Assembly: GCF_028330965.1 (NCBI RefSeq)
Contig: NZ_JAQMUB010000033.1
Location: 1 to 64,000 of the forward strand
Reading direction: 5' to 3'
DNA: 64,000 nt
Source: Oscillatoria sp. CS-180
Lineage (GTDB): Bacteria; Cyanobacteriota; Cyanobacteriia; Phormidesmidales; Phormidesmidaceae
Shown: piece after piece, positions 1 to 64,000 of the stretch
Layout: the number at the start of each line of letters is the position of its first letter
Numbering within the stretch: the first letter of the stretch is position 1
Program-made: the position numbers and the translations under genes
The notes under the pieces: model-generated
Databases searched by the model: none
What the model saw: the letters and a program-made list of their open reading frames with translations, nothing else
What the model was told of the DNA's origin: nothing

Positions 1-121
1 CCTGTCCGCTGGTCAAGTTTCATCCATCGCAAAAGCTTTGTCCTTGCAAGGACACTCAACAATCGGCTTAGTTGTCTGGTTTGGGGCACTCACAGCCTGT
101 GGTTGCAGCGCAGGCACAACT

Positions 122-1123
122 CTATTTGTCCAAAATCAAGATAATAGGGTCTGTTTTTTTACTGGGTTTCTTACGCAGCGGAACTTCTTCAAGGGTTTTT
201 CCAATCCGCTGACCCAAGTTAAATCCAGGACCGTAGATTTGCTCTAATCGGTCAAGCTCTTGCAGGATTCCAACAATGCTTTGTGGGCGATCGCCAGGCT
301 GCTTCTCCAAGCAGCGCATAACCAGTTTTTCTAGAATGTCTGGCACATTCAAGTAAGGGTCACTATCCGCTAAGGGGAGTGGCTTTTGAGTGTGGTGAAC
401 TTTGTACCATCCACCAAAGGTGTGACTTGCAGCTCTTAAGGGTAACCGTCCTGAAAGCATCTGGTACATTACAATACCCAAACTGTAGATGTCAGAACGG
501 TTGTCCAGCTCTTTTCCCTCCATCTGCTCCGGAGAGGCATAAGCCAGTGTTCCCATGAAAGAACTGGTCTGTTCGCTATCCTCTTGCATCAATTTGGCGA
601 TGCCAAAGTCTAATATCTTAGCCAGTTCACCAAAGGTCGCATCTTGGGTAATAAGAATATTGCTGGGTTTAATATCACGGTGAATGATTGGAATGGGCTG
701 GTCATATCCTCGAATACGGATGCCCTCGTGGGCTGACTTCAATCCTTGGCAAATCTGACGAATAAGACGCAAAAAACGGGAAACAGGAAGGGCTTTTTGT
801 CCAATTAGGGCACTCAAACTGTCGCCTTGAAGATATTCCATGACGTAGAAAGGAACATCGTCATCTTTGCGAACACCATAATCCGTCACTCTAACGACGT
901 GGTTGCTCTTTTGGCCAAGCTGAGCGCAGGTTGTAGCCTCTTGCACAAAGCGATCGCGCATTTTTGCCGTCAGCAGCGTTTGTGACAGAAACTTAACCGC
1001 AACAACGACGCCGCCCAACAGGGTATCCTCAGCACGATAGACTTTGCCCATCGCCCCTTGGCCAATGAGTTCTTTCAGCTCGTAGCGATTCGCAATTTTT
1101 CGCCCAAGATTAGAGTCCGACAT
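122..1123 (-). CDS. Serine/threonine protein kinase (cytosolic, PknB-type)
   Basis: A Hanks-type Ser/Thr kinase of about 333 residues that should phosphorylate protein substrates from ATP. The ATP-binding loop (GQGAMGKVY, near residue 21), the VAVKF lysine, the catalytic loop HRDIKPSNIL, the DFG motif (DFGIAK) and the activation-segment GTLAYASPEQ are all present, so it looks active. The kinase domain fills almost the whole protein. There is no transmembrane segment or extracellular sensor, only a short basic tail (RKKPSKK), so it is probably soluble. The longer reading starts with TTG at 1132; the ATG at 1123 (MSDSNLG) is more likely. No partner gene adjoins it, so the substrate is unknown. 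The 121 bases left of it show no gene. Confidence 0.93.
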   Translation of the reverse strand: MSDSNLGRKIANRYELKELIGQGAMGKVYRAEDTLLGGVVVAVKFLSQTLLTAKMRDRFVQEATTCAQLGQKSNHVVRVTDYGVRKDDDVPFYVMEYLQGDSLSALIGQKALPVSRFLRLIRQICQGLKSAHEGIRIRGYDQPIPIIHRDIKPSNILITQDATFGELAKILDFGIAKLMQEDSEQTSSFMGTLAYASPEQMEGKELDNRSDIYSLGIVMYQMLSGRLPLRAASHTFGGWYKVHHTQKPLPLADSDPYLNVPDILEKLVMRCLEKQPGDRPQSIVGILQELDRLEQIYGPGFNLGQRIGKTLEEVPLRKKPSKKTDPIILILDK

Positions 1124-1461
1124 GAAGATCAAACATAAGCTAGCAGAAGGCTAAGCAATACCCACATCCTTCTTTTACAAAGAGGATGCTTTTAGTCAGG
1201 ATGCTAATGCCCGGTAGATCTCAGCACTTGGCAGCGACACCCATAAAGAGCAAGAGTAACCAAACAGATTGGATTTTCTCGTAACGGTGCTACAAATCGT
1301 ATACCTGTCAGTGAGAATTAGGTAATCGCACCGTACAGGAATTCGCGCATCTTATCCAATTATTCTAAACAGATGCTCTCCAATGTACCCGCAGAAGGTA
1401 AGCAGTCGCTTTTTTAGAGGCTTGTAGGTTATCAAGATACCCAGTTGGCAGATGCTCCTAC
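1124..1461. other. Intergenic gap, nothing recognised
   Basis: About 340 bases between two minus-strand genes. I see no reading frame of quality, no tRNA and no strong hairpin with a T-run. It presumably holds the kinase promoter. Confidence 0.5.
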
Positions 1462-1911
1462 CTACCGTTGTTTATCTAATGTTGCTTCAATTGCTGTGGT
1501 CAAATAGTGCCCAGCCATAATACCGCTTGATAGGAGATAGCGACTTTCGTCCAGTTGATAAAGGGTTTCAAAACCCGTTCGGCGCTGGCGATCGCCCAAA
1601 CACCAATATCTCTGCACTACCGACTCAGGGGCGACCCACCCCTCACCTTCAACTCGCCCTAGTTCACTATGCTGAAGAACAAAGGTGTATTGCCGCTCTC
1701 CAACAGCGAGGCGACCTTTGTATTGCAGAGCAATTTCATCGTGGTCATTATTTGGAAAGGTCAGCTTCATGACCATCGTGAACCAGTTATCTCGGTTCCA
1801 GGCAATCAAGATTCCCCCTCGAACTGATAATGGCGGTCTGTCTCGCTCCAACCAATTTCCCTGGAGTATCCAGCGACCAGGCTCTATCAAAAATGTGTGA
1901 CTCACACCCAC
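1462..1911 (-). CDS. Conserved cyanobacterial hypothetical protein, 149 aa
   Basis: A 149-residue soluble protein with no signal peptide or membrane segment. The sequence is rich in aromatic and beta-type stretches (GRWILQGNWLERD, QYKGRLAVGERQYTFVLQHS, GRVEGEGWVAPESVVQRYWCLG), suggesting a small beta-barrel fold. I do not recognise a characterised family and assign no function. Two GTG starts are possible, at 1911 and 1905; a GGGAAG stretch lies just upstream. It stands alone, with gaps of more than 200 bases on both sides. Confidence 0.7.
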   Translation of the reverse strand: MGVSHTFLIEPGRWILQGNWLERDRPPLSVRGGILIAWNRDNWFTMVMKLTFPNNDHDEIALQYKGRLAVGERQYTFVLQHSELGRVEGEGWVAPESVVQRYWCLGDRQRRTGFETLYQLDESRYLLSSGIMAGHYLTTAIEATLDKQR

Positions 1912-2070
1912 TTCCCTGATACTTCGCTTGATCTGGCGTTGGCAGATGTGGTTTGTGTGGCTATATCGGCGATTCCGTAGACTAACTGCATATACCCGTT
2001 AGAAGCTAGTGAGGGCAAACAGCACCCTTAAGCTGGTGCACTTTGAAAGCAATGGAAGCATCCTGCAAGT

Positions 2071-2101
2071 CTGCCGATACCATTACAACACATGTCGGCA
2101 G
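2071..2101 (-). terminator. Inverted repeat downstream of anmK
   Basis: Nine-base arms at 2071-2079 and 2093-2101 (ctgccgata / tgtcggcag) pair with one G-T wobble, 22 bases beyond the anmK stop. There is no T-run on the minus strand, so termination here is only a possibility. Confidence 0.3.
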
Positions 2102-2123
2102 TCTGTTTAGACCTTAATAGTAG

Positions 2124-3284
2124 CTAAATTGGTTTATGTAGTTTTCCCAGAGGGACCGCTTGGCTTGCCCCTGTCACACTAGGTAAGTTGCCAGGAAAAC
2201 GTTGACAGTGCCAGTACCCTAGTACAGCAAATGCTAGTGCCTCCTTTAAATCAGCTGGAACGCCAGCATCCGACGTCGTTTGGACCGTCATCTCAGGCAG
2301 ATGCACTTGTAGACGATTTATTAGATAGGCATTGCGACTACCGCCACCGCACACCAACATCTCTGAAGGAAGTGCGGGAAGAAATGTTCGATAGCTTTGA
2401 GCAATGGATAGCGCTGTAAATTCCGTCAGCGTTGCCAAGATATCAGCCGGTAACAGATTTAGAGGGGTGGCCTCCCTCAGACAATCATTCCAAAAGTCTT
2501 GGCCAAACAGTTCTCGTCCTGTCGATTTGGGGGGTAACTGCTGAAAATAGGGATGCTGAAGCCATTTTTCCACCAAATCTTGACAGGGAACCCCTTGAGC
2601 AGCCCAGGTGCCATTGTGATCGTAGGTCTGCCGTCCTTCTGAAAACGTTTCCACAGCCAAATCCAGCAGACTGTTACCGGGGCCAGTATCCCAACCCAGA
2701 ACCTTGGGAGGCTGAGGGTGGACGCTGGGATCCCAAGGCGGCAGCAAGGCCACATTACCAATGCCGCCAATGTTCTGTATGCATCGGGCGTGTTGAGGAT
2801 GACTCAGTAACGCCAAATCGACTGGTGGAACCAACGGTGCACCCTCACCACCTGCTGCAATGTCGGCCTGACGAAAGTCGCTGACTGTAAGGCATTGAGT
2901 TAGTGCGGCAATGAGTTCGCCTCTCCCTAATTGCAGGCTATAGCCGAGGGGAAAGTTGGGTGAGCGGGGCGATCGCGGCGGACGATGAAAGACCGTTTGA
3001 CCATGCGAAGCAATCAGGTCCACACGCCCATGACGCTCTATCAGAGCTTGTGCCGCTTGAGCAAAGAGACGAGCAATGTCGTCATCTAGCTCTGCCAAAG
3101 CTGCCATTGAAATGGGTTCACCTGCACAAACCCTCAGGATTTGCTCACGAACGTCAGTCGGGTAAGGCACGGTTTGCCCGTCGATCACGCTGACCTCTAG
3201 GTCATATCCTTCTCCCTGGATCGAGGCGATCGCACTATCGATCCCATCTGCTGATGTTCCACTAATTAAGCCAATAACGCGCAA
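2124..3284 (-). CDS. anmK: Anhydro-N-acetylmuramic acid kinase
   Basis: Phosphorylates and opens 1,6-anhydro-N-acetylmuramic acid to MurNAc-6-phosphate in cytoplasmic peptidoglycan recycling. The 386 residues match family length. The N-terminal ATPase loop GLISGTSADGID, the segment SHGQTVFHRP, the NIGGIGNV motif, the DTGPGN motif and the C-terminal VCGGGSRN segment are diagnostic of AnmK in the sugar kinase/Hsp70 fold. The start is TTG at 3284, two bases after the stop of the KtrA-like gene. A GAGGAG ribosome-binding site lies inside the end of that gene, so the two are almost certainly cotranscribed and translationally coupled. Confidence 0.95.
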   Translation of the reverse strand: MRVIGLISGTSADGIDSAIASIQGEGYDLEVSVIDGQTVPYPTDVREQILRVCAGEPISMAALAELDDDIARLFAQAAQALIERHGRVDLIASHGQTVFHRPPRSPRSPNFPLGYSLQLGRGELIAALTQCLTVSDFRQADIAAGGEGAPLVPPVDLALLSHPQHARCIQNIGGIGNVALLPPWDPSVHPQPPKVLGWDTGPGNSLLDLAVETFSEGRQTYDHNGTWAAQGVPCQDLVEKWLQHPYFQQLPPKSTGRELFGQDFWNDCLREATPLNLLPADILATLTEFTALSIAQSYRTFLPALPSEMLVCGGGSRNAYLINRLQVHLPEMTVQTTSDAGVPADLKEALAFAVLGYWHCQRFPGNLPSVTGASQAVPLGKLHKPI

Positions 3285-3286
3285 GC

Positions 3287-4003
3287 TTACATCTCCTCTT
3301 CAATTGGTAATCGTTCTAAACCGCGATTGTTACCAATAACCACCATCACCGAGCCCTTCCGCAGTACCGTAACGGGGCTGGGATTGACTTCAAACTTTTC
3401 CTCTCCCCCTGGTTGGGATAGGGCCAGTAAAGTTACTCCGTATTTATTCCGCAGGTCTAACTCAGCAATCGTTCTCTGATCGAATTCCGATGGCACCAGT
3501 AGTTCAACGATGCTGTTGTCGGGATCAAGCTCAAAGCGATCCAAAATGCCGGGTCGAGTCAGCGCCCGAGCCAAGTTACAGCCCATTTCATGTTCTGGAA
3601 AAATGACCTGATCTGCCCCTACTCGATGCAGCAGCTTGCCATGAATTTCACTAGAAGCCTTAGACACCACGTGGTTGGTCCCTAACTCCTTGACATTCAG
3701 GGTGGTAATGACACTTTCTTCAACGTAGTTCCCAATCGCAACGATTACGGTGTCGAAATCAGGGATGCCGGCCTCTTCTAGAGCAAGTCGCTGAGTCGAA
3801 TCAAGCTGCACTGCGTGGGCTGCAATCTCGTCCTTCAAGGCCTGATTAACCCGCTGCTCGTCTTTGTCAATGCCTAACACTTCATGACCCAAATTGTTGA
3901 GAGTAAGACACACCGCCCGACCAAATCGCCCTAAACCAATCACTGCAAACTGACGATTTTTGGTGCGTATGCTGCGGAAAAATCCCAAAGAAGACAAATT
4001 CAC
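3287..4003 (-). CDS. KtrA/TrkA-family potassium channel regulator (RCK-N plus RCK-C)
   Basis: Cytoplasmic nucleotide-binding subunit that gates a Ktr/Trk K+ transporter. The Rossmann loop FAVIGLGRFGRAV (residues about 20-32) with the downstream acidic residue (LGIDKDEQ) marks the RCK-N domain. An RCK-C-like region covers about residues 150-235 (NSIVELLVPSEF to VVIGNNRGLERL). Length (238 aa) fits the single-RCK KtrA class rather than the double-domain TrkA. The start is GTG at 4003. It is the first gene of a two-gene unit with anmK. A KtrB/TrkH-type pore subunit lies far away at 60738-62099, consistent with cyanobacteria scattering Ktr genes; partnership is inference. Confidence 0.9.
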   Translation of the reverse strand: MNLSSLGFFRSIRTKNRQFAVIGLGRFGRAVCLTLNNLGHEVLGIDKDEQRVNQALKDEIAAHAVQLDSTQRLALEEAGIPDFDTVIVAIGNYVEESVITTLNVKELGTNHVVSKASSEIHGKLLHRVGADQVIFPEHEMGCNLARALTRPGILDRFELDPDNSIVELLVPSEFDQRTIAELDLRNKYGVTLLALSQPGGEEKFEVNPSPVTVLRKGSVMVVIGNNRGLERLPIEEEM

Positions 4004-4304
4004 CGAGGGTGCTCCTTACCAGAGATGACTAAATGAGCGGTCGAACTTAGGCGACTTCCTGTTACTGGGCAGATCAGTGGTTGGAGAATTAACCACCGCT
4101 ATCAGATTAAAGGCTAAAAATGCTCTAAAGAAGAAAAGAACTAAAAACGTCTCTTATTGCTCCTTTAAGAAGGTTTAGCAATATCAACGTTGCAGCAGTT
4201 AGATATGCGACACCTTAACCCTGGCCCAAGAACGATGACGTTAACCATAACAGCGCAGCAAAATGTTAGCCTAGCTGAATGGTTTTTGGGTGAAAGAGAG
4301 AGCC
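4004..4304. other. Divergent promoter region between the ktrA-like gene and guaB3
   Basis: Three hundred AT-rich bases separate two divergently transcribed genes, so it must hold both promoters. I see no strong hairpin or recognisable operator. A purine-rich gaaagagag just before 4305 can serve as ribosome-binding site for guaB3. Confidence 0.5.
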
Positions 4305-5468
4305 GTGAATATTGAACTGGGTCGGGGAAAAACTGTCCGTAGAGCATACGGTTTTGATGAAATCGCACTGGTTCCGGGTAACCGAACGCTAGACCCACAG
4401 CTTGCAGACACTCAATGGCAAATTGGCGGTATCGAGCGGAGTATTCCCATTATCGCTAGTGCTATGGACGGAGTTGTAGACGTTGATATTGCTATTAAAC
4501 TATCGCAATTTGGTGCCTTAGGTGTTCTGAATTTGGAAGGCATTCAGACTCGTTATGACGATCCCAACCCAATCCTTGATCAAATAGCCGCAGTTGGCAA
4601 AGAAGACTTTGTCACTCTGATGCAGAAGCTCTATGCAGAACCCATTCGACCTGAACTGATTCGCGATCGCATCCAAGCCATCAAGTCTCAGGGCGGCATT
4701 GCTGCTGTCAGCTGTACTCCAGCAGGCGCTGCAAAATTTGGTCAGGAGATTGCGGCGGCTGGCGCTGACCTCATCTTCATTCAAGCCACCGTTGTCTCGA
4801 CAGCACACCTCTCACCAGAATCCGTTCAACCGCTAGATATCGCTCAATTTTGCAGCGATATGTCCGTACCCGTTGTATTAGGCAACTGTGTCACTTACGA
4901 TGTAGCCCTTAATTTGATGAAGGCAGGGGCGGCTGCCGTCCTCGTGGGTATTGGCCCGGGGGCTGCCTGTACCTCCCGTGGCGTCCTTGGCGTCGGAGTT
5001 CCGCAAGCTACCGCCGTGGCAGACTGCGCCGCCGCCCGAGATGACTATCAGCAAGAAACAGGTCGATACGTACCGGTTGTTGCAGACGGCGGCATTGTGA
5101 CGGGAGGCGATATCTGTAAATGCATTGCGGTTGGCGCCGATGCTGTCATGATTGGATCTCCCATTGCTCGGGCTAAAGAGGCTCCGGGTCGAGGCTATCA
5201 CTGGGGCATGGCAACGCCGAGTCCTGTTTTACCTCGCGGTACTCGCATTCGAGTAGGCAGCACAGGCACACTAGAGCAAATTCTCAAGGGACCCGCCCAG
5301 CTAGATGATGGCACTCACAATCTGCTAGGAGCACTGCAAACCAGTATGGGAACGCTGGGGGCCAAAAATCTCAAAGAAATGCAGCAGGTGGAAGTTGTTG
5401 TAGCTCCATCACTGTTAACCGAAGGCAAAGTCTATCAAAAGGCACAACAGCTAGGGATGGGCAAGTAA
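4305..5468 (+). CDS. guaB3: GuaB3 family IMP dehydrogenase-related protein
   Basis: Member of the IMP dehydrogenase/GMP reductase family lacking the CBS module, of the GuaB3 type usual in cyanobacteria and actinobacteria. GuaB3 proteins act in guanine nucleotide metabolism. The start motif [21 protein letters not shown], the [12 protein letters not shown] segment, the IMP-loop [20 protein letters not shown] with its catalytic Cys, and [12 protein letters not shown] are all present. I prefer the GTG at 4305 (MNIELGRGK) over a GTG at 4290, because homologues begin at this point and a purine-rich ribosome-binding site precedes it. Yfr1 follows directly, as it follows guaB in many cyanobacteria. 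Confidence 0.93.
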
Positions 5469-5620
5469 AGTTTTCGGGTTGTTGTTCCTTGTTACATAAC
5501 GTATCACTCCTCTCATCTGGACAAACGGTGCCGTATCAAGAAACCAGTAGTGGGTTAGAGAAACATTAATTTTGACAAGCACTGTAGTGGCGCAATTGCA
5601 ACTGTCACAACTACAATAGG

Positions 5621-5698
5621 GGTATCGGAGACGAAAGTTTCCGTTCACTCCTCACACCACACTCCGCCCAGATTCTATTCTGGGCGGTTCCTCTTTTA
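5621..5698 (+). ncRNA. yfr1: Yfr1 small regulatory RNA
   Basis: All three Yfr1 elements are visible. A 5' hairpin at 5626-5643 has a 7-bp stem (one wobble) closed by a GAAA tetraloop. The unpaired core actcctcacac, invariant in cyanobacterial Yfr1, sits at 5647-5657. A terminator hairpin follows, with 9-bp arms at 5664-5672 and 5679-5687 and the T-rich tail ttcctctttt. A tacaat box at 5612-5617 could be the -10 element, placing the 5' end near 5622-5625. Yfr1 is known to act by pairing its core with Shine-Dalgarno-like sequences of target mRNAs. The position directly 3' of guaB is the conserved one. The exact 5' end is estimated. Confidence 0.92.
5664..5698 (+). terminator. Intrinsic terminator of Yfr1 (and guaB3 read-through)
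   Basis: Perfect 9-bp stem ccgcccaga / tctgggcgg with a 6-base loop, followed by ttcctctttt. It is the 3' hairpin of Yfr1 and the first strong terminator after guaB3. Confidence 0.88.
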
Positions 5699-5707
5699 TA
5701 AACAGAT

Positions 5708-6097
5708 TCAATCGCCGCAATAGACTATCAGGTCGATTTCAACATCTCCAAAACCTGCTAGAGCCGTTACACCAACGGTCGTTCTGCCGGGATAACGTTC
5801 AGCATTAAAATAGCTGGCATAGATCTGATTGACCGTTTCGTAATAGCGGAAATCAGTGACAAAGATACGGGCCATCACCACCTTCTCAAAACTGGTGCCT
5901 ACATGCGTCAGTACACGTTTTAAGTTCTCCATCACCTGAGTGGTTTGAGCCGCGATCGCCCCTTTTTGAATGTCGCCCGAATTAGGTTCTTCAGCAAGTT
6001 GTCCGGTTACAAACAAGAAATCCCCGGCCCGAACCGCATGGGAGTACGGAGCCACGGGAGGCAAGACATTGTTGGGTAGGGTGATATGTTCTAGCAA
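5708..6097 (-). CDS. ridA: RidA/YjgF/UK114 family enamine/imine deaminase
   Basis: RidA proteins hydrolyse reactive enamine/imine intermediates such as 2-aminoacrylate in the cytosol and form trimers. The 129 residues match family length. The N-terminal segment PVAPYSHAVRAGDFLFVTGQ, the QTTQVMENLKRVL helix and the C-terminal YPGRTTVGV segment with the substrate-binding Arg, followed by DVEIDLIVYC, are typical. No ATG is available and the start appears to be TTG at 6097. It converges on Yfr1, with only 10 bases between its stop and the Yfr1 terminator tail. In many cyanobacteria trxA occupies the place after yfr1, so this neighbourhood is rearranged. Confidence 0.93.
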   Translation of the reverse strand: MLEHITLPNNVLPPVAPYSHAVRAGDFLFVTGQLAEEPNSGDIQKGAIAAQTTQVMENLKRVLTHVGTSFEKVVMARIFVTDFRYYETVNQIYASYFNAERYPGRTTVGVTALAGFGDVEIDLIVYCGD

Positions 6098-6287
6098 GGT
6101 AGGTTCCTGTTAACTCCAGATGCATCAAGCGCGCTATGAGGACCATATCTGCTGTTGTCTCTTCAAAGCAACTCTGGAATATTTCACAATTTTTCATAAG
6201 TCGTCGGGCAATTTGTATTCGGTATTAAGCTAGCAGCGGATATCAGCAGACTTTGAGATGCTGTTGAACGGTTTTCCCAGGAGGGGT

Positions 6288-8003
6288 ATGAAGAGGTGGT
6301 TTGTCCGAGGAATAATGATGACCGCGATCGCTGCGGGGGTGGTCGCTCATGATGTCGGGCGACCCAGACCAGCTGTAGGCGCTGAGTACATTCAGGTCCA
6401 GTTCGGTCTATTTAGCCTATCGGTTCCGGTAGAAGCCCTGGAAACCTATGCCGAAACTGGCGTTGCACCCGATGAACTGGATACCTACGTCAACTACCTG
6501 ACACCCAATGCCCGAGAACAGTTTAGGCAGACGCTGAATCGTCAGTTTCAGGTTGATCGAGTGGCGATCGCTCAGATGGGATACTCCTCCATTGGCGTCG
6601 ACTTTCTGACTCGTTTGGGTGAAGTCGTCAAAACTCCGTCGGGGCAGAACGGCTGGCTGTCAACGCGAGCTGCCCTAATTCTGTCGGCATCAGATCCTGA
6701 GGGCATGTCTATTCTGGGAATCCTGAAAGAATTTCCAACACAAGGTATCCACATTGACGTTGCCCGATTACTGGATTTGGAACGAGAGGTGACGTCCTAT
6801 TTCAGCTATCGAGATGCGACCCTAGCCGCAATTAAGGAGCAATCCGCCCTTGAAATTGCAGATATGGCTGAATCAGTCAACGAAGCGACCATTCCTGATC
6901 TCCGTATCGGGGGACAGTTCAACTTCACAAAAACAACCTTAGTCCTGCAAAATCAGCTGTCTGATGCGATAGGCGCAGCACCCCGGGCATTTGAAGTTGA
7001 CCTCTATGTGCCTCAAACAGCCCCTAGTGCAAGACTTTCTCTCGTGGTAATTTCCCATGGTCTGGGTGCCAGTCGAACTGATTTTGCAGCCATGGCTGAG
7101 CATCTTGCCTCCTATGGATTTGCTGTTGCCGTTCCAGATCATCCGGGCAGCAATACCAGCTATCAGCTGGAATTCCTAGCAAATCTATCCTATGAAGGAC
7201 TGAATCCGCTGGAATTTGTCTATCGGCCTTGGGACATCAAAACGATTCTCAACAGCCTAGCTGCTGACCCAACTTATGCTCAACGATTCAATTTAGAAGA
7301 CGTCGGCATTATTGGCCATTCTTTCGGGGGCTATACAGCCCTAGCGCTGGCAGGGGCACCCCTCAATCGGAAACGGGTTGAGGCGGACTGTGACCCTGTG
7401 CAGTATGTGCTCAACCTATCAACGCTGCTCCAGTGTCGAGCCACATTGCTACCTGATGAAACCTATGACCTAGCGGACGATCGCATTGGCGCAGTTATGG
7501 CTTACAGCCCAGTCACCAGCGTCCTATTAGGTCCCGAAAGCCTCTCGGAAGTCAAAACTCCGGTGATGATCATTGCGAGTGCTACAGATTTTGTTGCTCC
7601 AGCTATTCCAGAGCAGATTCATCCGTTCTTTTGGTTGGGAACGACAGAAAAATATTTAACAACGTTTCAACCTGCTAGCCACATTGCGATTAATGGAGAG
7701 ATTGACTTTGCGGCTCAAGTGGATGTTGCACCGCAAGTATCCACCCTCTTAACCGGTCCCTATCCTAACGTGACGAGTGACTATGCCCATGCTCTTAATG
7801 TCGGGTTTATGGAAACTTATGTTAGAGATCGTCCGGGCTATCGACGGTTTTTAGGCGCAGCCTACGCCGAATTTTTGAGTGAGCCAGCGGTAGACGTTCA
7901 AATTGTTCAAAAACTGACTCCAGAGCAGCTTGTCTCAGCCTTCGGAGGCAATCCGCCCATTCCAATTTATCCCCCTTCCTTGCCTGTGCCAGAGATTGAT
8001 TAA
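6288..8003 (+). CDS. Secreted alpha/beta hydrolase with DUF1400 domain
   Basis: Exported hydrolase of the cyanobacterial 'predicted dienelactone hydrolase' group. A signal peptide spans about residues 1-33 (MKRWFVRGIMMTAIAAGVVA, then a cleavage region near AVGA). A DUF1400 domain follows to about residue 170 (IQVQFGLFSLSVPVEALETY), then an alpha/beta hydrolase domain with the oxyanion segment VVISHGLGASRTDF, the nucleophile elbow GIIGHSFGGYTAL and a late Asp (ASATDFVAP) and His (PASHIAI). I chose ATG 6288, just after AGGAGG at 6279-6284, over ATG 6258, which would put extra residues before the signal peptide. Substrate unknown. It stands between divergent ridA and murJ. Confidence 0.88.
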   Translation: MKRWFVRGIMMTAIAAGVVAHDVGRPRPAVGAEYIQVQFGLFSLSVPVEALETYAETGVAPDELDTYVNYLTPNAREQFRQTLNRQFQVDRVAIAQMGYSSIGVDFLTRLGEVVKTPSGQNGWLSTRAALILSASDPEGMSILGILKEFPTQGIHIDVARLLDLEREVTSYFSYRDATLAAIKEQSALEIADMAESVNEATIPDLRIGGQFNFTKTTLVLQNQLSDAIGAAPRAFEVDLYVPQTAPSARLSLVVISHGLGASRTDFAAMAEHLASYGFAVAVPDHPGSNTSYQLEFLANLSYEGLNPLEFVYRPWDIKTILNSLAADPTYAQRFNLEDVGIIGHSFGGYTALALAGAPLNRKRVEADCDPVQYVLNLSTLLQCRATLLPDETYDLADDRIGAVMAYSPVTSVLLGPESLSEVKTPVMIIASATDFVAPAIPEQIHPFFWLGTTEKYLTTFQPASHIAINGEIDFAAQVDVAPQVSTLLTGPYPNVTSDYAHALNVGFMETYVRDRPGYRRFLGAAYAEFLSEPAVDVQIVQKLTPEQLVSAFGGNPPIPIYPPSLPVPEID

Positions 8004-8137
8004 CGCTCTTTTGGGTCATAGTGCAGACAGAAGCCAGTAAGATACGGTAGCCTCCGCAGTCGCAACACAGCTGAGACTGTCAGCAGTTTTCTCATTGCTG
8101 TTGCCTGTGAGGATTGCTGATATTTCTTGTAGCACTC

Positions 8138-9754
8138 GTGTCTGAGACCAAATCAAAGCGTTCGCTTGCCAACATTGCCAGTATCGTTGCCGCTGCCACG
8201 CTCATCAGCAAAGTATTTGGGCTAGTGCGTCAGCAGGCGATCGCGGCTGCATTTGCGGTAGGGCCTGTGGCAGACGCCTACAACTTTGCCTATGTCATTC
8301 CGGGCTTTCTGCTGGTCCTATTAGGGGGCATCAACGGTCCATTTCACAGCGCTATCGTCAGTGTTGTTGCCAAACGTAAGCGGGAAGATATTGGCCCTCT
8401 GATCGAATCCATCAGTACCTTGGTGACCTTCGTTTTATTAGGCGTTGCCGTGGGAATGGTTGTGTTTGCAGGGCCGATCATCGATTTGGTCGCTCAGGGT
8501 TTGGATACTGGCAATCCCACAGCTATTGCAACACGAGCGATCGCCATTCGCCAGCTTCAGATTATGGCTCCAATGGCGATCTTCGCAGGACTCATCGGCA
8601 TTGGTTTTGGTACTCTCAACGCCGATGACCAATACTGGCTGCCCTCTGTCAGTCCCATGTTTTCTAGCATTGCGGTCATTATCGGTTTGGGATTACTGTA
8701 TGCGGCGATTGGCAGTGAGATATCCCGACCGACCTATTTCATGGTGGGTGGAGCCGTCTTGGCTGGAACTACCCTATTGGGTGCAGTGATGCAGTGGCTA
8801 GTGCAGCTTCCAGCACTGTGGCGATCGGGCCTAGGACGACTGCGGCTGCGATTCAATTGGCAAGACCCTGGCGTTCGCGATGTCTTCAGAATCTTGGTTC
8901 CCGCGACCATTTCCTCCGGCATGATGCAGATCAATGTCTTTACCGATCTGTTTTTTGCGTCTTACATTCCGGCAACCGCTGCCGCCTTGGGCTATGCCAA
9001 TTTGTTGGTACAGACTCCATTGGGCATCATCTCGAATGTTATTCTGGTTCCCTTTTTGCCCATTTTTGCTCGTCTTGCCGCTCCTGAGAACTGGCCTGAG
9101 CTAAAAGACCGCATTCGCCAAAGCCTAATGATGACGGCTTTGACCATGCTGCCGTTGGGAGCGTTCATTATGACGCTGGCGTTGCCCATCGTGCAGGTGG
9201 TTTACGAACGAGGTGCCTTTGATCTGGATGCTGCAGAAATTGTCACGGCGGTACTGGTTGCTTATGGTCTAGGGATGTTTGTGTACCTGGCGCGGGACGT
9301 CTTGGTGCGAGTCTATTATGCTCTCGGCGATGCCCAAACCCCTTTTCGCATCAGCTTAGTGAATATTGGCTTGAATGCAGTCTTGGATTACTTTTTCATT
9401 CGCTGGTTTGGCGCGCCGGGTTTGGTACTAGCTACAGTGGGTGTCAACATTGTTTCTACCTTGGCGATGGTCATTTTGTTAGACCGCAAGCTAAACGGCA
9501 TCCCCTGGCTGCGGTGGGGGCGCTCTATTGTCGTATTGACGGCACTCAGTGGCCTGGCAGGGTTAGCAACCTGGGGCACACGATTTGGCCTAGAGCAGGT
9601 TCTAGGGATGGAAGGATTTATTAATCGGCTGGTGCAGTTAGCGATCGCAGGTGTCATCGGTCTCGCTGTTTTCAGTCTGGGTACCCTTGTGCTTCGCATC
9701 CCAGAGGCAACCCTTCTCGTCAACCGCATCAAAGGACGTTTCATGCGGCGCTAG
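8138..9754 (+). CDS. murJ: Lipid II flippase MurJ (MviN family)
   Basis: Integral membrane flippase that moves lipid II across the cytoplasmic membrane for peptidoglycan synthesis. About 538 residues with 13-14 hydrophobic segments. The N-terminal signature ASIVAAATLISKVFGLVRQQ with AFAVGPVADAYNFAYVIPGFL, and the central LARDVLVRVYYALGDAQTPF segment, are characteristic of MurJ. A TTG at 8114 would add eight hydrophobic residues; GTG 8138 (MSETKSKRSL) gives the usual short polar N-terminus and is preferred. It converges with truB, leaving only 13 bases between the stops. Confidence 0.93.
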   Translation: MSETKSKRSLANIASIVAAATLISKVFGLVRQQAIAAAFAVGPVADAYNFAYVIPGFLLVLLGGINGPFHSAIVSVVAKRKREDIGPLIESISTLVTFVLLGVAVGMVVFAGPIIDLVAQGLDTGNPTAIATRAIAIRQLQIMAPMAIFAGLIGIGFGTLNADDQYWLPSVSPMFSSIAVIIGLGLLYAAIGSEISRPTYFMVGGAVLAGTTLLGAVMQWLVQLPALWRSGLGRLRLRFNWQDPGVRDVFRILVPATISSGMMQINVFTDLFFASYIPATAAALGYANLLVQTPLGIISNVILVPFLPIFARLAAPENWPELKDRIRQSLMMTALTMLPLGAFIMTLALPIVQVVYERGAFDLDAAEIVTAVLVAYGLGMFVYLARDVLVRVYYALGDAQTPFRISLVNIGLNAVLDYFFIRWFGAPGLVLATVGVNIVSTLAMVILLDRKLNGIPWLRWGRSIVVLTALSGLAGLATWGTRFGLEQVLGMEGFINRLVQLAIAGVIGLAVFSLGTLVLRIPEATLLVNRIKGRFMRR

Positions 9755-9767
9755 AGCGTTAGCAATT

Positions 9768-10676
9768 TTACGGAGGCGTAAAGACGACTTTAGGCAATAG
9801 GCGCGTTTCGTCTGTATCAGGAATGAAGGCCCATGCAGTAATGCCTAAAAAGCGATAGGTTGCATCAAAAACCTGATAGTGCGGACAGTTTAAGTCGGCA
9901 TCTCGAAAACGAAACGGAATCTTTTGGCCTTGCTGCCAACGTTTTGCCGGGTCTTCAGACAAAATAATGCGAGGCAGATGTTGCAGCAGAATTTCTGGGG
10001 CGATCGGGATGTATGTTCCAGCTTCGACTTGAGACTCTAGCTGCTCTAAAGAAAGGCTACTATCCAAGGTCAAGCCACTACTTTTGGTCCTCGTCAACGC
10101 GGATAGGGTTGCTCCAACACCCAAAACAGCGCCTAAATCCCGAGCAATGGAGCGAATATAGGTGCCTGCACCACAAGCAATATCCACCGTCAGCTCAGGA
10201 AACTCTCCAGGTTGCCAAGCCACAGGAGCAATGTGGTGTATTGTGACGGTTCGTTTGGGGACTTCTACGTCCTTCCCCTGACGAGCTAGGTCATACAAGC
10301 GTTTCCCCTTGACCTGAACAGCACTGTAGCGTGGCGGTATCTGTTCAAGCGTGCCAATAAAGGTTGAGAGGGCTGCGATCGCCCTGGCTTCCGCTAGATC
10401 GAGGGCAGGCTGAGAAGTCAATACCTCACCTTCCAAATCGTCGGTCGCCGTGGTTAGACCAAACCGAATGACGGCGCGATAGGCTTTATCGTCGGGTAGA
10501 AACTGAAGCAGACGAGTTGCCCGTCCTAGGGCGATCGGTAACACCCCACAGGCGGCTGGATCTAGGGTGCCACCGTGCCCGACTTTTTTGAGCGTCAGTA
10601 GCCGCCGAATTTTCGCAACACAATCATGGGACGTCCATCCGATTGGCTTATGTAGGTTAAGAAATCCAGCTATCAC
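9768..10676 (-). CDS. truB: tRNA pseudouridine(55) synthase TruB
   Basis: Converts uridine 55 in the T-loop of tRNAs to pseudouridine. The N-terminus GFLNLHKPIGWTSHDCV, the catalytic motif GHGGTLDPAACGVLPIALGRATR with the nucleophilic Asp, the AYRAVIRFG strand, the PPRYSAVQVKGKRLYDLAR motif and CGAGTYIRSIARDLG are all diagnostic. A C-terminal PUA-like extension covers about residues 230-300. A longer reading begins with TTG at 10703, but GTG 10676 (MIAGFLNLHKP) matches where homologues start. Confidence 0.94.
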   Translation of the reverse strand: MIAGFLNLHKPIGWTSHDCVAKIRRLLTLKKVGHGGTLDPAACGVLPIALGRATRLLQFLPDDKAYRAVIRFGLTTATDDLEGEVLTSQPALDLAEARAIAALSTFIGTLEQIPPRYSAVQVKGKRLYDLARQGKDVEVPKRTVTIHHIAPVAWQPGEFPELTVDIACGAGTYIRSIARDLGAVLGVGATLSALTRTKSSGLTLDSSLSLEQLESQVEAGTYIPIAPEILLQHLPRIILSEDPAKRWQQGQKIPFRFRDADLNCPHYQVFDATYRFLGITAWAFIPDTDETRLLPKVVFTPP

Positions 10677-10915
10677 AGGCAATAGCAACTGAACATCGAG
10701 CAAGTAGACACAAGAGACACCTCTTGACTAAAAAGGTCTCCAATGGAGTCCATGAGTAAAAGATAACTTGAGACGAGTTTACCCATTGGTGGTCCCAATC
10801 GCTCTCTGTCTCATAGGACTTACACATGCCCCTTTTGCATACCCTAATCCTAAAGAACATTGAATCCAGCTTCCTCACACTTGGGGATTAATGAGCCAAA
10901 GTCGGATTGATAGCT

Positions 10916-10962
10916 TTAGTCATCTAGACCCGCATCCGGGTGCACGAACCCATAGCCAGAGG
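10916..10962 (+). repeat. Dispersed intergenic repeat, copy C (short form)
   Basis: Begins ttagtcatctag, identical to copy A at 20777, and ends atagccagagg, like the ends of copies A and B. It shares a gcatccgggtgc hairpin core with copy B (gcgtccgggcgc) in which arm bases co-vary. Relative to B it lacks about 16 central bases. Confidence 0.55.
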
Positions 10963-11002
10963 GTCGCCGTCTTGTTCTAACGGAACTGACGACGGCGACC
11001 CT
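10960..11002 (-). terminator. Long inverted repeat 3' of chlN (possible terminator or mRNA end)
   Basis: Perfect 12-bp arms at 10960-10971 and 10991-11002 (agggtcgccgtc / gacggcgaccct) enclose 19 bases that can form an inner gttc/gaac stem. It lies 54 bases beyond the chlN stop. No T-run follows on the minus strand, so it may stabilise or define the mRNA 3' end rather than act as a classic intrinsic terminator. Confidence 0.5.
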
Positions 11003-11055
11003 TTGCATAAGTCTTATCTCATTGCGATCGTGCAGAGGTTGTTGCCTGCATTGAC

Positions 11056-12483
<1,428 letters not shown>

Positions 12484-12576
12484 CTAAAGTGTTTGAAGAT
12501 CCCGACAGTCCCAGGGTTGAGGCTGGAGAGAGCGATCGCAGACCAGACAGACGGGAGCGATCATCCTGCAAGCTCG

Positions 12577-12930
12577 CTAGAGCTGATCTGCCGAATCTGG
12601 CAGCATGCGTGCCCCTTCGTTGTCTGCCTCTAATGTGGTTGGCCTATTGCCCTTGTCCAAAACCATCTCGGGGTCAAAATTTAGTCCCAAGACCTCAACT
12701 AGGGCGTCTTCATCCGAGTTGAGCTGATAGAACGGCACCATCAGGTTGCCTAACTTTGGCTCTAGAGCATTGACGACTCCTAGAATCAGTAAGGACGACG
12801 GACGACGACCGCCATCAGGCGTTCTCACCGACGTCATACGCATCTGGAGTTCCAACCATTGCCGATTGGATTGCACATAGTCCAACCACTTTTGGCGAAT
12901 AACCGATACGAAGTTTTCGAAGAAGGCCAT
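12577..12930 (-). CDS. DUF5331 family protein between chlL and chlN
   Basis: A 117-residue soluble protein beginning MAFFENFVSVIRQKWLDYVQ, with a central basic/hydrophobic segment (PSSLLILGVVNALEPKLGNL) and an acidic tail. It resembles the cyanobacterial DUF5331 family, which often sits beside the dark protochlorophyllide reductase genes. No cysteines suggest it does not bind the Fe-S clusters itself. Function is unknown; a role in assembly or stability of the ChlL/ChlN/ChlB system is inferred from position alone. It lies 108 bases before chlN and 204 bases after chlL. Confidence 0.85.
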   Translation of the reverse strand: MAFFENFVSVIRQKWLDYVQSNRQWLELQMRMTSVRTPDGGRRPSSLLILGVVNALEPKLGNLMVPFYQLNSDEDALVEVLGLNFDPEMVLDKGNRPTTLEADNEGARMLPDSADQL

Positions 12931-13069
12931 CGCTTTGCCTCAATCCGTTGCGTTCAAACGCCTCATGATAGATGAAAAACATCTAAAGAGAGAGGAAATT
13001 TCGCGGCAACGTTACGGTTTCCCAAGACTGATTAGGGTTTTTAGCTTTACTAAGCTGGCTTTTAACTTG

Positions 13070-13116
13070 ATCTGCCCAAGCTATTGATAGATTCATTGGG
13101 CTCCGCTTGAGCAGAT
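13070..13116 (-). promoter_or_regulatory. Intercistronic hairpin between chlL and DUF5331
   Basis: Twelve-base arms at 13070-13081 and 13105-13116 (atctgcccaagc / gcttgagcagat) pair with a single mismatch, starting 19 bases beyond the chlL stop. No T-run follows on the minus strand, which suggests an mRNA-stabilising or attenuating structure that separates chlL expression from the downstream genes. Confidence 0.45.
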
Positions 13117-13134
13117 TTATCGATCAAATCAGCG

Positions 13135-13998
13135 TTAGACCATCATCAGATCAAGCTCAGAGTCTGCCTGAGGGGCACTTTCGGGCGGATTGAGATAGAA
13201 GTCTGACAGTAAGGCAAACAATTCCCGATCCTTGGTCTCGCTGGGAATAACGCCCTCTGGCTGAGCCAAAATTTGATCAGCAATGTTGAGATAGTACTGA
13301 GCAACAGCATTCAGTGAAGGATCGGTTTCAGCCATCTCAAAAACGGTTTTGCCCTTCACCCGGGAAATTCGAATGTCCTCGATCAACGGCAGAATCTCTA
13401 AAACGGGCATCGGCACCTGTTCAATATATTTATCAATCAGGTCGCGTTTAGAGGTGCGGTTACCGATGAGACCCGCGAGACGGAGCTGATGAGTTCGCGC
13501 TTTTTCCCGAACTGATGCAGCAATGCGGTTGGCAGCAAATAACGCATCGAAGCCGTTATCAGTGACGATCATGCAATAGTCAGAGTAGTTCAGGGGTGCC
13601 GCAAATCCACCACACACTACATCGCCTAGGACATCAAACAGAATGACATCGTACTCATCAAAGGCATTGAGTTCCTTCAACAGCTTGACGGTCTCACCGA
13701 CGACATAGCCACCGCAGCCGGCACCCGCCGGAGGCCCTCCAGCTTCGACACAATCGACGCCGGCATAGCCCTTGTAGATTACATCTTCGGGCCAAACGTC
13801 TTCGTAATGAAAGCTTTTATCTTTCAGGGTGTCGATAATCGTTGGGATAAGGAAGCCTGTCAGGGTGAAGGTGCTGTCGTGTTTGGGGTCACACCCAATC
13901 TGAAGCACCTTTTTGCCTCGCTTAGCAAGGGCAACGGAGATGTTGCAGCTGGTGGTGGATTTACCAATACCACCTTTACCGTAGACGGAGAGTTTCAC
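13135..13998 (-). CDS. chlL: Light-independent protochlorophyllide reductase iron-sulfur ATP-binding protein
   Basis: NifH-like dimeric reductase that delivers electrons to ChlN-ChlB with ATP hydrolysis. The P-loop [15 protein letters not shown] lies at the very start. The two cluster-ligand cysteines are in [16 protein letters not shown] and [18 protein letters not shown]. Length about 287 is typical. A TTG at 14013 would add five residues; GTG 13998 ([10 protein letters not shown]) matches the family start and has GGAG upstream. A long hairpin lies upstream at about 14.3 kb. Confidence 0.97.
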
Positions 13999-14502
13999 AG
14001 GCGATCGCTCCAAAGCGTTCTTGTCAAAAGATCACTGCAGAAGAAAATCGCCACCTAGCGCGTCCATCCACAGCGATTGAAAATAGATAAACTCGCCGCG
14101 ATGAAGCAGCGAGGGTTTTCGGCTTGATTAGCATTATGGGCAAGGGATTTCCAAATTGTAAGGGGGCCGAAGATCAAACAAGCTATGCAAACGGAGCAGA
14201 GGAACGTCTGGAATTCAATTATCAGCTCAATCTTCTAAAAAGCCTGTTCATGCCGCAAAATTCTATTAAATTCAAATTTAATGAACAGTTTTTAGTTTTG
14301 TCGAACAAAAGACAAAAACTAAAAACTGTCTTTTTCCTTAAGCCATCAGAGTTCTGTATCAGGATTAGCAATTCTTGTCAGCCTAATCGGGGGAACTGCG
14401 GAGTCTGTAGAAGCGCGGTTCAGGTGGGTTCAGCAAGATTACTCCCTTTTTTATTAAGAACAGTCAATTTTTTGAGGCGCTGCTCTTGCCTAAACGATTT
14501 GG
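13999..14502. other. Region upstream of chlL, with a long hairpin
   Basis: About 500 AT-rich bases between a minus-strand hypothetical gene and chlL. It should hold the chlL promoter. The only strong structure is the hairpin at 14285-14329. A plus-strand reading frame crosses the region but looks like chance. Confidence 0.55.
14285..14336 (+). terminator. Long hairpin with T-rich tail, orphan terminator-like element
   Basis: Arms at 14285-14302 (acagtttttagttttgtc) and 14311-14329 pair over 18 bp with a single bulged A. The loop is gaacaaaa and ctttttcc follows on the plus strand. The shape is that of a plus-strand terminator, but no plus-strand gene is recognisable upstream. It could terminate an unannotated transcript or antisense RNA, or be a small mobile hairpin element. 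Confidence 0.5.
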
Positions 14503-15456
14503 CTACGGAGTCGTATCAGAAGCTGTTTCTGGCTGTAACTCAATGCCGATGCCAAGTTCGCCGCCCAGTACTGAGTCGCCGGTCGTTTCGTCTGTTCGCT
14601 CCACCAGAGGCGAATAATCAATTCCATCTAGTCCTTGTTCTTGACGATAGCGAAGGACTTCATCGTGAACTTCATGGGCAATTTCCAGCGCCGTTTTGGA
14701 GGGAGGGGGTGAAGCTTCTAGTAGGTTGAATTTGAACATAACCTGCTTAATCAGCAGCTTTTTGGTCTCAGGATCCAAACTGATATCTAGATTGAGCTCG
14801 ACTTTGCTCCTGGTTACCGACTGAACAGCGCGTTCTACTAAACCTTCTCCAATTTCAACGGCAGAGGGCTTGAACTCATGAACGTAGGCGACCACAACAT
14901 CCTGCGTAGAGGTAACAGCATCCTGCTTGTTGATACACTGCATGACGGTCTCGGCCAACAGCGTCCACTTAGGGTCGATAGTGCGTTGCATTGCTGATTG
15001 CCAGTCAAACTGGTTGCTGAGCACATCGATTAAACGCTTACCTTCGTCTCGTGCAATTTTAGCGTCTTCAACAATGGGCAATACGGTGGCCACAATCGTC
15101 TGAATTTTGAGGGTGTTTAAATCGGGAGAAAACTTTTGAATATAGGCATCCAACGTTATTCTGGCCCTGTTCTCCAAAGTTTCTCGCCACTGCTTTGTTC
15201 GAGTTGCGATCGCCTGCTCCCCTTCATCCCAAACCTGTTCTGCCACCTGAGTGAGATCAAAGCCTTGAACTAGCTCGTTGACCCAGGTCTCGATTTCTAG
15301 CCCGTGAATCACTAAATCGCCTACCTTTGCTTTGACCGTTAGCAACGCGCCTGCGATCGCCCTGGCCTCCGCGATCGTGTCACCCCCGTAATTATGAATG
15401 TAGGCGTATAGGGCCTTTCTTAAAGAAGTTAAGGTTGTGGCATCGAGCGTTGTCAT
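14503..15456 (-). CDS. Conserved hypothetical protein, about 317 aa
   Basis: A soluble, helix-rich acidic protein with no signal peptide. I do not recognise a characterised domain. It begins MTTLDATTLTSLRKALYAYI, has several predicted amphipathic helices (DTIAEARAIAGALLTVKAKV, EQVWDEGEQAIATRTKQW) and an acidic C-terminal tail. An upstream GTG/TTG extension to 15504 would add 16 residues; ATG 15456 is preferred. It lies upstream of chlL on the same strand but about 500 bases away, so co-transcription is doubtful. Confidence 0.72.
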   Translation of the reverse strand: MTTLDATTLTSLRKALYAYIHNYGGDTIAEARAIAGALLTVKAKVGDLVIHGLEIETWVNELVQGFDLTQVAEQVWDEGEQAIATRTKQWRETLENRARITLDAYIQKFSPDLNTLKIQTIVATVLPIVEDAKIARDEGKRLIDVLSNQFDWQSAMQRTIDPKWTLLAETVMQCINKQDAVTSTQDVVVAYVHEFKPSAVEIGEGLVERAVQSVTRSKVELNLDISLDPETKKLLIKQVMFKFNLLEASPPPSKTALEIAHEVHDEVLRYRQEQGLDGIDYSPLVERTDETTGDSVLGGELGIGIELQPETASDTTP

Positions 15457-15625
15457 GACAAAACCTCGAAGAGCAATCTCGAAGGGCAGTATGAGTTGCC
15501 TCAAGAATAACTTCCCTACATTAGAAAAAGTTGTTTTCGAAGATATCCTTCCCTGCGCATTGACCTGGGATCGGGTTGTTCCCTGTGGTAGAACAATAAG
15601 ATCACGACGTGTAGGAGAAAAAGAG

Positions 15626-16240
15626 ATGAGCTTATCGCGTTGGGTGCATGGCGCTGCTGTATCTGGGGTTCTGACGATGAGTGCGAGTGGGGCGATCGCC
15701 CAAATGCCTCCTGAAAGAACGCTAGAGCCTCCTGCTGAACAAACATCTCCTACCGAGCAGACCGAGTCTCAGCCCGATGCGGGTGAACCTGAAACGTTCA
15801 AAACCTACACTCTAAACGACACGTTTTCTATCACCGTTCCCCAAGACTGGCTCGTTGATGGAGACGAAGCCGAAAATTATGCTCTGATCACAAGCTACAG
15901 CCCAGAAAGCGAGACTCCTCAGCAGGACGACATTAGAACTGAGGTGAGCCTAGTCGCGGAATCGCCTGATACCTATGTAGGCCGCGAAATTGATGCCCTG
16001 ATCCAAGGGGGATATGTGATTGACTCTTATGGTGTGGCTTCGGTGGGTGGAAACAAAGCTTTCCGGGTCTGGATTATCGATTTGCCAGGTGATTTCACCC
16101 ATCAGGTCATTACTTTTATTGGCTATGAAAACGGCAACACAGCTCGACTCATTTCCTATTTCAATGACGATTCACCCACCACGACGGACATGATCGTTAA
16201 TCTGCATCAATCTTTTGAATTGAACTTAGAAGAAGAATAA
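15626..16240 (+). CDS. Secreted hypothetical protein, about 204 aa
   Basis: An exported protein with a signal peptide (residues about 1-25, MSLSRWVHGAAVSGVLTMSA ending AIAQ), a Pro/Glu/Thr-rich linker (about 28-55), and a C-terminal domain that resembles small periplasmic PsbP/DUF1795-like folds: FSITVPQDWLVDGDEAENYALITS, then a strand-rich tail. This fold suggestion is an inference from the YTLNDTFSITVPQDW pattern. An AGGAGA ribosome-binding site 7 bases before ATG 15626 decides the start over an upstream in-frame ATG at 15437. The gene ends 48 bases before the amidotransferase gene, so the two may share a transcript. Confidence 0.75.
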   Translation: MSLSRWVHGAAVSGVLTMSASGAIAQMPPERTLEPPAEQTSPTEQTESQPDAGEPETFKTYTLNDTFSITVPQDWLVDGDEAENYALITSYSPESETPQQDDIRTEVSLVAESPDTYVGREIDALIQGGYVIDSYGVASVGGNKAFRVWIIDLPGDFTHQVITFIGYENGNTARLISYFNDDSPTTTDMIVNLHQSFELNLEEE

Positions 16241-16288
16241 TGCCTGCTAGAGTGGGCGAAAGACTGGAACCTATTGCTGTCGCCCCAT

Positions 16289-17008
16289 ATGAGCCCAATT
16301 CTAGTTGTCGTCCACCAAGCCACGTCGAACCCAGGATTAGTGGGGGAGAAGCTGCGATCGCGGGGCTATCACCTAGATATTCGGTGTCCCGCGTTGGGAG
16401 ATCCTTTACCAACATCATTGAAAGATTATGCTGGCGCAATCATCTTCGGTGGTCCCATGAGTGCCAATGATGGTGCCACTCTACCCTTCATCCAGACTGA
16501 AATCGACTGGGTGGCAGCGATCGCCCTCCGATCAGGCAAACCTTATCTCGGCATTTGTTTAGGTGCTCAAATTCTGGCGAAAGCACTTCAAGCTAACGTG
16601 ATGCCTCATCCGACTGGGCAAAGAGAAATTGGCTACTTCGACTTGAGACCCACTGCTGCTGGGCTTCCCTACATCCCCCAATCGATGGCAGTCTACCATT
16701 GGCATAACGAAGGTTTCACTCTGCCCGCAGAAGCCGTACAGTTAGCGGAGGGAGATACTTTCAAAAACCAAGCCTTTCGCTACGGACAAACGGCTTTTGG
16801 CCTTCAGTTTCACCCCGAAATTACAGCCCAACTCATTGATGAATGGACGACCCGAGGGGGAGACCAACTCACTTTCCCGGGCGCACAGCCCCGCGAAAGT
16901 CATTTTCACAATCACAAAAAATATGGTCACCAAGTCGATCTCTGGCTAGAGACCTTTCTTGACGCTTGGCTTAACAGCACCGCTTTAACGACTCAACAAC
17001 CTGCCTGA
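16289..17008 (+). CDS. Class I glutamine amidotransferase (GMP synthase-like domain)
   Basis: Stand-alone class I glutamine amidotransferase of about 239 residues. The nucleophile elbow KPYLGICLGAQILAKAL supplies the catalytic Cys, and FGLQFHPEITAQLIDEW supplies the His-x-Glu pair, so the triad is complete. An FGGPMSANDG oxyanion segment precedes it. Such proteins hydrolyse glutamine, or gamma-glutamyl compounds, to release ammonia. The actual acceptor is unknown because no synthase partner is adjacent. ATG 16289 (MSPILVVVHQ) is preferred to a TTG five codons upstream. Confidence 0.88.
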   Translation: MSPILVVVHQATSNPGLVGEKLRSRGYHLDIRCPALGDPLPTSLKDYAGAIIFGGPMSANDGATLPFIQTEIDWVAAIALRSGKPYLGICLGAQILAKALQANVMPHPTGQREIGYFDLRPTAAGLPYIPQSMAVYHWHNEGFTLPAEAVQLAEGDTFKNQAFRYGQTAFGLQFHPEITAQLIDEWTTRGGDQLTFPGAQPRESHFHNHKKYGHQVDLWLETFLDAWLNSTALTTQQPA

Positions 17009-17062
17009 TCCAAATTTCAGATGTAAAGCTGCAACCCACCCGAGCGATTCTCCACAAGTCAC

Positions 17063-17092
17063 TTCTAAAACTCAAAATTCAAAACTCAAAAC
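17063..17092 (+). repeat. Heptanucleotide tandem repeat (STRR-like)
   Basis: Roughly four units of a 7-base motif (ctaaaa.., ctcaaaa, ttcaaaa, ctcaaaa), followed by a pyrimidine-rich stretch to about 17145 (ctccctttctccccctcact). Similar short tandem repeats are common between genes in cyanobacteria. Confidence 0.6.
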
Positions 17093-17203
17093 TAACCTCA
17101 CTCCATAACTCCCTTTCTCCCCCTCACTCTCCCCTCACTCCGCAGCCATCTTGTGGAAAAGTAGGTCATATGATGTGGAAAAAAGGATAAAGCTGGGGAA
17201 ATT

Positions 17204-18067
17204 GTGAGAATTGGAATTTTAGGAACTGGGCTGATGGGTGCGCCAATGGCGCTGAGATTACAGACTTGCGGTCACGATGTCATGGCCTACAATCGCTCTG
17301 CTGATAAGCTAAAACCGCTGATCAACCAAGGTATTCACGCTGTTGCTACTCCAGCTGAGGTGATTAGTGCGTGTGAATGCACCTTGCTGATGCTGTCGGA
17401 TGTAGCAGCGATCGCCTCCCTGCTCTCCTCTCCCGACAGTCAGGCTGCCTTGAAGAACCGCACAGTTATTCAAATGGGAACCATTTCCCCTGATCAGAGC
17501 CGTGAATTAGCGACCAGCGTTACTAATGCGGACGGTAGCTACATCGAAGCGCCCGTTTTGGGTAGCATTCCGCAGGTCAAAGATGGCAGCCTTATTGTCA
17601 TGGTTGGCAGTACGCCAGAGCAGTTCACCACCTGGCAACCCGTGTTGCAATGCTTGGGGGAACCAATCCTGCACATTGGACCGGTGGGTGCAGGAGCAGC
17701 CGTCAAGTTAGCGATGAATCAACTCATCGGTTCGCTCACCACCGCCTTCTCCCTAAGTTTGGCGTTAGTTCAGCGAGAAGACATTGACGTTGAAACCTTT
17801 ATGGAGATTGTCCGCAATAGTGCTCTCTATGCGCCTACCTTTGACAAAAAACTGAATCGTATGTGCGATCGCAACTTTGCCAATCCCAATTTCCCCACCA
17901 AGCATCTGCTCAAAGACATGCGCCTCTTCTCTCAAGCCGCCATTGCTGCGGGGCTTTCCCCTACGCTGGCAGATAGCGTTGCCGAGATTATTGAAGGGGC
18001 GATCGCTCAGGGATATGCCGATCAGGATTATTCAGCCCTCTATGCCGCAGTGGATGTCGAGGCATAA
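17204..18067 (+). CDS. NAD(P)-dependent beta-hydroxyacid dehydrogenase (glyoxylate/succinic semialdehyde reductase-like)
   Basis: Member of the 3-hydroxyisobutyrate dehydrogenase superfamily, most like glyoxylate/succinate-semialdehyde reductases. The Rossmann motif GILGTGLMGAPMALRL starts at residue 3, the substrate-binding segment APVLGSIPQVKDGSL is near 110, and the catalytic Lys lies in GAGAAVKLAMNQLIGS. Length 287 is standard. GTG at 17204 puts the Rossmann strand at the N-terminus, as in the family. The next gene, a GMC oxidoreductase, begins 124 bases downstream on the same strand. Confidence 0.9.
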   Translation: MRIGILGTGLMGAPMALRLQTCGHDVMAYNRSADKLKPLINQGIHAVATPAEVISACECTLLMLSDVAAIASLLSSPDSQAALKNRTVIQMGTISPDQSRELATSVTNADGSYIEAPVLGSIPQVKDGSLIVMVGSTPEQFTTWQPVLQCLGEPILHIGPVGAGAAVKLAMNQLIGSLTTAFSLSLALVQREDIDVETFMEIVRNSALYAPTFDKKLNRMCDRNFANPNFPTKHLLKDMRLFSQAAIAAGLSPTLADSVAEIIEGAIAQGYADQDYSALYAAVDVEA

Positions 18068-18191
18068 GGCAGCCTGGAAAATCGAGATATTAGGAACGCT
18101 TGTTACAAAATTCTTTGATAAGAAATTTTGTTCCGAAGACGGGATGAACGCGATGTAGTGATTTGGGAACCCCTCAATCACGCTGAGCCTA

Positions 18192-19958
18192 ATGTATACC
18201 ATTCGCTTCGTCACTGAATCCTATCGACCTGATTTATTAATTACGCTGAGAGGCAATGTCTTTGGCGATTGGCAAGAAGACATTCCCGGACTGTATAACC
18301 AGGGGGCTTGGGAATTTAAGCTGCCGTATCAGCCTTATCCAGCAGGTGTCCAATTCAAGTTTGTTTTAGAGCGCGAATACTGGCAACTCGGTGCTGACAA
18401 CTTAACGGTTTTTCCTGAAGACGGAGGTATTTACTCGTTCAATGAAGGTCCTATCGCATTTCCCCCTCAGAATGAAATCATTGTTGAGAACAGTCGAGTT
18501 CAGCGCCATTTTATTCAACCTAATCTAAATGAGGCGGAGCACTACGACACGATTGTCATCGGCTCCGGCATGGGCGGAGGCGTGGTGGCTGAGCAACTGG
18601 CCGACCTGGGGCAAAAAGTCTTGCTGCTGGAAGCCGGCTCCTACATCTTTCCGACTCATGTGGCAAATTTACCTCGTAGACAGCGTATTGGTGTGTTTGA
18701 CAAACATCTCTGGCAAACCTGGCCTGATTTCCAGACGAAGAACTACCAAAATCCAGAGGGCCATAATTATCAAGGGGCGGCAGGCTTCAACTTGGGTGGG
18801 CGGTCCATTTTTTGGGGCGGATTGATCCCCAGAATGGCTTGGTGGGAACTGGAACCCTGGCCTACTAATGTTCGCTATGACTTAGAAGATACGTACTATC
18901 GACTGGCTGAGGACTTAATGAAGCTCAGCCGTCTTTCCAGCAGCTATCAAGAACGCACTCAGCGTTGGTTTAATCGAGAATTTCCAGAATTCAATGTCAG
19001 TGCTGCTCCGATGGCCGTGCAGCGGGGCAATGGCGAAATGAGAACCCTATCAGCTGGAGTCTTCAATACAGCAGCGCTACTATTGGAAGCTGTTATGACG
19101 GCGGATACTGATTTGACTGTCAATTTGAATCACGCTGTCAAAGAGTTGGTAACGCAAAATGGTCGAGTGACCGGTGTTGTCGCCTACGATTTGGTCTCTC
19201 GTATGGACCGCACCTACCACGCAAACACGGTTGTACTGGCAGCAGGCTCTGTCGAAAGTGCAAAAATCGCTCAGCTCAGCCAGCTCAATGATCCCAACAA
19301 CTTGATCGGCAATGGGTTTACTGACCACCAAGTGTTCTTTACCCATTTTGGTCTGCCCAATACTCACGAGCTATTTCAAACGAATGCTTCTGCCAAGTTG
19401 GCGCTGCGGCAAACGGTTGAGAGCGATCGCCCAGAGCATCGCTACCTTGCTGTGGTTGAGCTGGGAGCTGATTTCAATCAAGGCCGCTACATTGATCCGG
19501 ATCTGGCGGAAACCCATGTGCGAACTCGCGGTGATTCAATGCTCTGTGAGCTGGTATTTCTCTGTGAAAGTCCGTTGATGAATCAAAACACCGTGATGCA
19601 GGAGGGACCTTCCTACGTTGATGCCGCCATCACCATGGAACCCAGCAACGCTGCCGACGGCCTGATTGGCGAGATGGACCAGTACAAGCAGCAAATTCTA
19701 GAGCGTCTGAACGCAACGGTTTTACCTGGTGATAATCACTATCTCAACGAGGCTGCACTGGGTGGCGTTGCCCATGAAGTCGGCACGTTACGTATGGGCA
19801 ACGGCGGAGCAGGCGTTGTTGACACCAATTTGAAGTTTCATCAGTATGAAAACTTGTTCTGCTGTGATTTGTCGGTATTTCCGACCTCTCCAGCGGCTAA
19901 TCCGAGTCTGACTCTGGTGGCATTAGCACTGCGGTTGGCTGATCATCTACGAGGATGA
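18192..19958 (+). CDS. GMC family FAD oxidoreductase with N-terminal starch-binding-like module
   Basis: A 588-residue fusion. Residues about 1-85 look like a CBM20-type beta-sandwich (ITLRGNVFGDWQED, FKLPYQPYPAGVQFKFVLE, YWQLGADN). Residues about 118-588 form a glucose-methanol-choline oxidoreductase: FAD-binding TIVIGSGMGGGVVAEQLADL, the GGRSIFWGG segment, VLAAGSVESAKI, and the C-terminal EVGTLRMG plus PAANPSLTLVALALRLAD. GMC enzymes oxidise alcohols or sugars using FAD. No signal peptide is seen, so it is probably cytosolic. The fusion suggests a carbohydrate-like substrate (inference). A PKHD hydroxylase gene follows. Confidence 0.88.
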   Translation: MYTIRFVTESYRPDLLITLRGNVFGDWQEDIPGLYNQGAWEFKLPYQPYPAGVQFKFVLEREYWQLGADNLTVFPEDGGIYSFNEGPIAFPPQNEIIVENSRVQRHFIQPNLNEAEHYDTIVIGSGMGGGVVAEQLADLGQKVLLLEAGSYIFPTHVANLPRRQRIGVFDKHLWQTWPDFQTKNYQNPEGHNYQGAAGFNLGGRSIFWGGLIPRMAWWELEPWPTNVRYDLEDTYYRLAEDLMKLSRLSSSYQERTQRWFNREFPEFNVSAAPMAVQRGNGEMRTLSAGVFNTAALLLEAVMTADTDLTVNLNHAVKELVTQNGRVTGVVAYDLVSRMDRTYHANTVVLAAGSVESAKIAQLSQLNDPNNLIGNGFTDHQVFFTHFGLPNTHELFQTNASAKLALRQTVESDRPEHRYLAVVELGADFNQGRYIDPDLAETHVRTRGDSMLCELVFLCESPLMNQNTVMQEGPSYVDAAITMEPSNAADGLIGEMDQYKQQILERLNATVLPGDNHYLNEAALGGVAHEVGTLRMGNGGAGVVDTNLKFHQYENLFCCDLSVFPTSPAANPSLTLVALALRLADHLRG

Positions 19959-20081
19959 AGTAGCTGGGTTGATGCGATCGCATCATCAGCTAATCAGCGC
20001 GATCGCCCTGTTTCTCCAGCAAAATTATCTACGGCAAGACACGGTATGCTGATGAAACTGTTGTGTACTTGCCCGCTGTCT

Positions 20082-20756
20082 ATGATTTTGTGCATTGGCA
20101 ACGTTCTGACCGCAGATGAGCTAGCGCACATTACCGAAAAGCTCAATGCGGCCAAGTTCATTGATGGCAAAACGACCGCAGGATGGCATGCCCGGCTCGT
20201 TAAAAACAATACTCAGCTGCCTAAGGGATCGCCTGTTTTAGAAGAGGTGCGATCACTCATCAACACCGCCCTTAATCGTAATCGATTGTTCCAAATGGCA
20301 GCCCGTCCAAAGCGTATTCATCCTCTGCTGATCAGCCGTTATGACATGGGCATGGCCTACGGGACTCATACTGATGATGCTTTGATGAATCGTCAAAACC
20401 AGGTGATGCGATCGGACCTCTCGTTTACCCTCTTCCTGAATTCCCCCGATACCTATGAGGGAGGTGAACTGGTGATAGAAACAGCCCAAGGCGAACAGGA
20501 CTACAAACTACCTAGCGGAGCCATGATTGTCTATCCGTCTTCAACGCTGCATCGTGTCGAGACGGTAACATCAGGAGTGCGATTAGCCGCTATCAGCTGG
20601 ATACAGAGTCTCATTCGGGATTCCCAGGAGCGTGAAATTCTCTTTGATCTCGACACGGCCCGTCAATCACTGTTCGAACAGTATGGCAAGACTCAGGAAT
20701 TTGATTTACTGTCGAAGACCCACGCTAATTTGCTCAGAAAATGGGCCGAGTGTTGA
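20082..20756 (+). CDS. Fe(II)/2-oxoglutarate-dependent PKHD-type hydroxylase (PiuC/YbiX family)
   Basis: 2-oxoglutarate dioxygenase of the PiuC/YbiX family, often linked to iron starvation; its substrate is not established. The facial triad is visible as YGTHTDDAL (His-x-Asp) and STLHRVETVTSGVR (distal His, plus the Arg that would bind 2-oxoglutarate). The double-stranded beta-helix strands LSFTLFLNSPDTYEGGELVI match the family. I prefer ATG 20082 (MILCIGNVL), where homologues begin, over ATG 20046. Length about 224 is normal. The neighbouring minus-strand imelysin/DUF1111 pair also hints at iron physiology. Confidence 0.9.
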   Translation: MILCIGNVLTADELAHITEKLNAAKFIDGKTTAGWHARLVKNNTQLPKGSPVLEEVRSLINTALNRNRLFQMAARPKRIHPLLISRYDMGMAYGTHTDDALMNRQNQVMRSDLSFTLFLNSPDTYEGGELVIETAQGEQDYKLPSGAMIVYPSSTLHRVETVTSGVRLAAISWIQSLIRDSQEREILFDLDTARQSLFEQYGKTQEFDLLSKTHANLLRKWAEC

Positions 20757-20776
20757 TGAGTCCTTGTAGTAAAAAG

Positions 20777-20835
20777 TTAGTCATCTAGGCTTGTACGTCT
20801 ACTAGCGCCCAGGTACTTAGCGGATAGCCAGATGG
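20777..20835 (+). repeat. Dispersed intergenic repeat, copy A
   Basis: About 59 bases beginning ttagtcatctaggcttgt and ending atagccagatgg. It aligns over its whole length with the minus strand of 59691-59749, with scattered substitutions, and partly with 10916-10962. It lies between convergent genes. Confidence 0.6.
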
Positions 20836-20881
20836 CTCACTGCCTTGTCCTAAGGGCACTGACGACAACTCTCAATGACGA

Positions 20882-22297
20882 TTAGAGAGACTCTAAGAAA
20901 GCAACTATAGCGTCGCGATCGCCCGTATCCATTGTCCGAAACGCTTCCTTCGATGCCTCGGCTTCACCACCATGCCAAAGAATCGCTTCTTCTAGCGTGC
21001 GGGCACGTCCGTCATGGAGATAGGTTGAGTAAGGCAGCACCGTTTGGACTAACCCCAATCCCCATAGAGGCGGTGTACGCCATTCTGCGCCAGAAGCCTG
21101 AAAATCAGGGCGGTTATCTGCCAATTCAGTCCCCATATCATGGAGCAGAAGATCAGTATAGGGATGAAAGGTTTGGTGAGTTAGCGCTGGAATGTCATGG
21201 GTTCCCGTTCGGAGCGTGCTCAGGTGGCAAGCCGCGCAATTGGCATCGGCAAACAGCCGTTCTCCTTGCTGAACTTGGGCATCGTTTAGTCCCGTGCGGC
21301 TAGGAACCGCTAGAGTTTGGACGTAGATAGTTGCCGCTTCCAAGATATCCATATCGATATCCTCAGTACCGTCTACGGCTGGAAACAGGGGATTGGTGAC
21401 TCCCATATCATTGGCATAGGCAGAGGCTGATTGCTGGAGCAAATCAGGTGCGTTCGCTTTCCAACCAAAACGACCTAAAACGTCGGTTTGTTGAACCACA
21501 TCCCACACTCGATTAGGGCGACCAGAAATACCGTCGCCATTCAAGTCTTCCGGATCAGCCGCTTGCAAAATCGTTGCTTCGGGTACGGCTTCCAAAAGCC
21601 CTAGACCAAATACGCCTGGAGCAATGCGATTGGAAATGACCACTCCCTCAGGCAGGGGAGAGCCATCCCAATGCGACAGCGTGGTTTGAGGAGAGCGCAG
21701 TGTGTAAGAGGTGCCATCCCCATAGGTGCCGGGTTGCTCCTGCCAAGTGACATCCACGATCGCCTCTGGGGGATAACCGTAGATTCCTTGCTCCTGCACC
21801 TGAGTCCCCATCCCAAGAACGGGCGGAGTATTGGCAGAGGGGGCAATGATTTCATCCGCATAGACCTGCCTAACCGGTAAGGGGGTTTTTTCAGCGCGAT
21901 CAAGCTGACTGACTCGAACGACACGCTGACCTTTCTCTTGTAGTCCACGACCATTGTTGAAATGGCAGGCTACGCAGGAACTGCTGTTAAACAAAGGCCC
22001 CAAACCCGGATTAACGTTTGCTGGCGCAGTCACGAAGGCAGCTTCGAAAGCCAAATCTCCAGCAGCATGACGCTCGTCCCAAAATTCATCTAGGTTAGGA
22101 GCGGGCTGGGCAAAGGCTTGCGAAGAGCGAATATTGAGGGTTGTATCGCCACCGGCCTGGGGTGCAATCTGTGCTTGAACAGGCAGGTGGAGTCCGATTG
22201 AGAGCGCCATGCCCGCGATCGCAGCCATGCCCCCCAATACCCAGCGATGCAACCACTGCTGCCGCTGCAAATTAAATTGGATCGGTTTAATCATCAT
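20882..22297 (-). CDS. Di-heme c-type cytochrome, DUF1111 'thiol oxidoreductase' family
   Basis: Exported c-type cytochrome of the COG3488/DUF1111 family, distantly related to di-heme cytochrome c peroxidases. A signal peptide covers about residues 1-42 (LGGMAAIAGMALSIGLHLPVQA). Two CxxCH heme sites are seen: SSSCVACHFNNGRG near residue 110 and NCAACHLSTLRTG near 355. The segments LGMGTQVQEQGIYGYPPE and YLHDGRARTLEEAILWHGGEA are family hallmarks. The ATG overlaps the stop of the imelysin gene as ATGA, so the two are translationally coupled. This pairing suggests a periplasmic iron or redox function; the substrate is not known. Confidence 0.92.
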   Translation of the reverse strand: MMIKPIQFNLQRQQWLHRWVLGGMAAIAGMALSIGLHLPVQAQIAPQAGGDTTLNIRSSQAFAQPAPNLDEFWDERHAAGDLAFEAAFVTAPANVNPGLGPLFNSSSCVACHFNNGRGLQEKGQRVVRVSQLDRAEKTPLPVRQVYADEIIAPSANTPPVLGMGTQVQEQGIYGYPPEAIVDVTWQEQPGTYGDGTSYTLRSPQTTLSHWDGSPLPEGVVISNRIAPGVFGLGLLEAVPEATILQAADPEDLNGDGISGRPNRVWDVVQQTDVLGRFGWKANAPDLLQQSASAYANDMGVTNPLFPAVDGTEDIDMDILEAATIYVQTLAVPSRTGLNDAQVQQGERLFADANCAACHLSTLRTGTHDIPALTHQTFHPYTDLLLHDMGTELADNRPDFQASGAEWRTPPLWGLGLVQTVLPYSTYLHDGRARTLEEAILWHGGEAEASKEAFRTMDTGDRDAIVAFLESL

Positions 22298-23607
22298 TGC
22301 TGTACTAGGGGCAAAACTCGCTGCTCAAAAATGTCGAAGAGTTCCAAAACGCTATCTTGGGCTGCTGAGATTTGCGGTTGGGCATCAGTATTGCAGAGGG
22401 TATTCTCGATGGGGCCAGGAATCGCTTCGATGTTTGTCAAAGCCACCTGCATTCGCTCTTGAATTTCCGCATCCAGTGCCGGATCAATTGCCGCGACAAA
22501 ATCGCTGAGACTTTCTGCCCCTGACCCACTCGCTGAAAACTCACCCAAGTAAGCATTCTGAGCGCTCAGGAGGTTGTTGCTGAAGTCCTGCAAGGAGCTT
22601 TGTGAGAATCGACTTTCCAGCAAAAAGGGATTTTGGGCTGCGACAGCCTCACCAATTTTGACGTTGCCCAGTTCATCTAAGATGCCGATGATGCCTTGAA
22701 CAATTTCCTCACCCGCTGACTGTAATGTGGGATAGATATTGCTGCCTTCACCAGCATTGATAAACTCGTCCCGGAAAGCTGGATTTCCATCAATGCCTTC
22801 TGTCCAGCTCAACAGCAAATCATTAGCGGTTTGGTCAAAGACAGGAGCGATCGCGGCTAAGTATTCCAGTTCACGTTCGGTAAAATCGGACAGCATCTTG
22901 TCGTTGTCGGTGCCAAACAGCAAGAAACCAATGGCGTGAAATCCTTTCTGACTGGTCTGTAAACCGTCTACATAGTCAGGCGTGAGCGCATCGCCGCTCT
23001 CTAAAACGGCGATGACGTCTACCTCGTTGAGTGGCCAATCGTCTAGCTCAGCATCTAAGCCTAAGAAGGCAGCAGGTCCGAACGCAAAAGCCTCGCTTTG
23101 CTCCCAGGGCGCCCGTGCCTCTAACCAAGTCTCCCGAGCCATTTCTAGCGTTGCCGTCGTGGGATTGCTGACAAATGCGGCGATGTCCGCTTCCAATTCG
23201 CCTGACGCCTCAGTCAATACTTCATAGTTAGGAATCACTAACTGGTCGGCAAAATTAGCAACGATTTGGGGATCCCGAAAGCGCTGCATGGGGGGTAAAA
23301 AGACACGAGTCGTGAAAGACGGCTCTGCGCTTTCACCACCTTCACCGCCTTCGCCGCCTTCGCCGCCTTCGCCGCCTTCACCGCCTTCGCCACCTTCTTC
23401 ACCTTCAACTTCTGCACCACCTTCGCCACCGCCTTCAACAGCAATTGCAACGCAGGCATTATTTTGACCGACAAGGACAGCTGGCGTTTCATTAGAGATT
23501 TCTAACATTTCCTCGGCGACACCAGCCTCCGATAAAGCCAACGGCATTCCAACGCTGACCAACGTATAGGTCCCAATTCCTGTCCAGAATTTAAGCTTTT
23601 GATTCAT
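22294..23607 (-). CDS. Imelysin family protein (peptidase M75-like)
   Basis: Secreted or periplasmic imelysin-fold protein of about 437 residues, a family tied to iron uptake (EfeO/ICMP relatives). The N-terminus has a signal peptide (KLKFWTGIGTYTLVSVGMPLALS). A low-complexity Gly-Glu tract of about nine GEG/GGE units follows at about residues 75-95. The imelysin core then covers residues 110-430 (ARAPWEQSEAFAFGP, GFHAIGFLLFGTDND). The canonical GxHxxE motif reads GFHAIG, so the final Glu is missing. ATG 23607 (MNQKLKFW) has GAGGAG 10 bases upstream; a GTG at 23613 is the alternative. It is the first gene of the coupled pair with the DUF1111 cytochrome. Confidence 0.9.
   Translation of the reverse strand: MNQKLKFWTGIGTYTLVSVGMPLALSEAGVAEEMLEISNETPAVLVGQNNACVAIAVEGGGEGGAEVEGEEGGEGGEGGEGGEGGEGGEGGESAEPSFTTRVFLPPMQRFRDPQIVANFADQLVIPNYEVLTEASGELEADIAAFVSNPTTATLEMARETWLEARAPWEQSEAFAFGPAAFLGLDAELDDWPLNEVDVIAVLESGDALTPDYVDGLQTSQKGFHAIGFLLFGTDNDKMLSDFTERELEYLAAIAPVFDQTANDLLLSWTEGIDGNPAFRDEFINAGEGSNIYPTLQSAGEEIVQGIIGILDELGNVKIGEAVAAQNPFLLESRFSQSSLQDFSNNLLSAQNAYLGEFSASGSGAESLSDFVAAIDPALDAEIQERMQVALTNIEAIPGPIENTLCNTDAQPQISAAQDSVLELFDIFEQRVLPLVQQ
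23336..23400. repeat. 9-bp microsatellite inside the imelysin gene
   Basis: Tandem units of about nine bases (ccgccttcg/ca variants) encode the Gly-Glu tract near residues 75-95 of the imelysin protein. Units are almost identical, so slippage and length variation between strains are expected. It is in frame. Confidence 0.8.
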
Positions 23608-24009
23608 TCCCACCAGACTCCTCTCATTAGGCAGTTTTACTGACAGCTACGACACTCAGGCAGAATCCCTAGTCATTAACACGGTCAATCATACTTTGAC
23701 TGTTGCTATTGATTCCTAAGGCATCGAATTTTATTAGATTTCAAAACTTCACCTTTGCATTGAGATAAATCTTAGGTCCTCAAGTAGACGGTTAGGCCAA
23801 ACTTACGATAGGGCGATCGCAGTTGGGTGAGCCGCTTTGCTCAATCGATTCAATCACCCATCAAAATCCTGGAGTCTCTAGGGAGTAAGCAGGTGCAGCA
23901 ACTAACAGCAGGCTAATGAGAAACGTTATGAATTGAGGATGGATGTCTTTTTGCCGCTCCTTTGGAAAGCTGCACAGCGCCTATCGTCTTTATGGGTTAC
24001 TGACCCGCA
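23608..24009. other. Intergenic region upstream of the imelysin gene
   Basis: About 400 bases, with no reading frame worth calling. It must hold the imelysin-DUF1111 promoter. I looked for a Fur-type palindrome and did not find a convincing one. Confidence 0.5.
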
Positions 24010-26523
24010 CTACTCGCTTTGAAGGGTTTGCAAGGGTGCAGGTAGACTTGTAACCCTAGCGGTGTAGCCACCGTATAGAGCGTGAGTCCTGTGGATAACC
24101 TGGTTCAACGCTTCAACGTAAGCTGGATCGGGTTCTCTGGGCAAGGCGATACGAGTCATGTAGGTCGGCGAGTACACCGATTCAAAATGGCGGCTGATCT
24201 CTGGAAAGACCCTTTGCTGTCCTTCAAACTCAAAGAGCAAATCTACAGCGCCATCTTCGCGCTGGACAAATAGTGGGTCACTAAGGAGCACGAGCGGTAG
24301 CGCCAGCGAAAATTCGCTACTGCCTTTGGACAGGTGCCAAATGAGTTTATCGATTTTGTCTTTGGAAAGGTCGGGAAATAGCTGCTGAATGGCAACTGGA
24401 TCAATGCGTTGTAGGCGAGACGGGCCCGGTTGGCGATCGCCCGGCCAAGTCTCAATTCTAAAATCCTGCCGCAGCAGTCCGTGCAAAGCAGCTGGCGCAT
24501 TACGACCATCGGCCCCCGTGACCCGTTTAAGTTCAGGCCGATATTTTTCAACTAGCGGCAGCATCGCAACTTGTGCTGGCGGTAACTGAGTCGGGGGATG
24601 AGTAGCCGATAAGTTATGACCCGTGTTGAGAAATTTGATAAAGGTCTCGACATCCCAGCGATTGAGGTCATTGTTTGAGACCATCTTGAACCACAAATCA
24701 CCCATAGCCGACAGCGTTGGGGAATGGTCGGAATCGAGGGCCATCAGGTCAGGCACAACATAATTGTCGAGACCATATCGTTTGATGTCTTGTCCGTTGC
24801 CCCACTGCATCCCCAAATCAGGCATATCCCGCAAAAAAGGATAGAGACCACGGGCAAAGTTGAGGTAGTCAGGATGAGTGCGATCGCCGGGTTGAAATTC
24901 CTGGTCAACTAAGTCACTCAACCGCTTAGCCATTGCGACTGACAGCAACGAGAACGCTTCAGTCGTGATGTCCAGATCATGCTGCTGGAGCACTCTAAAA
25001 ACAGCGGCTTCTTGAATGGCAGCGGCTTTGTAATCGTTCTCAAGCTGTCTGATCTCGCTCTGAATGAGATTGATGTCTGACAGTAATTCTGGCTGTTGTT
25101 CCTTCAGAGCTGTCCAAAAGCGAGGATTAAAAGCCTGATCGCACAATAGAACGAGCAACAGTTCGGTTTCCGACAAACCTGGCGTATTTTTTTGAAAAAA
25201 GCTCATGAAGTGCTGTCTGGCTTCTGGATAACTTTCGGCAGCGGACGATCGCCGCAGTCCTTCTATCCGTGTCGCAAAAATTCCTAGCAGACGCGATGTA
25301 TCCATCTGATTCACAGACTGACGACTCAGAGTAGGGGTCAGTCCTATCTGTAACCAAAACGCTTCGCTGTAGTAATTGTCTGTCGCGTTTAGGATCTGAA
25401 CGCCATGGTTAATCGCTAACTCGCTGAGCCGCTGTCTGACAACGGTTTCTTGAGCGAGCTGACGTTTGTGACGATCTTGGTAGTCTAAGGCAGCCTGTTC
25501 TAAGTCTTGAGGAAAGAGAGCAATGCCCTGATCGGCAAGATGGGCGATGTTGAGGGCATGAACGGCTGGCGTATCTTCAGCCGCTGTGGGTGTGGGTAGA
25601 GGCAGTCGTCCTAATGCGATAGTTGTACTGACAAAGTTGGAGTCGGTGTAGTCCTGTTTAGTAGAGGATGCTTCAACTCGTTGAATTGCTTCAAGTCTGG
25701 CCCAGGGTTCGATTGGGGTGGCAATGAGCGATCGCAGCAAATATTGCTGGTTGGTCAGTGCTTGCTCATATTTATAAAAAGAGCGCAGGGGACCGGATGT
25801 ATGCCGCAAATCGGTCTCGCGCAAATAGGGAAACTCCAGCGTTAATAAGTGAGTTTCGACTAGGGGAATTACCGCCTCTAAGGAAACATCCGCTTTCTGA
25901 GCGGCCCAAAAGATATGGCCCCAAAAGGGACCCAAGTAGAAGGCATCAGTATCGAAGACTTGGTTCTCCACCAGCGTGGAGTAGTCTCCGCGCTCAAGTC
26001 CAGCGGCAATTAGCGGCATCGCTGGGTTGCGCTGTAGGTGCCAGAACAACTTGTCATCCAGTACTTGCCTTTGATGAGCAGGCAGAGTATCTCGAATGTT
26101 GTCGTATCCGGCTTGAGAAAGCGGAGGTACGACTGTTCCATTGGACAAGGTGAACGTGATGCTGTTGTCAGCCGCAATGTGATAGGTTGCCCCTTCCAAT
26201 AGCTGGATCGGTTCGCGCGGTTCGACACCTGTGAAGGCGACAAAGCTGCCACGGCTGACTTGGGTCAAAAAGGAGTTTTTCTCCTGCCGCACTTGCTGTA
26301 TCCAGGTCTGTAGCTGCTTTTTGGGAAGCCGTAACGGATTTGCCGCATGAGCATCAATGCAGTCGGAACAGTCGTGATGGTTCAACGTCTCTGAATGGCC
26401 TGAGACGGCAATGCCAGCGCTCCCTAATAAAATCCCCCCCAGTGCGATCGCACAGGCTGACACAGGAAAGGAATAATTTAGCCAAAGTCGGCGATCGACC
26501 TTCTTGAAGGAACGGCGCTCCAT
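24010..26523 (-). CDS. Large membrane-anchored protein of unknown function, 837 aa
   Basis: I do not recognise this family. Residues about 1-22 are basic (MERRSFKKVDRR), followed by one hydrophobic segment (about 17-42, ACAIALGGILLGSAGIAVSG), so it is anchored or exported with most of the chain outside. Just after it is a His/Cys cluster, HHDCSDCIDAH, that could bind metal or heme. The rest is mostly helical, with no repeats visible and few cysteines. It starts with ATG 26523. It lies upstream of the imelysin-DUF1111 pair on the same strand but 400 bases away, so a shared role is only a suggestion. Its coding quality is good throughout. Confidence 0.85.
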   Translation of the reverse strand: MERRSFKKVDRRLWLNYSFPVSACAIALGGILLGSAGIAVSGHSETLNHHDCSDCIDAHAANPLRLPKKQLQTWIQQVRQEKNSFLTQVSRGSFVAFTGVEPREPIQLLEGATYHIAADNSITFTLSNGTVVPPLSQAGYDNIRDTLPAHQRQVLDDKLFWHLQRNPAMPLIAAGLERGDYSTLVENQVFDTDAFYLGPFWGHIFWAAQKADVSLEAVIPLVETHLLTLEFPYLRETDLRHTSGPLRSFYKYEQALTNQQYLLRSLIATPIEPWARLEAIQRVEASSTKQDYTDSNFVSTTIALGRLPLPTPTAAEDTPAVHALNIAHLADQGIALFPQDLEQAALDYQDRHKRQLAQETVVRQRLSELAINHGVQILNATDNYYSEAFWLQIGLTPTLSRQSVNQMDTSRLLGIFATRIEGLRRSSAAESYPEARQHFMSFFQKNTPGLSETELLLVLLCDQAFNPRFWTALKEQQPELLSDINLIQSEIRQLENDYKAAAIQEAAVFRVLQQHDLDITTEAFSLLSVAMAKRLSDLVDQEFQPGDRTHPDYLNFARGLYPFLRDMPDLGMQWGNGQDIKRYGLDNYVVPDLMALDSDHSPTLSAMGDLWFKMVSNNDLNRWDVETFIKFLNTGHNLSATHPPTQLPPAQVAMLPLVEKYRPELKRVTGADGRNAPAALHGLLRQDFRIETWPGDRQPGPSRLQRIDPVAIQQLFPDLSKDKIDKLIWHLSKGSSEFSLALPLVLLSDPLFVQREDGAVDLLFEFEGQQRVFPEISRHFESVYSPTYMTRIALPREPDPAYVEALNQVIHRTHALYGGYTARVTSLPAPLQTLQSE

Positions 26524-26693
26524 AAATTGACGACCTAGAGCAATAGTTCTGCTACAGCTAAATGAGCTGAATTAATTCTGCGCCAAGTATAGCCGTCGCC
26601 AGTTCTATTGGGACAAGACGGATAGCCATCCTGGCTATCCGTTATCTATATCAATGTTTGGGAAGAAGGCGGGAAATGAACCGTCACTCATAG

Positions 26694-26725
26694 CAAAATG
26701 GAGCACGGGGTTATCCGTACTCCAT
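26694..26725 (-). terminator. Probable intrinsic terminator of ndhC-ndhK-ndhJ
   Basis: Arms at 26698-26708 and 26715-26725 pair over 11 positions with one mismatch, and the minus strand continues into tttt. It starts 29 bases beyond the ndhJ stop. A second perfect 11-bp hairpin at 26618-26642 (acggatagcca / tggctatccgt, 3-base loop) lies further on and may act as backup. Confidence 0.6.
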
Positions 26726-26754
26726 TCGAAAACTATTGAAAGAGCTTGCAGGGG

Positions 26755-27297
26755 TTAGTAAGCGTCTTGCAATTCGTAAAAATCAGGCGACACGTAGTCT
26801 TTCCGCAAAGGCCAGCCAATCCAGTCTTCTGGCATCAGCAGGCGCTTCAGATTGGGGTGCCCCTCATAGAGGATGCCGTACATGTCGTAACTTTCACGCT
26901 CTTGCCAATCTGCGGCCTTCCAAATCCAGTAGACCGATGGAACCTTGGGATCTTCCCGAGACAAGAAAACCTTGACTCTTACCTCTTCCGGATCCGTAAC
27001 GTCGTCTCCCAGCTTGGTTAAGTGATAGAAGCTTACCAATTGCTTGCCAGGACCTTCATCATAGGCCCCCTGACACTGCAAATAATTGAATCCGTAGGCA
27101 TACAGTGCCGTACAAACGGGAATCAAGAATTGAGGCTCGACCTGGATAACTTCAATACCCAAGTGATCGGGAGCCAACGTTTCATGCCCAAAACCGTTTT
27201 CAGTCAGCCAGGTTGAAACAGCACCTGCTTCGACAATAGAACCGTCTTGGGTTTCCTCTTGAGAAGCTGCCTCAGGAGCGTTTGAATCTTCAGCCAT
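26755..27297 (-). CDS. ndhJ: NAD(P)H-quinone oxidoreductase subunit J
   Basis: Peripheral-arm subunit of the thylakoid NDH-1 complex, homologue of mitochondrial 30-kDa/NuoC. It serves respiration and cyclic electron flow around photosystem I. The signature segment [27 protein letters not shown] appears at about residues 128-154 with [17 protein letters not shown] after it. Length 180 is normal. The start overlaps the end of ndhK by 8 bases, giving a tight ndhC-ndhK-ndhJ operon. Confidence 0.97.
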
Positions 27298-28024
27298 TGG
27301 CTTCCTCCTCCTGTTTCTGAGCTTCTTCCAGTGCAGAAGGAACAGGCATTCCCATTGAGGTCATAAGTTCCTTCGGAGGAGCCTGATGAGTGCCCGTCTG
27401 TAAATACTTGCCGGTCAGGATAGGGGGAACCGAATCCATCTCATGCTTGACGCTGTGATAGCGGTGAGTTTGTCCAATAATGTCTTTGTCTGCCCAAGAC
27501 TCCGTTGCAATCTTCTTCCGCAACTTAATAATGGCGTCGAAGATAGCCTCTGGACGAGGAGGACATCCCGGAATGTAGACGTCTACGGGAATGAGCTTAT
27601 CGACACCCCGTACTGCTGTAGGAGAATCCATGCTGAACATGCCACCGGTGATGGTGCAAGCCCCCATCGCAATGACATACTTGGGATCGGGCATCTGCTC
27701 ATAAAGTCTGACGAGTGCTGGAGCCATCTTCATGGTGACTGTTCCCGCCGTGATGATTAGGTCTGCTTGGCGGGGAGAAGCCCTCGGCAGAAGACCGAAG
27801 CGATCGAAATCAAATCGAGATCCGATCAGAGCTGCGAATTCAATAAAGCAACACGCTGTGCCATACAGCAGTGGAAATAAGCTTGACAACCGAGTCCAGT
27901 TGTAAAGGTCATCCACTGTTGTCAAAATGACATTCTCAGACAAATCCTGAGTTACTGTAGGAGCGCCTACAGGATTTGCTAGCCGCTCTTCAGGAGCCAG
28001 CATTGGTGCTTTGCTAGGGTTCAT
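27290..28024 (-). CDS. ndhK: NAD(P)H-quinone oxidoreductase subunit K
   Basis: NuoB/PSST-like subunit that carries the terminal N2 [4Fe-4S] cluster of NDH-1. The Cys ligands are in [30 protein letters not shown] and [13 protein letters not shown]. Length 244 with the ATG at 28024, which overlaps the ndhC stop as ATGA; this start is preferred to a 9-residue longer reading from 28051 inside ndhC. The N-terminal 40 residues are a variable extension. Confidence 0.97.
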
Positions 28025-28383
28025 GACCATTCCAGTGCTCCTTTGCGCCATGCGTATACGAGACCTACCACCAAGATTGCGATAAAGATGAGCGCCTCCA
28101 CAAAGGCCAAAATACCAAGCTGGTTAAAGGCCACTGCCCAGGGATAGAGAAAAACGGTTTCTACGTCAAAAATGACGAATACCAGGGCGAACATGTAGTA
28201 GCGAATATTGAATTGAATCCAAGCTCCACCAATCGGTTCCATACCGGATTCATAAGTTGTCCTACGACTGGCTCCTTCGCGTTTCGGCCTCAGAAAAGAA
28301 GCTATCCCCAATGCCAAAATTGGCACCGAACCGCACAGAAGAAGAAAGACCAGGAGGTACTCGTATCCGCTTAATACAAACAC
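28021..28383 (-). CDS. ndhC: NAD(P)H-quinone oxidoreductase subunit 3
   Basis: NuoA-like membrane subunit of NDH-1 with three transmembrane helices (about residues 6-28, 64-84 and 90-110). The conserved TM1-2 loop carries ...[30 protein letters not shown]..., with the Glu/Asp residues typical of the family. 120 residues. First gene of ndhC-ndhK-ndhJ. Confidence 0.97.
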
Positions 28384-28756
28384 CGTTTATCCTCGCTCAA
28401 CGAATATGCTCTGTTAAATGTCCAGAGCACCTCTATAGTGTAGTTTACATTCCGTAGAACTTCAGCCGTCTGTCTATAGGAAGGGCTTTCACAGTTTTTA
28501 TAAGACTCATCAGTTTTGACAGCTGTCAATTTTAGCCATTGAAAATAATTAATAATAGAGCTAAGTAGGTTCTCGTAGATTGTCGAGGAAAGTATGAGAG
28601 TGACCCAGCGTTCTATGTCATAATTCTATAGATTGGTAACAATTGTTTCAATTTTTATTGTTTCAATTTTTGCAGAGAGCCTTGTCCTGTCGAACGACGT
28701 GTTCGGGTTCGCGGGATGCCATGGGATAGAGCCTATCAACTGAGGGGAAACGAGCA
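28384..28756. promoter_or_regulatory. Divergent promoter region ndhC / rubA
   Basis: AT-rich 373 bases that must drive ndhCKJ leftward and rubA-ycf48-psbEFLJ rightward. A perfect 14-base palindrome, ttgacagctgtcaa, lies at 28516-28529 and offers a TTGACA -35-like box on both strands. A perfect 15-base tandem duplication (attgtttcaattttt) lies at 28642-28671. Promoter elements themselves are not proven. Confidence 0.55.
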
Positions 28757-29176
28757 ATGACAACTGAACCTAGCCCACAGGTGAATGAGGTCGATGCGGC
28801 TAATGGTCAGCAGGTGCAGGACGTCGATCTGGTTTCCAAAGAAGCAGACAAACCCTTGACGCCAAGGGAAATGGACCGGCATGAGTGCCTGGCGTGCGGT
28901 TACACTTATGAGCCTCTGAAGGGAGACGATCGCAGCAATATTGCTGCCGGAGTACCTTTTGAGGAGATTCCACTTAATTGGCGATGTCCGGTTTGTGGTG
29001 CCCAGAAGAAGCGTTTCGCCAATATTGGTCCAGCAGGAACGCCGTCTGGCTTTAAGGAAAATTTGAATTATGGTCTTGGCGTTAATACGCTAACGCCTGG
29101 ACAAAAAAACATTTTGATCTTTGGTGGATTGGCTATTGGCTTCCTCTTCTTTTTGAGTCTCTACGGTCTTCGATAA
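28757..29176 (+). CDS. rubA: Membrane-anchored rubredoxin
   Basis: Rubredoxin needed for photosystem II (and reported for PSI) biogenesis in cyanobacteria and chloroplasts. An acidic N-terminal extension (about 1-45) leads into the rubredoxin fold with the two iron-binding loops ECLACGYTYEP and WRCPVCGAQKKRF (four Cys). A flexible linker and a C-terminal transmembrane helix (about 117-136, ILIFGGLAIGFLFFLSLYGL) place the domain on the cytoplasmic side of the membrane. It precedes ycf48 by 67 bases, the conserved rubA-ycf48-psbEFLJ order. Confidence 0.96.
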   Translation: MTTEPSPQVNEVDAANGQQVQDVDLVSKEADKPLTPREMDRHECLACGYTYEPLKGDDRSNIAAGVPFEEIPLNWRCPVCGAQKKRFANIGPAGTPSGFKENLNYGLGVNTLTPGQKNILIFGGLAIGFLFFLSLYGLR

Positions 29177-29243
29177 TCCCAGGCTGTTGCCCTGTGGATA
29201 TTTGATTTAGCTGAGTTGTTGTGTCTTTTGGATATCGTTTGGA

Positions 29244-30251
29244 ATGCGTGCTCTGTTGGTTCATCTGAGAAAGTTGGTCGCGATCGCGGTGGTCGCGTCT
29301 ATGTGCTTTAGCTGCAGCAATGCCTTTTTGCCCAGCTTGGAAAATAACCCTTGGGAGATTGTCCATCTGGATACAGAGGCAACCTTCTCAGACGTGGCGT
29401 TTACAGACGATAGCAGCCACGGTTGGCTGGTTGGTAATCGCAATACGCTGATGGAGACCAAGGATGGGGGGGAAACTTGGGAGCCGCGATCGCTAGACTT
29501 AGGCGACCAAAACTACACCTTTACCTCAGTCAGTTTTGTTGGCAATGAAGGCTGGGTTGCTGGACAGCCTCGCATCCTACTTCATACCAAAGACGGGGGA
29601 GAGACTTGGGAGCGAGTCCCCCTAAGCGACAAGCTGCCAGGAAAACCCTTTTTGATTACGGCCCTGAAACCTCAAGAGGCAGAGCTAGCAACCGATGTGG
29701 GCGCAGTTTACCGCTCTAAAGACGGTGGCAAGAACTGGAAGGCTCTTGTTTTGGGAGCTGTCGGTGTCGTTCGCAACATGAGCCGCGATGACAGCGGCAG
29801 CTATGCAGCAGTATCCTCCCGAGGCAACTTTTATTCGGTTTGGACGCCTGGTGAGTTAGAGTGGCAACCTTACAATCGTCAAAGCTCTCGTCGCCTACAG
29901 AATATTGGATTCGATGAGGGTGGTGGTTTGTGGGTGCTAGAGCGAGGCGGACAGATTCAGTTTTCTCCTACTGGGAAGGATGAAGATTGGCAGGATCCGA
30001 TAACACCCGAGTTTGCTAGCAGCTGGGGTTTTCTAGATGCGTCTTATCGCACGCCCGAAGAGTTATGGATATCGGGTGGCAGCGGCACCCTCTACGTTAG
30101 CCCTGATTCAGGCGAAACCTGGTATAAAGATGCGGACGTCAGCGATGTTCCCTCCAATCTTTATCGAATTGTATTTAACACACCTGAGCAAGGTTTTGTG
30201 TTGGGTCAAAACGGTTATCTGTTGAGATATACAGGGGGCACAGCAGCATAA
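29244..30251 (+). CDS. ycf48: Photosystem II assembly factor Ycf48 (HCF136)
   Basis: Luminal seven-bladed beta-propeller that assists D1 insertion and early PSII reaction-centre assembly. The signal peptide MRALLVHLRKLVAIAVVAS is followed by MCFSCSN, giving a lipobox-like Cys near residue 24, consistent with a lipoprotein. Asp-box repeats such as ETKDGGETWE, HTKDGGETWE, RSKDGGKNWK and SPDSGETWY mark the blades. 335 residues match the family. Second gene in the rubA-ycf48-psbE cluster; the start follows tttggaatgcg. Confidence 0.97.
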   Translation: MRALLVHLRKLVAIAVVASMCFSCSNAFLPSLENNPWEIVHLDTEATFSDVAFTDDSSHGWLVGNRNTLMETKDGGETWEPRSLDLGDQNYTFTSVSFVGNEGWVAGQPRILLHTKDGGETWERVPLSDKLPGKPFLITALKPQEAELATDVGAVYRSKDGGKNWKALVLGAVGVVRNMSRDDSGSYAAVSSRGNFYSVWTPGELEWQPYNRQSSRRLQNIGFDEGGGLWVLERGGQIQFSPTGKDEDWQDPITPEFASSWGFLDASYRTPEELWISGGSGTLYVSPDSGETWYKDADVSDVPSNLYRIVFNTPEQGFVLGQNGYLLRYTGGTAA

Positions 30252-30358
30252 ATCTTTCGCTCTGTAGATGCGGAATCAGCAATCAAACTTGTGGTGAATT
30301 CATGAGTTCCGTATCATTAAGTAATAGGATTGAAACACACATTACATGAGAGGTTGAT

Positions 30359-30607
30359 ATGGCAGGTGATACTGGCGAACGGCCCTTTGGCGACATTATT
30401 ACTAGTGTCCGCTACTGGGTAATCCATAGCATCACTATCCCAGCGCTATTCATTGCTGGCTGGTTATTTGTAAGCACAGGTCTGGCTTACGATGCTTTTG
30501 GTACTCCTCGTCCAAATGAGTACTACCAAAGCAATCAGATGGAACTCCCCATCGTTTCTGATCGCTACGAGGCGAAGCAGCAGATCGATGAGTTTTTGAA
30601 CCAGTAG
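30359..30607 (+). CDS. psbE: Cytochrome b559 subunit alpha
   Basis: 82-residue PSII subunit. The axial heme ligand is the His in [19 protein letters not shown], within its single transmembrane helix. It pairs with PsbF to bind the heme. The ribosome-binding site is agagg, with the ATG at 30359. First of the four-gene psbEFLJ operon. Confidence 0.98.
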
Positions 30608-30671
30608 ACCGCTGGTGAATTTCGTTTTTTGAATAATTTAGTTGGTTGACTTTAGTTGAGTGGTGAACGAT

Positions 30672-30803
30672 ATGACAAACGCCTCTAATGAACCTACGGT
30701 TTATCCCATTTTTACAGTTCGATGGCTGGCGGTTCATACCTTAGCGGTTCCTAGTGTTTTTTTCCTAGGAGCGATCGCCGCTATGCAGTTTATTCAGCGA
30801 TAG
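30672..30803 (+). CDS. psbF: Cytochrome b559 subunit beta
   Basis: 43-residue PSII subunit, [20 protein letters not shown] at the start, with one transmembrane helix and the heme-ligating His in [17 protein letters not shown]. It lies 64 bases after psbE. It is below usual gene-caller size limits but unmistakable. Confidence 0.97.
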
Positions 30804-30813
30804 GAGCACCATT

Positions 30814-30933
30814 GTGGAACGCAATCAAAATCCGAACAAGCAGCCGGTCGAGTTGAACCGCACCTCCCTCTATTTGGGATTGTTGCTGGTCTTTGTCTTA
30901 GGTCTGCTGTTTTCTAGCTACTTCTTTAACTAG
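30814..30933 (+). CDS. psbL: Photosystem II protein L
   Basis: 39-residue single-helix PSII subunit, starting at GTG 30814 with the conserved N-terminus [20 protein letters not shown] and ending LLFSSYFFN. It starts 10 bases after the psbF stop; taggagc supplies the ribosome-binding site. Confidence 0.97.
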
Positions 30934-31024
30934 AGACCAGTTAGGAAGAAGTGGTCTTCAGGTCGAAGAGCGTAGATCAAATTAAAGTGTTGTGTTGGAT
31001 AATTTTGGGTAGGAGGCTATCGGT

Positions 31025-31144
31025 ATGTTTCAAAACGGGCGTATTCCTCTGTGGATTGTAGCGACAGTTGCAGGAACGGGCGTTATTGTGGTGGTTGGCC
31101 TGTTCTTCTACGGCGCATATGCAGGTGTTGGCTCCGCTGTCTAA
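31025..31144 (+). CDS. psbJ: Photosystem II protein J
   Basis: 39-residue single-helix PSII subunit, [20 protein letters not shown] followed by the glycine-rich transmembrane segment and ending YAGVGSAV. It has a good aggaggct ribosome-binding site. Last gene of the psbEFLJ operon; a terminator hairpin follows. Confidence 0.97.
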
Positions 31145-31187
31145 CGGAGCTCGTCTAGGAAAACCATTTCCGTAACTCGATTTTTCA

Positions 31188-31226
31188 AAGGAGGTATCTG
31201 CTTGTGTGGATACCTCCTTCGGTTTT
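31188..31226 (+). terminator. Intrinsic terminator of psbEFLJ
   Basis: Perfect 11-bp stem aaggaggtatc / gatacctcctt (31188-31198 and 31209-31219) with a 10-base loop, then cggtttt. It lies 43 bases beyond psbJ, just before the convergent CHAT gene. Confidence 0.85.
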
Positions 31227-31242
31227 AAACGTTTGGACTGCT

Positions 31243-33852
31243 TTAGGAATTCTCATTCGTTTCCTGATCCCAATGTCGATAATCGACTCGCCACTCTTCG
31301 ATCAGGTCCTGGGTCCACAGCCAATTATCCCAAGTATGAGGTGATTCATTCATTTCCACTAACTCGCTGGGGACCATTTGCTCACGGGCATCTCGTTCTT
31401 GTAATAGTAGGAAGTATTCTCTTGCAGACGCGAGGGCATTGTCGGATTCAGCATTCAGAATTGCTACCTCGTCAGCACTGGCTGTTCGTAGACCAGGATC
31501 TTCTTCTCGGCCTGCTAAATTCAGGTTACCTGATTCTGTATAGGCCATAACTAGGCCCGCATAGGCATGTAGGATGACCGAATCTAGCGGCGTTGGGCTA
31601 GCTGGATTGGGCTGGCGCTGCCGCTCTTCGTCGTACAGTCTAATGGCAGCCTCCCAGTTGTCAATTGCATCGTCCCAATCTCCAGCAGCATAGGCTGCGA
31701 ATCCCCGGGCAATACGTCCCTCCAAGAAAAGCTCGTCCGTTTGTGCCCACGCTGCACGGGCATTCTGCTGCTGCTGGCGTTGCTCAAAGCGGTCGTTAAC
31801 ATCAGGGATGTCTGATGCTAACGTTGTCGCTTCTTGCCAAGCCAGGCGTCCTTGAATGTATAGCAGGTCTGGATCGGTAGCATCAGCAACTGAATTCCAA
31901 ATGTCATCGCTGATGGAGGCATCGGCGTTACCCATTAACGCTTGAGTCAAAGCCTGATCGAATTTTTCACGAGCATCGGCATAGCGTTCCTGAGCGATCG
32001 CAATTTCTCCCTGGCGAACCAGCGTATCCGCATCAAAAGATTCCGAGTCTAGTTCCTGTTCAGAGGCATCAGGGGTCGTTACAACCGGTGAAGAGGTTGT
32101 CCGTCCTCCAGCCCAGTAGATAGCCAGCGCCCCCATACTGACCATGCCGATGACGCCGATGGCTCCCACCACCAGCCACATCATGATCCTCTTGTCCGAG
32201 GCTTTGGTCGATGTAGCCGCTGCTTCAGGCGTTGTTGCAACCTGGGGCGGAGACAGTTCTGGAGGACTATCCGAGGTATCCAGATCAGACTCGGCAGCAG
32301 GTTTTTGATAGAGCGGCAGTGGAGCCGCAACACTGTCCGTCGTCTCTGTTTTGGGCACAGAGACTTCTGGCAGCACATCATAGATATCCATGCCAGACCG
32401 CTGCACAGCCTCATCAATTAAGATCTCTTGCTGATCTGCCGGCATCATCGGCTCATCGGTTGTGGATGAACCGCTTGAGAGCTGCTGAACGTAGTCAGCC
32501 AGCACATCGTCTTCTTCCTGCTGTAAGTTCTCAGTCTGATCCAATTGCGTCAGAAGAGGGTCTGTAATGTCTTCAGAGACCTCCCGAGGTAATAGCGAAG
32601 ACTGCTTGGGGGCAGCCAGTGCCGTAGGGCGATCGTCCGACAGCGGCTCGGGAACAGCGAGGGGGGAGCTTTGGGTACGTTCTATGGTGTTGGGGGAGAG
32701 CTGGTCGTCAGCTTCGCGATCGCGCTTCGTTAGGTAGCCGTCAAAATCTGGCTGTAGATACAGAATTGGCAGCGCCCAGTAATTCTGGTCGGAACCATAG
32801 CCCGAAATTAAGCCCTGACGGGTGCGGCTCAAGCTTACATCAATGGGAAATCCTTCCCGTAGATTGTGATAGAAGAGGCGGGTGAAAGCGATCGCAACCT
32901 CATCGGGAATCCGCTCTGCCATGGCAATCACGCTAGGCACGCCCCGACTGACCAGCGCCTGAACCAAGTTCTGCTGTCGCCAGTCCATTTCGGCATCATC
33001 TCCAGCCGTGTGTCCGCTGCGACAAGAGTTGAACACTGTCAGCACAACATGGTTGTTGACCAGCAGTCCAGCTAAATCATCTCCTGATAGCCGTTCCGTC
33101 AACCCAGTTTGACGATTGACTAAAGATAGATCGCCGCCATTTTTGCCAAAGTCGCTATGGCCTGCATAATGTAGAACCTGATAATTGCCTTGCTCCAGTT
33201 TCTGGGCTAGCTGGCTGCGATCGGGCTGCTCTAAAACATCAATCTGAATCGATAGCGACTTGTCTTGTTCGACAGCGAACAGTTCTTGAATATGCCTCAC
33301 CTCTTGGACCAGCTTTAGGTGGTCCTGATCACGAGGACTGGCAACAACCAAGAGCACTTGAATAGACGAGCCTGCATCAGGGAGTTGCTGAGCCTGCGTT
33401 TGTCCAACGAGCAAATTAGCAGCATATCGCACGAAGGTCATATCAGGACGAGTCGTCATCGGCTGCCCCCCTTGCTGCAATACCTCCCATGGCAGTCGCT
33501 GCAACCGGCTTTCCTTCAGCCCCAGCCGAAAGCGTAAAATTTCTTGGCGATTGAGTGCAATACCTTGAGCGCGCAGCCAGCTCTCGCGAATGGAGTCATC
33601 CTGAAAAAGAGCGGTATGAAGCTTGCTCCCTAGTTTGTGTAGTCCTAAGCCACTATCACTCAAATCGACGTTTCCCTGCAGCAAACCTGATAGCGGATCG
33701 TTCATGGCTGGCTGAGATAGTTTCAACCATTCCTCAACGGGCCAGTCGACCTGTGCCTCAGCAACAGGAACACCAGCGGCTGCATCTTCTGTCCGAATGA
33801 GGTAGCGATCGCTGCCTAGGGACGTAATGGATAGATGGAATTCTTGGGTCAC
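31243..33852 (-). CDS. CHAT-domain (caspase-like) membrane protein with TPR-like C-terminus
   Basis: 869-residue protein. Residues about 160-375 form a CHAT (caspase HetF-associated with TPR) domain, with the catalytic His in HYAGHSDFG (near 231) and Cys in FNSCRSGHTAGD (near 279). A Pro/Ser/Glu-rich linker (about 385-550) leads to one transmembrane helix (about 557-582, IMMWLVVGAIGVIGMVSMGA). The outer segment (about 600-869) is Ala-rich and helical, with TPR-like repeats (GEIAIAQERYADAREKFDQAL, YAAGDWDDAIDNWEAAIRLY). CHAT proteins are cysteine proteases or relatives. Topology suggests a cytoplasmic protease head and a periplasmic or luminal repeat sensor. Substrate unknown; it converges with psbJ. 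Confidence 0.88.
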   Translation of the reverse strand: MTQEFHLSITSLGSDRYLIRTEDAAAGVPVAEAQVDWPVEEWLKLSQPAMNDPLSGLLQGNVDLSDSGLGLHKLGSKLHTALFQDDSIRESWLRAQGIALNRQEILRFRLGLKESRLQRLPWEVLQQGGQPMTTRPDMTFVRYAANLLVGQTQAQQLPDAGSSIQVLLVVASPRDQDHLKLVQEVRHIQELFAVEQDKSLSIQIDVLEQPDRSQLAQKLEQGNYQVLHYAGHSDFGKNGGDLSLVNRQTGLTERLSGDDLAGLLVNNHVVLTVFNSCRSGHTAGDDAEMDWRQQNLVQALVSRGVPSVIAMAERIPDEVAIAFTRLFYHNLREGFPIDVSLSRTRQGLISGYGSDQNYWALPILYLQPDFDGYLTKRDREADDQLSPNTIERTQSSPLAVPEPLSDDRPTALAAPKQSSLLPREVSEDITDPLLTQLDQTENLQQEEDDVLADYVQQLSSGSSTTDEPMMPADQQEILIDEAVQRSGMDIYDVLPEVSVPKTETTDSVAAPLPLYQKPAAESDLDTSDSPPELSPPQVATTPEAAATSTKASDKRIMMWLVVGAIGVIGMVSMGALAIYWAGGRTTSSPVVTTPDASEQELDSESFDADTLVRQGEIAIAQERYADAREKFDQALTQALMGNADASISDDIWNSVADATDPDLLYIQGRLAWQEATTLASDIPDVNDRFEQRQQQQNARAAWAQTDELFLEGRIARGFAAYAAGDWDDAIDNWEAAIRLYDEERQRQPNPASPTPLDSVILHAYAGLVMAYTESGNLNLAGREEDPGLRTASADEVAILNAESDNALASAREYFLLLQERDAREQMVPSELVEMNESPHTWDNWLWTQDLIEEWRVDYRHWDQETNENS

Positions 33853-34048
33853 GGTTAGGGAGAGATAATGGTATGGGCTAAGACCTTGCCTACAAAGTTT
33901 GAGTCAAGGCGACTCATGAGTATCTTCTTCAAGGGTAGTCCACAGGTTTCAGGTTCAGGGGAGGGAGAAAATGGGAAGAGCGCTGAGATACGAGGTTTGA
34001 GCATGGGTTGCTGTACCATTCTTGTCAGGAGTGCCTTGCCGAAGCGAT

Positions 34049-34687
34049 TTACTCGAAAGGCAAGTTTTGGCAGAAGGTCATAACGTCCCGCAGCACCAGC
34101 GGCGAGATTTCGTGGCCCATATCGTATTCTCGGTAAGTTAGGTCAATGGCTAATTCCTGAAGAGCATTTCGCGATATATGAGCTTGCTGGATAGGAACGA
34201 CCGGATCTTGGCGACCGTGGACCATCAGAACCGGTCCTAGCGCAGCGTGGGGAGTGGGACGACTGTGGAGATAACCGCTTAGAACGAGTGCTCCCGCTAA
34301 GGGAAACTGCAAGCCAATATCCATTGTCATTGCCCCGCCCTGAGAGAAGCCTGCGATCGCGGTTCGTTCAGGCGGAATCCCTGTTTCAGCAAACAAGGCC
34401 TTTAGCCAATGCGTCAACATCTGACGGCTTTCTTGCAAATCTGCTTGCGGTTCAAAGTCAGGAGCTGTCTGAAAGTCATATCCAACGGGAAAGCCGTACC
34501 ACATCTTGCCTCCAGGAGCATAGGGGTGCGGAAATGGCGCGTCAGGGAACACCATTTTGAATCCCGGTAGCGGCATGTAGTCCGCCAGAGTCGCCAAATC
34601 AGCCGCATTTGCACCCCACCCATGGAGTCCGATGAACAGCTTGTCCGCTGAATTGTCCGCTACTTTCGTGATCGCCTTTAACACCAC
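34049..34687 (-). CDS. Phospholipase/carboxylesterase family alpha/beta hydrolase
   Basis: A 212-residue cytosolic esterase of the carboxylesterase 2 (YpfH/acyl-protein thioesterase) family. The nucleophile elbow is AIAGFSQGGAMTMD, with the late Asp in MVHGRQDPVVPIQQ and His in YDMGHEISPLV. The N-terminal LFIGLHGWGANAADL carries the oxyanion-hole segment. Substrate unknown. It is transcribed divergently from purH. Confidence 0.9.
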   Translation of the reverse strand: MVLKAITKVADNSADKLFIGLHGWGANAADLATLADYMPLPGFKMVFPDAPFPHPYAPGGKMWYGFPVGYDFQTAPDFEPQADLQESRQMLTHWLKALFAETGIPPERTAIAGFSQGGAMTMDIGLQFPLAGALVLSGYLHSRPTPHAALGPVLMVHGRQDPVVPIQQAHISRNALQELAIDLTYREYDMGHEISPLVLRDVMTFCQNLPFE

Positions 34688-34823
34688 TGAATTGTCCTAA
34701 CAACCGAGCACGATTTTAACGCTTAAGCGATCCAGAACCGCCAACGGAAGACCGGCAACCTAAACTCCTCTCCTCATCCACCCATTCGGTATATTGAAGT
34801 GTGCAAAGAACGGGAGATAGAGA

Positions 34824-36386
34824 ATGTCGCGGCTGGCGTTGCTGAGCGTATCGGACAAAATAGGACTGGTGAACCTTGCGAGAGCGTTGGTGGAAACCCA
34901 CAACTTCGAGATTGTCAGCAGTGGAGGAACTGCGAAGGCGATCGCGGAGGCCGGTTTACCGGTGACTAAGGTTTCTGACTACACGGGCTCACCGGAAATT
35001 TTGGGCGGTCGAGTGAAAACGCTACATCCCAGAATCCACGGCGGCATCTTAGGTCGGCCTACTCTATCGGCTGACGCTGACGATATGACGGTCAACGGTA
35101 TTCGTGCGTTCGATTTGGTTGTCGTCAACCTGTACCCGTTTGAGCAAACAATCGCTCGGGAAAACGTCTCCCTCCCCGAGGCAATCGAGCAAATCGATAT
35201 CGGAGGGCCGACTTTGCTACGGGCCGCAGCGAAGAATCACGCTTTTGTGACGGTGCTCTGCAAACCTGGACAGTATGAGGAGTACTTGCACCAGATGAGC
35301 GAGAACAGCGGTGAGGTTTCGCCTCAATTTCGTCAGGAGTGCGCGTTACAAGCTTTTTGGCATACGGCGACCTATGATCAGGCGATCGCTCATTACTTCT
35401 CACACGTTAAGCACGTTAACGATGCCGATGATGAAACGACGTTGCCGCCGCGATGGACACTGACTGGAACTCAGCGTCAGCAACTCCGCTATGGTGAAAA
35501 TCCGCATCAGGCGGCAACGTGGTATCAGATGGGAAGCACGGCATCGGGGTGGGCCGCTGCCGAGTTGGTGCAGGGTAAACCGTTGAGCTACAACAACCTC
35601 GTGGATTTAGAGGCGGCTCGCCGCATCATTGCAGAGTTTCCGACTCAGGTTCCGGTTGCTGCTGTCCTAAAGCATACAAACCCCTGTGGAGCAGCCCAAG
35701 GTCAGTCATTGGTAGAGGCTTATCAAAAAGCGTTTGCAGCGGATTCCGTGTCTGCATTTGGCGGCATTGTGGCCCTCAATCGAGCCATTGATGGAGAAAC
35801 AGCGACAGCGTTGACGCAAACCTTTTTGGAGTGCATTGTGGCTCCTGCCTGTACAGCGGAGGCCAGAGAAATTTTGGCCCAAAAAACCAATTTGCGGGTG
35901 TTGTTGCTGGAGGATTTGGACAGCGGACCGGATTATGCTCCCAAGGCGATCGCGGGGGGTTTCCTGGTCCAAGAAGTTGACGACATCGAAGACGATCCAT
36001 CTCACTGGGAGATCGTGACTGACAAAAAGCCTGACGTAGATACGTTGGAGGAACTGCTGTTTGCTTGGCGACTAGTCAAGCATGTGAAATCCAACGCTAT
36101 TTTAATCACTCAAAATCGGACAACAATTGGTGTCGGAGCCGGACAGATGAATCGTGTTGGGGCCGTTCAGATTGCCCTAGCGCAGGCAGGTGATCAGGTG
36201 CCGGGTGCCGTTCTGGCCAGTGATGGCTTTTTTCCTTTCGATGATTCTGTACGGACAGCGGCAGCAGCGGGAATTAGCGCGATCGTGCAGCCCGGCGGCA
36301 GTCGGCGCGACGAAGATTCAATTAAAGCCGCCAACGAACTAGGCATCATCATGGCGATGACGGGAGTCCGACATTTTCTGCACTGA
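34824..36386 (+). CDS. purH: Bifunctional AICAR transformylase/IMP cyclohydrolase
   Basis: Catalyses the last two steps of de novo purine synthesis. Residues about 1-140 form the MGS-like IMP cyclohydrolase domain (LLSVSDKIGLVNLARAL, SSGGTAKAIAEAG, GGRVKTLHPRIHGGIL). Residues about 200-520 form the AICAR formyltransferase (LRYGENPHQAATWYQ, LKHTNPCGAAQ with the catalytic Lys-His, and the C-terminal ASDGFFPFDDSV). 520 residues match the family. Confidence 0.97.
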   Translation: MSRLALLSVSDKIGLVNLARALVETHNFEIVSSGGTAKAIAEAGLPVTKVSDYTGSPEILGGRVKTLHPRIHGGILGRPTLSADADDMTVNGIRAFDLVVVNLYPFEQTIARENVSLPEAIEQIDIGGPTLLRAAAKNHAFVTVLCKPGQYEEYLHQMSENSGEVSPQFRQECALQAFWHTATYDQAIAHYFSHVKHVNDADDETTLPPRWTLTGTQRQQLRYGENPHQAATWYQMGSTASGWAAAELVQGKPLSYNNLVDLEAARRIIAEFPTQVPVAAVLKHTNPCGAAQGQSLVEAYQKAFAADSVSAFGGIVALNRAIDGETATALTQTFLECIVAPACTAEAREILAQKTNLRVLLLEDLDSGPDYAPKAIAGGFLVQEVDDIEDDPSHWEIVTDKKPDVDTLEELLFAWRLVKHVKSNAILITQNRTTIGVGAGQMNRVGAVQIALAQAGDQVPGAVLASDGFFPFDDSVRTAAAAGISAIVQPGGSRRDEDSIKAANELGIIMAMTGVRHFLH

Positions 36387-36409
36387 TCTTGTGGGTAATT
36401 AAATGGCCG

Positions 36410-36467
36410 TGTGAGGACACGTTGACGCATCGCCAGAGGCTAAAGCGTGATATATCGCGTCCTCACA
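36410..36467. repeat. Inverted repeat between convergent purH and yajQ
   Basis: Nine-base arms tgtgaggac (36410-36418) and gtcctcaca (36459-36467) flank 40 bases in the gap between two convergent genes. There is no T-run, so any terminating role is uncertain. Confidence 0.35.
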
Positions 36468-36477
36468 TCGATGATCC

Positions 36478-36969
36478 CTATCGATAGTTTGTGAACTGGA
36501 GAGCGACAGGCCAGTCTTCAGATTTCACAACTTGAATCGCCGTTTGCAAATCATCCTTTGATTTCGCTGAAACGCGGACAGCATCGCCTTGAATGGAAGC
36601 CTGCGCTTTCTTGATGTTGTCGCGCAGTAGCTTCGTGATGTCCTTAGCAATTTCCTTGTCAATGCCTTTCTTGAGGTGGACTTCCTGACGAACTCGCCCA
36701 CCACTAGCCGATTCTGCTTTCTGAAAATCGAATATTTTCAGGGACAAGTTTCGTTTGGCGGCTTTGGTTTGCAAAATAGACTGCACCGACTGGAGCGTCA
36801 TGTTGCTGTCTGTCTCAATTGTGATGGTGTTTTCGCCCATCTCAATAGACGTTTTGCTGTCTTTCAAATCATAGCGATTGGTGATTTCTCGTCGAGCCTG
36901 ATCGATCGCGTTCACTAATTCCTGGCGATCAAACTCACTCACGATGTCGAAGGAATAGGTAGAGGCCAT
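36478..36969 (-). CDS. YajQ family nucleotide-binding protein
   Basis: 163-residue cytosolic protein of the YajQ/DUF520 family, some members of which bind cyclic di-GMP. The N-terminus [20 protein letters not shown], the repeated ferredoxin-like halves and the end [11 protein letters not shown] are all conserved. ATG 36969 (MASTYSFD) is preferred over a reading three residues longer. It converges on purH. Confidence 0.94.
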
Positions 36970-37074
36970 AACCTGCACACATCTAGCAACAAGGGTTCAA
37001 AGAAGGCAGCAAACTCAAAATACAGGCAATTCTACTGATTGCTTGCGAGTAACTACCGTCTCTTCTGAGCTTAT

Positions 37075-37497
37075 CTACATTACTGCAGAACGACAGCTCA
37101 AAATAAATAGCGTGAAAATACCGACGTTGCCCACGGCAAACATCGCAGATCGGAGTACAGGAACATCCAGAATATAAAAAACGCTGTAAAGCGAGCGGGC
37201 CAAAACATAGGCGATCGCTGCCCCAACGGCCAAAGTTGAATCCTGACCAGTGACGTAGGCCATCAGTGCCGCAGGCGCAAACAGCGTGAAAGATTCGAAC
37301 GAATTTTGGTGTGCCCAGTTAGCCCGCTTAGCATAGGGCGGAAATTTATTGACCATCTCACGGGGGGCCGACATGTCGTATCCCACCTGCAGGCGAGCGA
37401 TCGCAACTACAAAAAAGGGCGCGTAAATCAAAACGGCACCAATGACAATGCAGTACAGCAGCGTTGCAGGCATTGGTAAGCGAGTCAGAATATCCAT
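37075..37497 (-). CDS. MAPEG family membrane protein
   Basis: 140 residues with four hydrophobic helices, of the MAPEG (membrane-associated eicosanoid/glutathione metabolism) superfamily. Family features are the loop REMVNKFPPYAKRANWAHQNSFESFTLFA and the later ALARSLYSVFYILDVPVLRS helix. Bacterial relatives have unknown or glutathione-linked roles. It lies 19 bases from the downstream end of the DprA-like gene on the same strand, so they are probably cotranscribed. Confidence 0.85.
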   Translation of the reverse strand: MDILTRLPMPATLLYCIVIGAVLIYAPFFVVAIARLQVGYDMSAPREMVNKFPPYAKRANWAHQNSFESFTLFAPAALMAYVTGQDSTLAVGAAIAYVLARSLYSVFYILDVPVLRSAMFAVGNVGIFTLFILSCRSAVM

Positions 37498-37516
37498 AAA
37501 CGCCTAAAAAGTTCGC

Positions 37517-38032
37517 TTAGTCAAAATAGAACAATGTCACGATCTTACGCTGCTCTTCTGCGTCTTCGCAGGTCCGCAATAAGGTGTGGCTGTCGTGAAA
37601 AGCAAAACAAATGAGCTGCTGACAGCGGGAAATAATCTCTCGGTTGCAGATAGCACTGGCCTCTGCCAAAGAGAGCGAATCATTAGCAGAATTCTCTACC
37701 AGATGCATCACTTGATCTAGCTGGTCCTTAGATTCCCTCGGCTGCCTTGAAAGGCTTTGGGGCAAAATAACGGTCAGCAAGTTGGGATCAGCCTTGAGTG
37801 CGCCTCGAATGGCCGCTGAGTTTGTCCCCGTTGCGCCTGAAGTCAGTACGCGATTACCTCCCATCACCAGCGCATAGGTCATCAGTTCAATCAGCTGCTG
37901 ATGGGTAATGGGCACGTGGCGCGACCCCAAGATAGCGATGCGTTTTGAGCTGGACTGCTTGATGGCTGCTAGCTCTTGTAGAAAGACATCGACCTTGGAA
38001 GATTCTATAGGGGCATCAATTGATTGACTCAA
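37517..38032 (-). CDS. DprA/SMF-like Rossmann protein ('DNA recombination-mediator protein A', cyanobacterial)
   Basis: 171 residues resembling the Rossmann core of DprA/LOG-type proteins: KRIAILGSRHVPITHQQLIE, then NRVLTSGATGTNSAAIRGAL (nucleotide or DNA-binding loop) and ILPQSLSRQP. It lacks the full DprA length and other domains. In cyanobacterial annotation this small family is labelled recombination-mediator protein A, but a transformation role is inferred only by fold. Confidence 0.75.
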   Translation of the reverse strand: MSQSIDAPIESSKVDVFLQELAAIKQSSSKRIAILGSRHVPITHQQLIELMTYALVMGGNRVLTSGATGTNSAAIRGALKADPNLLTVILPQSLSRQPRESKDQLDQVMHLVENSANDSLSLAEASAICNREIISRCQQLICFAFHDSHTLLRTCEDAEEQRKIVTLFYFD

Positions 38033-38086
38033 CGGAGATACACGAATGAACGAACGCGCCCATTGTATCAGTCAAGCGGCAAAAAG

Positions 38087-39187
38087 TTAGCCATGGGGGG
38101 CGATCGCTGGCATTTCCAAGCCCATCAGCGTGATTAAGCGTTCTACATTCACGTCTCGACTGAGATGTTCTTTAATCAGTGAGACCTTGTCCGGATTGTT
38201 CAGAGGAACACGGCCAAATAAGCTATCGACCTGCTCAACAGTTGTTAATGTGTCTGTTGCGACGGATAGGACTGGAACTTCCTTATCTTTGGCGAAGGCT
38301 AGTACGTCCTTAGCGGGCGGAATCTGTCCTGTAAGGATGAGGCAATGGGTTGAGGTTTCTAGCGCCGCAATTTGCAAATCGCGGCGATCGCCCCCCGTAA
38401 CAATGGCCTGATGGCTGCCTTGACCAAAAAATCGCAGTGCCGAATTGACATTCATGGCACCAATCTTCAAGCTTTCCACAACTAGGTCGAGGTGATCGTC
38501 GCCACACAGCACCTCAGCATCCAAATATCGAACGAGCTCGGAGACTCGAATTCCTTGCAGAAACGACAATTTTGGCAGAGTTGCCAACACCGGCAGACCT
38601 TGCCTTTCGAGATAGGGCACAATCTCATCCGAGACTAAACCCGCCTCCTCTTCCCTAATGGAGTTCAACACCACTCCAAGCAAAGCATCTCCCAATCGTT
38701 TACGAGCTGCTACAAGCTGATCGACCATTGAGCGAGTATCAAACTGCATCACCAGTAAAACCTGGGCATCCAATGCCGTAGCCATTTCAGGCAGCGAAAG
38801 ATTAAACAATGCTCCTTCATCAAGGGTTGAAGGTCCCTCAAGCAGTAAAATATCTCCCTGAGCATTTTCCCAATAATGTTTGAGCACATCATCAAGGGTC
38901 TGCACAGACTCCTGGTGTAATCGATCTAAGAGAGTCCGACTGTCCAACGAGAGCAAGTTTGGGGGTTGCTCGTCAGGGACCAGGGAAAGGGTTGTGGGAA
39001 CAAAGCTCAGATCAGTGTCGAGACGCTCAAGCCCATGTCCAAGGGTGTCCACAGACGCCAGGGGCTTACCCCAGCCAACTTGAAACCCAATCTCCTGGAG
39101 TTGGCTGCCGATGGCGACGGAAAGGGTGGATTTACCGCTGCAGGCTTCTGTTGAGCCAATGATCAGATGTTTGGCTGTTTTGGACAC
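38087..39187 (-). CDS. P-loop/DRTGG-domain protein ('phosphotransacetylase family')
   Basis: 366 residues. The N-terminal AAA_26/BioD-like P-loop domain has LIIGSTEACSGKSTLSVAI (residues about 7-25) and the segment GDILLLEGPSTLDEG. A DRTGG domain follows at about 210-320 (LRFFGQGSHQAIVTGGDRRD, LILTGQIPPAKDVLAFAKD). This architecture resembles the N-terminal half of bacterial Pta without the acetyltransferase domain, so it is probably regulatory rather than catalytic. It lies just upstream, on the same strand, of the EbsA-like gene's convergent partner region, 88 bases from it. Confidence 0.83.
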   Translation of the reverse strand: MSKTAKHLIIGSTEACSGKSTLSVAIGSQLQEIGFQVGWGKPLASVDTLGHGLERLDTDLSFVPTTLSLVPDEQPPNLLSLDSRTLLDRLHQESVQTLDDVLKHYWENAQGDILLLEGPSTLDEGALFNLSLPEMATALDAQVLLVMQFDTRSMVDQLVAARKRLGDALLGVVLNSIREEEAGLVSDEIVPYLERQGLPVLATLPKLSFLQGIRVSELVRYLDAEVLCGDDHLDLVVESLKIGAMNVNSALRFFGQGSHQAIVTGGDRRDLQIAALETSTHCLILTGQIPPAKDVLAFAKDKEVPVLSVATDTLTTVEQVDSLFGRVPLNNPDKVSLIKEHLSRDVNVERLITLMGLEMPAIAPHG

Positions 39188-39275
39188 TCCCTTAACTCCT
39201 TGCTACGGTGGGCATACTGGACTGCCCTTCTCATTTTGCCATTAGCCACTAATGAATACCCGCAGCCTTATGCAA

Positions 39276-39656
39276 CTAATCGTCCAAACGCAGAAGTTTT
39301 CGGTAGAACGATTTAGAAAAATCTGCAGGTCGCTTATGGCGAAGGGCAACCACGACATCAAACAAAAAATCGACGAACTCAAATGTTGCCATGGTTATCT
39401 CATAGCTTAAATCCGCGTCGTCATCAAACTGAAGACGACAGCGAGTTAAGTCAGCTGGCAGAGTCGAAACATTCCAAGTAGCGATAAATGGAATGCTTTC
39501 ACCCTCTTCGATCGCTCGTTCACCCTCTAGATTTCCTCGTTTGTAGAGCCCAATCGCGTAAGGTAGTGCATTGCGTTTTGTCCCTTGGTAGTAAGGCAGG
39601 TAGACGCCAATGTCGGTTTTGCTGACGGGTTTTATCTCTTCAAAGGTCAGTGACAT
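39276..39656 (-). CDS. EbsA-like small cyanobacterial protein
   Basis: A 126-residue soluble protein with the conserved-looking segments VYLPYYQGTKRNALPYAIGLYKRG, GESIPFIATWNVSTLPADLTRCRLQFDD and DFSKSFYRKLLRLDD. These resemble the EbsA family, which in Synechococcus works with the type IV pilus machinery and Hfq in biofilm self-suppression. The family assignment is from memory of the motif and should be treated as provisional. The gene lies upstream of the DRTGG-domain gene on the same strand (88-base gap). Confidence 0.6.
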   Translation of the reverse strand: MSLTFEEIKPVSKTDIGVYLPYYQGTKRNALPYAIGLYKRGNLEGERAIEEGESIPFIATWNVSTLPADLTRCRLQFDDDADLSYEITMATFEFVDFLFDVVVALRHKRPADFSKSFYRKLLRLDD

Positions 39657-40179
39657 AGTGTGTGTAAATCCGGTGGCTCACTCGACGATAGATAATAAGC
39701 GTTTCAGGCAGACTCAAGTATTGCTTGGTGTATCGGTTGTTTGTCGCTGAGATTAGGCCACAGTCAACGTCAACAAACACTAGGCCGTCAATTCCTTTTT
39801 CCCTACTTACACGTCTGCAAATCTTTTAGAAGGTAGCTGTTCGCCCTCAGTGATACCACAACAACTCTGTTTGAATACACCAAGTTTCGAATTTCCTCTT
39901 CCCCTAAACCGCTAGGATGGTTGATATGAGGTGAACAAGTTTAATGCCGCACCTCAATGCAATTATGGATTTGACGGCATCAGACACCGTTGTCTGACTC
40001 AATAACAAGCATAAGGTTTGCAAAACTGACTCGGGAGTGCAAACTCGTCCGCCCATGCTGAGTTGAGGATACCCAGCTTGTTAAAAGAGCCATCATGAAG
40101 AATTGTCGTTGCTTGATCGGCCAAACGTTTAAGCCAAGCGCATTTTATAGAAAGAGATAAGAGGTGAGGTAGCAGCCAG
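39657..40179. other. Long intergenic region upstream of the glycosyltransferase
   Basis: About 520 bases between divergent genes. A perfect palindromic hairpin tcagaca/tgtctga lies at about 39982-39998. A 62-codon minus-strand frame at 39999-40187 overlaps the glycosyltransferase start and has no ribosome-binding site, so I do not call it. No RNA gene is recognised. Confidence 0.5.
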
Positions 40180-41583
40180 ATGTTCAATGGGATGGATATG
40201 GATTCTGCCGACTTGATTCCCCTGGAAGTAGATGAATTTAGTCGCTATGAGCGGCGACGGCTGAAAGCCGCGATCGCCCTAGCCTGCGTATGGTCTTGCA
40301 CAGTACTTTTGCACGTGCTGGTTTGGGGACAGTGGATCGTATATGGCCTCACTGTAATCACCACTGCGCATCTAGTCCGAGTACTGCTGATTCGCCCCCA
40401 TCCCTTGCCAGATTTGCTGCCGAGCTGGCGTGACACACCCTCGTCAGAAAAGGAAGCAACCGATTTTTCTTGCTGGCCCCACGTCTCTATTTTGGTGGCT
40501 GCCAAAAATGAGGTTGAAGTCATTGAGCGGCTGACCTCTTCTCTAATGGCGATCGACTATCCATCTAAACGGTTTGACGTTTGGCTCATCGACGACAACA
40601 GCACAGACGGTACCAGCGAGTTGATGGACGATTTGGCACGGCGCTATGTCAACCTGAACGCTATTCACCGAGACCAAGCTGCAACAGGTGGCAAATCAGG
40701 TGCTCTGAATCAGGTTTGGCCCACTACACAAGGTTCGATCCTGCTGGTGTTTGATGCCGATGCCCAGGTTTCTCCAGACTGCTTGCGGCAGGTCGTCCCG
40801 CTATTTGAAGAAAACACTGTAGGAGCCGTACAGTTGCGTAAGGCGATCGCTAACGGCACCCGAAATTTCTGGACGCGTGGTCAGGTGGCTGAGATGGCCT
40901 TTGACGCCTATTGTCAACTCAAGCGCATTAGCAACAGTGGTATCGGTGAACTCCGTGGCAACGGACAGTTCGTTCGACGAGCAGCACTGGAACAGTGCGG
41001 TGGCTGGAATGAAGAAACTATCACGGATGATCTTGACCTGACGCTAAAGCTTCACCTCACCGGTTGGGATGTGCCTCTGGTAATGACACCTGCTGTTTGG
41101 GAGGAAGGTGTAGTTCAAGCAATTTCCCTTTGGCATCAGCGAAATCGCTGGGCTGAGGGTGGCTATCAGCGGTATTTGGACTATTGGCGACTCTTGACCC
41201 CACGACGACTGGGCTGGAACAAAACGTTTGATCTGTTTGTGTTTTGGCTCATTCAGTATGGGGTGCCTACGGCGGCCTTTCCTGATTTCGCGCTGGCGAT
41301 CGCCCGCAACCGGTTGCCGATGCTGATGCCCGTTTCTAGCGTAGCGGCGCTATTTGCCACCGTCGGCATGGCTAGCGGCCTCTGGCAAACTCGAAGAGCG
41401 TCTCCCTTCTCCATCTTTGTGCAAACTATTCGCGGCATGGTCTATATGATGCACTGGTTTGTTGTTGTGGGCGCGGTCACATTCCGCATGGCAATCCGTC
41501 CCAAACGTTTGAAGTGGGTCAAAACTCAGCACGGTAACTTAGAAGACACAGCCGCGATCGCGGCTAGGGTCTCTTCGCAGTAA
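40180..41583 (+). CDS. Family 2 membrane glycosyltransferase, probable monoglucosyldiacylglycerol synthase
   Basis: 467 residues: two N-terminal transmembrane helices (about 30-65), a GT-A catalytic domain, then about three C-terminal helices (from about 345). Catalytic features are DDNSTDGTSELM, FDADAQVSPDCL (the DxD motif), ITDDLDLTLKLH and the QRNRWAEGG (QxxRW) motif, as in processive or lipid GT2 enzymes. The downstream GGYQRYLDYWRLL pattern resembles the cyanobacterial glucosyl-diacylglycerol synthase MgdA (Sll1377 type), the first enzyme of galactolipid synthesis for thylakoids. Other GT2 glycosyltransferases remain possible. Confidence 0.8.
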   Translation: MFNGMDMDSADLIPLEVDEFSRYERRRLKAAIALACVWSCTVLLHVLVWGQWIVYGLTVITTAHLVRVLLIRPHPLPDLLPSWRDTPSSEKEATDFSCWPHVSILVAAKNEVEVIERLTSSLMAIDYPSKRFDVWLIDDNSTDGTSELMDDLARRYVNLNAIHRDQAATGGKSGALNQVWPTTQGSILLVFDADAQVSPDCLRQVVPLFEENTVGAVQLRKAIANGTRNFWTRGQVAEMAFDAYCQLKRISNSGIGELRGNGQFVRRAALEQCGGWNEETITDDLDLTLKLHLTGWDVPLVMTPAVWEEGVVQAISLWHQRNRWAEGGYQRYLDYWRLLTPRRLGWNKTFDLFVFWLIQYGVPTAAFPDFALAIARNRLPMLMPVSSVAALFATVGMASGLWQTRRASPFSIFVQTIRGMVYMMHWFVVVGAVTFRMAIRPKRLKWVKTQHGNLEDTAAIAARVSSQ

Positions 41584-41673
41584 AAGAAAAGTACGCTTGG
41601 TGGTTCAATCAAGCTGCTCAACATTTCAGCAGGACTCCGTAACATCAACTTCAAAGAATTCAAATGAGGAAGT

Positions 41674-41910
41674 ATGCAAATAGGGTTTTGGGGAAGCGGC
41701 AATATGGCACGAGTATTGGGAGGAGCTTGGTCAATAACCGGACATCAAGTTGCTTTCGGCTCAAGACATCTTGAAAAATCTCAAGCAGTTGCTGAGGAGA
41801 TAGGTCCTACAACTATGTTCGCAACTGGCAATGCTCTAGTCACTCCAGGATTTATTACAGCTCCTCGTGCCGAACCAAGATTTGGAGAACGTCGAAAGGG
41901 GACGTACTAG
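41674..41910 (+). pseudogene. Truncated NADPH-dependent F420 reductase-like gene
   Basis: A 78-codon frame whose first about 48 residues (MQIGFWGSGNMARVLGGAWS and TGHQVAFGSRHLEKSQAVAEE) match the Rossmann N-terminus of the NADPH-dependent F420 reductase/NADP-oxidoreductase coenzyme-binding family. It then runs into unrelated sequence (TAPRAEPRFGERRKGTY) and stops. Full-length members exceed 200 residues, so this is a truncated remnant. It keeps a good ribosome-binding site (gaggaag), suggesting the decay is recent. Confidence 0.7.
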
Positions 41911-41947
41911 TCAAAGGCGAAGAATCCATCTCTAAAGGGGTTGATAG

Positions 41948-42538
41948 CTAAAAAATATCCAGAATAGATTCTCGATAGATATGAATTCGGCCTGTGCCGA
42001 CTCGCTGCGCTACAGGATTTTCTCCCGCTGGAGCGGCTGACACTCTGAACAAGTAGACGCCCTCTCGGCTGGGATTGCGGACCGGCTTAAGCGCCAATGT
42101 GATGACCTGTCCAGGAGCGACCGATTGTGACAAACGAACTGTGACCGTTTGAGAATCTTCATCGTAGTTGGCAGATTCGATGGGGTAATTATCTTCTCTG
42201 GTTTGTCTTGTCCCTTCAAAGACCTCAATTCTGTCAGCGTGATAATCCAAGCGAGTGAATCGTCCTTCCACTAACTCTACAGTTAGGGTTTCGAGGGATT
42301 CTTCAGCCTCAGGAAGTAAGTTGACTGTGACGTAATAGGTCACATCCTTTTTGTTGGCAGTATCGTCGGTCGTGACAAAACTGACTAAACGGGGCGGGCT
42401 GGTAAAGACCGTCGTGCCGTCCCCTAACTGAGCCGCTGTCAAATGCGACAGTTGTGGACCCATGGCAGATACGACCAGAGCGCTAATAACGACCAGGGTT
42501 AGCCGCGATCGCCGCACCACTCCTAAAATGCTATCCAT
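41948..42538 (-). CDS. DUF2808 domain secreted protein
   Basis: About 196 residues with a signal peptide (about 1-34, RRSRLTLVVISALVVSAMGP, cleavage near LTAAQ) and a strand-rich DUF2808 domain (GTTVFTSPPRLVSFVTTDD ... YYVTVNLLPEAEESLETLTV ... YLFRVSAAPAGENPVAQRVG). This cyanobacterial family is periplasmic or extracellular with unknown function. ATG 42538 (MDSILGVVRR) is preferred over a nine-residue longer reading. Confidence 0.85.
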   Translation of the reverse strand: MDSILGVVRRSRLTLVVISALVVSAMGPQLSHLTAAQLGDGTTVFTSPPRLVSFVTTDDTANKKDVTYYVTVNLLPEAEESLETLTVELVEGRFTRLDYHADRIEVFEGTRQTREDNYPIESANYDEDSQTVTVRLSQSVAPGQVITLALKPVRNPSREGVYLFRVSAAPAGENPVAQRVGTGRIHIYRESILDIF

Positions 42539-43022
42539 AATTAAATCTTCCCACTTTTTGCTCACTGCCTGAAATCAGTTCGTCGACAGCCCCTGTTATC
42601 GACAGCCGCTGTTATCGTGACTCTTATTTCCCATACTGGCTCAACCGCAACACGAATATGGCATCAAAGCCAGAGGAGCACTCCGGGTAGTGAGCAGAGC
42701 AGCCAACCCAGTCGCTTCATATTTGGGTATCTTCGTTTTCAATAAATCCATTTTGAGTAGAACGCTCCGAATCCAAAGAAATCCTCCAGATTGCCTTATT
42801 TCTTCGTCACATTTTTTCAAACAGGTTTAGAAAAAGTGGCTTAAAAGCAACGCTTCTTGTCGAAATGCTCCGCTATCCAATCATCTATCGACAGAATAGA
42901 GACATGAGCGTCACACCAAATAACTCTTCGAAGTGATTTGAAGTGCTTTTTAACTCTTCAGCATTTGGACGGCGTTCCCGCAATGTCTCTCTGACGCCAA
43001 TTATCTCTCTGGAATTATTCCT
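42539..43022. other. Intergenic region with a 16-bp tandem duplication
   Basis: About 480 bases without a supported gene. At 42584-42615 a 16-base unit (cgacagcccctgttat) is repeated in tandem with one substitution. The region should hold divergent promoters for DUF2808 and the membrane protein. Confidence 0.5.
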
Positions 43023-43562
43023 ATGTTCTCTCAACAAACCGCTAATCGGACCAACTGGATACCCTGGGTTATTGCGATCGCTGGCTTCTGGCTCAGCAGC
43101 AATATTGTGCTGGATTTTCTCGTGATGCCCATCATGTATGTATCCGGCATGACTACTCAGACTGACTTTGCCACTGCTGGGTATTCCCTGTTTTGGTCTT
43201 TTAACCGTGTTGAACTGCTGTGTGCAGCCATTGTCCTAACGGGGGTCTTGGCACTTCGTCGGAACCCTGGAGAATTTGAGGTTGCCTACAGTGGCAGTCG
43301 CTGTCGTTGGGCGTTGGGTATTGGCCTTTGCCTGCTTAGCTTGGCCCTAGTTGATACCTATGTGCTGACTCCCGAGATGAGTGCAACGGCGCTTTCCTTG
43401 AACTCTGCATCTCAAACGGCGATCGCTCCTGCGATGAACTGGCTCCATAGCGCGTACTGGCTGCTAGAGGTGTTGAAGGTCACTAGCCTAGCAAGCTTGG
43501 TTTGGCTGTGCTTGATAGATATGCGCGATCGTCTTGCTGCCACTGCAAATGTTTCGCTGTAA
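43023..43562 (+). CDS. Hypothetical four-helix membrane protein
   Basis: 179 residues with about four hydrophobic helices (WIPWVIAIAGFWLSSNIVLD, a second near 63-80 LLCAAIVLTGVLAL, a third near 95-110 and a fourth near 150-166). The polar loops include a NWLHSAYWLLEVLKV segment reminiscent of DUF4149-like membrane proteins, but I cannot assign a family. ATG 43023; a clear terminator follows at 43699-43731. Confidence 0.72.
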   Translation: MFSQQTANRTNWIPWVIAIAGFWLSSNIVLDFLVMPIMYVSGMTTQTDFATAGYSLFWSFNRVELLCAAIVLTGVLALRRNPGEFEVAYSGSRCRWALGIGLCLLSLALVDTYVLTPEMSATALSLNSASQTAIAPAMNWLHSAYWLLEVLKVTSLASLVWLCLIDMRDRLAATANVSL

Positions 43563-43904
43563 GCAGCCTCAGCGCTAGGACTTGTCGGCAGACCCTTCAT
43601 GCTCCCTTCATGCTCTCAGGGGAAAGAGTTTTAGGCGAGCCAGGGCCTGTTCCACTGGTAGCTATTCTGTCCAAGCCTCGACCATAAAACACGACCTGAA
43701 GCTAGCTCTTTAACTGGGAGCTAGCTTTTTTATGGATTTGGGAGATTTCTGAGAATAAACATACTCAGCTGTAGTACGTTGCGCTGTGTATTTTATTGCC
43801 AAAAAACTAAAACTCAGCGTTCAGACCTATGCCATGACGGAGAAGCTGGCTTATCATTAGGCCCAATTGGCTTTGCTGCGGTGAGCTAAATGGAGGAATC
43901 AGCA
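43563..43904. other. Intergenic region with terminator, upstream of the TPR gene
   Basis: About 340 bases. It holds the terminator at 43699-43731 and, further on, the TPR gene promoter and its ggagga ribosome-binding site. Nothing else is recognised. Confidence 0.55.
43699..43731 (+). terminator. Intrinsic terminator
   Basis: Perfect 10-bp stem aagctagctc / gagctagctt with a 9-base loop, then tttt. It terminates plus-strand transcription from the 43023 gene. Confidence 0.88.
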
Positions 43905-45353
43905 ATGAAAGGGTTACGAAATGCGATCGCTCTCCTGGGTGCCTGCGCCATTGTTGGGGCATACCCAACCTATGGACTGACCCAGGAGACGGAATCTACC
44001 GAAGAGATGGAAACGACTGAAGAAACGCCATCTCCAACGACCGAAGAATCGGCCCCCCCAGCAGAAGATCTTCCGTCTCCGGTGGAGTACTACAACAATG
44101 GAGTTGTTCTCTTTGAAGCAGGGGAATACTCTGAGGCGATCGTTGCCTTTAGTGAGGCAATCCGTCTCAGGCCCGACTATGCAGATGCCTATCTGTATCG
44201 TGGAGCGTCTTACAAAGAGCTAGAAGAGTTGGATGATGCTATTGCCGATTTCAACCAGGCCATTGAGCTCAATCCTCAGCTCGGTCGCGCTTATTTGTTG
44301 CGAGCAGAGATTCACTACGCTTTAGGGAATGCTCAACAAGCTCTCAGTGATGCTCAACTCGCTTTAGCCTTAGATCCCACCCTCGGAGATGCTCACCTGT
44401 ATCAGGGCCTAGTGGCGCTGCAAGACGGCAATAGCTTGAAGGCCGTCAGCGACTTTACCGCAGCGATTAACCAAGACCCTGACCAAACCCCCGCCTATCT
44501 GCTTCGTGGGTTTGCCTATGACCAGGAAGGGGACTACTCCGCTGCCATCTCGGACTTCAGCTTCGTGCTGGGTCGAGAAGACAGCAACGTTATTGCTTAC
44601 ATTGGTCGAGGTGCTGCCTACTATAAAGAAGGGCGATTCATGGAGGCTGAAGCTGACCTCAGCCAAGCTTTGGAAATCAATGATGATCTGCCTTACGCCT
44701 ACTACAATCGCAGTTTCATTTTTGCGGCTCAGAATCGCTTAGGTCGAGCGATCGATGACTTAGATGATGCCATCACGCTGCTGCCTGATTTCACCCGAGC
44801 TTACCTCAATCGTGGCTTGCTTTTGGCAAGACAGGGCAATAGCTCAGCAGCCCTCAACGACTTTGATCGTGCTCTGGCTCTAGACCCTAACTTAGTCGAA
44901 GCTTATCGGGGGCGAGCTGAGGTACAGATGATGCGTGGCCGCGAGGGTGACGCAGTTGATGACTATAGTCGTGCTCTTGAGCTGACTCCTGACAGCCCAA
45001 TTGTTTACAAGCTGAGAGGGGATGCTCACCTCGCCGACAACAATACCGCTGCGGCCCTAGCGGATTACAATCAGGCTATTTTGCTCAGCCCCGACTATGC
45101 CGAAGCTTACGCTGCCCGGGCTGAGGTCTATGCCAGCATTGGTGATATTCAACGGGCGCTTGACGACTATTCTCTGGTCATCTCGCTGGAAGAGGAAGAC
45201 GTTGATCCAGACGTGTTGTACGAACGTGGCGTTATGCGGACCCGTCTTGGTGATTCCATTGGAGCTCGGTCAGATTTTCAGGCTGCCGCTGAGCGCTACC
45301 TAGAAACCGGACAACCCGACAAGTATCGGGAGACGCTAATTTATCTAAGGTAA
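43905..45353 (+). CDS. Secreted or anchored tetratricopeptide-repeat protein
   Basis: About 482 residues. N-terminal signal segment (MKGLRNAIALLGACAIVGAY), an acidic Thr/Glu/Pro linker (residues about 25-55), then about ten TPR units of 34 residues starting near residue 63 (YNNGVVLFEAGEYSEAIVAF) and continuing to about 460 (AYLYRGASYKELEELDDAIADF, AYLLRGFAYDQEGDYSAAIS, AYAARAEVYASIGDIQRALDD). TPR arrays scaffold protein interactions, here probably in the periplasm or lumen. ATG 43905 is chosen because GGAGGA precedes it by 6 bases; an ATG five codons upstream contains that site. Confidence 0.9.
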   Translation: MKGLRNAIALLGACAIVGAYPTYGLTQETESTEEMETTEETPSPTTEESAPPAEDLPSPVEYYNNGVVLFEAGEYSEAIVAFSEAIRLRPDYADAYLYRGASYKELEELDDAIADFNQAIELNPQLGRAYLLRAEIHYALGNAQQALSDAQLALALDPTLGDAHLYQGLVALQDGNSLKAVSDFTAAINQDPDQTPAYLLRGFAYDQEGDYSAAISDFSFVLGREDSNVIAYIGRGAAYYKEGRFMEAEADLSQALEINDDLPYAYYNRSFIFAAQNRLGRAIDDLDDAITLLPDFTRAYLNRGLLLARQGNSSAALNDFDRALALDPNLVEAYRGRAEVQMMRGREGDAVDDYSRALELTPDSPIVYKLRGDAHLADNNTAAALADYNQAILLSPDYAEAYAARAEVYASIGDIQRALDDYSLVISLEEEDVDPDVLYERGVMRTRLGDSIGARSDFQAAAERYLETGQPDKYRETLIYLR

Positions 45354-45381
45354 ATGTGATTTGACAATTGTGGTTTAGAGA

Positions 45382-45900
45382 ATGAGCGTCATTCGTTCAA
45401 CCGGACTTCTACGGACGATTGTACTGGCCGTCCTTGTCGGTCTATGTGTTATCTCGTTTCCCCTACCCGCTCATGCGAGCCTGCACACCTATCGAGAACG
45501 TCCGGGACAAGTTACCGTACGATCGCGCCAGAGTCTACGGGATTACAACGATCGCGCTTGGCAGGCGATCGCGTTTAAGCGGACCCAAGGAACCGCGCTT
45601 CAGGGCATCTACATGCGGCTGGTGGGTTTTCCAGGAACGGTGGAAGTGAATCCGCAGCAGCCTATTTGGGTGACTGCACCGACTGGGCAGCATTGGCAAC
45701 TCCCGTGGAGCATTGATCCTCAAACACGGACTTTACCCGTTAACGCAGGACAGTACAATCTCCAGCCATTGCTCGAAGACGTTCGCAATCCATTACCACT
45801 GGAAATGCAGTTGTCTTTAGCAGGGGATGAGGTAGTGGAATGGGCGATCGCCCCCTTCATCGTGAAGGAGTGGTTGCAGGTGAAGACGGCCAAAGAGTAG
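45382..45900 (+). CDS. DUF3122 family secreted protein
   Basis: 172 residues with a signal peptide (about 1-32, IVLAVLVGLCVISFPLPAHA). The mature domain (LHTYRERPGQVTVRSRQSLRDY, then WQAIAFKRTQGTALQGIYMRL and TAPTGQHWQLP) matches the cyanobacterial/plastid DUF3122 family, of unknown function. It starts 28 bases after the TPR gene, so the two are probably cotranscribed. Confidence 0.85.
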   Translation: MSVIRSTGLLRTIVLAVLVGLCVISFPLPAHASLHTYRERPGQVTVRSRQSLRDYNDRAWQAIAFKRTQGTALQGIYMRLVGFPGTVEVNPQQPIWVTAPTGQHWQLPWSIDPQTRTLPVNAGQYNLQPLLEDVRNPLPLEMQLSLAGDEVVEWAIAPFIVKEWLQVKTAKE

Positions 45901-45946
45901 GGGGCCAACTCAGGAGATTTTTGGGACAGCAATGTTTCGGGCCATC

Positions 45947-46366
45947 TTATCGCCAGTATCCACGACCTTGAGAGAAGAGACCGAAAATGAGCCCCACAAA
46001 CTGGATATAGCTGAGTCCGACAAGCAGCGCAGGGATAGGCAAAAGACTTTTCAAAAACAGGACCACCGTCAAACAGCCGATGAGTGCCCACAGCGTGGTC
46101 GCATCTAGCAAAACATTGCGAAAGACCCGCTCCATCAAAATGACAGCTAATGCACCAACGCCGCCTGCCGCTAAAAAGGCCAGCAGGATTTGTACCGTGC
46201 CGCCTTGCAACAGGAGCAGGCTTCCCTGCGGCCAAATGTTGAGCAGCAGCGTCAGCGTAAATATCAAAATGAGGTCTAAAACGGTCGCCAATACCACTGT
46301 CAGTGCTGCATTCTGGATTAGAGGGCTCCAAGGCAGCGTTTTAAGCCGCCAAAAGGGATTTCTCAT
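45947..46366 (-). CDS. Conserved cyanobacterial membrane protein, 139 aa
   Basis: 139 residues with about four hydrophobic helices (AALTVVLATVLDLILIFTLT, ILLAFLAAGGVGALAVILME, TTLWALIGCLTVVLFLKSLL and a terminal one near YIQFVGLIFGLF). No catalytic motif is visible. It is divergent from the small 46394 gene. Function unknown. Confidence 0.75.
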   Translation of the reverse strand: MRNPFWRLKTLPWSPLIQNAALTVVLATVLDLILIFTLTLLLNIWPQGSLLLLQGGTVQILLAFLAAGGVGALAVILMERVFRNVLLDATTLWALIGCLTVVLFLKSLLPIPALLVGLSYIQFVGLIFGLFSQGRGYWR

Positions 46367-46393
46367 AGGACGCCAGGAGTTATTTAAAAATCT

Positions 46394-46612
46394 ATGGAGT
46401 CATCCTATCTCACCCCTTCTCCAGAATTAGCCGCAATTGGATTGCCGCTATCCGTTACAGTCATGATGTTGCTGCATTGCCTGATCGGTCTGCTGGCGGC
46501 TCAAATAGCCCATCGTCGGGGTGCTGATCTAGGTCTGTGGTTAGTTTGGGGCACCATTGGCGGCACAGTAGCTTTGATAACCGCACTAAGGTTGTCACCT
46601 CGAAAAACCTAG
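46394..46612 (+). CDS. Small two-helix membrane protein, 72 aa
   Basis: 72 residues with two hydrophobic helices (residues about 15-35 and 47-66) separated by AAQIAHRRGADLG. It begins 27 bases after the divergent membrane-protein gene. The size and clear topology support a real but uncharacterised gene. Confidence 0.55.
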   Translation: MESSYLTPSPELAAIGLPLSVTVMMLLHCLIGLLAAQIAHRRGADLGLWLVWGTIGGTVALITALRLSPRKT

Positions 46613-46713
46613 TGGATCTTGCTGAAATTTATCGAGTCAACTCACTCTCTATCCTAGACGTGAGCAGGTTACTAACAAGACAGTGTTGTCGGGGCAGGAC
46701 TAGAGAACTAACC

Positions 46714-47205
46714 GTGTCAAAAACGCTAACTTTGCCAAACGATCGCGCGACATTTGCTCTAGGACGCTGGCTAGGGCAGCACCTTGCAGCAGGCACAGTG
46801 CTGCTTTTGAAGGGCGACTTAGGCAGTGGCAAAACGACTTTGACCAAGGGACTCGGTGAAGGGTTGGGGATTGCGGAAGAAATTGATAGTCCGACCTTTA
46901 CGCTGATCAACGAGTACGTGGGCGATCGCCTGCCGCTTTACCACGTTGATCTCTATCGGTTGGAGAGTGCAGATACGGATCGCCTGTTTTTGGAAAGCTA
47001 CTGGGAGGGGATAGAATACCCTCCGGGCATTGTGGCGATTGAATGGGCCGAGCGACTACGCTATCTCCCTCCGGCATCCCTTGAAGTGAGACTGACGTAT
47101 CAGCATCCTGAGGGCCGAAAAGGGGTGCTGATTCCCGGAAATTCTGCCCAAACACGTTTGTTAGAGGAATTAACGCCTGATGCGATATTGGCTCATGAAG
47201 TCTGA
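46714..47205 (+). CDS. tsaE: tRNA threonylcarbamoyladenosine biosynthesis ATPase TsaE
   Basis: ATPase that activates the TsaD-TsaB complex in forming t6A37 on ANN-decoding tRNAs. The P-loop LLLKGDLGSGKTTLTKGL and the segments DSPTFTLINEY and IVAIEWAERL are diagnostic. About 163 residues. A longer open frame extends upstream, but homologues begin near GTG 46714 (MSKTLTLPND). Its last 26 bases overlap the EVE gene. Confidence 0.93.
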   Translation: MSKTLTLPNDRATFALGRWLGQHLAAGTVLLLKGDLGSGKTTLTKGLGEGLGIAEEIDSPTFTLINEYVGDRLPLYHVDLYRLESADTDRLFLESYWEGIEYPPGIVAIEWAERLRYLPPASLEVRLTYQHPEGRKGVLIPGNSAQTRLLEELTPDAILAHEV

Positions 47206-47635
47206 ACCGGATGTCTATAGCATTGCCGATTTAGAGCAGACCCCAGAGGAAATCTGGGACGGCGTGCGCAATTATCAGGCTCGTAATTTCCTTCGCGATA
47301 TGGCAGTGGGTGATCTAGCCTTTTTCTATCATTCGAACACCAAGCCACCCGGCATTGTAGGTCTGATGAAAATCATTGAGGCTGATATTGTTGATCCGAC
47401 GCAATTCGATCAAGCAAGCCAGTACTACGACCCAAAATCGAAGCCGGATGATCCTCGTTGGCGCACTGTCAAAGTGGGCTACGTCGAAACGTTCAAAGAG
47501 CAAATTACGTTAGAGACGCTTAAGGCCACTTTCGGCCCCGAAGAACTCCTTGTTGTGAAGCGAGGGAATCGCCTCTCGGTAATGCCCGTTGATGATGCCG
47601 TTGCAGTTAAGCTTCTGGAGATGGGACAGCCGTAG
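47180..47635 (+). CDS. EVE domain protein (PUA-like)
   Basis: 151 residues forming an EVE/PUA-like fold, known to read modified bases or RNA. Signature segments are RYWLMKSEPDVYSIADLE, WDGVRNYQARNFLRDMAVGDLAFFYHSN and GLMKIIEADIVDPTQFD. It overlaps tsaE by 26 bases in another frame. If the ATG at 47195 (MKSEPDVYS) is used, the overlap shrinks to 11. The tsaE-EVE link is probably operonic. Confidence 0.9.
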   Translation: MRYWLMKSEPDVYSIADLEQTPEEIWDGVRNYQARNFLRDMAVGDLAFFYHSNTKPPGIVGLMKIIEADIVDPTQFDQASQYYDPKSKPDDPRWRTVKVGYVETFKEQITLETLKATFGPEELLVVKRGNRLSVMPVDDAVAVKLLEMGQP

Positions 47636-47660
47636 TACAGGCTAGGACAATCGGCAAGTT

Positions 47661-47718
47661 ACTTAGCGATGCGCTAGGCATCTGGGTGCTTTGGATGCAC
47701 AAGCCAGTTGACTTTAGC
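47661..47718 (-). repeat. Dispersed intergenic repeat, possible degenerate copy D
   Basis: On the plus strand it reads acttagcg then gcatctgggtgc and ggatgcacaagcc, matching parts of copies B and C in the same order, with insertions. The match is weaker than among A, B and C. Confidence 0.3.
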
Positions 47719-47819
47719 CATCAATCACCTTGGGGTTAAATTTCTACCCTAAGGTAACCACTTCAATCGCCATGAACGTGGTAGAAAGATCTCTAACTTT
47801 AGGGTTGGGGTAGACATTA

Positions 47820-48434
47820 ATGGTGGCAACTACGCGACGCAAGACAGTAGGACTTGGCATCTTAACTGCTGTAATTGGGGTAGCGATCGCCCTCCCATTT
47901 GCCTTGATTCATCCAGTTCTACCGTTCACAGTTGTCCTGCTTGGGTTTGGAGCCATCATTTTGCTTCAACGCTGGCGCTGGGTGCCAAAACACTCTATGG
48001 GATACCTCTTGGGCTGCCTGGTGGCTTTAGTAGCACTCCTGCCTGCCGTCTCCCTGTTTAAGTTTGCGGAACGAGGTTTTGACGACGGCCCTTTTTATGG
48101 CGTGGCCTATGACGGTGTGATTACCGGAGAAAGTGCCAGCGATCGCATGGACTACCGTGACGGTGAATTGCTTATCTATAATCGACCCGCCGACAAAGCC
48201 CCTATCTTGGCTTACCGAGTTGAGGAGGATGTTGAATGGGCGCGAGAGATGGATATTGGCCAGAATTCTCGATATGAAAAATACCGCCTGGAGTCTATTG
48301 AAGAGCCAGAGCTAGCCTACGGTATCTTTCGCGATCGCTTGGATTTCGAGGCCAACTGGAACTTTGGGACGGAAGCCGGACGTGCTTATTTATGGAAATG
48401 GGGTGGGTTTCATCGCTTTTTCCTGAGTTGGTAG
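47820..48434 (+). CDS. Hypothetical membrane protein, 204 aa
   Basis: 204 residues. Three hydrophobic segments lie at the N-terminus (about 8-80: VGLGILTAVIGVAIALPFAL, PFTVVLLGFGAIILL, GYLLGCLVALVALLPAVS), followed by a soluble acidic domain (about 90-204) rich in aromatic and charged residues (YDGVITGESASDRMDYRDG). I do not recognise the family. ATG 47820. Confidence 0.68.
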   Translation: MVATTRRKTVGLGILTAVIGVAIALPFALIHPVLPFTVVLLGFGAIILLQRWRWVPKHSMGYLLGCLVALVALLPAVSLFKFAERGFDDGPFYGVAYDGVITGESASDRMDYRDGELLIYNRPADKAPILAYRVEEDVEWAREMDIGQNSRYEKYRLESIEEPELAYGIFRDRLDFEANWNFGTEAGRAYLWKWGGFHRFFLSW

Positions 48435-48440
48435 TGGGTG

Positions 48441-48475
48441 GGAAAAGAAACAGCCGAGCAGGGGTTGCTCGGCTG
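48441..48475 (-). terminator. Intrinsic terminator of the haloperoxidase gene
   Basis: Perfect 10-bp stem cagccgagca / tgctcggctg (48451-48460 and 48466-48475), loop of 5. Reading the minus strand, the tail is tttcttttcc. It ends transcription from the haloperoxidase gene, 42 bases past its stop. Confidence 0.82.
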
Positions 48476-48516
48476 ACCAGGAGAGAGGCTATACGACCTG
48501 AAACACAGTCCAGACG

Positions 48517-50379
48517 TTAAATCCGGACGGTTTGACCATCAAAAAGCGGCACGGACATGGAGAAGTTTTCGCCGTAGGTCAGCTTTTGCTCCTCTAGAAT
48601 GCCAATTGCGATCGCTTCACCCATGCGAACCGATTCGGAGTAGTCGGTGAAATAGTGCACCCCGGCCCAATTGCGTCCGATAGAAATATTGGACGCGAGC
48701 TTGTTGAGTTCACCTTCTACCGTCAAGTCAGGCACGCAGTTCGCCACCTCTAGAGATTGACCCGAGGGTGCGGGACAGACGTAGGGACGCGGCAGGACAT
48801 AGCGATGGTCGAAGAAGGCTTTCAGGATGGTGACGCAAGCGCCCGCCACCGTTGCATGACCCGCGCCATAGGCCGGGTGCATCGGCGATCCTTCTGGGAA
48901 CGCCATCGGCAGCAGATAGCTAGTAAGGGTTTCTTGGTCCTCATCGCGTCCGTCTTGAATGCTGTTCTGGCGAGCATTGTGAGCGCGAACCGCTTCTAAT
49001 AGGCCCGTTTCGGAGAGGCGATCGCACATCGCTTCGAAGGGCTGGAAACTAGGATTGCCGGAAGTGTTCTTCATCCGGTGTAGACGACCGCCAATAGCTT
49101 CAGGCCGCAGCCGCCGATGGACGTTAAACTTCTGGAATCGAACCGCCTTGAGCGCTCGGGTCGCTACTTCCGTCACCAAGGACAGAATGTGGGGGCCACC
49201 AAAATGCGCAAAGCCCTGCTGGCGATCAAGAATGTCTGCACCCTGGAAGGGAACACCCGGATCAAAGGGAACCTTAAGGGCCAGCATTGCCAAACAAGCG
49301 TTGAGGTAGGCTTCGTACAGCGCATCGTAATGCACGTAGGTGGCTAGGTCACGGGGTGTGGCAATGAACCGATAGCGAGTGTCGGGACAGTCACCCTCAT
49401 AGGTTTCGGTGCCTCGGAGGTCAGCGCCGTTTTGGACGTCCAGCCACGATTCCCAAGTCGTCATATAGTCGCGATAGGGCGTCGCGACCCGCACTTTGCT
49501 CTGAAAAACGAGGGCACCATATTGCACGAGTCCAGCTCGGGCGCTGTCCTCAGTCTGCGCTTCGCTACCTAGCTCTGGTGTACCCGCGCAGAGAAACTGC
49601 GAGAGATAGGGACCGACGTTGTCGCCAAATGTGGTGCCCCGAAAGGCGTTCTGCTGGGTGACTTCACCGCGACGGCGAGCTTGGGCCTCTGGGGACAGCC
49701 CTGGCATTGGGCTACCGTTAAACCAAGCCAGATGATTAAGCCGGGCGATCGCGGCATTGACGTCGCCATCGTAGGCGAACTTGGCAAATGGCACATCCCT
49801 GAGCAGCGCCATTTCATAGACCTCGGCCATCTCAGCAATCAGTTCGTCGCTGTCGGCGACGGGTGCCGGAGGCATGGTAACGGCCTGAGCATCGGGACCC
49901 TGGAGGTCGAAGGTGTTGCCCGCTCCCTGACTTTCCCAGGCCCGCACATCGACAGATCCACCTTTCGCATTTTTGACCGCATCAGAATTGGTAAATCCCG
50001 ACTGCCAGGTGATGGGCTGGTTGTACTGGGCTCCCCGAGCAATGACTTGACCCGACGCATCCCGTTGCAGAGGACCCAGGGGCGTGTCCCGAAAGTCGCG
50101 CGTATCTCCCGAATCAATGCCTCGGACAAACTGTTGGAAATCATTAGGATCGGCAATCAGTCCGTCATCTTCTCTGTGGGGCAGACCCTTGGTGTAGTTA
50201 GTAATGTAGGACGGTTTGCCACCACGGAGACTGTCTTCAGCACTGGCCCCAGCACCAGGTTTTGCAAAGCGATACTGAAGCTCTTCTCCGTTAGCCTTAT
50301 GGATGGGGTGTTCTCGACCAGTGGCAAATTTTGCAGCCTCGATGCGAACGTTAAGGGCTTGATTACGACGTGATTCCAT
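48517..50379 (-). CDS. Vanadium-dependent haloperoxidase (bromoperoxidase-like)
   Basis: 620 residues. It oxidises halides with hydrogen peroxide to hypohalite, using a vanadate cofactor. The active site motifs of algal/cyanobacterial enzymes are all present: KFNVHRRLRPEAIGGRL, PMHPAYGAGHATVAGACV (with the catalytic His) and SIGRNWAGVHYFTDYSES (Arg and vanadate-binding His). No signal peptide is seen. A GAGGAA ribosome-binding site 8 bases before ATG 50379 supports the start. Length fits the algal-type bromoperoxidases (about 600). It is monocistronic, with its own terminator. Whether it prefers bromide or chloride cannot be told. Confidence 0.94.
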   Translation of the reverse strand: MESRRNQALNVRIEAAKFATGREHPIHKANGEELQYRFAKPGAGASAEDSLRGGKPSYITNYTKGLPHREDDGLIADPNDFQQFVRGIDSGDTRDFRDTPLGPLQRDASGQVIARGAQYNQPITWQSGFTNSDAVKNAKGGSVDVRAWESQGAGNTFDLQGPDAQAVTMPPAPVADSDELIAEMAEVYEMALLRDVPFAKFAYDGDVNAAIARLNHLAWFNGSPMPGLSPEAQARRRGEVTQQNAFRGTTFGDNVGPYLSQFLCAGTPELGSEAQTEDSARAGLVQYGALVFQSKVRVATPYRDYMTTWESWLDVQNGADLRGTETYEGDCPDTRYRFIATPRDLATYVHYDALYEAYLNACLAMLALKVPFDPGVPFQGADILDRQQGFAHFGGPHILSLVTEVATRALKAVRFQKFNVHRRLRPEAIGGRLHRMKNTSGNPSFQPFEAMCDRLSETGLLEAVRAHNARQNSIQDGRDEDQETLTSYLLPMAFPEGSPMHPAYGAGHATVAGACVTILKAFFDHRYVLPRPYVCPAPSGQSLEVANCVPDLTVEGELNKLASNISIGRNWAGVHYFTDYSESVRMGEAIAIGILEEQKLTYGENFSMSVPLFDGQTVRI

Positions 50380-51547
50380 TGGGGCATTTCCTCTACGTAT
50401 CAGAAAAATTTTGTGTTTGCACCCACGATAAATTCAACAAATCGAAAATTTGAATTCCAGATTTTTCTCAAAGAAATACTTTGGATACTGGTCGTCTCTG
50501 AAAGCCAATTGTCTACTTGAATGTCTGAAATTGATTGATAGAATAGGATCTCAGCCTATCTAGAGACTCCCTAAAATTAAAATAGTGAAGTAGTCTTTAG
50601 TCTTTTCTCAAAGGAGTACTGCTATTTTTTAGAGCCTCCCTTTTACACGCCGAGAAGATTTTATCCGGAAGAATTTAGCTCGGTTTTAGTTGAAGTTTTT
50701 GACTCAATAGGATTTGTGCATCAGATAACCTGCAATTTTGGCAGGACTGATTCGGTGTGAAGGCAGAAAAAACATGGTGTGAAGTAAACCTTTCTGCTGG
50801 AGGCTGAAGCGACCATAAAAAGTTGCTACAACTTTCACTGTTCTCTTGAGCTTCCTTTGGACCGTTAACGAAGGAGCTCGGGCCTCAATTTCTCTCGTGA
50901 CAGAGAACGGACCCGACCTTTCCAAGGGCATAGCGGAGAATCCGCCGACGCTCTATGCCCGGGAGGGGCAGAGAACCCAACGAGTGACACGAAGGAATAC
51001 TTCTGCGTTCTAGAGAGATCGACAAGGGGTGCAGAGGACCCAACGAGTGGCGCAAAGGACCCAACAAGTGGCGTAGAGAAATCAACGAGTGGCGTAGAGA
51101 AACCAACGAGTGGCGCAAAGGACCCAACGAGTGTTTTGAGCGAAAACTTATATGTTGTAGAGGAACGCTTAAAGGTTACTTATCTTTTGAGGAGTGTTCG
51201 AGTGAAGTTAACGTGTGTTCGATAGACAATTGCTCGGCGTGGGCGATGTCAACCCTGCTGGATAAGCTGGTCCCACACGTGAGACATGAAGGGGCGATCG
51301 CTTCTGGAATTCAATTCGACCTTGCTCAATGATGAGACGATGAGTCCTGAAACATCGTGGGCCTTCCTTTGAGGCTCGGCGGCGAGGCAAAAAGACAAGA
51401 GCGAGATCAATCCTCGTGCTTGAGAATGGATGCTGTGAGCTAGAAGGCTGAGGTTCTCGTTGGCGGTATGTTGCAGTTGTGGGTTTCTGCGGCAACTTCT
51501 GCTTTGCCAGGGATATAGTTGTGGCAATCGTGCTCAGCGTCTGGACA
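50380..51547. other. Long non-coding region with a 21-bp tandem array
   Basis: Nearly 1.2 kb without a supportable gene, between the haloperoxidase (minus) and the NACHT gene (plus). It must hold both promoters. The left half is AT-rich; the middle holds the 21-bp array listed separately. Apparent reading frames on the minus strand through 50885-51606 are low in quality. Confidence 0.6.
50975..51135. repeat. 21-bp tandem repeat array
   Basis: Units of 21 bases with the consensus acccaacgagtggcgcaaag plus one base start at 50975, 51038, 51059, 51080, 51101 and 51122. The two positions between 50996 and 51037 are degenerate units in the same phase. Clean units differ at a few sites (gcaaagg versus gtagaga). 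The period is a multiple of seven, so a minus-strand frame reads as heptads of the type LRHSLGP, but no ribosome-binding site supports translation. Confidence 0.85.
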
Positions 51548-54500
51548 ATGGTTTTCGACATTCTTGCTGCGATCGGGCTAAAGGAAACAGGCAAATATAT
51601 CGCCAAAGATGTGCTGTTGCCGCTGCTGCAAGGCAGTTTGGAAGACTACGCAAAGGATTTCTTCAAGGGCTGTGTGGCGGATGTTGTGGGATTGGCGAGT
51701 CAAGCGCCGATGCAAAAAGCCTTGGGGCAAGCAGTGAAGGCGTTTGTAGAACTGGTGGAAGAAGAGCTGGAATTTCAGGGCTGCATAGGGGCTGAGATTC
51801 GCGACTTTTATGAAATACCGCTGCGCCAGTTTATGGCCGATCGAGCCGTGAAGGCGACCCTGGGACGAGCGTTTGAGCTGGACTGTCGCAGTATTGATGC
51901 AGAGGTGTTGGCACAACGATGGGGGGATCAGAATCTGCAATCTTTGCCGGAAGACTTTGACTGGCAGCAGATTGGCAAGCAGTATGTCCGGGCGGTACAA
52001 GGCATTCTGCGGAGTTCAGACGAACTGCGGAACGTGTTGAAGCTGCACAATCAGGAAGCCATACGTCAGGGCGTCGAGGAATTGGTGGGAATTCCGCCAG
52101 ATTTTGATTTGCGGAAGTATCAGGAAACTGTACGGGAGCAGTACGGCAACCTCAAGCTGGAGTCGCTAGACACCACGGGCTATGCATACAACGACTTGAA
52201 GCTGTGGCGCATGTTCATTCCCCAAGATGTGCGGACGTGTCAGGAATTCAACCCGAAGGTGTATGAGATTCCCAAGGAAAAGCTAAAAGAGCTACAGCAA
52301 CGAGGGGAATTGGATGCGGAAGCACTGGAAGCTTCACAGATCGAGGAATACCGCCAGACCTATGTAGAGCAGCCCATTCAAAACATATTAGAGGCAGTTG
52401 GGCGAGTTGAGGGTGGGGGGCAGCGGAGTCGTCCGATCGCAGACTACGCTGTAGTGCTGGGAGATCCCGGATCGGGGAAATCAACGCTATTGCAATACAT
52501 TGCCTTGCAGTGGGCGGAGCAGCCGCTCCACGACTTGAAAGAGCTGGCCCAGCGCCCGCTGCCCCTACTGATTGAGCTGCGGAAATATGCCCGCGATCGC
52601 AATGACCAGAAGTGCAGCAGCATTGTGGACTATCTGCACCAGGGAGATATTGCCTGTCGGCTAAACCAGCAGCGGCTTTATGAGGTGTTGACCAATGGGG
52701 ATGCCGTGGCCCTCTTCGACGGCATTGATGAGGTGTTCGACCCCAACCTGCGAGAAGTGGTGGTGACGGACATTCATCGCTTTACTAACAATTATCCTGC
52801 CGTGCAGACAGTGGTCACGTCGCGCTGGCTGGGATATAAAGCACAAACTCTGCGGGATGCGGGGTTTCAGCACTACATGCTGCAAGACCTGGCAGACGAT
52901 CAGATTGCCGAGTTTATCGAGCGCTGGCACGACCAGACGTTTCTAGAAGGGACAGACAAAATCCGCAAGCGAGAGCGTCTACACAAGGCGATTCGCGATT
53001 CCAAGGCCATTCGGGAACTGGCGGGGAATCCACTTTTGCTGACCATGATGGCGATTTTGAACCGCAACCAAGAGCTGCCCAGAGACCGACCTGAGTTGTA
53101 CAACCAGGCATCGCGGGTGCTGCTGCACCAGTGGGATGTGGAGCGGAATCTCATCGAGCAGAAGCTGGATCCGGTGACGATTGACTATCGAGATAAGCAA
53201 GCCATGCTCCGCAAAGTGGCGTTTCACATGCAGTCTGGAGAAGCAGGGCTAGCCGGAAACATCATCAGCGCTCAAGATCTGGAAGCCATTTTGTCGGAGT
53301 ATTTAAAGTCCATCGATATTGCTCAACCGCGCGATGTCGCGCGACGGATGATTCAGCAACTGCGGGAGCGCAACTTTATTCTGTGTTACCTCGGAGCCGA
53401 TAACTATGGCTTTGTACATCGGACATTTTTGGAATTCTTTGCGGCTTGGGCTTTTGTTTGGGAGTTTAAAGAAACCCAAACCATTACGTTTGAGCAACTG
53501 CGAGACCAAACCTTTGGGAGGCACTGGCAGGAGGAAAGCTGGCAAGAAGTCCTACGACTCGTTGCTGGAATGATTGAGTCTAAATTCGTTGGCAGCCTCA
53601 TCGCATTTTTACTGGACCTAAAAATCAACAAATCGAACTTTGCTGAAAATGACTATCTCAAACGAGAGGGTCTGAGCAATTTATTGCTAGCGGCCAATTG
53701 CCTCTCAGAGGTTCGTAATCGTCGAGAACTAGCTGGCGAAGCTGATCACCTTTTTCAGAGGCTGAAAACTGAAATTGAAGATCAGTATCCCCACTATCTG
53801 GATAAAAGCGCTTCGGAGGCAGTCGTTAGCGTTATCGTGAGCACTTGGCGGGAGCAGATAGATCTCCTCCCCCTACTCAAAAACTGGATAACCGTTCATG
53901 CAGCTTCGTACGTCCCAGAATCGGTTGTTGCCGCGATCGCACAAAACTGGGCTACCCTTAAGAGCACTCCTGTGTGGCTCAAAGCCCGCGCTCAAGAAAA
54001 CGAGAACGGTGCGGTGCGCCGTGCCGCCGTGCAGGAGTTGGCGAGAGGCTGGAAAGAGGACGCCGAGACCTTGCCGTGGCTCAAAGCCCGCGCTCAAGAA
54101 GACGAGAACTGGGATGTGCGCCGTGCCGCCGTGCAGGAGTTGGCGAGAGGCTGGAAAGAGGACGCCGGGACCTTGCCGATTCTCAAAGCCTGCGCTCAAG
54201 AAGACGAGAGCAGTGCGGTGCGCCGTGCCGCCGTGCAGGAGTTGGCGAGAGGCTGGAAAGAGGACGCCGAGACCTTGCCGTGGCTCAAAGCCCGCGCTCA
54301 ACAAGACGAGAACTGGGCGGTGCGCCAAGCCGCCGTGCAGGAGTTGGCCAGAGGCTGGAAAGATGATCCAAATCTGTTTGAATTTTGGTGCGATCTTGCT
54401 TTCAATGATCCCTTTGAACGGGAATATGACTGGCAAGAAAATCCTCGCCAAACGGTTTTAGAAGTTTTGATACAGCAATATCCTGACCATCCCAAAACCT

Positions 54501-54595
54501 TAGAACTGCTGCAAGACCGTGCTCTGAATGATAGTGATGAGGTGTTCAAGAAAAGGGCAGCGAAGCAACTTGTTAAGCTTCTGGGGGAGGGCTAG
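51548..54595 (+). CDS. NACHT-family NTPase with C-terminal HEAT-like repeats (bNACHT-type)
   Basis: About 1015-residue STAND NTPase. An N-terminal helical domain of about 290 residues (MVFDILAAIGLKETGKYIAK) precedes a NACHT module: Walker A VVLGDPGSGKSTLLQYIAL (near 304), Walker B VALFDGIDEVFD (near 387), then TVVTSRWLGYK and the winged-helix region with RTFLEFFAAW. Four 34-residue HEAT-like repeats of nearly identical sequence follow at residues about 810-940, then a divergent end. Bacterial NACHT proteins are antiphage sensors; ligand and effector here are unknown. A GTG at 51479 would add 23 residues; ATG 51548 matches homologue starts better. No clear ribosome-binding site is seen for either. 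Confidence 0.9.
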   Translation: MVFDILAAIGLKETGKYIAKDVLLPLLQGSLEDYAKDFFKGCVADVVGLASQAPMQKALGQAVKAFVELVEEELEFQGCIGAEIRDFYEIPLRQFMADRAVKATLGRAFELDCRSIDAEVLAQRWGDQNLQSLPEDFDWQQIGKQYVRAVQGILRSSDELRNVLKLHNQEAIRQGVEELVGIPPDFDLRKYQETVREQYGNLKLESLDTTGYAYNDLKLWRMFIPQDVRTCQEFNPKVYEIPKEKLKELQQRGELDAEALEASQIEEYRQTYVEQPIQNILEAVGRVEGGGQRSRPIADYAVVLGDPGSGKSTLLQYIALQWAEQPLHDLKELAQRPLPLLIELRKYARDRNDQKCSSIVDYLHQGDIACRLNQQRLYEVLTNGDAVALFDGIDEVFDPNLREVVVTDIHRFTNNYPAVQTVVTSRWLGYKAQTLRDAGFQHYMLQDLADDQIAEFIERWHDQTFLEGTDKIRKRERLHKAIRDSKAIRELAGNPLLLTMMAILNRNQELPRDRPELYNQASRVLLHQWDVERNLIEQKLDPVTIDYRDKQAMLRKVAFHMQSGEAGLAGNIISAQDLEAILSEYLKSIDIAQPRDVARRMIQQLRERNFILCYLGADNYGFVHRTFLEFFAAWAFVWEFKETQTITFEQLRDQTFGRHWQEESWQEVLRLVAGMIESKFVGSLIAFLLDLKINKSNFAENDYLKREGLSNLLLAANCLSEVRNRRELAGEADHLFQRLKTEIEDQYPHYLDKSASEAVVSVIVSTWREQIDLLPLLKNWITVHAASYVPESVVAAIAQNWATLKSTPVWLKARAQENENGAVRRAAVQELARGWKEDAETLPWLKARAQEDENWDVRRAAVQELARGWKEDAGTLPILKACAQEDESSAVRRAAVQELARGWKEDAETLPWLKARAQQDENWAVRQAAVQELARGWKDDPNLFEFWCDLAFNDPFEREYDWQENPRQTVLEVLIQQYPDHPKTLELLQDRALNDSDEVFKKRAAKQLVKLLGEG
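53975..54382 (+). repeat. Four 102-bp in-frame repeats in the NACHT gene
   Basis: Units begin at 53975, 54077, 54179 and 54281, each 102 bases, with the 34-residue pattern WLKARAQ-DEN--VRRAAVQ then ELARGWKEDAETLP. Long runs, such as gccgtgcaggagttggcgag, are identical in all four at the DNA level, while variable positions cluster at DEN--V. Confidence 0.9.
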
Positions 54596-54597
54596 TT

Positions 54598-54663
54598 GTG
54601 CCTGCTAGAGATGCCAACGTTGTTCGCAATGCGCTTGAAAAAATTCCCTTTGGGGATGACTAG
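54598..54663 (+). pseudogene. Probable XisH-like N-terminal fragment
   Basis: From GTG 54598, three bases after the NACHT stop, a 21-residue frame reads MPARDANVVRNALEK, like the N-terminus of XisH (fdxN-element excision controlling factor) proteins, then IPFGDD and stop. Full XisH is about 140 residues. The match is short, so the identification is provisional. Confidence 0.4.
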
Positions 54664-54778
54664 ATGGCCACTACTATGCCATGTAGATCTAGACGATCCA
54701 GCTGGCTCGACTCCGGGCTATCGGTATCCTCACGTCATCATTCAAAATAATGACGGTCTCACAGTGGCAAATTCCTAA
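54653..54778 (+). pseudogene. MazF/PemK-like toxin N-terminal fragment
   Basis: The frame reads MTRWPLLCHVDLDDPAGSTP, then GYRYPHVIIQNND and stop. This matches the first about 35 residues of MazF-family endoribonuclease toxins (VDL-dP-GSEPGYRRPVVIVQND), but the remaining about 75 residues are gone. A decayed toxin gene is the best reading. It is squeezed between the NACHT gene and the converging DUF5615 gene. Confidence 0.6.
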
Positions 54779-55121
54779 CCCTAAACATCTCATCGCTTAC
54801 AGAAATAATGGCTCCAGAGCATAAGTCCTCTTCACACTGAGACAGAACATTTGCTAGACGCGCTTCAACAACCTCACGACTGGCATTGCCTAGTCGGAAT
54901 AACACTACACTCGGCAAAACTGCTCCGCTAATGGCTAATAAATAGCCAAAGTCTAGATCGATGGTTAGTACAATACGGCCTTCGGCTTTGGCTTTCTGCA
55001 AGATCTCTCCATCGGGTAGACGCTGTAACCCTTCATCCAATAAATGTACGGCGTCATATCCTTGCTGGCGTAGCCACTCCACCGTCCGTGGAGAAATGCC
55101 CATATCTGCCAAAAACTTCAT
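54759..55121 (-). CDS. DUF5615 PIN-like toxin
   Basis: 120 residues of the DUF5615 PIN-like family (COG4634), thought to be RNase toxins. Conserved acidic sites are in MKFLADMGISPRTVEWL (first Asp) and IVLTIDLDFGYLLAISGA (Asp pair). The ATG overlaps the stop of the DUF433 gene as ATGA, a typical toxin-antitoxin arrangement with the antitoxin first. Nuclease activity is inferred. Confidence 0.9.
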   Translation of the reverse strand: MKFLADMGISPRTVEWLRQQGYDAVHLLDEGLQRLPDGEILQKAKAEGRIVLTIDLDFGYLLAISGAVLPSVVLFRLGNASREVVEARLANVLSQCEEDLCSGAIISVSDEMFRVRNLPL

Positions 55122-55351
55122 ACAGCTTTTGCTGTCGTGTAAATGCGCTCAGAGGCTAGCCAAGCTGCATAATGGAGTGCCTGTCGAACATCCTCAGCTT
55201 CTAAATAGGGATAATCTTCGATGATTTCGGCGATCGTCTTGCCATTAGCAACTAAATTTAGCACTAAGGAGACAGGCACTCGCATTCCCCGAATACAAGC
55301 CTGTCCTGACATAACGTGCGGCTCAAATGTAACGCGCTCAAATTTCAACAA
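55118..55351 (-). CDS. DUF433 antitoxin
   Basis: 77-residue DUF433 (VapB-like/winged-helix, COG2442) antitoxin: FERVTFEPHVMSGQACIRGM, then RVPVSLVLNLVANGKTIAEI and EDYPYLEAEDVRQALHYAA. It should bind the DUF5615 toxin and its own promoter DNA. First gene of the pair. Confidence 0.92.
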   Translation of the reverse strand: MLKFERVTFEPHVMSGQACIRGMRVPVSLVLNLVANGKTIAEIIEDYPYLEAEDVRQALHYAAWLASERIYTTAKAV

Positions 55352-55366
55352 AGCTTCACCTTGATA

Positions 55367-56101
55367 TCAATCATGGGATTTATTGGACGTTTGCTTGTCA
55401 GTCTTTATTGATAACTCTCTCACCCACTGCCGTAAAGCTAACTCTGCCTCCACCTCATCTTGCCGAGCCGTTGCCAAAAATTCATAGAGCTTCAGCTTGG
55501 GCACCTGTGGAAATGTTGGACTAGCCTCAACTTCTTGATACGCGCGATCGCGCAGCGTATAAATGCGCCAAACTTCGCCGTTGTATCGCCAAAATTCTGG
55601 AATGTTCATGGCGGCGTAGAGGTCTAGCTTGTCGATGTCCGTATGGGTAATATCCACCTCGACGACTAAGTCAGGCGGCGGGTCTTGATCCAAATCCACA
55701 TCTCGACCCGCCACCAAGGGTTGATTTTGGATGTAGTAGGCATTGTCAGGCTCAGCCGATCGTCCCAACGACTCTCTGTCCAACGTCGTCGATCCCATCG
55801 TTTTGACCTTCAGGCCATATTCCACCACCAGTATCCAAATGAACTTCTCGATTAATCGAGCCGAGAACTCGTGGATTTCTAGCGGGATAGTAACTTCTAA
55901 CTTCCCTTGCAGGTAGGTGAAACGAATGTTGCGATTGTCTAAAGGGGAAGCGCCGCGATCGCGGCTCAATGTTTCTCGCAGCGTTTGGTAGCGCTGCCAG
56001 TCGAGGGAGTGAAAGAATAATCGCCTTTCGCCAATGGGTTGAGGAACAGGCTGGGGCACCAACGGAACGACACTGACCATACGGGTACTGAAGAGCGACA
56101 A
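55367..56101 (-). CDS. Uma2 family (DUF820) restriction-endonuclease-fold protein
   Basis: 244 residues. Uma2/DUF820 proteins have a PD-(D/E)xK fold and are highly multiplied in cyanobacteria. Seen here are AEPDNAYYIQNQPLV, DPPPDLVVEVDITHTDIDKLDLYAA (the catalytic D ... E-x-x motif region) and the end NIPEFWRYNGEVWRIY. The C-terminal 30 residues are charged. It lies 15 bases beyond the antitoxin gene end on the same strand, but with its own start. Its biological role is unknown. Confidence 0.88.
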   Translation of the reverse strand: MSLFSTRMVSVVPLVPQPVPQPIGERRLFFHSLDWQRYQTLRETLSRDRGASPLDNRNIRFTYLQGKLEVTIPLEIHEFSARLIEKFIWILVVEYGLKVKTMGSTTLDRESLGRSAEPDNAYYIQNQPLVAGRDVDLDQDPPPDLVVEVDITHTDIDKLDLYAAMNIPEFWRYNGEVWRIYTLRDRAYQEVEASPTFPQVPKLKLYEFLATARQDEVEAELALRQWVRELSIKTDKQTSNKSHD

Positions 56102-56187
56102 ACTAAGACAGTTCCAGTCTACCGCTGGGAAAAACAGGCCACCCTGCGACTGACGGTAGGGCTAAAACTGGATTGTCAGAGTACTGG

Positions 56188-57354
56188 TCAGCGTCGTCGC
56201 AACTTGCTGACGAGTTTGCGGGAAAATTGAACGTTCAGAGACTCTCGATCAGCCCAGTCTTGCAGAATGCGGTAGAACAGCTGGCGATCCGGGGCTTGCA
56301 GAACGGCGGTCTGGTCAGCCGTTTCAATCGCGTAGGGATACCCACCGCCGACAACGACTTCGGCCTTAACCCAATCGAGCACTGATTCAGCGAGACCCGC
56401 TTCCCACAACCAATGGGGCATTTCTAGACGAGCGGGTGGACGATTACGGGTCGTTTGCAAATAGCTGAAGACGATTTGATCTTTTTGGTCACCATATTGG
56501 TCTAGGATGCCTTCGCGATCGCATCTCAGCAGTGGCGTGCGATCGCCCCATTTCATCAAGGGATTGAGCAGTTGAGCATCGTGGATGGTTTCAACCGGAT
56601 TGAGCTGGGGCTGGTAATGCTGGAGCAGCGTGGTGAGGTCGCGGGCGTAAGACGTATCAATGTACCCGACGAGCGGCACTTGGTACGCCTGACTCGCTTG
56701 CAACAAGCTAACCATAGCTCGCACATAGGCTTTTTGACTGTCAGGATCAAAGGCATCGGCGAAGGTCACCACGAGGGAGCCGTCAAATAGCACGAGCGAT
56801 CGCTCCGGCTGTTGGCAAGATTCCATGTAGCGGACGAGCCGACTCACTTCCATCTCAAAGCGACGAATATTGACCTGGCGATCAACGGGTTCGCCCTGCT
56901 GCTTCACTTGCAAGTCTCTGGGGGTGAGGATGTCTAACTCAATATCTTTGCGATATTGCCCATCAGCCGTGTGGGGATTTTCAAACCAGCCAATTTGGAC
57001 TAGGGCGATCGGAACTGAAATGTCCTTGCTCGGAAATATCTGCGAGCCATCCACCGCAAACGTTGTGATGCCCGATAGCAGAGAGCGGACCCAAGCCAGA
57101 CTTTCCTCTCGGTTTTCCCAGCAATGGGCATTGGGAATAACGCCTTTTTTGATCGCATCGAAGGTCTCCAATGGATGAGACCCCACCCGCCTACCCGAAA
57201 GTTGTTCAGCAACGTGACTAGAGCACTGTTCCGTTAGCGTCCGCCAAGCGTCGCGATAGTGCTTCAGATCGCTATTGAGAGACCGATCAAATCGAGTGAG
57301 ATCCTTACGCTTTTCATCAAGCACAGCACGGATCTGAGCGGGACTGACTGGCAT
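56188..57354 (-). CDS. NurA-domain nuclease
   Basis: 388 residues with a NurA 5'-3' nuclease domain: FAVDGSQIFPSKDISVPIAL (metal-binding Asp near 97), ERSLVLFDGSLVVTFADAF (second Asp) and PLVGYIDTSYARDLTTLL (third Asp). In archaea NurA works with the HerA helicase on DNA ends. No HerA is nearby. It starts with ATG 57354 and lies 86 bases from the Uma2 gene on the same strand, in a defence-like neighbourhood. Confidence 0.87.
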   Translation of the reverse strand: MPVSPAQIRAVLDEKRKDLTRFDRSLNSDLKHYRDAWRTLTEQCSSHVAEQLSGRRVGSHPLETFDAIKKGVIPNAHCWENREESLAWVRSLLSGITTFAVDGSQIFPSKDISVPIALVQIGWFENPHTADGQYRKDIELDILTPRDLQVKQQGEPVDRQVNIRRFEMEVSRLVRYMESCQQPERSLVLFDGSLVVTFADAFDPDSQKAYVRAMVSLLQASQAYQVPLVGYIDTSYARDLTTLLQHYQPQLNPVETIHDAQLLNPLMKWGDRTPLLRCDREGILDQYGDQKDQIVFSYLQTTRNRPPARLEMPHWLWEAGLAESVLDWVKAEVVVGGGYPYAIETADQTAVLQAPDRQLFYRILQDWADRESLNVQFSRKLVSKLRRR

Positions 57355-57449
57355 AAACCCACGTTTTGTCGTTTAGAACGAATGTATTGTACTCGATTTC
57401 TTTAAAAGTGAGAGGGGCAGATGCTTTCTCGTTTTCTGTAGACTTTGGC

Positions 57450-58028
57450 TCAGTTTGCTGACTCTTCGTCCCCCAAGCATCCGTAACGATAGTCGCCGTA
57501 AACCATGTCGGCTCCACACAGAATGGCCCCTGAAAAATCGTTGCCAACGGAAATGATGCGGCTCATATCAGCAGCGACTAACAGCGCATTGTTGAAGATA
57601 GAGCCTTCTATGTAGGCTTCGCCAAACAGCGTGCCGTACAGTGTGGCGCCTGTGAAGTCGGCTTGATAAACAGTGGCGCGATCAAGCTTGGCAGAATTTA
57701 AGTTGACGGCGATCGCGGATACCTCAGCTAAATAAGCGCCAGTTAGGTTAGCGCCGCTGAGGTCAGCATCATCTATCGTGCTGCGATAGAAATTTGCTTC
57801 AGACAAATTGGCCTGTTCGAGGTTGACTCCACTTAGGTCTAGAAACCTGAGGTCGGCACCAGAAAGGTCACAGTGGGAACAGGTGCGCTCTTGAAGAAGC
57901 TGCCCTAGGTCCTCAGGATCAAACGCTGGTGTTGGAATACTGAATGCGAACCCACTCAATAGCGCTAGGCTACTAGCTCCAAGCAGGGCATGAGAATGGC
58001 GTGAAGAGAAGCGATCGCGAATAATCAT
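57450..58028 (-). CDS. Secreted pentapeptide-repeat protein
   Basis: About 192 residues. A signal peptide (MIIRDRFSSRHSHALLGASS to about residue 34) leads to about 18 pentapeptide units of the A(D/N)Lxx type (ADLRFLDLSGVNLEQANLSEA, ADLSGANLTGAYLAEV) forming a right-handed beta-helix. A CSHCDLSG segment near 50 has a Cys pair, and further Cys occur at the end (GAILCGADM, GCLGDE). I prefer ATG 58028 over an upstream start at 58094. Function unknown. Confidence 0.85.
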   Translation of the reverse strand: MIIRDRFSSRHSHALLGASSLALLSGFAFSIPTPAFDPEDLGQLLQERTCSHCDLSGADLRFLDLSGVNLEQANLSEANFYRSTIDDADLSGANLTGAYLAEVSAIAVNLNSAKLDRATVYQADFTGATLYGTLFGEAYIEGSIFNNALLVAADMSRIISVGNDFSGAILCGADMVYGDYRYGCLGDEESAN

Positions 58029-58057
58029 TATGCAAATTTCGATGTGTTGCCGTGACG

Positions 58058-58288
58058 TTAAGAAACCGAAGTGAGAGCAGTCATATAGCCCCAAAAATTA
58101 GCTACACTTAGCATCCCAGTACTTCTTTCTATACTCTTTTGAAAAAGTCTGGATTTTCTGTGAATTTGATCTAATAATAGCCATGCCTCATGCGCCTTAG
58201 GCTTCTTGTACCATTGAACGAATAAGCTTTGATTTCTATATCGTTCAATACTGATAGAAGCGTTAAGACTCACAGATTCTACTTTCAT
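58058..58288 (-). CDS. Possible small protein, 76 aa
   Basis: A 76-codon frame from ATG 58288 (MKVESVSLNASISIERYRNQ, then SLFVQWYKKPKAHEAWLLLD). A gaggtg ribosome-binding site lies 6 bases upstream. It is basic and has no recognised domain. It lies between the pentapeptide gene and the divergent SLH gene. It may be real; the evidence is only the site and length. Confidence 0.35.
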   Translation of the reverse strand: MKVESVSLNASISIERYRNQSLFVQWYKKPKAHEAWLLLDQIHRKSRLFQKSIERSTGMLSVANFWGYMTALTSVS

Positions 58289-58346
58289 ATGGGCACCTCG
58301 CCCATTGGCAATCGTCTCAACACATGTGAGATACAACGGGTAAATT

Positions 58347-59558
58347 ATGAAGTTAAGAAATGCGTTTAAGCTCGCGGCGGTTGCAGCAGCTGCGACAATT
58401 GGGGTTTTAGGAAGTGCAATTACTGCCTCTTCTACTGAATTCGATGCTTTAGAAGTTGATCAGGATAGCTTTCTCTCGGTAGCCATTCCGGGAGGCCGCT
58501 TCATTCCATACCAGCTTTGGCTTATTCGGGAGCGTCAGCCTGGGGCAGAATGCTTTGCGGTAACGGGCTCTGATCCTGGAGTGGTGACACCTCTCTGGCG
58601 GGAGAACACGAGCGGTTGTGCGCCGACGTCTGATTCAAACGGTTATTCGATTCGAGTCGGTGGAGAAGAGCTAGGCTCTGCTTACGCTCTAGCGGTTAAG
58701 GAGTCCGATGGAGAACTGGTGCTGCTCGGTCAACCCTTGAGGGGATCCTCTTTCGTGATTGGCCGCACGGGGGGCATCAGCGAAAACGGTTACACCGAAA
58801 TCAAGCTTGCGCCCGGCTGGCGAATTACTCAGCGAACCTATGAAGGAACGCCTCTGGGTCATTTCTATTACACCAACGATTTGACTTTGGCTGAGCTAGA
58901 GACGGGTGACGACATCGCAGCCAACCCAGTGCCTAATCCGGATCCGGTTCCTCAGATTGACTATCCTTTCCCTGATATTGCCAACGATATCTATGCTGAT
59001 GAGATCGTTCGGGCAGTCGAGATTGGGTTTGTGGCTGGACGTCAGGATGGCACCTTTGGACCTACTCGTCCTGTTACCCGCGAAGAAGCGACCTCTATGG
59101 TGGTTGAGGCGCTGCTGACGAGAGGAAACTTTGAGATTCCTACTGTTACACAGGCCCCTTTCCCAGATGTTCCTGCCGATCGCTGGAGTGCTCCTAAAAT
59201 TGCTCTTCTGAGGCAAAACGGTATTTTAGCAGGCGATCCAAGTGGTAACTATCGACCAACCGATACGGTTACCCGGGCCGAGCTGATGTCAATTCTCCGG
59301 CGGACTGCCGAAGTACTTGCTTCTTCCGGAGGGGTGAGACCTGAAGAGATCGAACCCACGGGTGATGTGGTTCGTTTCTCGGATACGAGTGCTCACTGGA
59401 ACGCGGAAACCATTGCGGTTATGTCTGCCTACTGTGGGGTGGCAACACCTTACAACGAGCGAGGCAGCGAGTTCCGACCTGACGCCAATGCTCTCCGGAA
59501 CTATACGACCGCGGCAGTAGAGCGTCTGATCGACTGTGGAGCCACACCTGAACTGTAA
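58347..59558 (+). CDS. SLH-domain cell-surface protein with DUF3747 domain
   Basis: 403 residues. Signal peptide (about 1-26, FKLAAVAAAATIGVLGSAIT), a DUF3747 domain (about 35-195, FLSVAIPGGRFIPYQLWLIRE and VIGRTGGISENGYTEIKLA), a short Pro-Asn linker (about 193-207), then SLH modules at about 208-260 (FPDIANDIYADEIVRAVEIG), 270-330 (FPDVPADRWSAPKIALLRQN) and a partial third at 345-395 (FSDTSAHWNAETIAVMSAYC). SLH modules bind secondary cell-wall or peptidoglycan-linked polymers. A terminator follows. Confidence 0.92.
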   Translation: MKLRNAFKLAAVAAAATIGVLGSAITASSTEFDALEVDQDSFLSVAIPGGRFIPYQLWLIRERQPGAECFAVTGSDPGVVTPLWRENTSGCAPTSDSNGYSIRVGGEELGSAYALAVKESDGELVLLGQPLRGSSFVIGRTGGISENGYTEIKLAPGWRITQRTYEGTPLGHFYYTNDLTLAELETGDDIAANPVPNPDPVPQIDYPFPDIANDIYADEIVRAVEIGFVAGRQDGTFGPTRPVTREEATSMVVEALLTRGNFEIPTVTQAPFPDVPADRWSAPKIALLRQNGILAGDPSGNYRPTDTVTRAELMSILRRTAEVLASSGGVRPEEIEPTGDVVRFSDTSAHWNAETIAVMSAYCGVATPYNERGSEFRPDANALRNYTTAAVERLIDCGATPEL

Positions 59559-59595
59559 GTAGCAGTTCGGTTTTAGCGAATTGATCTCACTATTT

Positions 59596-59634
59596 GAGCC
59601 AGGGACATGGCGGTGCCATATCCCTGGCTCTTTT
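59596..59634 (+). terminator. Intrinsic terminator of the SLH gene
   Basis: 10-bp stem gagccaggga / tccctggctc (59596-59605 and 59621-59630) with an inner atgg/ccat pairing, then tttt. It lies 38 bases past the stop. Confidence 0.86.
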
Positions 59635-59690
59635 GGGTGGTCTGTAAATACGAGGACACAATGTATAGCGACTGTTAGAACATGATGCAT

Positions 59691-59749
59691 CCAGTTGGCT
59701 ATGGACTTAGCGCCCGGACGCTATTAGGTGCACAAGCCTAGATAGCTAA
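59691..59749 (-). repeat. Dispersed intergenic repeat, copy B
   Basis: On the minus strand it reads ttagctatctaggcttgt and ends with ccatagccaactgg, matching copy A (20777) over about 59 bases. Its core gcgtccgggcgc can form a small hairpin that copy C keeps with changed arm bases (gcatccgggtgc). Confidence 0.6.
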
Positions 59750-59772
59750 AGCTAGATTGCGTTCCTCTACAA

Positions 59773-60624
59773 TTACTCTTTTCTAGCGCTGAGGACTCCA
59801 TAGCGAATGAGACCCCACTGAAATCCCCAGCGCATGAGACCCAAGGCTAAAGCTCCCTGTAGCGTAGGCCAGCCGGCTTGCACTAACCCCACGATCGCGT
59901 CCCACTGCAAAGAGGATTTAATGACAGCATCCCAAAATGGGGCCACCGCATCTGACCAATCTGCTGTCTGGACGTCGGCATATCCCGCCTGTCTGGCGAG
60001 GTGGTCGTAGTCCGGTAGCGATAAGACATAGGGCAAGTGATAGACCTTATAGATAGAGGCTAAATGGAGTTGTTCGGCCTCGGTCAAACTACCTGCTAGG
60101 GAATGGGTTGGTCGGTGACACCAAGTCGCCATTAAGAGGGTTCCACCAGGTTTTAGGAGCCGATAGCTCTCTTTGAAGAACTGTCCCTTGTCAGGATAGT
60201 GCTCGCCGCTTTCCATCGACCAGATGAAATCAAATTGCTCATCGGGAAAGGACGTATTGAGCACATCATCGACCTGAAACTGGGCTCGGTCAGATAGCCC
60301 TGCTGCTGCCGCTCGCTCTGTTGCTCTAGCCGCTTGTTTGGGGCTGAGCGTAATTCCCGTGACGGCAGCTTGGTAGCGATCGCACAGATACAGAGCACTG
60401 CCGCCAATGCCACAGCCCGCGTCTAATATTTGCTCTGCCTGAGTGATACCAGACCACTTCAAGAGAGCCTCAATAAGATCAACTTGGGCCTGCTGCTGGT
60501 CTTTTTGGTGGGTTCCCACGAAGCCATAGAATCCGTGGTGCATGTGTTCTCCCCAAACCGACTCCCAAAGTTCTGAAGAGTCGTCGTAGAAGGTTTGAAT
60601 GTTTTGGTATAAATCTGAATTCAT
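59773..60624 (-). CDS. SAM-dependent methyltransferase, gamma-tocopherol methyltransferase-like
   Basis: 283 residues with the SAM-binding motif QILDAGCGIGGSALYLCDRY (near 63) and motif II FDFIWSMESGEHYPDK. The N-terminal segment YDDSSELWESVWGEHMHHGFY is typical of the tocopherol/sterol/phytyl-quinone methyltransferase group, and the C-terminus has a hydrophobic WGFQWGLIRYG. In cyanobacteria this family includes gamma-tocopherol methyltransferase, which makes alpha-tocopherol from gamma-tocopherol. Other methyltransferases of the group remain possible. ATG 60624 is preferred over a reading 25 residues longer. Confidence 0.82.
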   Translation of the reverse strand: MNSDLYQNIQTFYDDSSELWESVWGEHMHHGFYGFVGTHQKDQQQAQVDLIEALLKWSGITQAEQILDAGCGIGGSALYLCDRYQAAVTGITLSPKQAARATERAAAAGLSDRAQFQVDDVLNTSFPDEQFDFIWSMESGEHYPDKGQFFKESYRLLKPGGTLLMATWCHRPTHSLAGSLTEAEQLHLASIYKVYHLPYVLSLPDYDHLARQAGYADVQTADWSDAVAPFWDAVIKSSLQWDAIVGLVQAGWPTLQGALALGLMRWGFQWGLIRYGVLSARKE

Positions 60625-60737
60625 GGCGCTTTTCCCACTCCAAAGGCAGTGTAGTCTTTCGCCGCGACTCATGGAAAGATAAGGAGCAATGTTGCTCAAA
60701 CTAGTCTGCTTGCGCTTAGGGCTGCGGTTCTCTTGCT

Positions 60738-62099
60738 ATGAACAAAAATATGAATCTTTTCGAAATGACAGTCCCACGCACAATTTGTGCAGGCTTTTTA
60801 ATGTTGGTATTTATAGGGACGGTCTTGCTCTTTTTGCCCATTGCGACGGCATCAGGGCAATGGAATGATCCTATTGTGGCGCTCTTTACAGCAACCTCTG
60901 CTGTTTGCGTCACGGGGTTGATCGTGGTAGACACGGGCAGCTATTACTCCCCCGTTGGGCAGGGCATCATCTTGTTGCTCATTCAAGTCGGGGGATTAGG
61001 CTACATGACTGCAACCACCGTTTTAATCCTCATCCTTAGACGCCGTTTGGGACTAAAAGAACGTCTTGCTGTGCAACAGTCGATGGATACCCAAAGGCTT
61101 TCTGAGACGCGATCGCTCATCGTCTCTATTATCAGCATGACGCTCATTTTTGAACTAGCCGGAGCATTCTGCTTGGTCCCCACCATGACCCGAGATTACG
61201 GGAATGCTTTTGGCCTATGGTCATCTATCTTTCATAGTGTGAGTGCTTTCAACAACGCGGGTTTCAGCCTGTTTGAGGACAGTCTGGTGCAGTACGCTCG
61301 CTCGACCTGGGTCAACATTGTGATTACCAGTCTGGTTATCTTTGGCGGTATTGGTTATCAGGTCATTATGGAAGCCTTTATGTGGGTGCGCGATCGCCTA
61401 CAGGGCAGCTTAGAGCGAACCACTTTTTCCCTCAATTTCAAAATCGTGATTGTCACTTCGTTGACGCTGCTAGTGCTAGGTACAATCACCTTTCTCAGTC
61501 TGGAGTACAACAATCCTGATACCCTTGGCCCTTTCGGTTTCGGCGATAAGCTAACTGCGGCCTGGTTTCAGTCTGTGATTGCTCGTACAGCCGGTTTCAA
61601 CTCCATTGATATCAATGCCATGCAGGATGCGTCTCTGTTTTTGATGATTGCACTCATGTTCATTGGAGCTAGCCCAGGCAGCACTGGAGGCGGTTTGAAG
61701 ACTACCACCATCAGCATCCTGTTTATGTGCACTCGTGCGGTCTTAAGAGGCTATGACGAAGTACTAGTCTATCGCCGCGAAATTCCTCCCATGCGAATTT
61801 TGAAAGCAATTAGTGTTGTGGTTGGTTCGGGCATTACCGTCGTCTGCGTAACCATCGCATTAGCCTTGTTCAACCCAGAATTCAACTTTTTACGACTTTT
61901 GTTTGAGGCCGTTTCGGCCTTTGCCACGGTTGGCCTATCCACGGGAATTACAGCGGATTTATCAACTCCAGCACAGCTCGTCATTATTGCCACCATGTAT
62001 CTGGGTCGGGTTGGTGTTCTGCTATTTATGGCTGCACTGGTGGGCGATCATAGTCCGACAATGGTGAAATACCCTGAAGAGGATTTGTTGGTGGGCTAG
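60738..62099 (+). CDS. TrkH/KtrB family potassium transporter
   Basis: 453-residue polytopic membrane protein with the fourfold M1-P-M2 architecture of KtrB/TrkH. The four pore segments with their selectivity Gly residues are ATSAVCVTGLIVVDTG, SVSAFNNAGFSLFED, VIARTAGFNSIDINA and AVSAFATVGLSTGITADL. It would import K+ (usually with Na+) under control of a KtrA-type RCK protein; such a gene lies at 3287-4003. ATG 60738, 113 bases from the divergent methyltransferase. Homologues are also called NtpJ. Confidence 0.95.
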   Translation: MNKNMNLFEMTVPRTICAGFLMLVFIGTVLLFLPIATASGQWNDPIVALFTATSAVCVTGLIVVDTGSYYSPVGQGIILLLIQVGGLGYMTATTVLILILRRRLGLKERLAVQQSMDTQRLSETRSLIVSIISMTLIFELAGAFCLVPTMTRDYGNAFGLWSSIFHSVSAFNNAGFSLFEDSLVQYARSTWVNIVITSLVIFGGIGYQVIMEAFMWVRDRLQGSLERTTFSLNFKIVIVTSLTLLVLGTITFLSLEYNNPDTLGPFGFGDKLTAAWFQSVIARTAGFNSIDINAMQDASLFLMIALMFIGASPGSTGGGLKTTTISILFMCTRAVLRGYDEVLVYRREIPPMRILKAISVVVGSGITVVCVTIALALFNPEFNFLRLLFEAVSAFATVGLSTGITADLSTPAQLVIIATMYLGRVGVLLFMAALVGDHSPTMVKYPEEDLLVG

Positions 62100-62140
62100 C
62101 GTGTCGTCGATGAGTCGCGAGTTTGGCCAATCGCCCATGC

Positions 62141-63043
62141 TCACCGCTCAGGTCCACGGGTGATTTCTAGATAGACGTGCTCTAGTTTTACAGGCGTGCG
62201 AGAAATCGCATCTAGCGGCACGCCGTCAAATCGCTCAATGAGATCCTTTAACGCTAAGTCTTCAGGAATCCAGAAGGACAATTCTGAACCATAGCGGCGC
62301 GGGGTGAAGCCATGGGCGGTGCCCAAGGAAACGGCCTTGTTGGGTTCTGACGTCTCTATGGTCACAATTTCACGAGCTGGAATACGTTGGCGTAGTTCGA
62401 GTAGCGTTCCTTCCGTGAGTAAATGTCCTTGTTTTACGATGCCGATCCGGTCACACAGTCGCTCAGCCTCATCCAGCAAATGGGTAGTTAATAGAATCGT
62501 CATGCCTTCTTCTCGGCTTAGCCAGCGGATTAGTTCCCAAACCTCGTGACGAACTTCGATATCCAGGCCCGTTGTGGGTTCGTCCAGAATCAGAAGTTTA
62601 GGTCGATGCACGATCGCGATCGCCAAGCTCAACCGTCGCTGCATGCCACCGCTCAGTTTTTCCACAGGCGTTTTGGCCCGATCAAGTAGATTAACGGCTG
62701 CCAGACACTCTTGGACGCGACGCGATCGGAGCCGTCGAGCGAGTCCGTAAATCCTGGCGAAAAACATCAGATTCTCTTCACAGGACAGCGTCCGATATAG
62801 CAGGTTCTCCTGGGGCATGACGCCAATCCATGGACGAGTTTTGTCACTAACAACCTTGCCGTTGACGAAAACCTCACCGCTATCTGCCTGCAGCAAACCG
62901 CAAATCAGATTGATTGCTGTTGTTTTGCCAGCTCCATTAGGTCCCAATAGCCCATATACTTCGCCTGCAGCGATATACAAATTCAGATTTTTTAGCGCCT
63001 GTCGATCTTTGTAAGTCTTGCTCAAATCTCGAATCGATAACAT
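62141..63043 (-). CDS. ABC transporter ATP-binding protein
   Basis: 300 residues. One ABC ATPase domain with Walker A GLLGPNGAGKTTAINLICGL, Q-loop WIGVMPQENLL, signature EKLSGGMQRRLSLAIA and Walker B LLILDEPTTGLD, then the switch His in LLTTHLLDEAE. The C-terminal about 70 residues (TIETSEPNKAVSLGTAHGFT) resemble those of ABC-2 or DrrA-type exporters. No permease gene adjoins it within the window. Substrate unknown. Confidence 0.93.
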   Translation of the reverse strand: MLSIRDLSKTYKDRQALKNLNLYIAAGEVYGLLGPNGAGKTTAINLICGLLQADSGEVFVNGKVVSDKTRPWIGVMPQENLLYRTLSCEENLMFFARIYGLARRLRSRRVQECLAAVNLLDRAKTPVEKLSGGMQRRLSLAIAIVHRPKLLILDEPTTGLDIEVRHEVWELIRWLSREEGMTILLTTHLLDEAERLCDRIGIVKQGHLLTEGTLLELRQRIPAREIVTIETSEPNKAVSLGTAHGFTPRRYGSELSFWIPEDLALKDLIERFDGVPLDAISRTPVKLEHVYLEITRGPER

Positions 63044-63550
63044 GTCCTATTCCCTTGCCATATCTATGAGCCACATAGAGTTTTTGTCAATGTTGCTTTT
63101 GAGGAATCAATAGAGCTTTGCCATTGTCTAACCCCAATACTTTACTGCAAAAAAGAATGGATTTTAATTTTTTCTTTATGAATTAATCGCTAAACGTGAA
63201 ACGGAATTTGAGCAGTTTCTCCAATGCTGAGCTATTGAAGTTTTGTTGGTGATTAAAGGTTTAAGCAGCCTATGTTTGCTCCTTTAGTTTCAAGAGCAAA
63301 ACTAATTAGTAGAAATTAATCGATTGATAGAAGTAAACTCGTTAATGATTTTATCTTGGTAGGTTATCTCCGTTTCAATACGGAGATAGCTGTTGACAAG
63401 CTGCGTTCTTTTAATAGAAATCGACTACTTAATGATTTTGCCTTTAAAGGTTTTCTCCGTTTCAATACGGAGATGATTGCGACAAGGCTGTATTCTTAAT
63501 GATTTCTTATACAAAAACATCATGTTATTTTTTGCCCTCGGGAATATTGA
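63044..63550. other. AT-rich intergenic region with a duplicated hairpin element
   Basis: About 500 AT-rich bases upstream of the ABC ATPase (minus) and an edge-truncated plus-strand frame. The main structures are the two hairpin copies near 63366 and 63453, listed separately. No promoter is evident by eye. Confidence 0.5.
63325..63497 (+). repeat. Two-copy tandem repeat of about 87 bp with palindromic core
   Basis: Each copy contains ttaatgatttt, then aggtt, then ctccgtttcaatacggag (arms 8 and 7 bp around loop ttcaat, at 63366-63387 and 63453-63474), then gacaag and ttctt. Copy spacing of the hairpins is 87 bases. Similarity extends over most of each unit, so this is a diverged tandem duplication rather than repeats with unrelated spacers. 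Confidence 0.75.
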
Positions 63551-64000
63551 ATGCGTGCTTACGAAAACACGCTGATGAGTACAATTGTTGACTGTCTAAG
63601 AGACTATAGCTGCCTACGCCACCCTCTGCCGATTTCGTTATACGATTTCTCAGACGGCATTTTTACAGTCTATTGCTTCTACGCCTTCTTCATTTCTTTT
63701 ACTGACGCCTTTCAATATCCCAGTCAACCCTTCAAAGCAAGAACTCATTTGTATTCAATTAGGTTGTTTAGAATATTAGCCGTGTTTTGGATTGCCTTAA
63801 GTCTCCAAAGTTTCTTGACGGAACAGGATTTCTTTTCCTGGTTTTCAACCACCACAAAGATTTCGGGGAAGTATGATTTGCTATGGCCAACTCTAATTTT
63901 GATGATCACGATGCCTCAGAAATCGGGAAGAGCTGATCGACTAGGAAAAGAGACGTCTATCAGTCGAATGGAGCCGGGTAAGGACCTATTTACAGCACGC
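63551..64000 (+). CDS. Partial membrane protein, runs off the window
   Basis: An uninterrupted frame of 150 codons from ATG 63551 to the last base with no stop, an in-frame stop (tga) directly before the ATG, so it cannot start earlier. The product has three hydrophobic segments (residues about 38-58, FTVYCFYAFFISFTDA; about 75-95, ILAVFWIALSLQSF; about 105-120, LLWPTLILMIT) and a polar tail (QKSGRADRLGKE) that could begin a cytoplasmic domain, as in a sensor or enzyme. An alternative start is ATG 63575. No family is recognised. Low GC and weak codon bias leave some doubt. Confidence 0.5.
   Translation, partial: MRAYENTLMSTIVDCLRDYSCLRHPLPISLYDFSDGIFTVYCFYAFFISFTDAFQYPSQPFKARTHLYSIRLFRILAVFWIALSLQSFLTEQDFFSWFSTTTKISGKYDLLWPTLILMITMPQKSGRADRLGKETSISRMEPGKDLFTAR

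Follow-up and report, generated by a model that had tools for sequence, protein, structure and literature searches.

A predicted vanadium-dependent bromoperoxidase in Oscillatoria sp. CS-180, inherited within its lineage and found at changing chromosomal sites

The stretch of Oscillatoria sp. CS-180 DNA analysed here (64,000 nucleotides, contig NZ_JAQMUB010000033.1; referred to throughout as the window) very probably carries the gene for a working vanadium-dependent bromoperoxidase belonging to the group of AmVHPO and the Corallina enzymes; this gene is a stand-alone unit that has been inherited within its lineage, has moved between chromosomal sites and has sometimes been lost. We put the probability of this reading, in which the activity is predicted by comparison with relatives, at roughly 0.88. 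Judged by its sequence, the gene is an intact member of the red-algal/cyanobacterial ("group 1") vanadium haloperoxidases, and thus an ordinary addition to a known family.

Results

Identity of the gene and its product

A single uninterrupted frame for 620 amino acids lies at exactly 48517-50379 on the minus strand. Eighteen more open codons precede Met1 in the same frame, and Met1 aligns with residue 1 of AmVHPO and of the orthologues.

48517..50379, minus strand: gene for a vanadium-dependent haloperoxidase of bromoperoxidase type (620 aa; coordinates include the stop); assigned from frame, homology, residues and fold match

Because searches of Pfam and NCBIfam returned no family for the protein, its identity rests on a solved-structure search, a fold search and its relatives. 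When the protein was compared with solved chains by phmmer, 10 distinct sequences were matched, all of them vanadium haloperoxidases, and AmVHPO ranked first. Matches over the whole length, much stronger than chance would give, were obtained to 5LPC (E 3e-200, query residues 1-620), 1QHB (E 4e-165) and 1UP8 (E 1e-163), and identity over aligned residues was 58.0% to AmVHPO (605 aligned), 53.2% to Corallina 1QHB and 52.2% to 1UP8. These full-length matches, together with the vanadate-site residues described below, confirm the original prediction of a bromoperoxidase-type vanadium haloperoxidase in a cyanobacterium.

An AlphaFold model of the protein, built as a monomer only from 28 sequences, had a mean pLDDT of 80.8 and a pTM of 0.85. 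Its top Foldseek match was 5LPC (E 1.7e-49, TM 0.84), and the only significant matches, 12 at E <= 0.001, were all haloperoxidases of group 1. Active-site loops belong to the regions modelled with the lowest confidence, pLDDT falling below 50 at residues 349-352 and 388-390. AmVHPO is described in the available part of PMC11871015 as a dodecamer (a hexamer of dimers), and by analogy the window protein may have a similar oligomeric state. The gene is under purifying selection: dN/dS, calculated from our own substitution counts for four orthologue pairs, was 0.035-0.066 in three of the pairs, at near-saturated dS, and the pair with genome G012 gave no finite dS.

The vanadate site and predicted halide preference

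The residues K398, R406, H478, G484, H485, R545 and H551 of the Corallina enzyme correspond to K417, R425, H501, G507, H508, R569 and H575 of the window protein. Catalytic and vanadate-site residues of these enzymes fall in three conserved motifs, and His551 of Corallina, the counterpart of His575, is the axial vanadate ligand. Codon coordinates were derived by counting from the first base of the gene (50379).

48655..48657, minus strand: codon of His575; residue taken from the alignment
48856..48861, minus strand: codons of Gly507-His508 (Corallina Gly484/His485); preceded by Ala506, where algal enzymes have Ser483
49129..49131, minus strand: codon of Lys417 (AmVHPO Lys428, the active-site lysine)

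The algal-type vanadate motifs had been described as entirely intact, and this holds for every counterpart except one, as the algal S483 is replaced by A506, the cyanobacterial form. Across 103 family rows, a sample that includes the best 80 of 291 relatives, the position of Ala506 is Ala in 95, Ser in six, Gly in one and a gap in one. Over the same sample, Lys417, Arg425, His501 and Gly507 are each present in 102 rows (the other row being a gap), His508 in 101, and Arg569 and His575 in 100 each, with three gaps. The substrate-pocket residues Glu139, Gln399 and Phe401 of AmVHPO, as well as its His513, are likewise all present, as E149, Q388, F390 and H501; these four, Lys428 and Arg425 are the AmVHPO residues named in the part of PMC11871015 available.

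Arg414, three residues before Lys417, aligns with Arg425 of AmVHPO, the halide-selectivity position, and Arg occupies this position in 95/103 rows of the sample with the best 80 of 291 relatives. The accessible text of PMC11871015 gives monochlorodimedone conversion by wild-type AmVHPO, which carries this Arg, as 53% with bromide and 8% with chloride, places Trp at the equivalent position in chlorinating brown-algal and fungal enzymes, and cautions that a single residue does not set halide specificity across the whole class. Since the window protein has Arg here, as AmVHPO does, bromide, together with iodide, is the expected substrate, and little chloride activity is predicted. Six other cyanobacterial haloperoxidases (L020, L023, L025, L027, L028 and L029) have Trp at this position, as the chlorinating enzymes do, and are candidates for chloride oxidation in cyanobacteria; a seventh, L026, has Tyr.

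Chromosomal site and neighbouring genes

The haloperoxidase gene is convergent with an ORF of 204 aa (47820-48434) and divergent from a NACHT gene (51479-54595; NNH2, NACHT, HEAT) about 1.1 kb away, which agrees with the earlier description of a gene that stands alone. No repeats of the kind that mark a mobile element were found at its two edges within 48000-51500. The TPR-DUF3122-TsaE-EVE block to its left is kept in all five relatives examined (G001, G003, G004, G005 and G012), and the haloperoxidase gene is absent from that place in each of them. In G001 and G005 it comes after CNNM and ABC-transporter genes; in G004 the corresponding stretch has the ABC gene and the conserved ORF that comes next side by side, with no haloperoxidase between them. 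This clean absence would most simply be a loss, as the marker trees make G001 and G004 sisters and place G005 outside them. In G012, G003 and G002 the haloperoxidase gene adjoins a thioredoxin gene, which is present with no haloperoxidase alongside in the window genome, G001, G004 and G005. The gene thus occupies at least three sites among seven related genomes and is missing in one. The DNA shared with relatives consists of the gene and about 90 bp upstream, extending to about 50465-50468 in four of five comparisons and to 50392 only in G012.

Across 86 loci no fixed operon partner was found, the commonest neighbour family being short-chain dehydrogenase (9/86). The thioredoxin gene and the ABC-transporter gene were each considered as partners and rejected, as the orthologue of each in the window genome lies away from the haloperoxidase gene. 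PADLOC gave no match for the haloperoxidase protein, no conserved linkage of the gene to defence genes was found, and the NACHT neighbour is peculiar to the window site; the adjacent NACHT/Uma2 region is coincidental.

Several features of the surrounding DNA are recorded in their own right. The C-terminal HEAT part of the NACHT protein (plus strand) is encoded by a 102-bp tandem array (53974-54363, 3.8 copies, 90% matches) and resembles proteins that vary by repeat exchange, and a 21-bp tandem array (63-bp higher order) lies upstream of the NACHT gene at 51011-51133. Beyond the NACHT gene, at 54759-57354 on the minus strand, lie genes for DUF5615 PIN-like, Uma2 and NurA proteins; NurA orthologues occur in G001-G005 and G012, and in the five of these genomes that were examined their surroundings are different. 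An ORF of 837 aa at 24010-26523 (minus strand) has no Pfam family.

Proposed mechanism and physiological role

In the proposed mechanism, vanadate would be bound to His575 with no redox change, with Lys417, Arg425, Arg569 and the backbone of Gly507 keeping it in place. Hydrogen peroxide would convert it to peroxovanadate, and halide attack on this species would yield HOBr or HOI, which would then react with nearby organic molecules or with further peroxide; oxidation of bromide to HOBr by peroxovanadate is documented in the part of PMC11871015 available. With Arg414 in place, chloride oxidation would be weak, as in wild-type AmVHPO. The enzyme would be supplied by a stand-alone gene free of operon partners, its sequence inherited in a leptolyngbyoid (Halomicronema-like) lineage, and the gene itself would have moved between chromosomal sites and at times been lost. 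The cell would most likely use the reaction to consume hydrogen peroxide, spending halide in the process and leaving halogenated by-products; production of halogenated metabolites and defence are alternatives. In the available text of PMC3591785, the function of such enzymes in diatoms and in Synechococcus CC9311 is described as poorly understood.

A competing account of the role is that the bromoperoxidase serves chemical defence in vivo, with HOBr or brominated compounds directed against competitors, rather than peroxide removal, and we regard it as a possible, less likely reading. The family chemistry of vanadium bromoperoxidases favours such a role, and brominated compounds are known from cyanobacteria (PMC6394484, in the part available). 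Against it, no recurrent biosynthetic partner appeared at the 86 loci and no N-terminal hydrophobic signal sequence was apparent by eye, although neither observation excludes defence. Peroxide consumption remains our preferred reading.

Distribution in cyanobacteria

Haloperoxidase matches were found in 21/59 of the nearest genomes and in 21/386 genomes drawn across the phylum, both counts taking in the genome of the window itself as well as subfamilies further removed, and the patchy distribution that had been proposed is therefore upheld. The 291 relatives in named genomes include, among the best 80, proteins from cyanobacteria, Bacteroidota, Pseudomonadota, Planctomycetota, Nitrospirota and others; the close named relatives among these 80 are 'uncultured Halomicronema' and 'Leptolyngbya sp. 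SIOISBB', whose proteins are identical to those of G003, G002 and G005, which belong to the window's genus. Genome G020 has two haloperoxidases (L009 and one at a second place, C285), with 72% and 49% identity to the window protein. In the marker trees G021 branches off next to the lineage, just outside it; its only haloperoxidase (L011) is of the more distant subfamily.

Descent of the gene

A quick tree of 103 rows was drawn from a sample with the best 80 of 291 relatives, and so biased to close relatives, after nine pairs of identical haloperoxidase proteins (each pair from one genome present in two collections) had been merged. Careful trees were built from 36 chosen rows of these 103 and from a smaller set of 11 rows, and marker trees from PurH (17 genomes) and a ChlN-like protein (13 genomes) of 28 genomes searched. 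In the 36-row tree the window protein falls in a clade of 13 rows, all cyanobacterial (100/100), and within it in a clade of six (100/99) made up of five members of its own genus, itself included, and G012. The order in the best careful tree, (G012,(window,((G003,G002),(G005,G001)))), is identical to that of the ChlN-like marker and compatible with PurH; the marker trees also hold G004, the genome that lacks the gene. The inner forks are moderately supported (90/83 and 92/88 in the 36-row tree, 74/79 in the 11-row tree), and the quick tree does not order the window protein and G012, for which the careful trees were used in its place. Orthologues are about 80-85% identical to the window protein, similar to PurH (79-82%). 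Because the tree order and the level of identity both follow the markers, the gene has been inherited inside the lineage, with at most short-distance exchange, and there is no sign of arrival from elsewhere.

Short-distance exchange of one particular kind, in which the gene descended vertically in the lineage and the window copy came from a nearby G012-type lineage within the family, was considered and is unlikely. The G012 protein is the closest (85-86%), yet both marker trees place G012 beyond the genus, and a window+G012 sister arrangement is not rejected in the test on the 11-row set (p-AU 0.10). However, the best careful trees put G012 outside (90/83; 74/79), and the short path between the two proteins could equally reflect slow change in both; all of the arrangements leave the gene in the same lineage.

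In the deeper parts of the family, five or more changes of the label Cyanobacteriota are required on starred branches of the quick tree (sample with the best 80 of 291 relatives), which makes ancient transfers between phyla likely. The haloperoxidase L099 of Nostoc carneum NIES-2107 groups with Nitrospirota and Pseudomonadota (100/100) and is likely a transfer between phyla.

Recent horizontal acquisition of the gene together with the neighbouring defence-like genes, the origin that had been proposed, is very improbable. The patchy distribution, a window site unlike that of all congeners examined and the transfers between phyla deeper in the family, as in Nostoc carneum, could be read in its favour. 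So could GC3: at 59.4 (z 1.9) it is somewhat above the average of 31 other genes in the window, 52.7, and near the values of the flanking NACHT (59.9) and Uma2 (58.2) genes. However, the gene tree follows the marker order within the lineage, same-genus orthologues are identical to about the PurH level, and the orthologues lie away from the window's NACHT and Uma2 genes. A search of 72,556 plasmid records found no close homologue (six records matched, all below 60% identity), and a search of 50,697 phage records found no haloperoxidase match. The phylogenetic check that had been proposed for the transfer thus gave largely the vertical pattern, at moderate inner support. Patchiness and a defence-like neighbour had been read as recent transfer; within this lineage the sequence follows descent and the address alone changes.

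An upstream element shared by the orthologues

The DNA flanking the gene contains the following features.

50434..50462, minus strand: 29-nt element RTCWGGAAT-N14-TGWTGA, a possible promoter, with the same inner spacing in 6/6 orthologues
50463..50480, minus strand: 18-nt direct repeat (AGTAYTYCTTTGAGAAAA), copy 1, just upstream of the 29-nt element
50603..50620, minus strand: 18-nt direct repeat (AGTAYTYCTTTGAGAAAA), copy 2
48451..48475, minus strand: terminator-like hairpin and T-rich tail, located past the end of the gene and before the convergent 204-aa ORF

Each of the six orthologues has the 29-nt element at -82 to -86, within poorly conserved surrounding sequence; because it was these six that brought the element to notice, its invariance among them does not count as independent evidence. 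The window contains it once, and a scan of 97 family upstream stretches gave 6 with the element, those of this clade only. Its form resembles the GGAA-type promoters used by extracytoplasmic-function sigma factors, and it may be a stress-sigma promoter; a sigma-70 scan found no promoter on the strand of the haloperoxidase gene. It is conceivable, if doubtful, that the gene and about 90 bp upstream form a minimal unit with its own stress-type promoter, which within one small lineage has reached three or more chromosomal sites and kept both its sequence inheritance and its regulation. If this were true, the bromoperoxidase would be part of a dedicated stress regulon. The 18-nt repeat was dropped as a common regulatory site, as it is not kept in relatives, and terminator-like sites are no commoner here than in shuffles.

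Discussion

That the protein shares the haloperoxidase fold and catalyses something else in vivo (a phosphatase-like reaction, a rearrangement or iodide oxidation only) is highly improbable: some homologues of vanadium haloperoxidases do carry out other reactions (NapH3, a weak match in the fold search) and bromide use by the window protein is a prediction from sequence, but the protein is 58% identical to AmVHPO, an enzyme with tested biochemistry, and has its catalytic and pocket residues. The six-genome set of cyanobacterial orthologues and a sister genome with a clean natural absence provide material for testing the physiological role of bromoperoxidases.

Among characterised enzymes, AmVHPO of Acaryochloris marina MBIC11017 (5LPC, 8Q20-8Q22) resembles the window protein over its whole length (58%) and shares its start, its vanadate site, with Ala where the algal enzymes have Ser, its halide-position Arg (R425/R414) and its E139/Q399/F401 pocket. 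It differs in that it sits in another cyanobacterial clade of the family, and nine of its 12 cysteines have no Cys counterpart in the window protein. The bromoperoxidases of Corallina officinalis and C. pilulifera (1QHB, 1UP8) are 52-53% identical to the window protein and have the same fold and vanadate-site residues; unlike it, they form a red-algal clade on a long branch, with Ser483/485 in place of Ala506 and Asn in place of His392. The Ascophyllum nodosum bromoperoxidases (1QI9, 5AA6) have Trp at the halide position, according to the available part of PMC11871015, whereas the window protein has Arg. They share its fold class (TM 0.66-0.70 by query length), and the sequence match is confined to about residues 153-619 of the window protein, at 26-28% identity. 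Finally, the VBPO of Synechococcus sp. CC9311 is reportedly (Johnson et al. 2011) a cyanobacterial vanadium bromoperoxidase with native activity.
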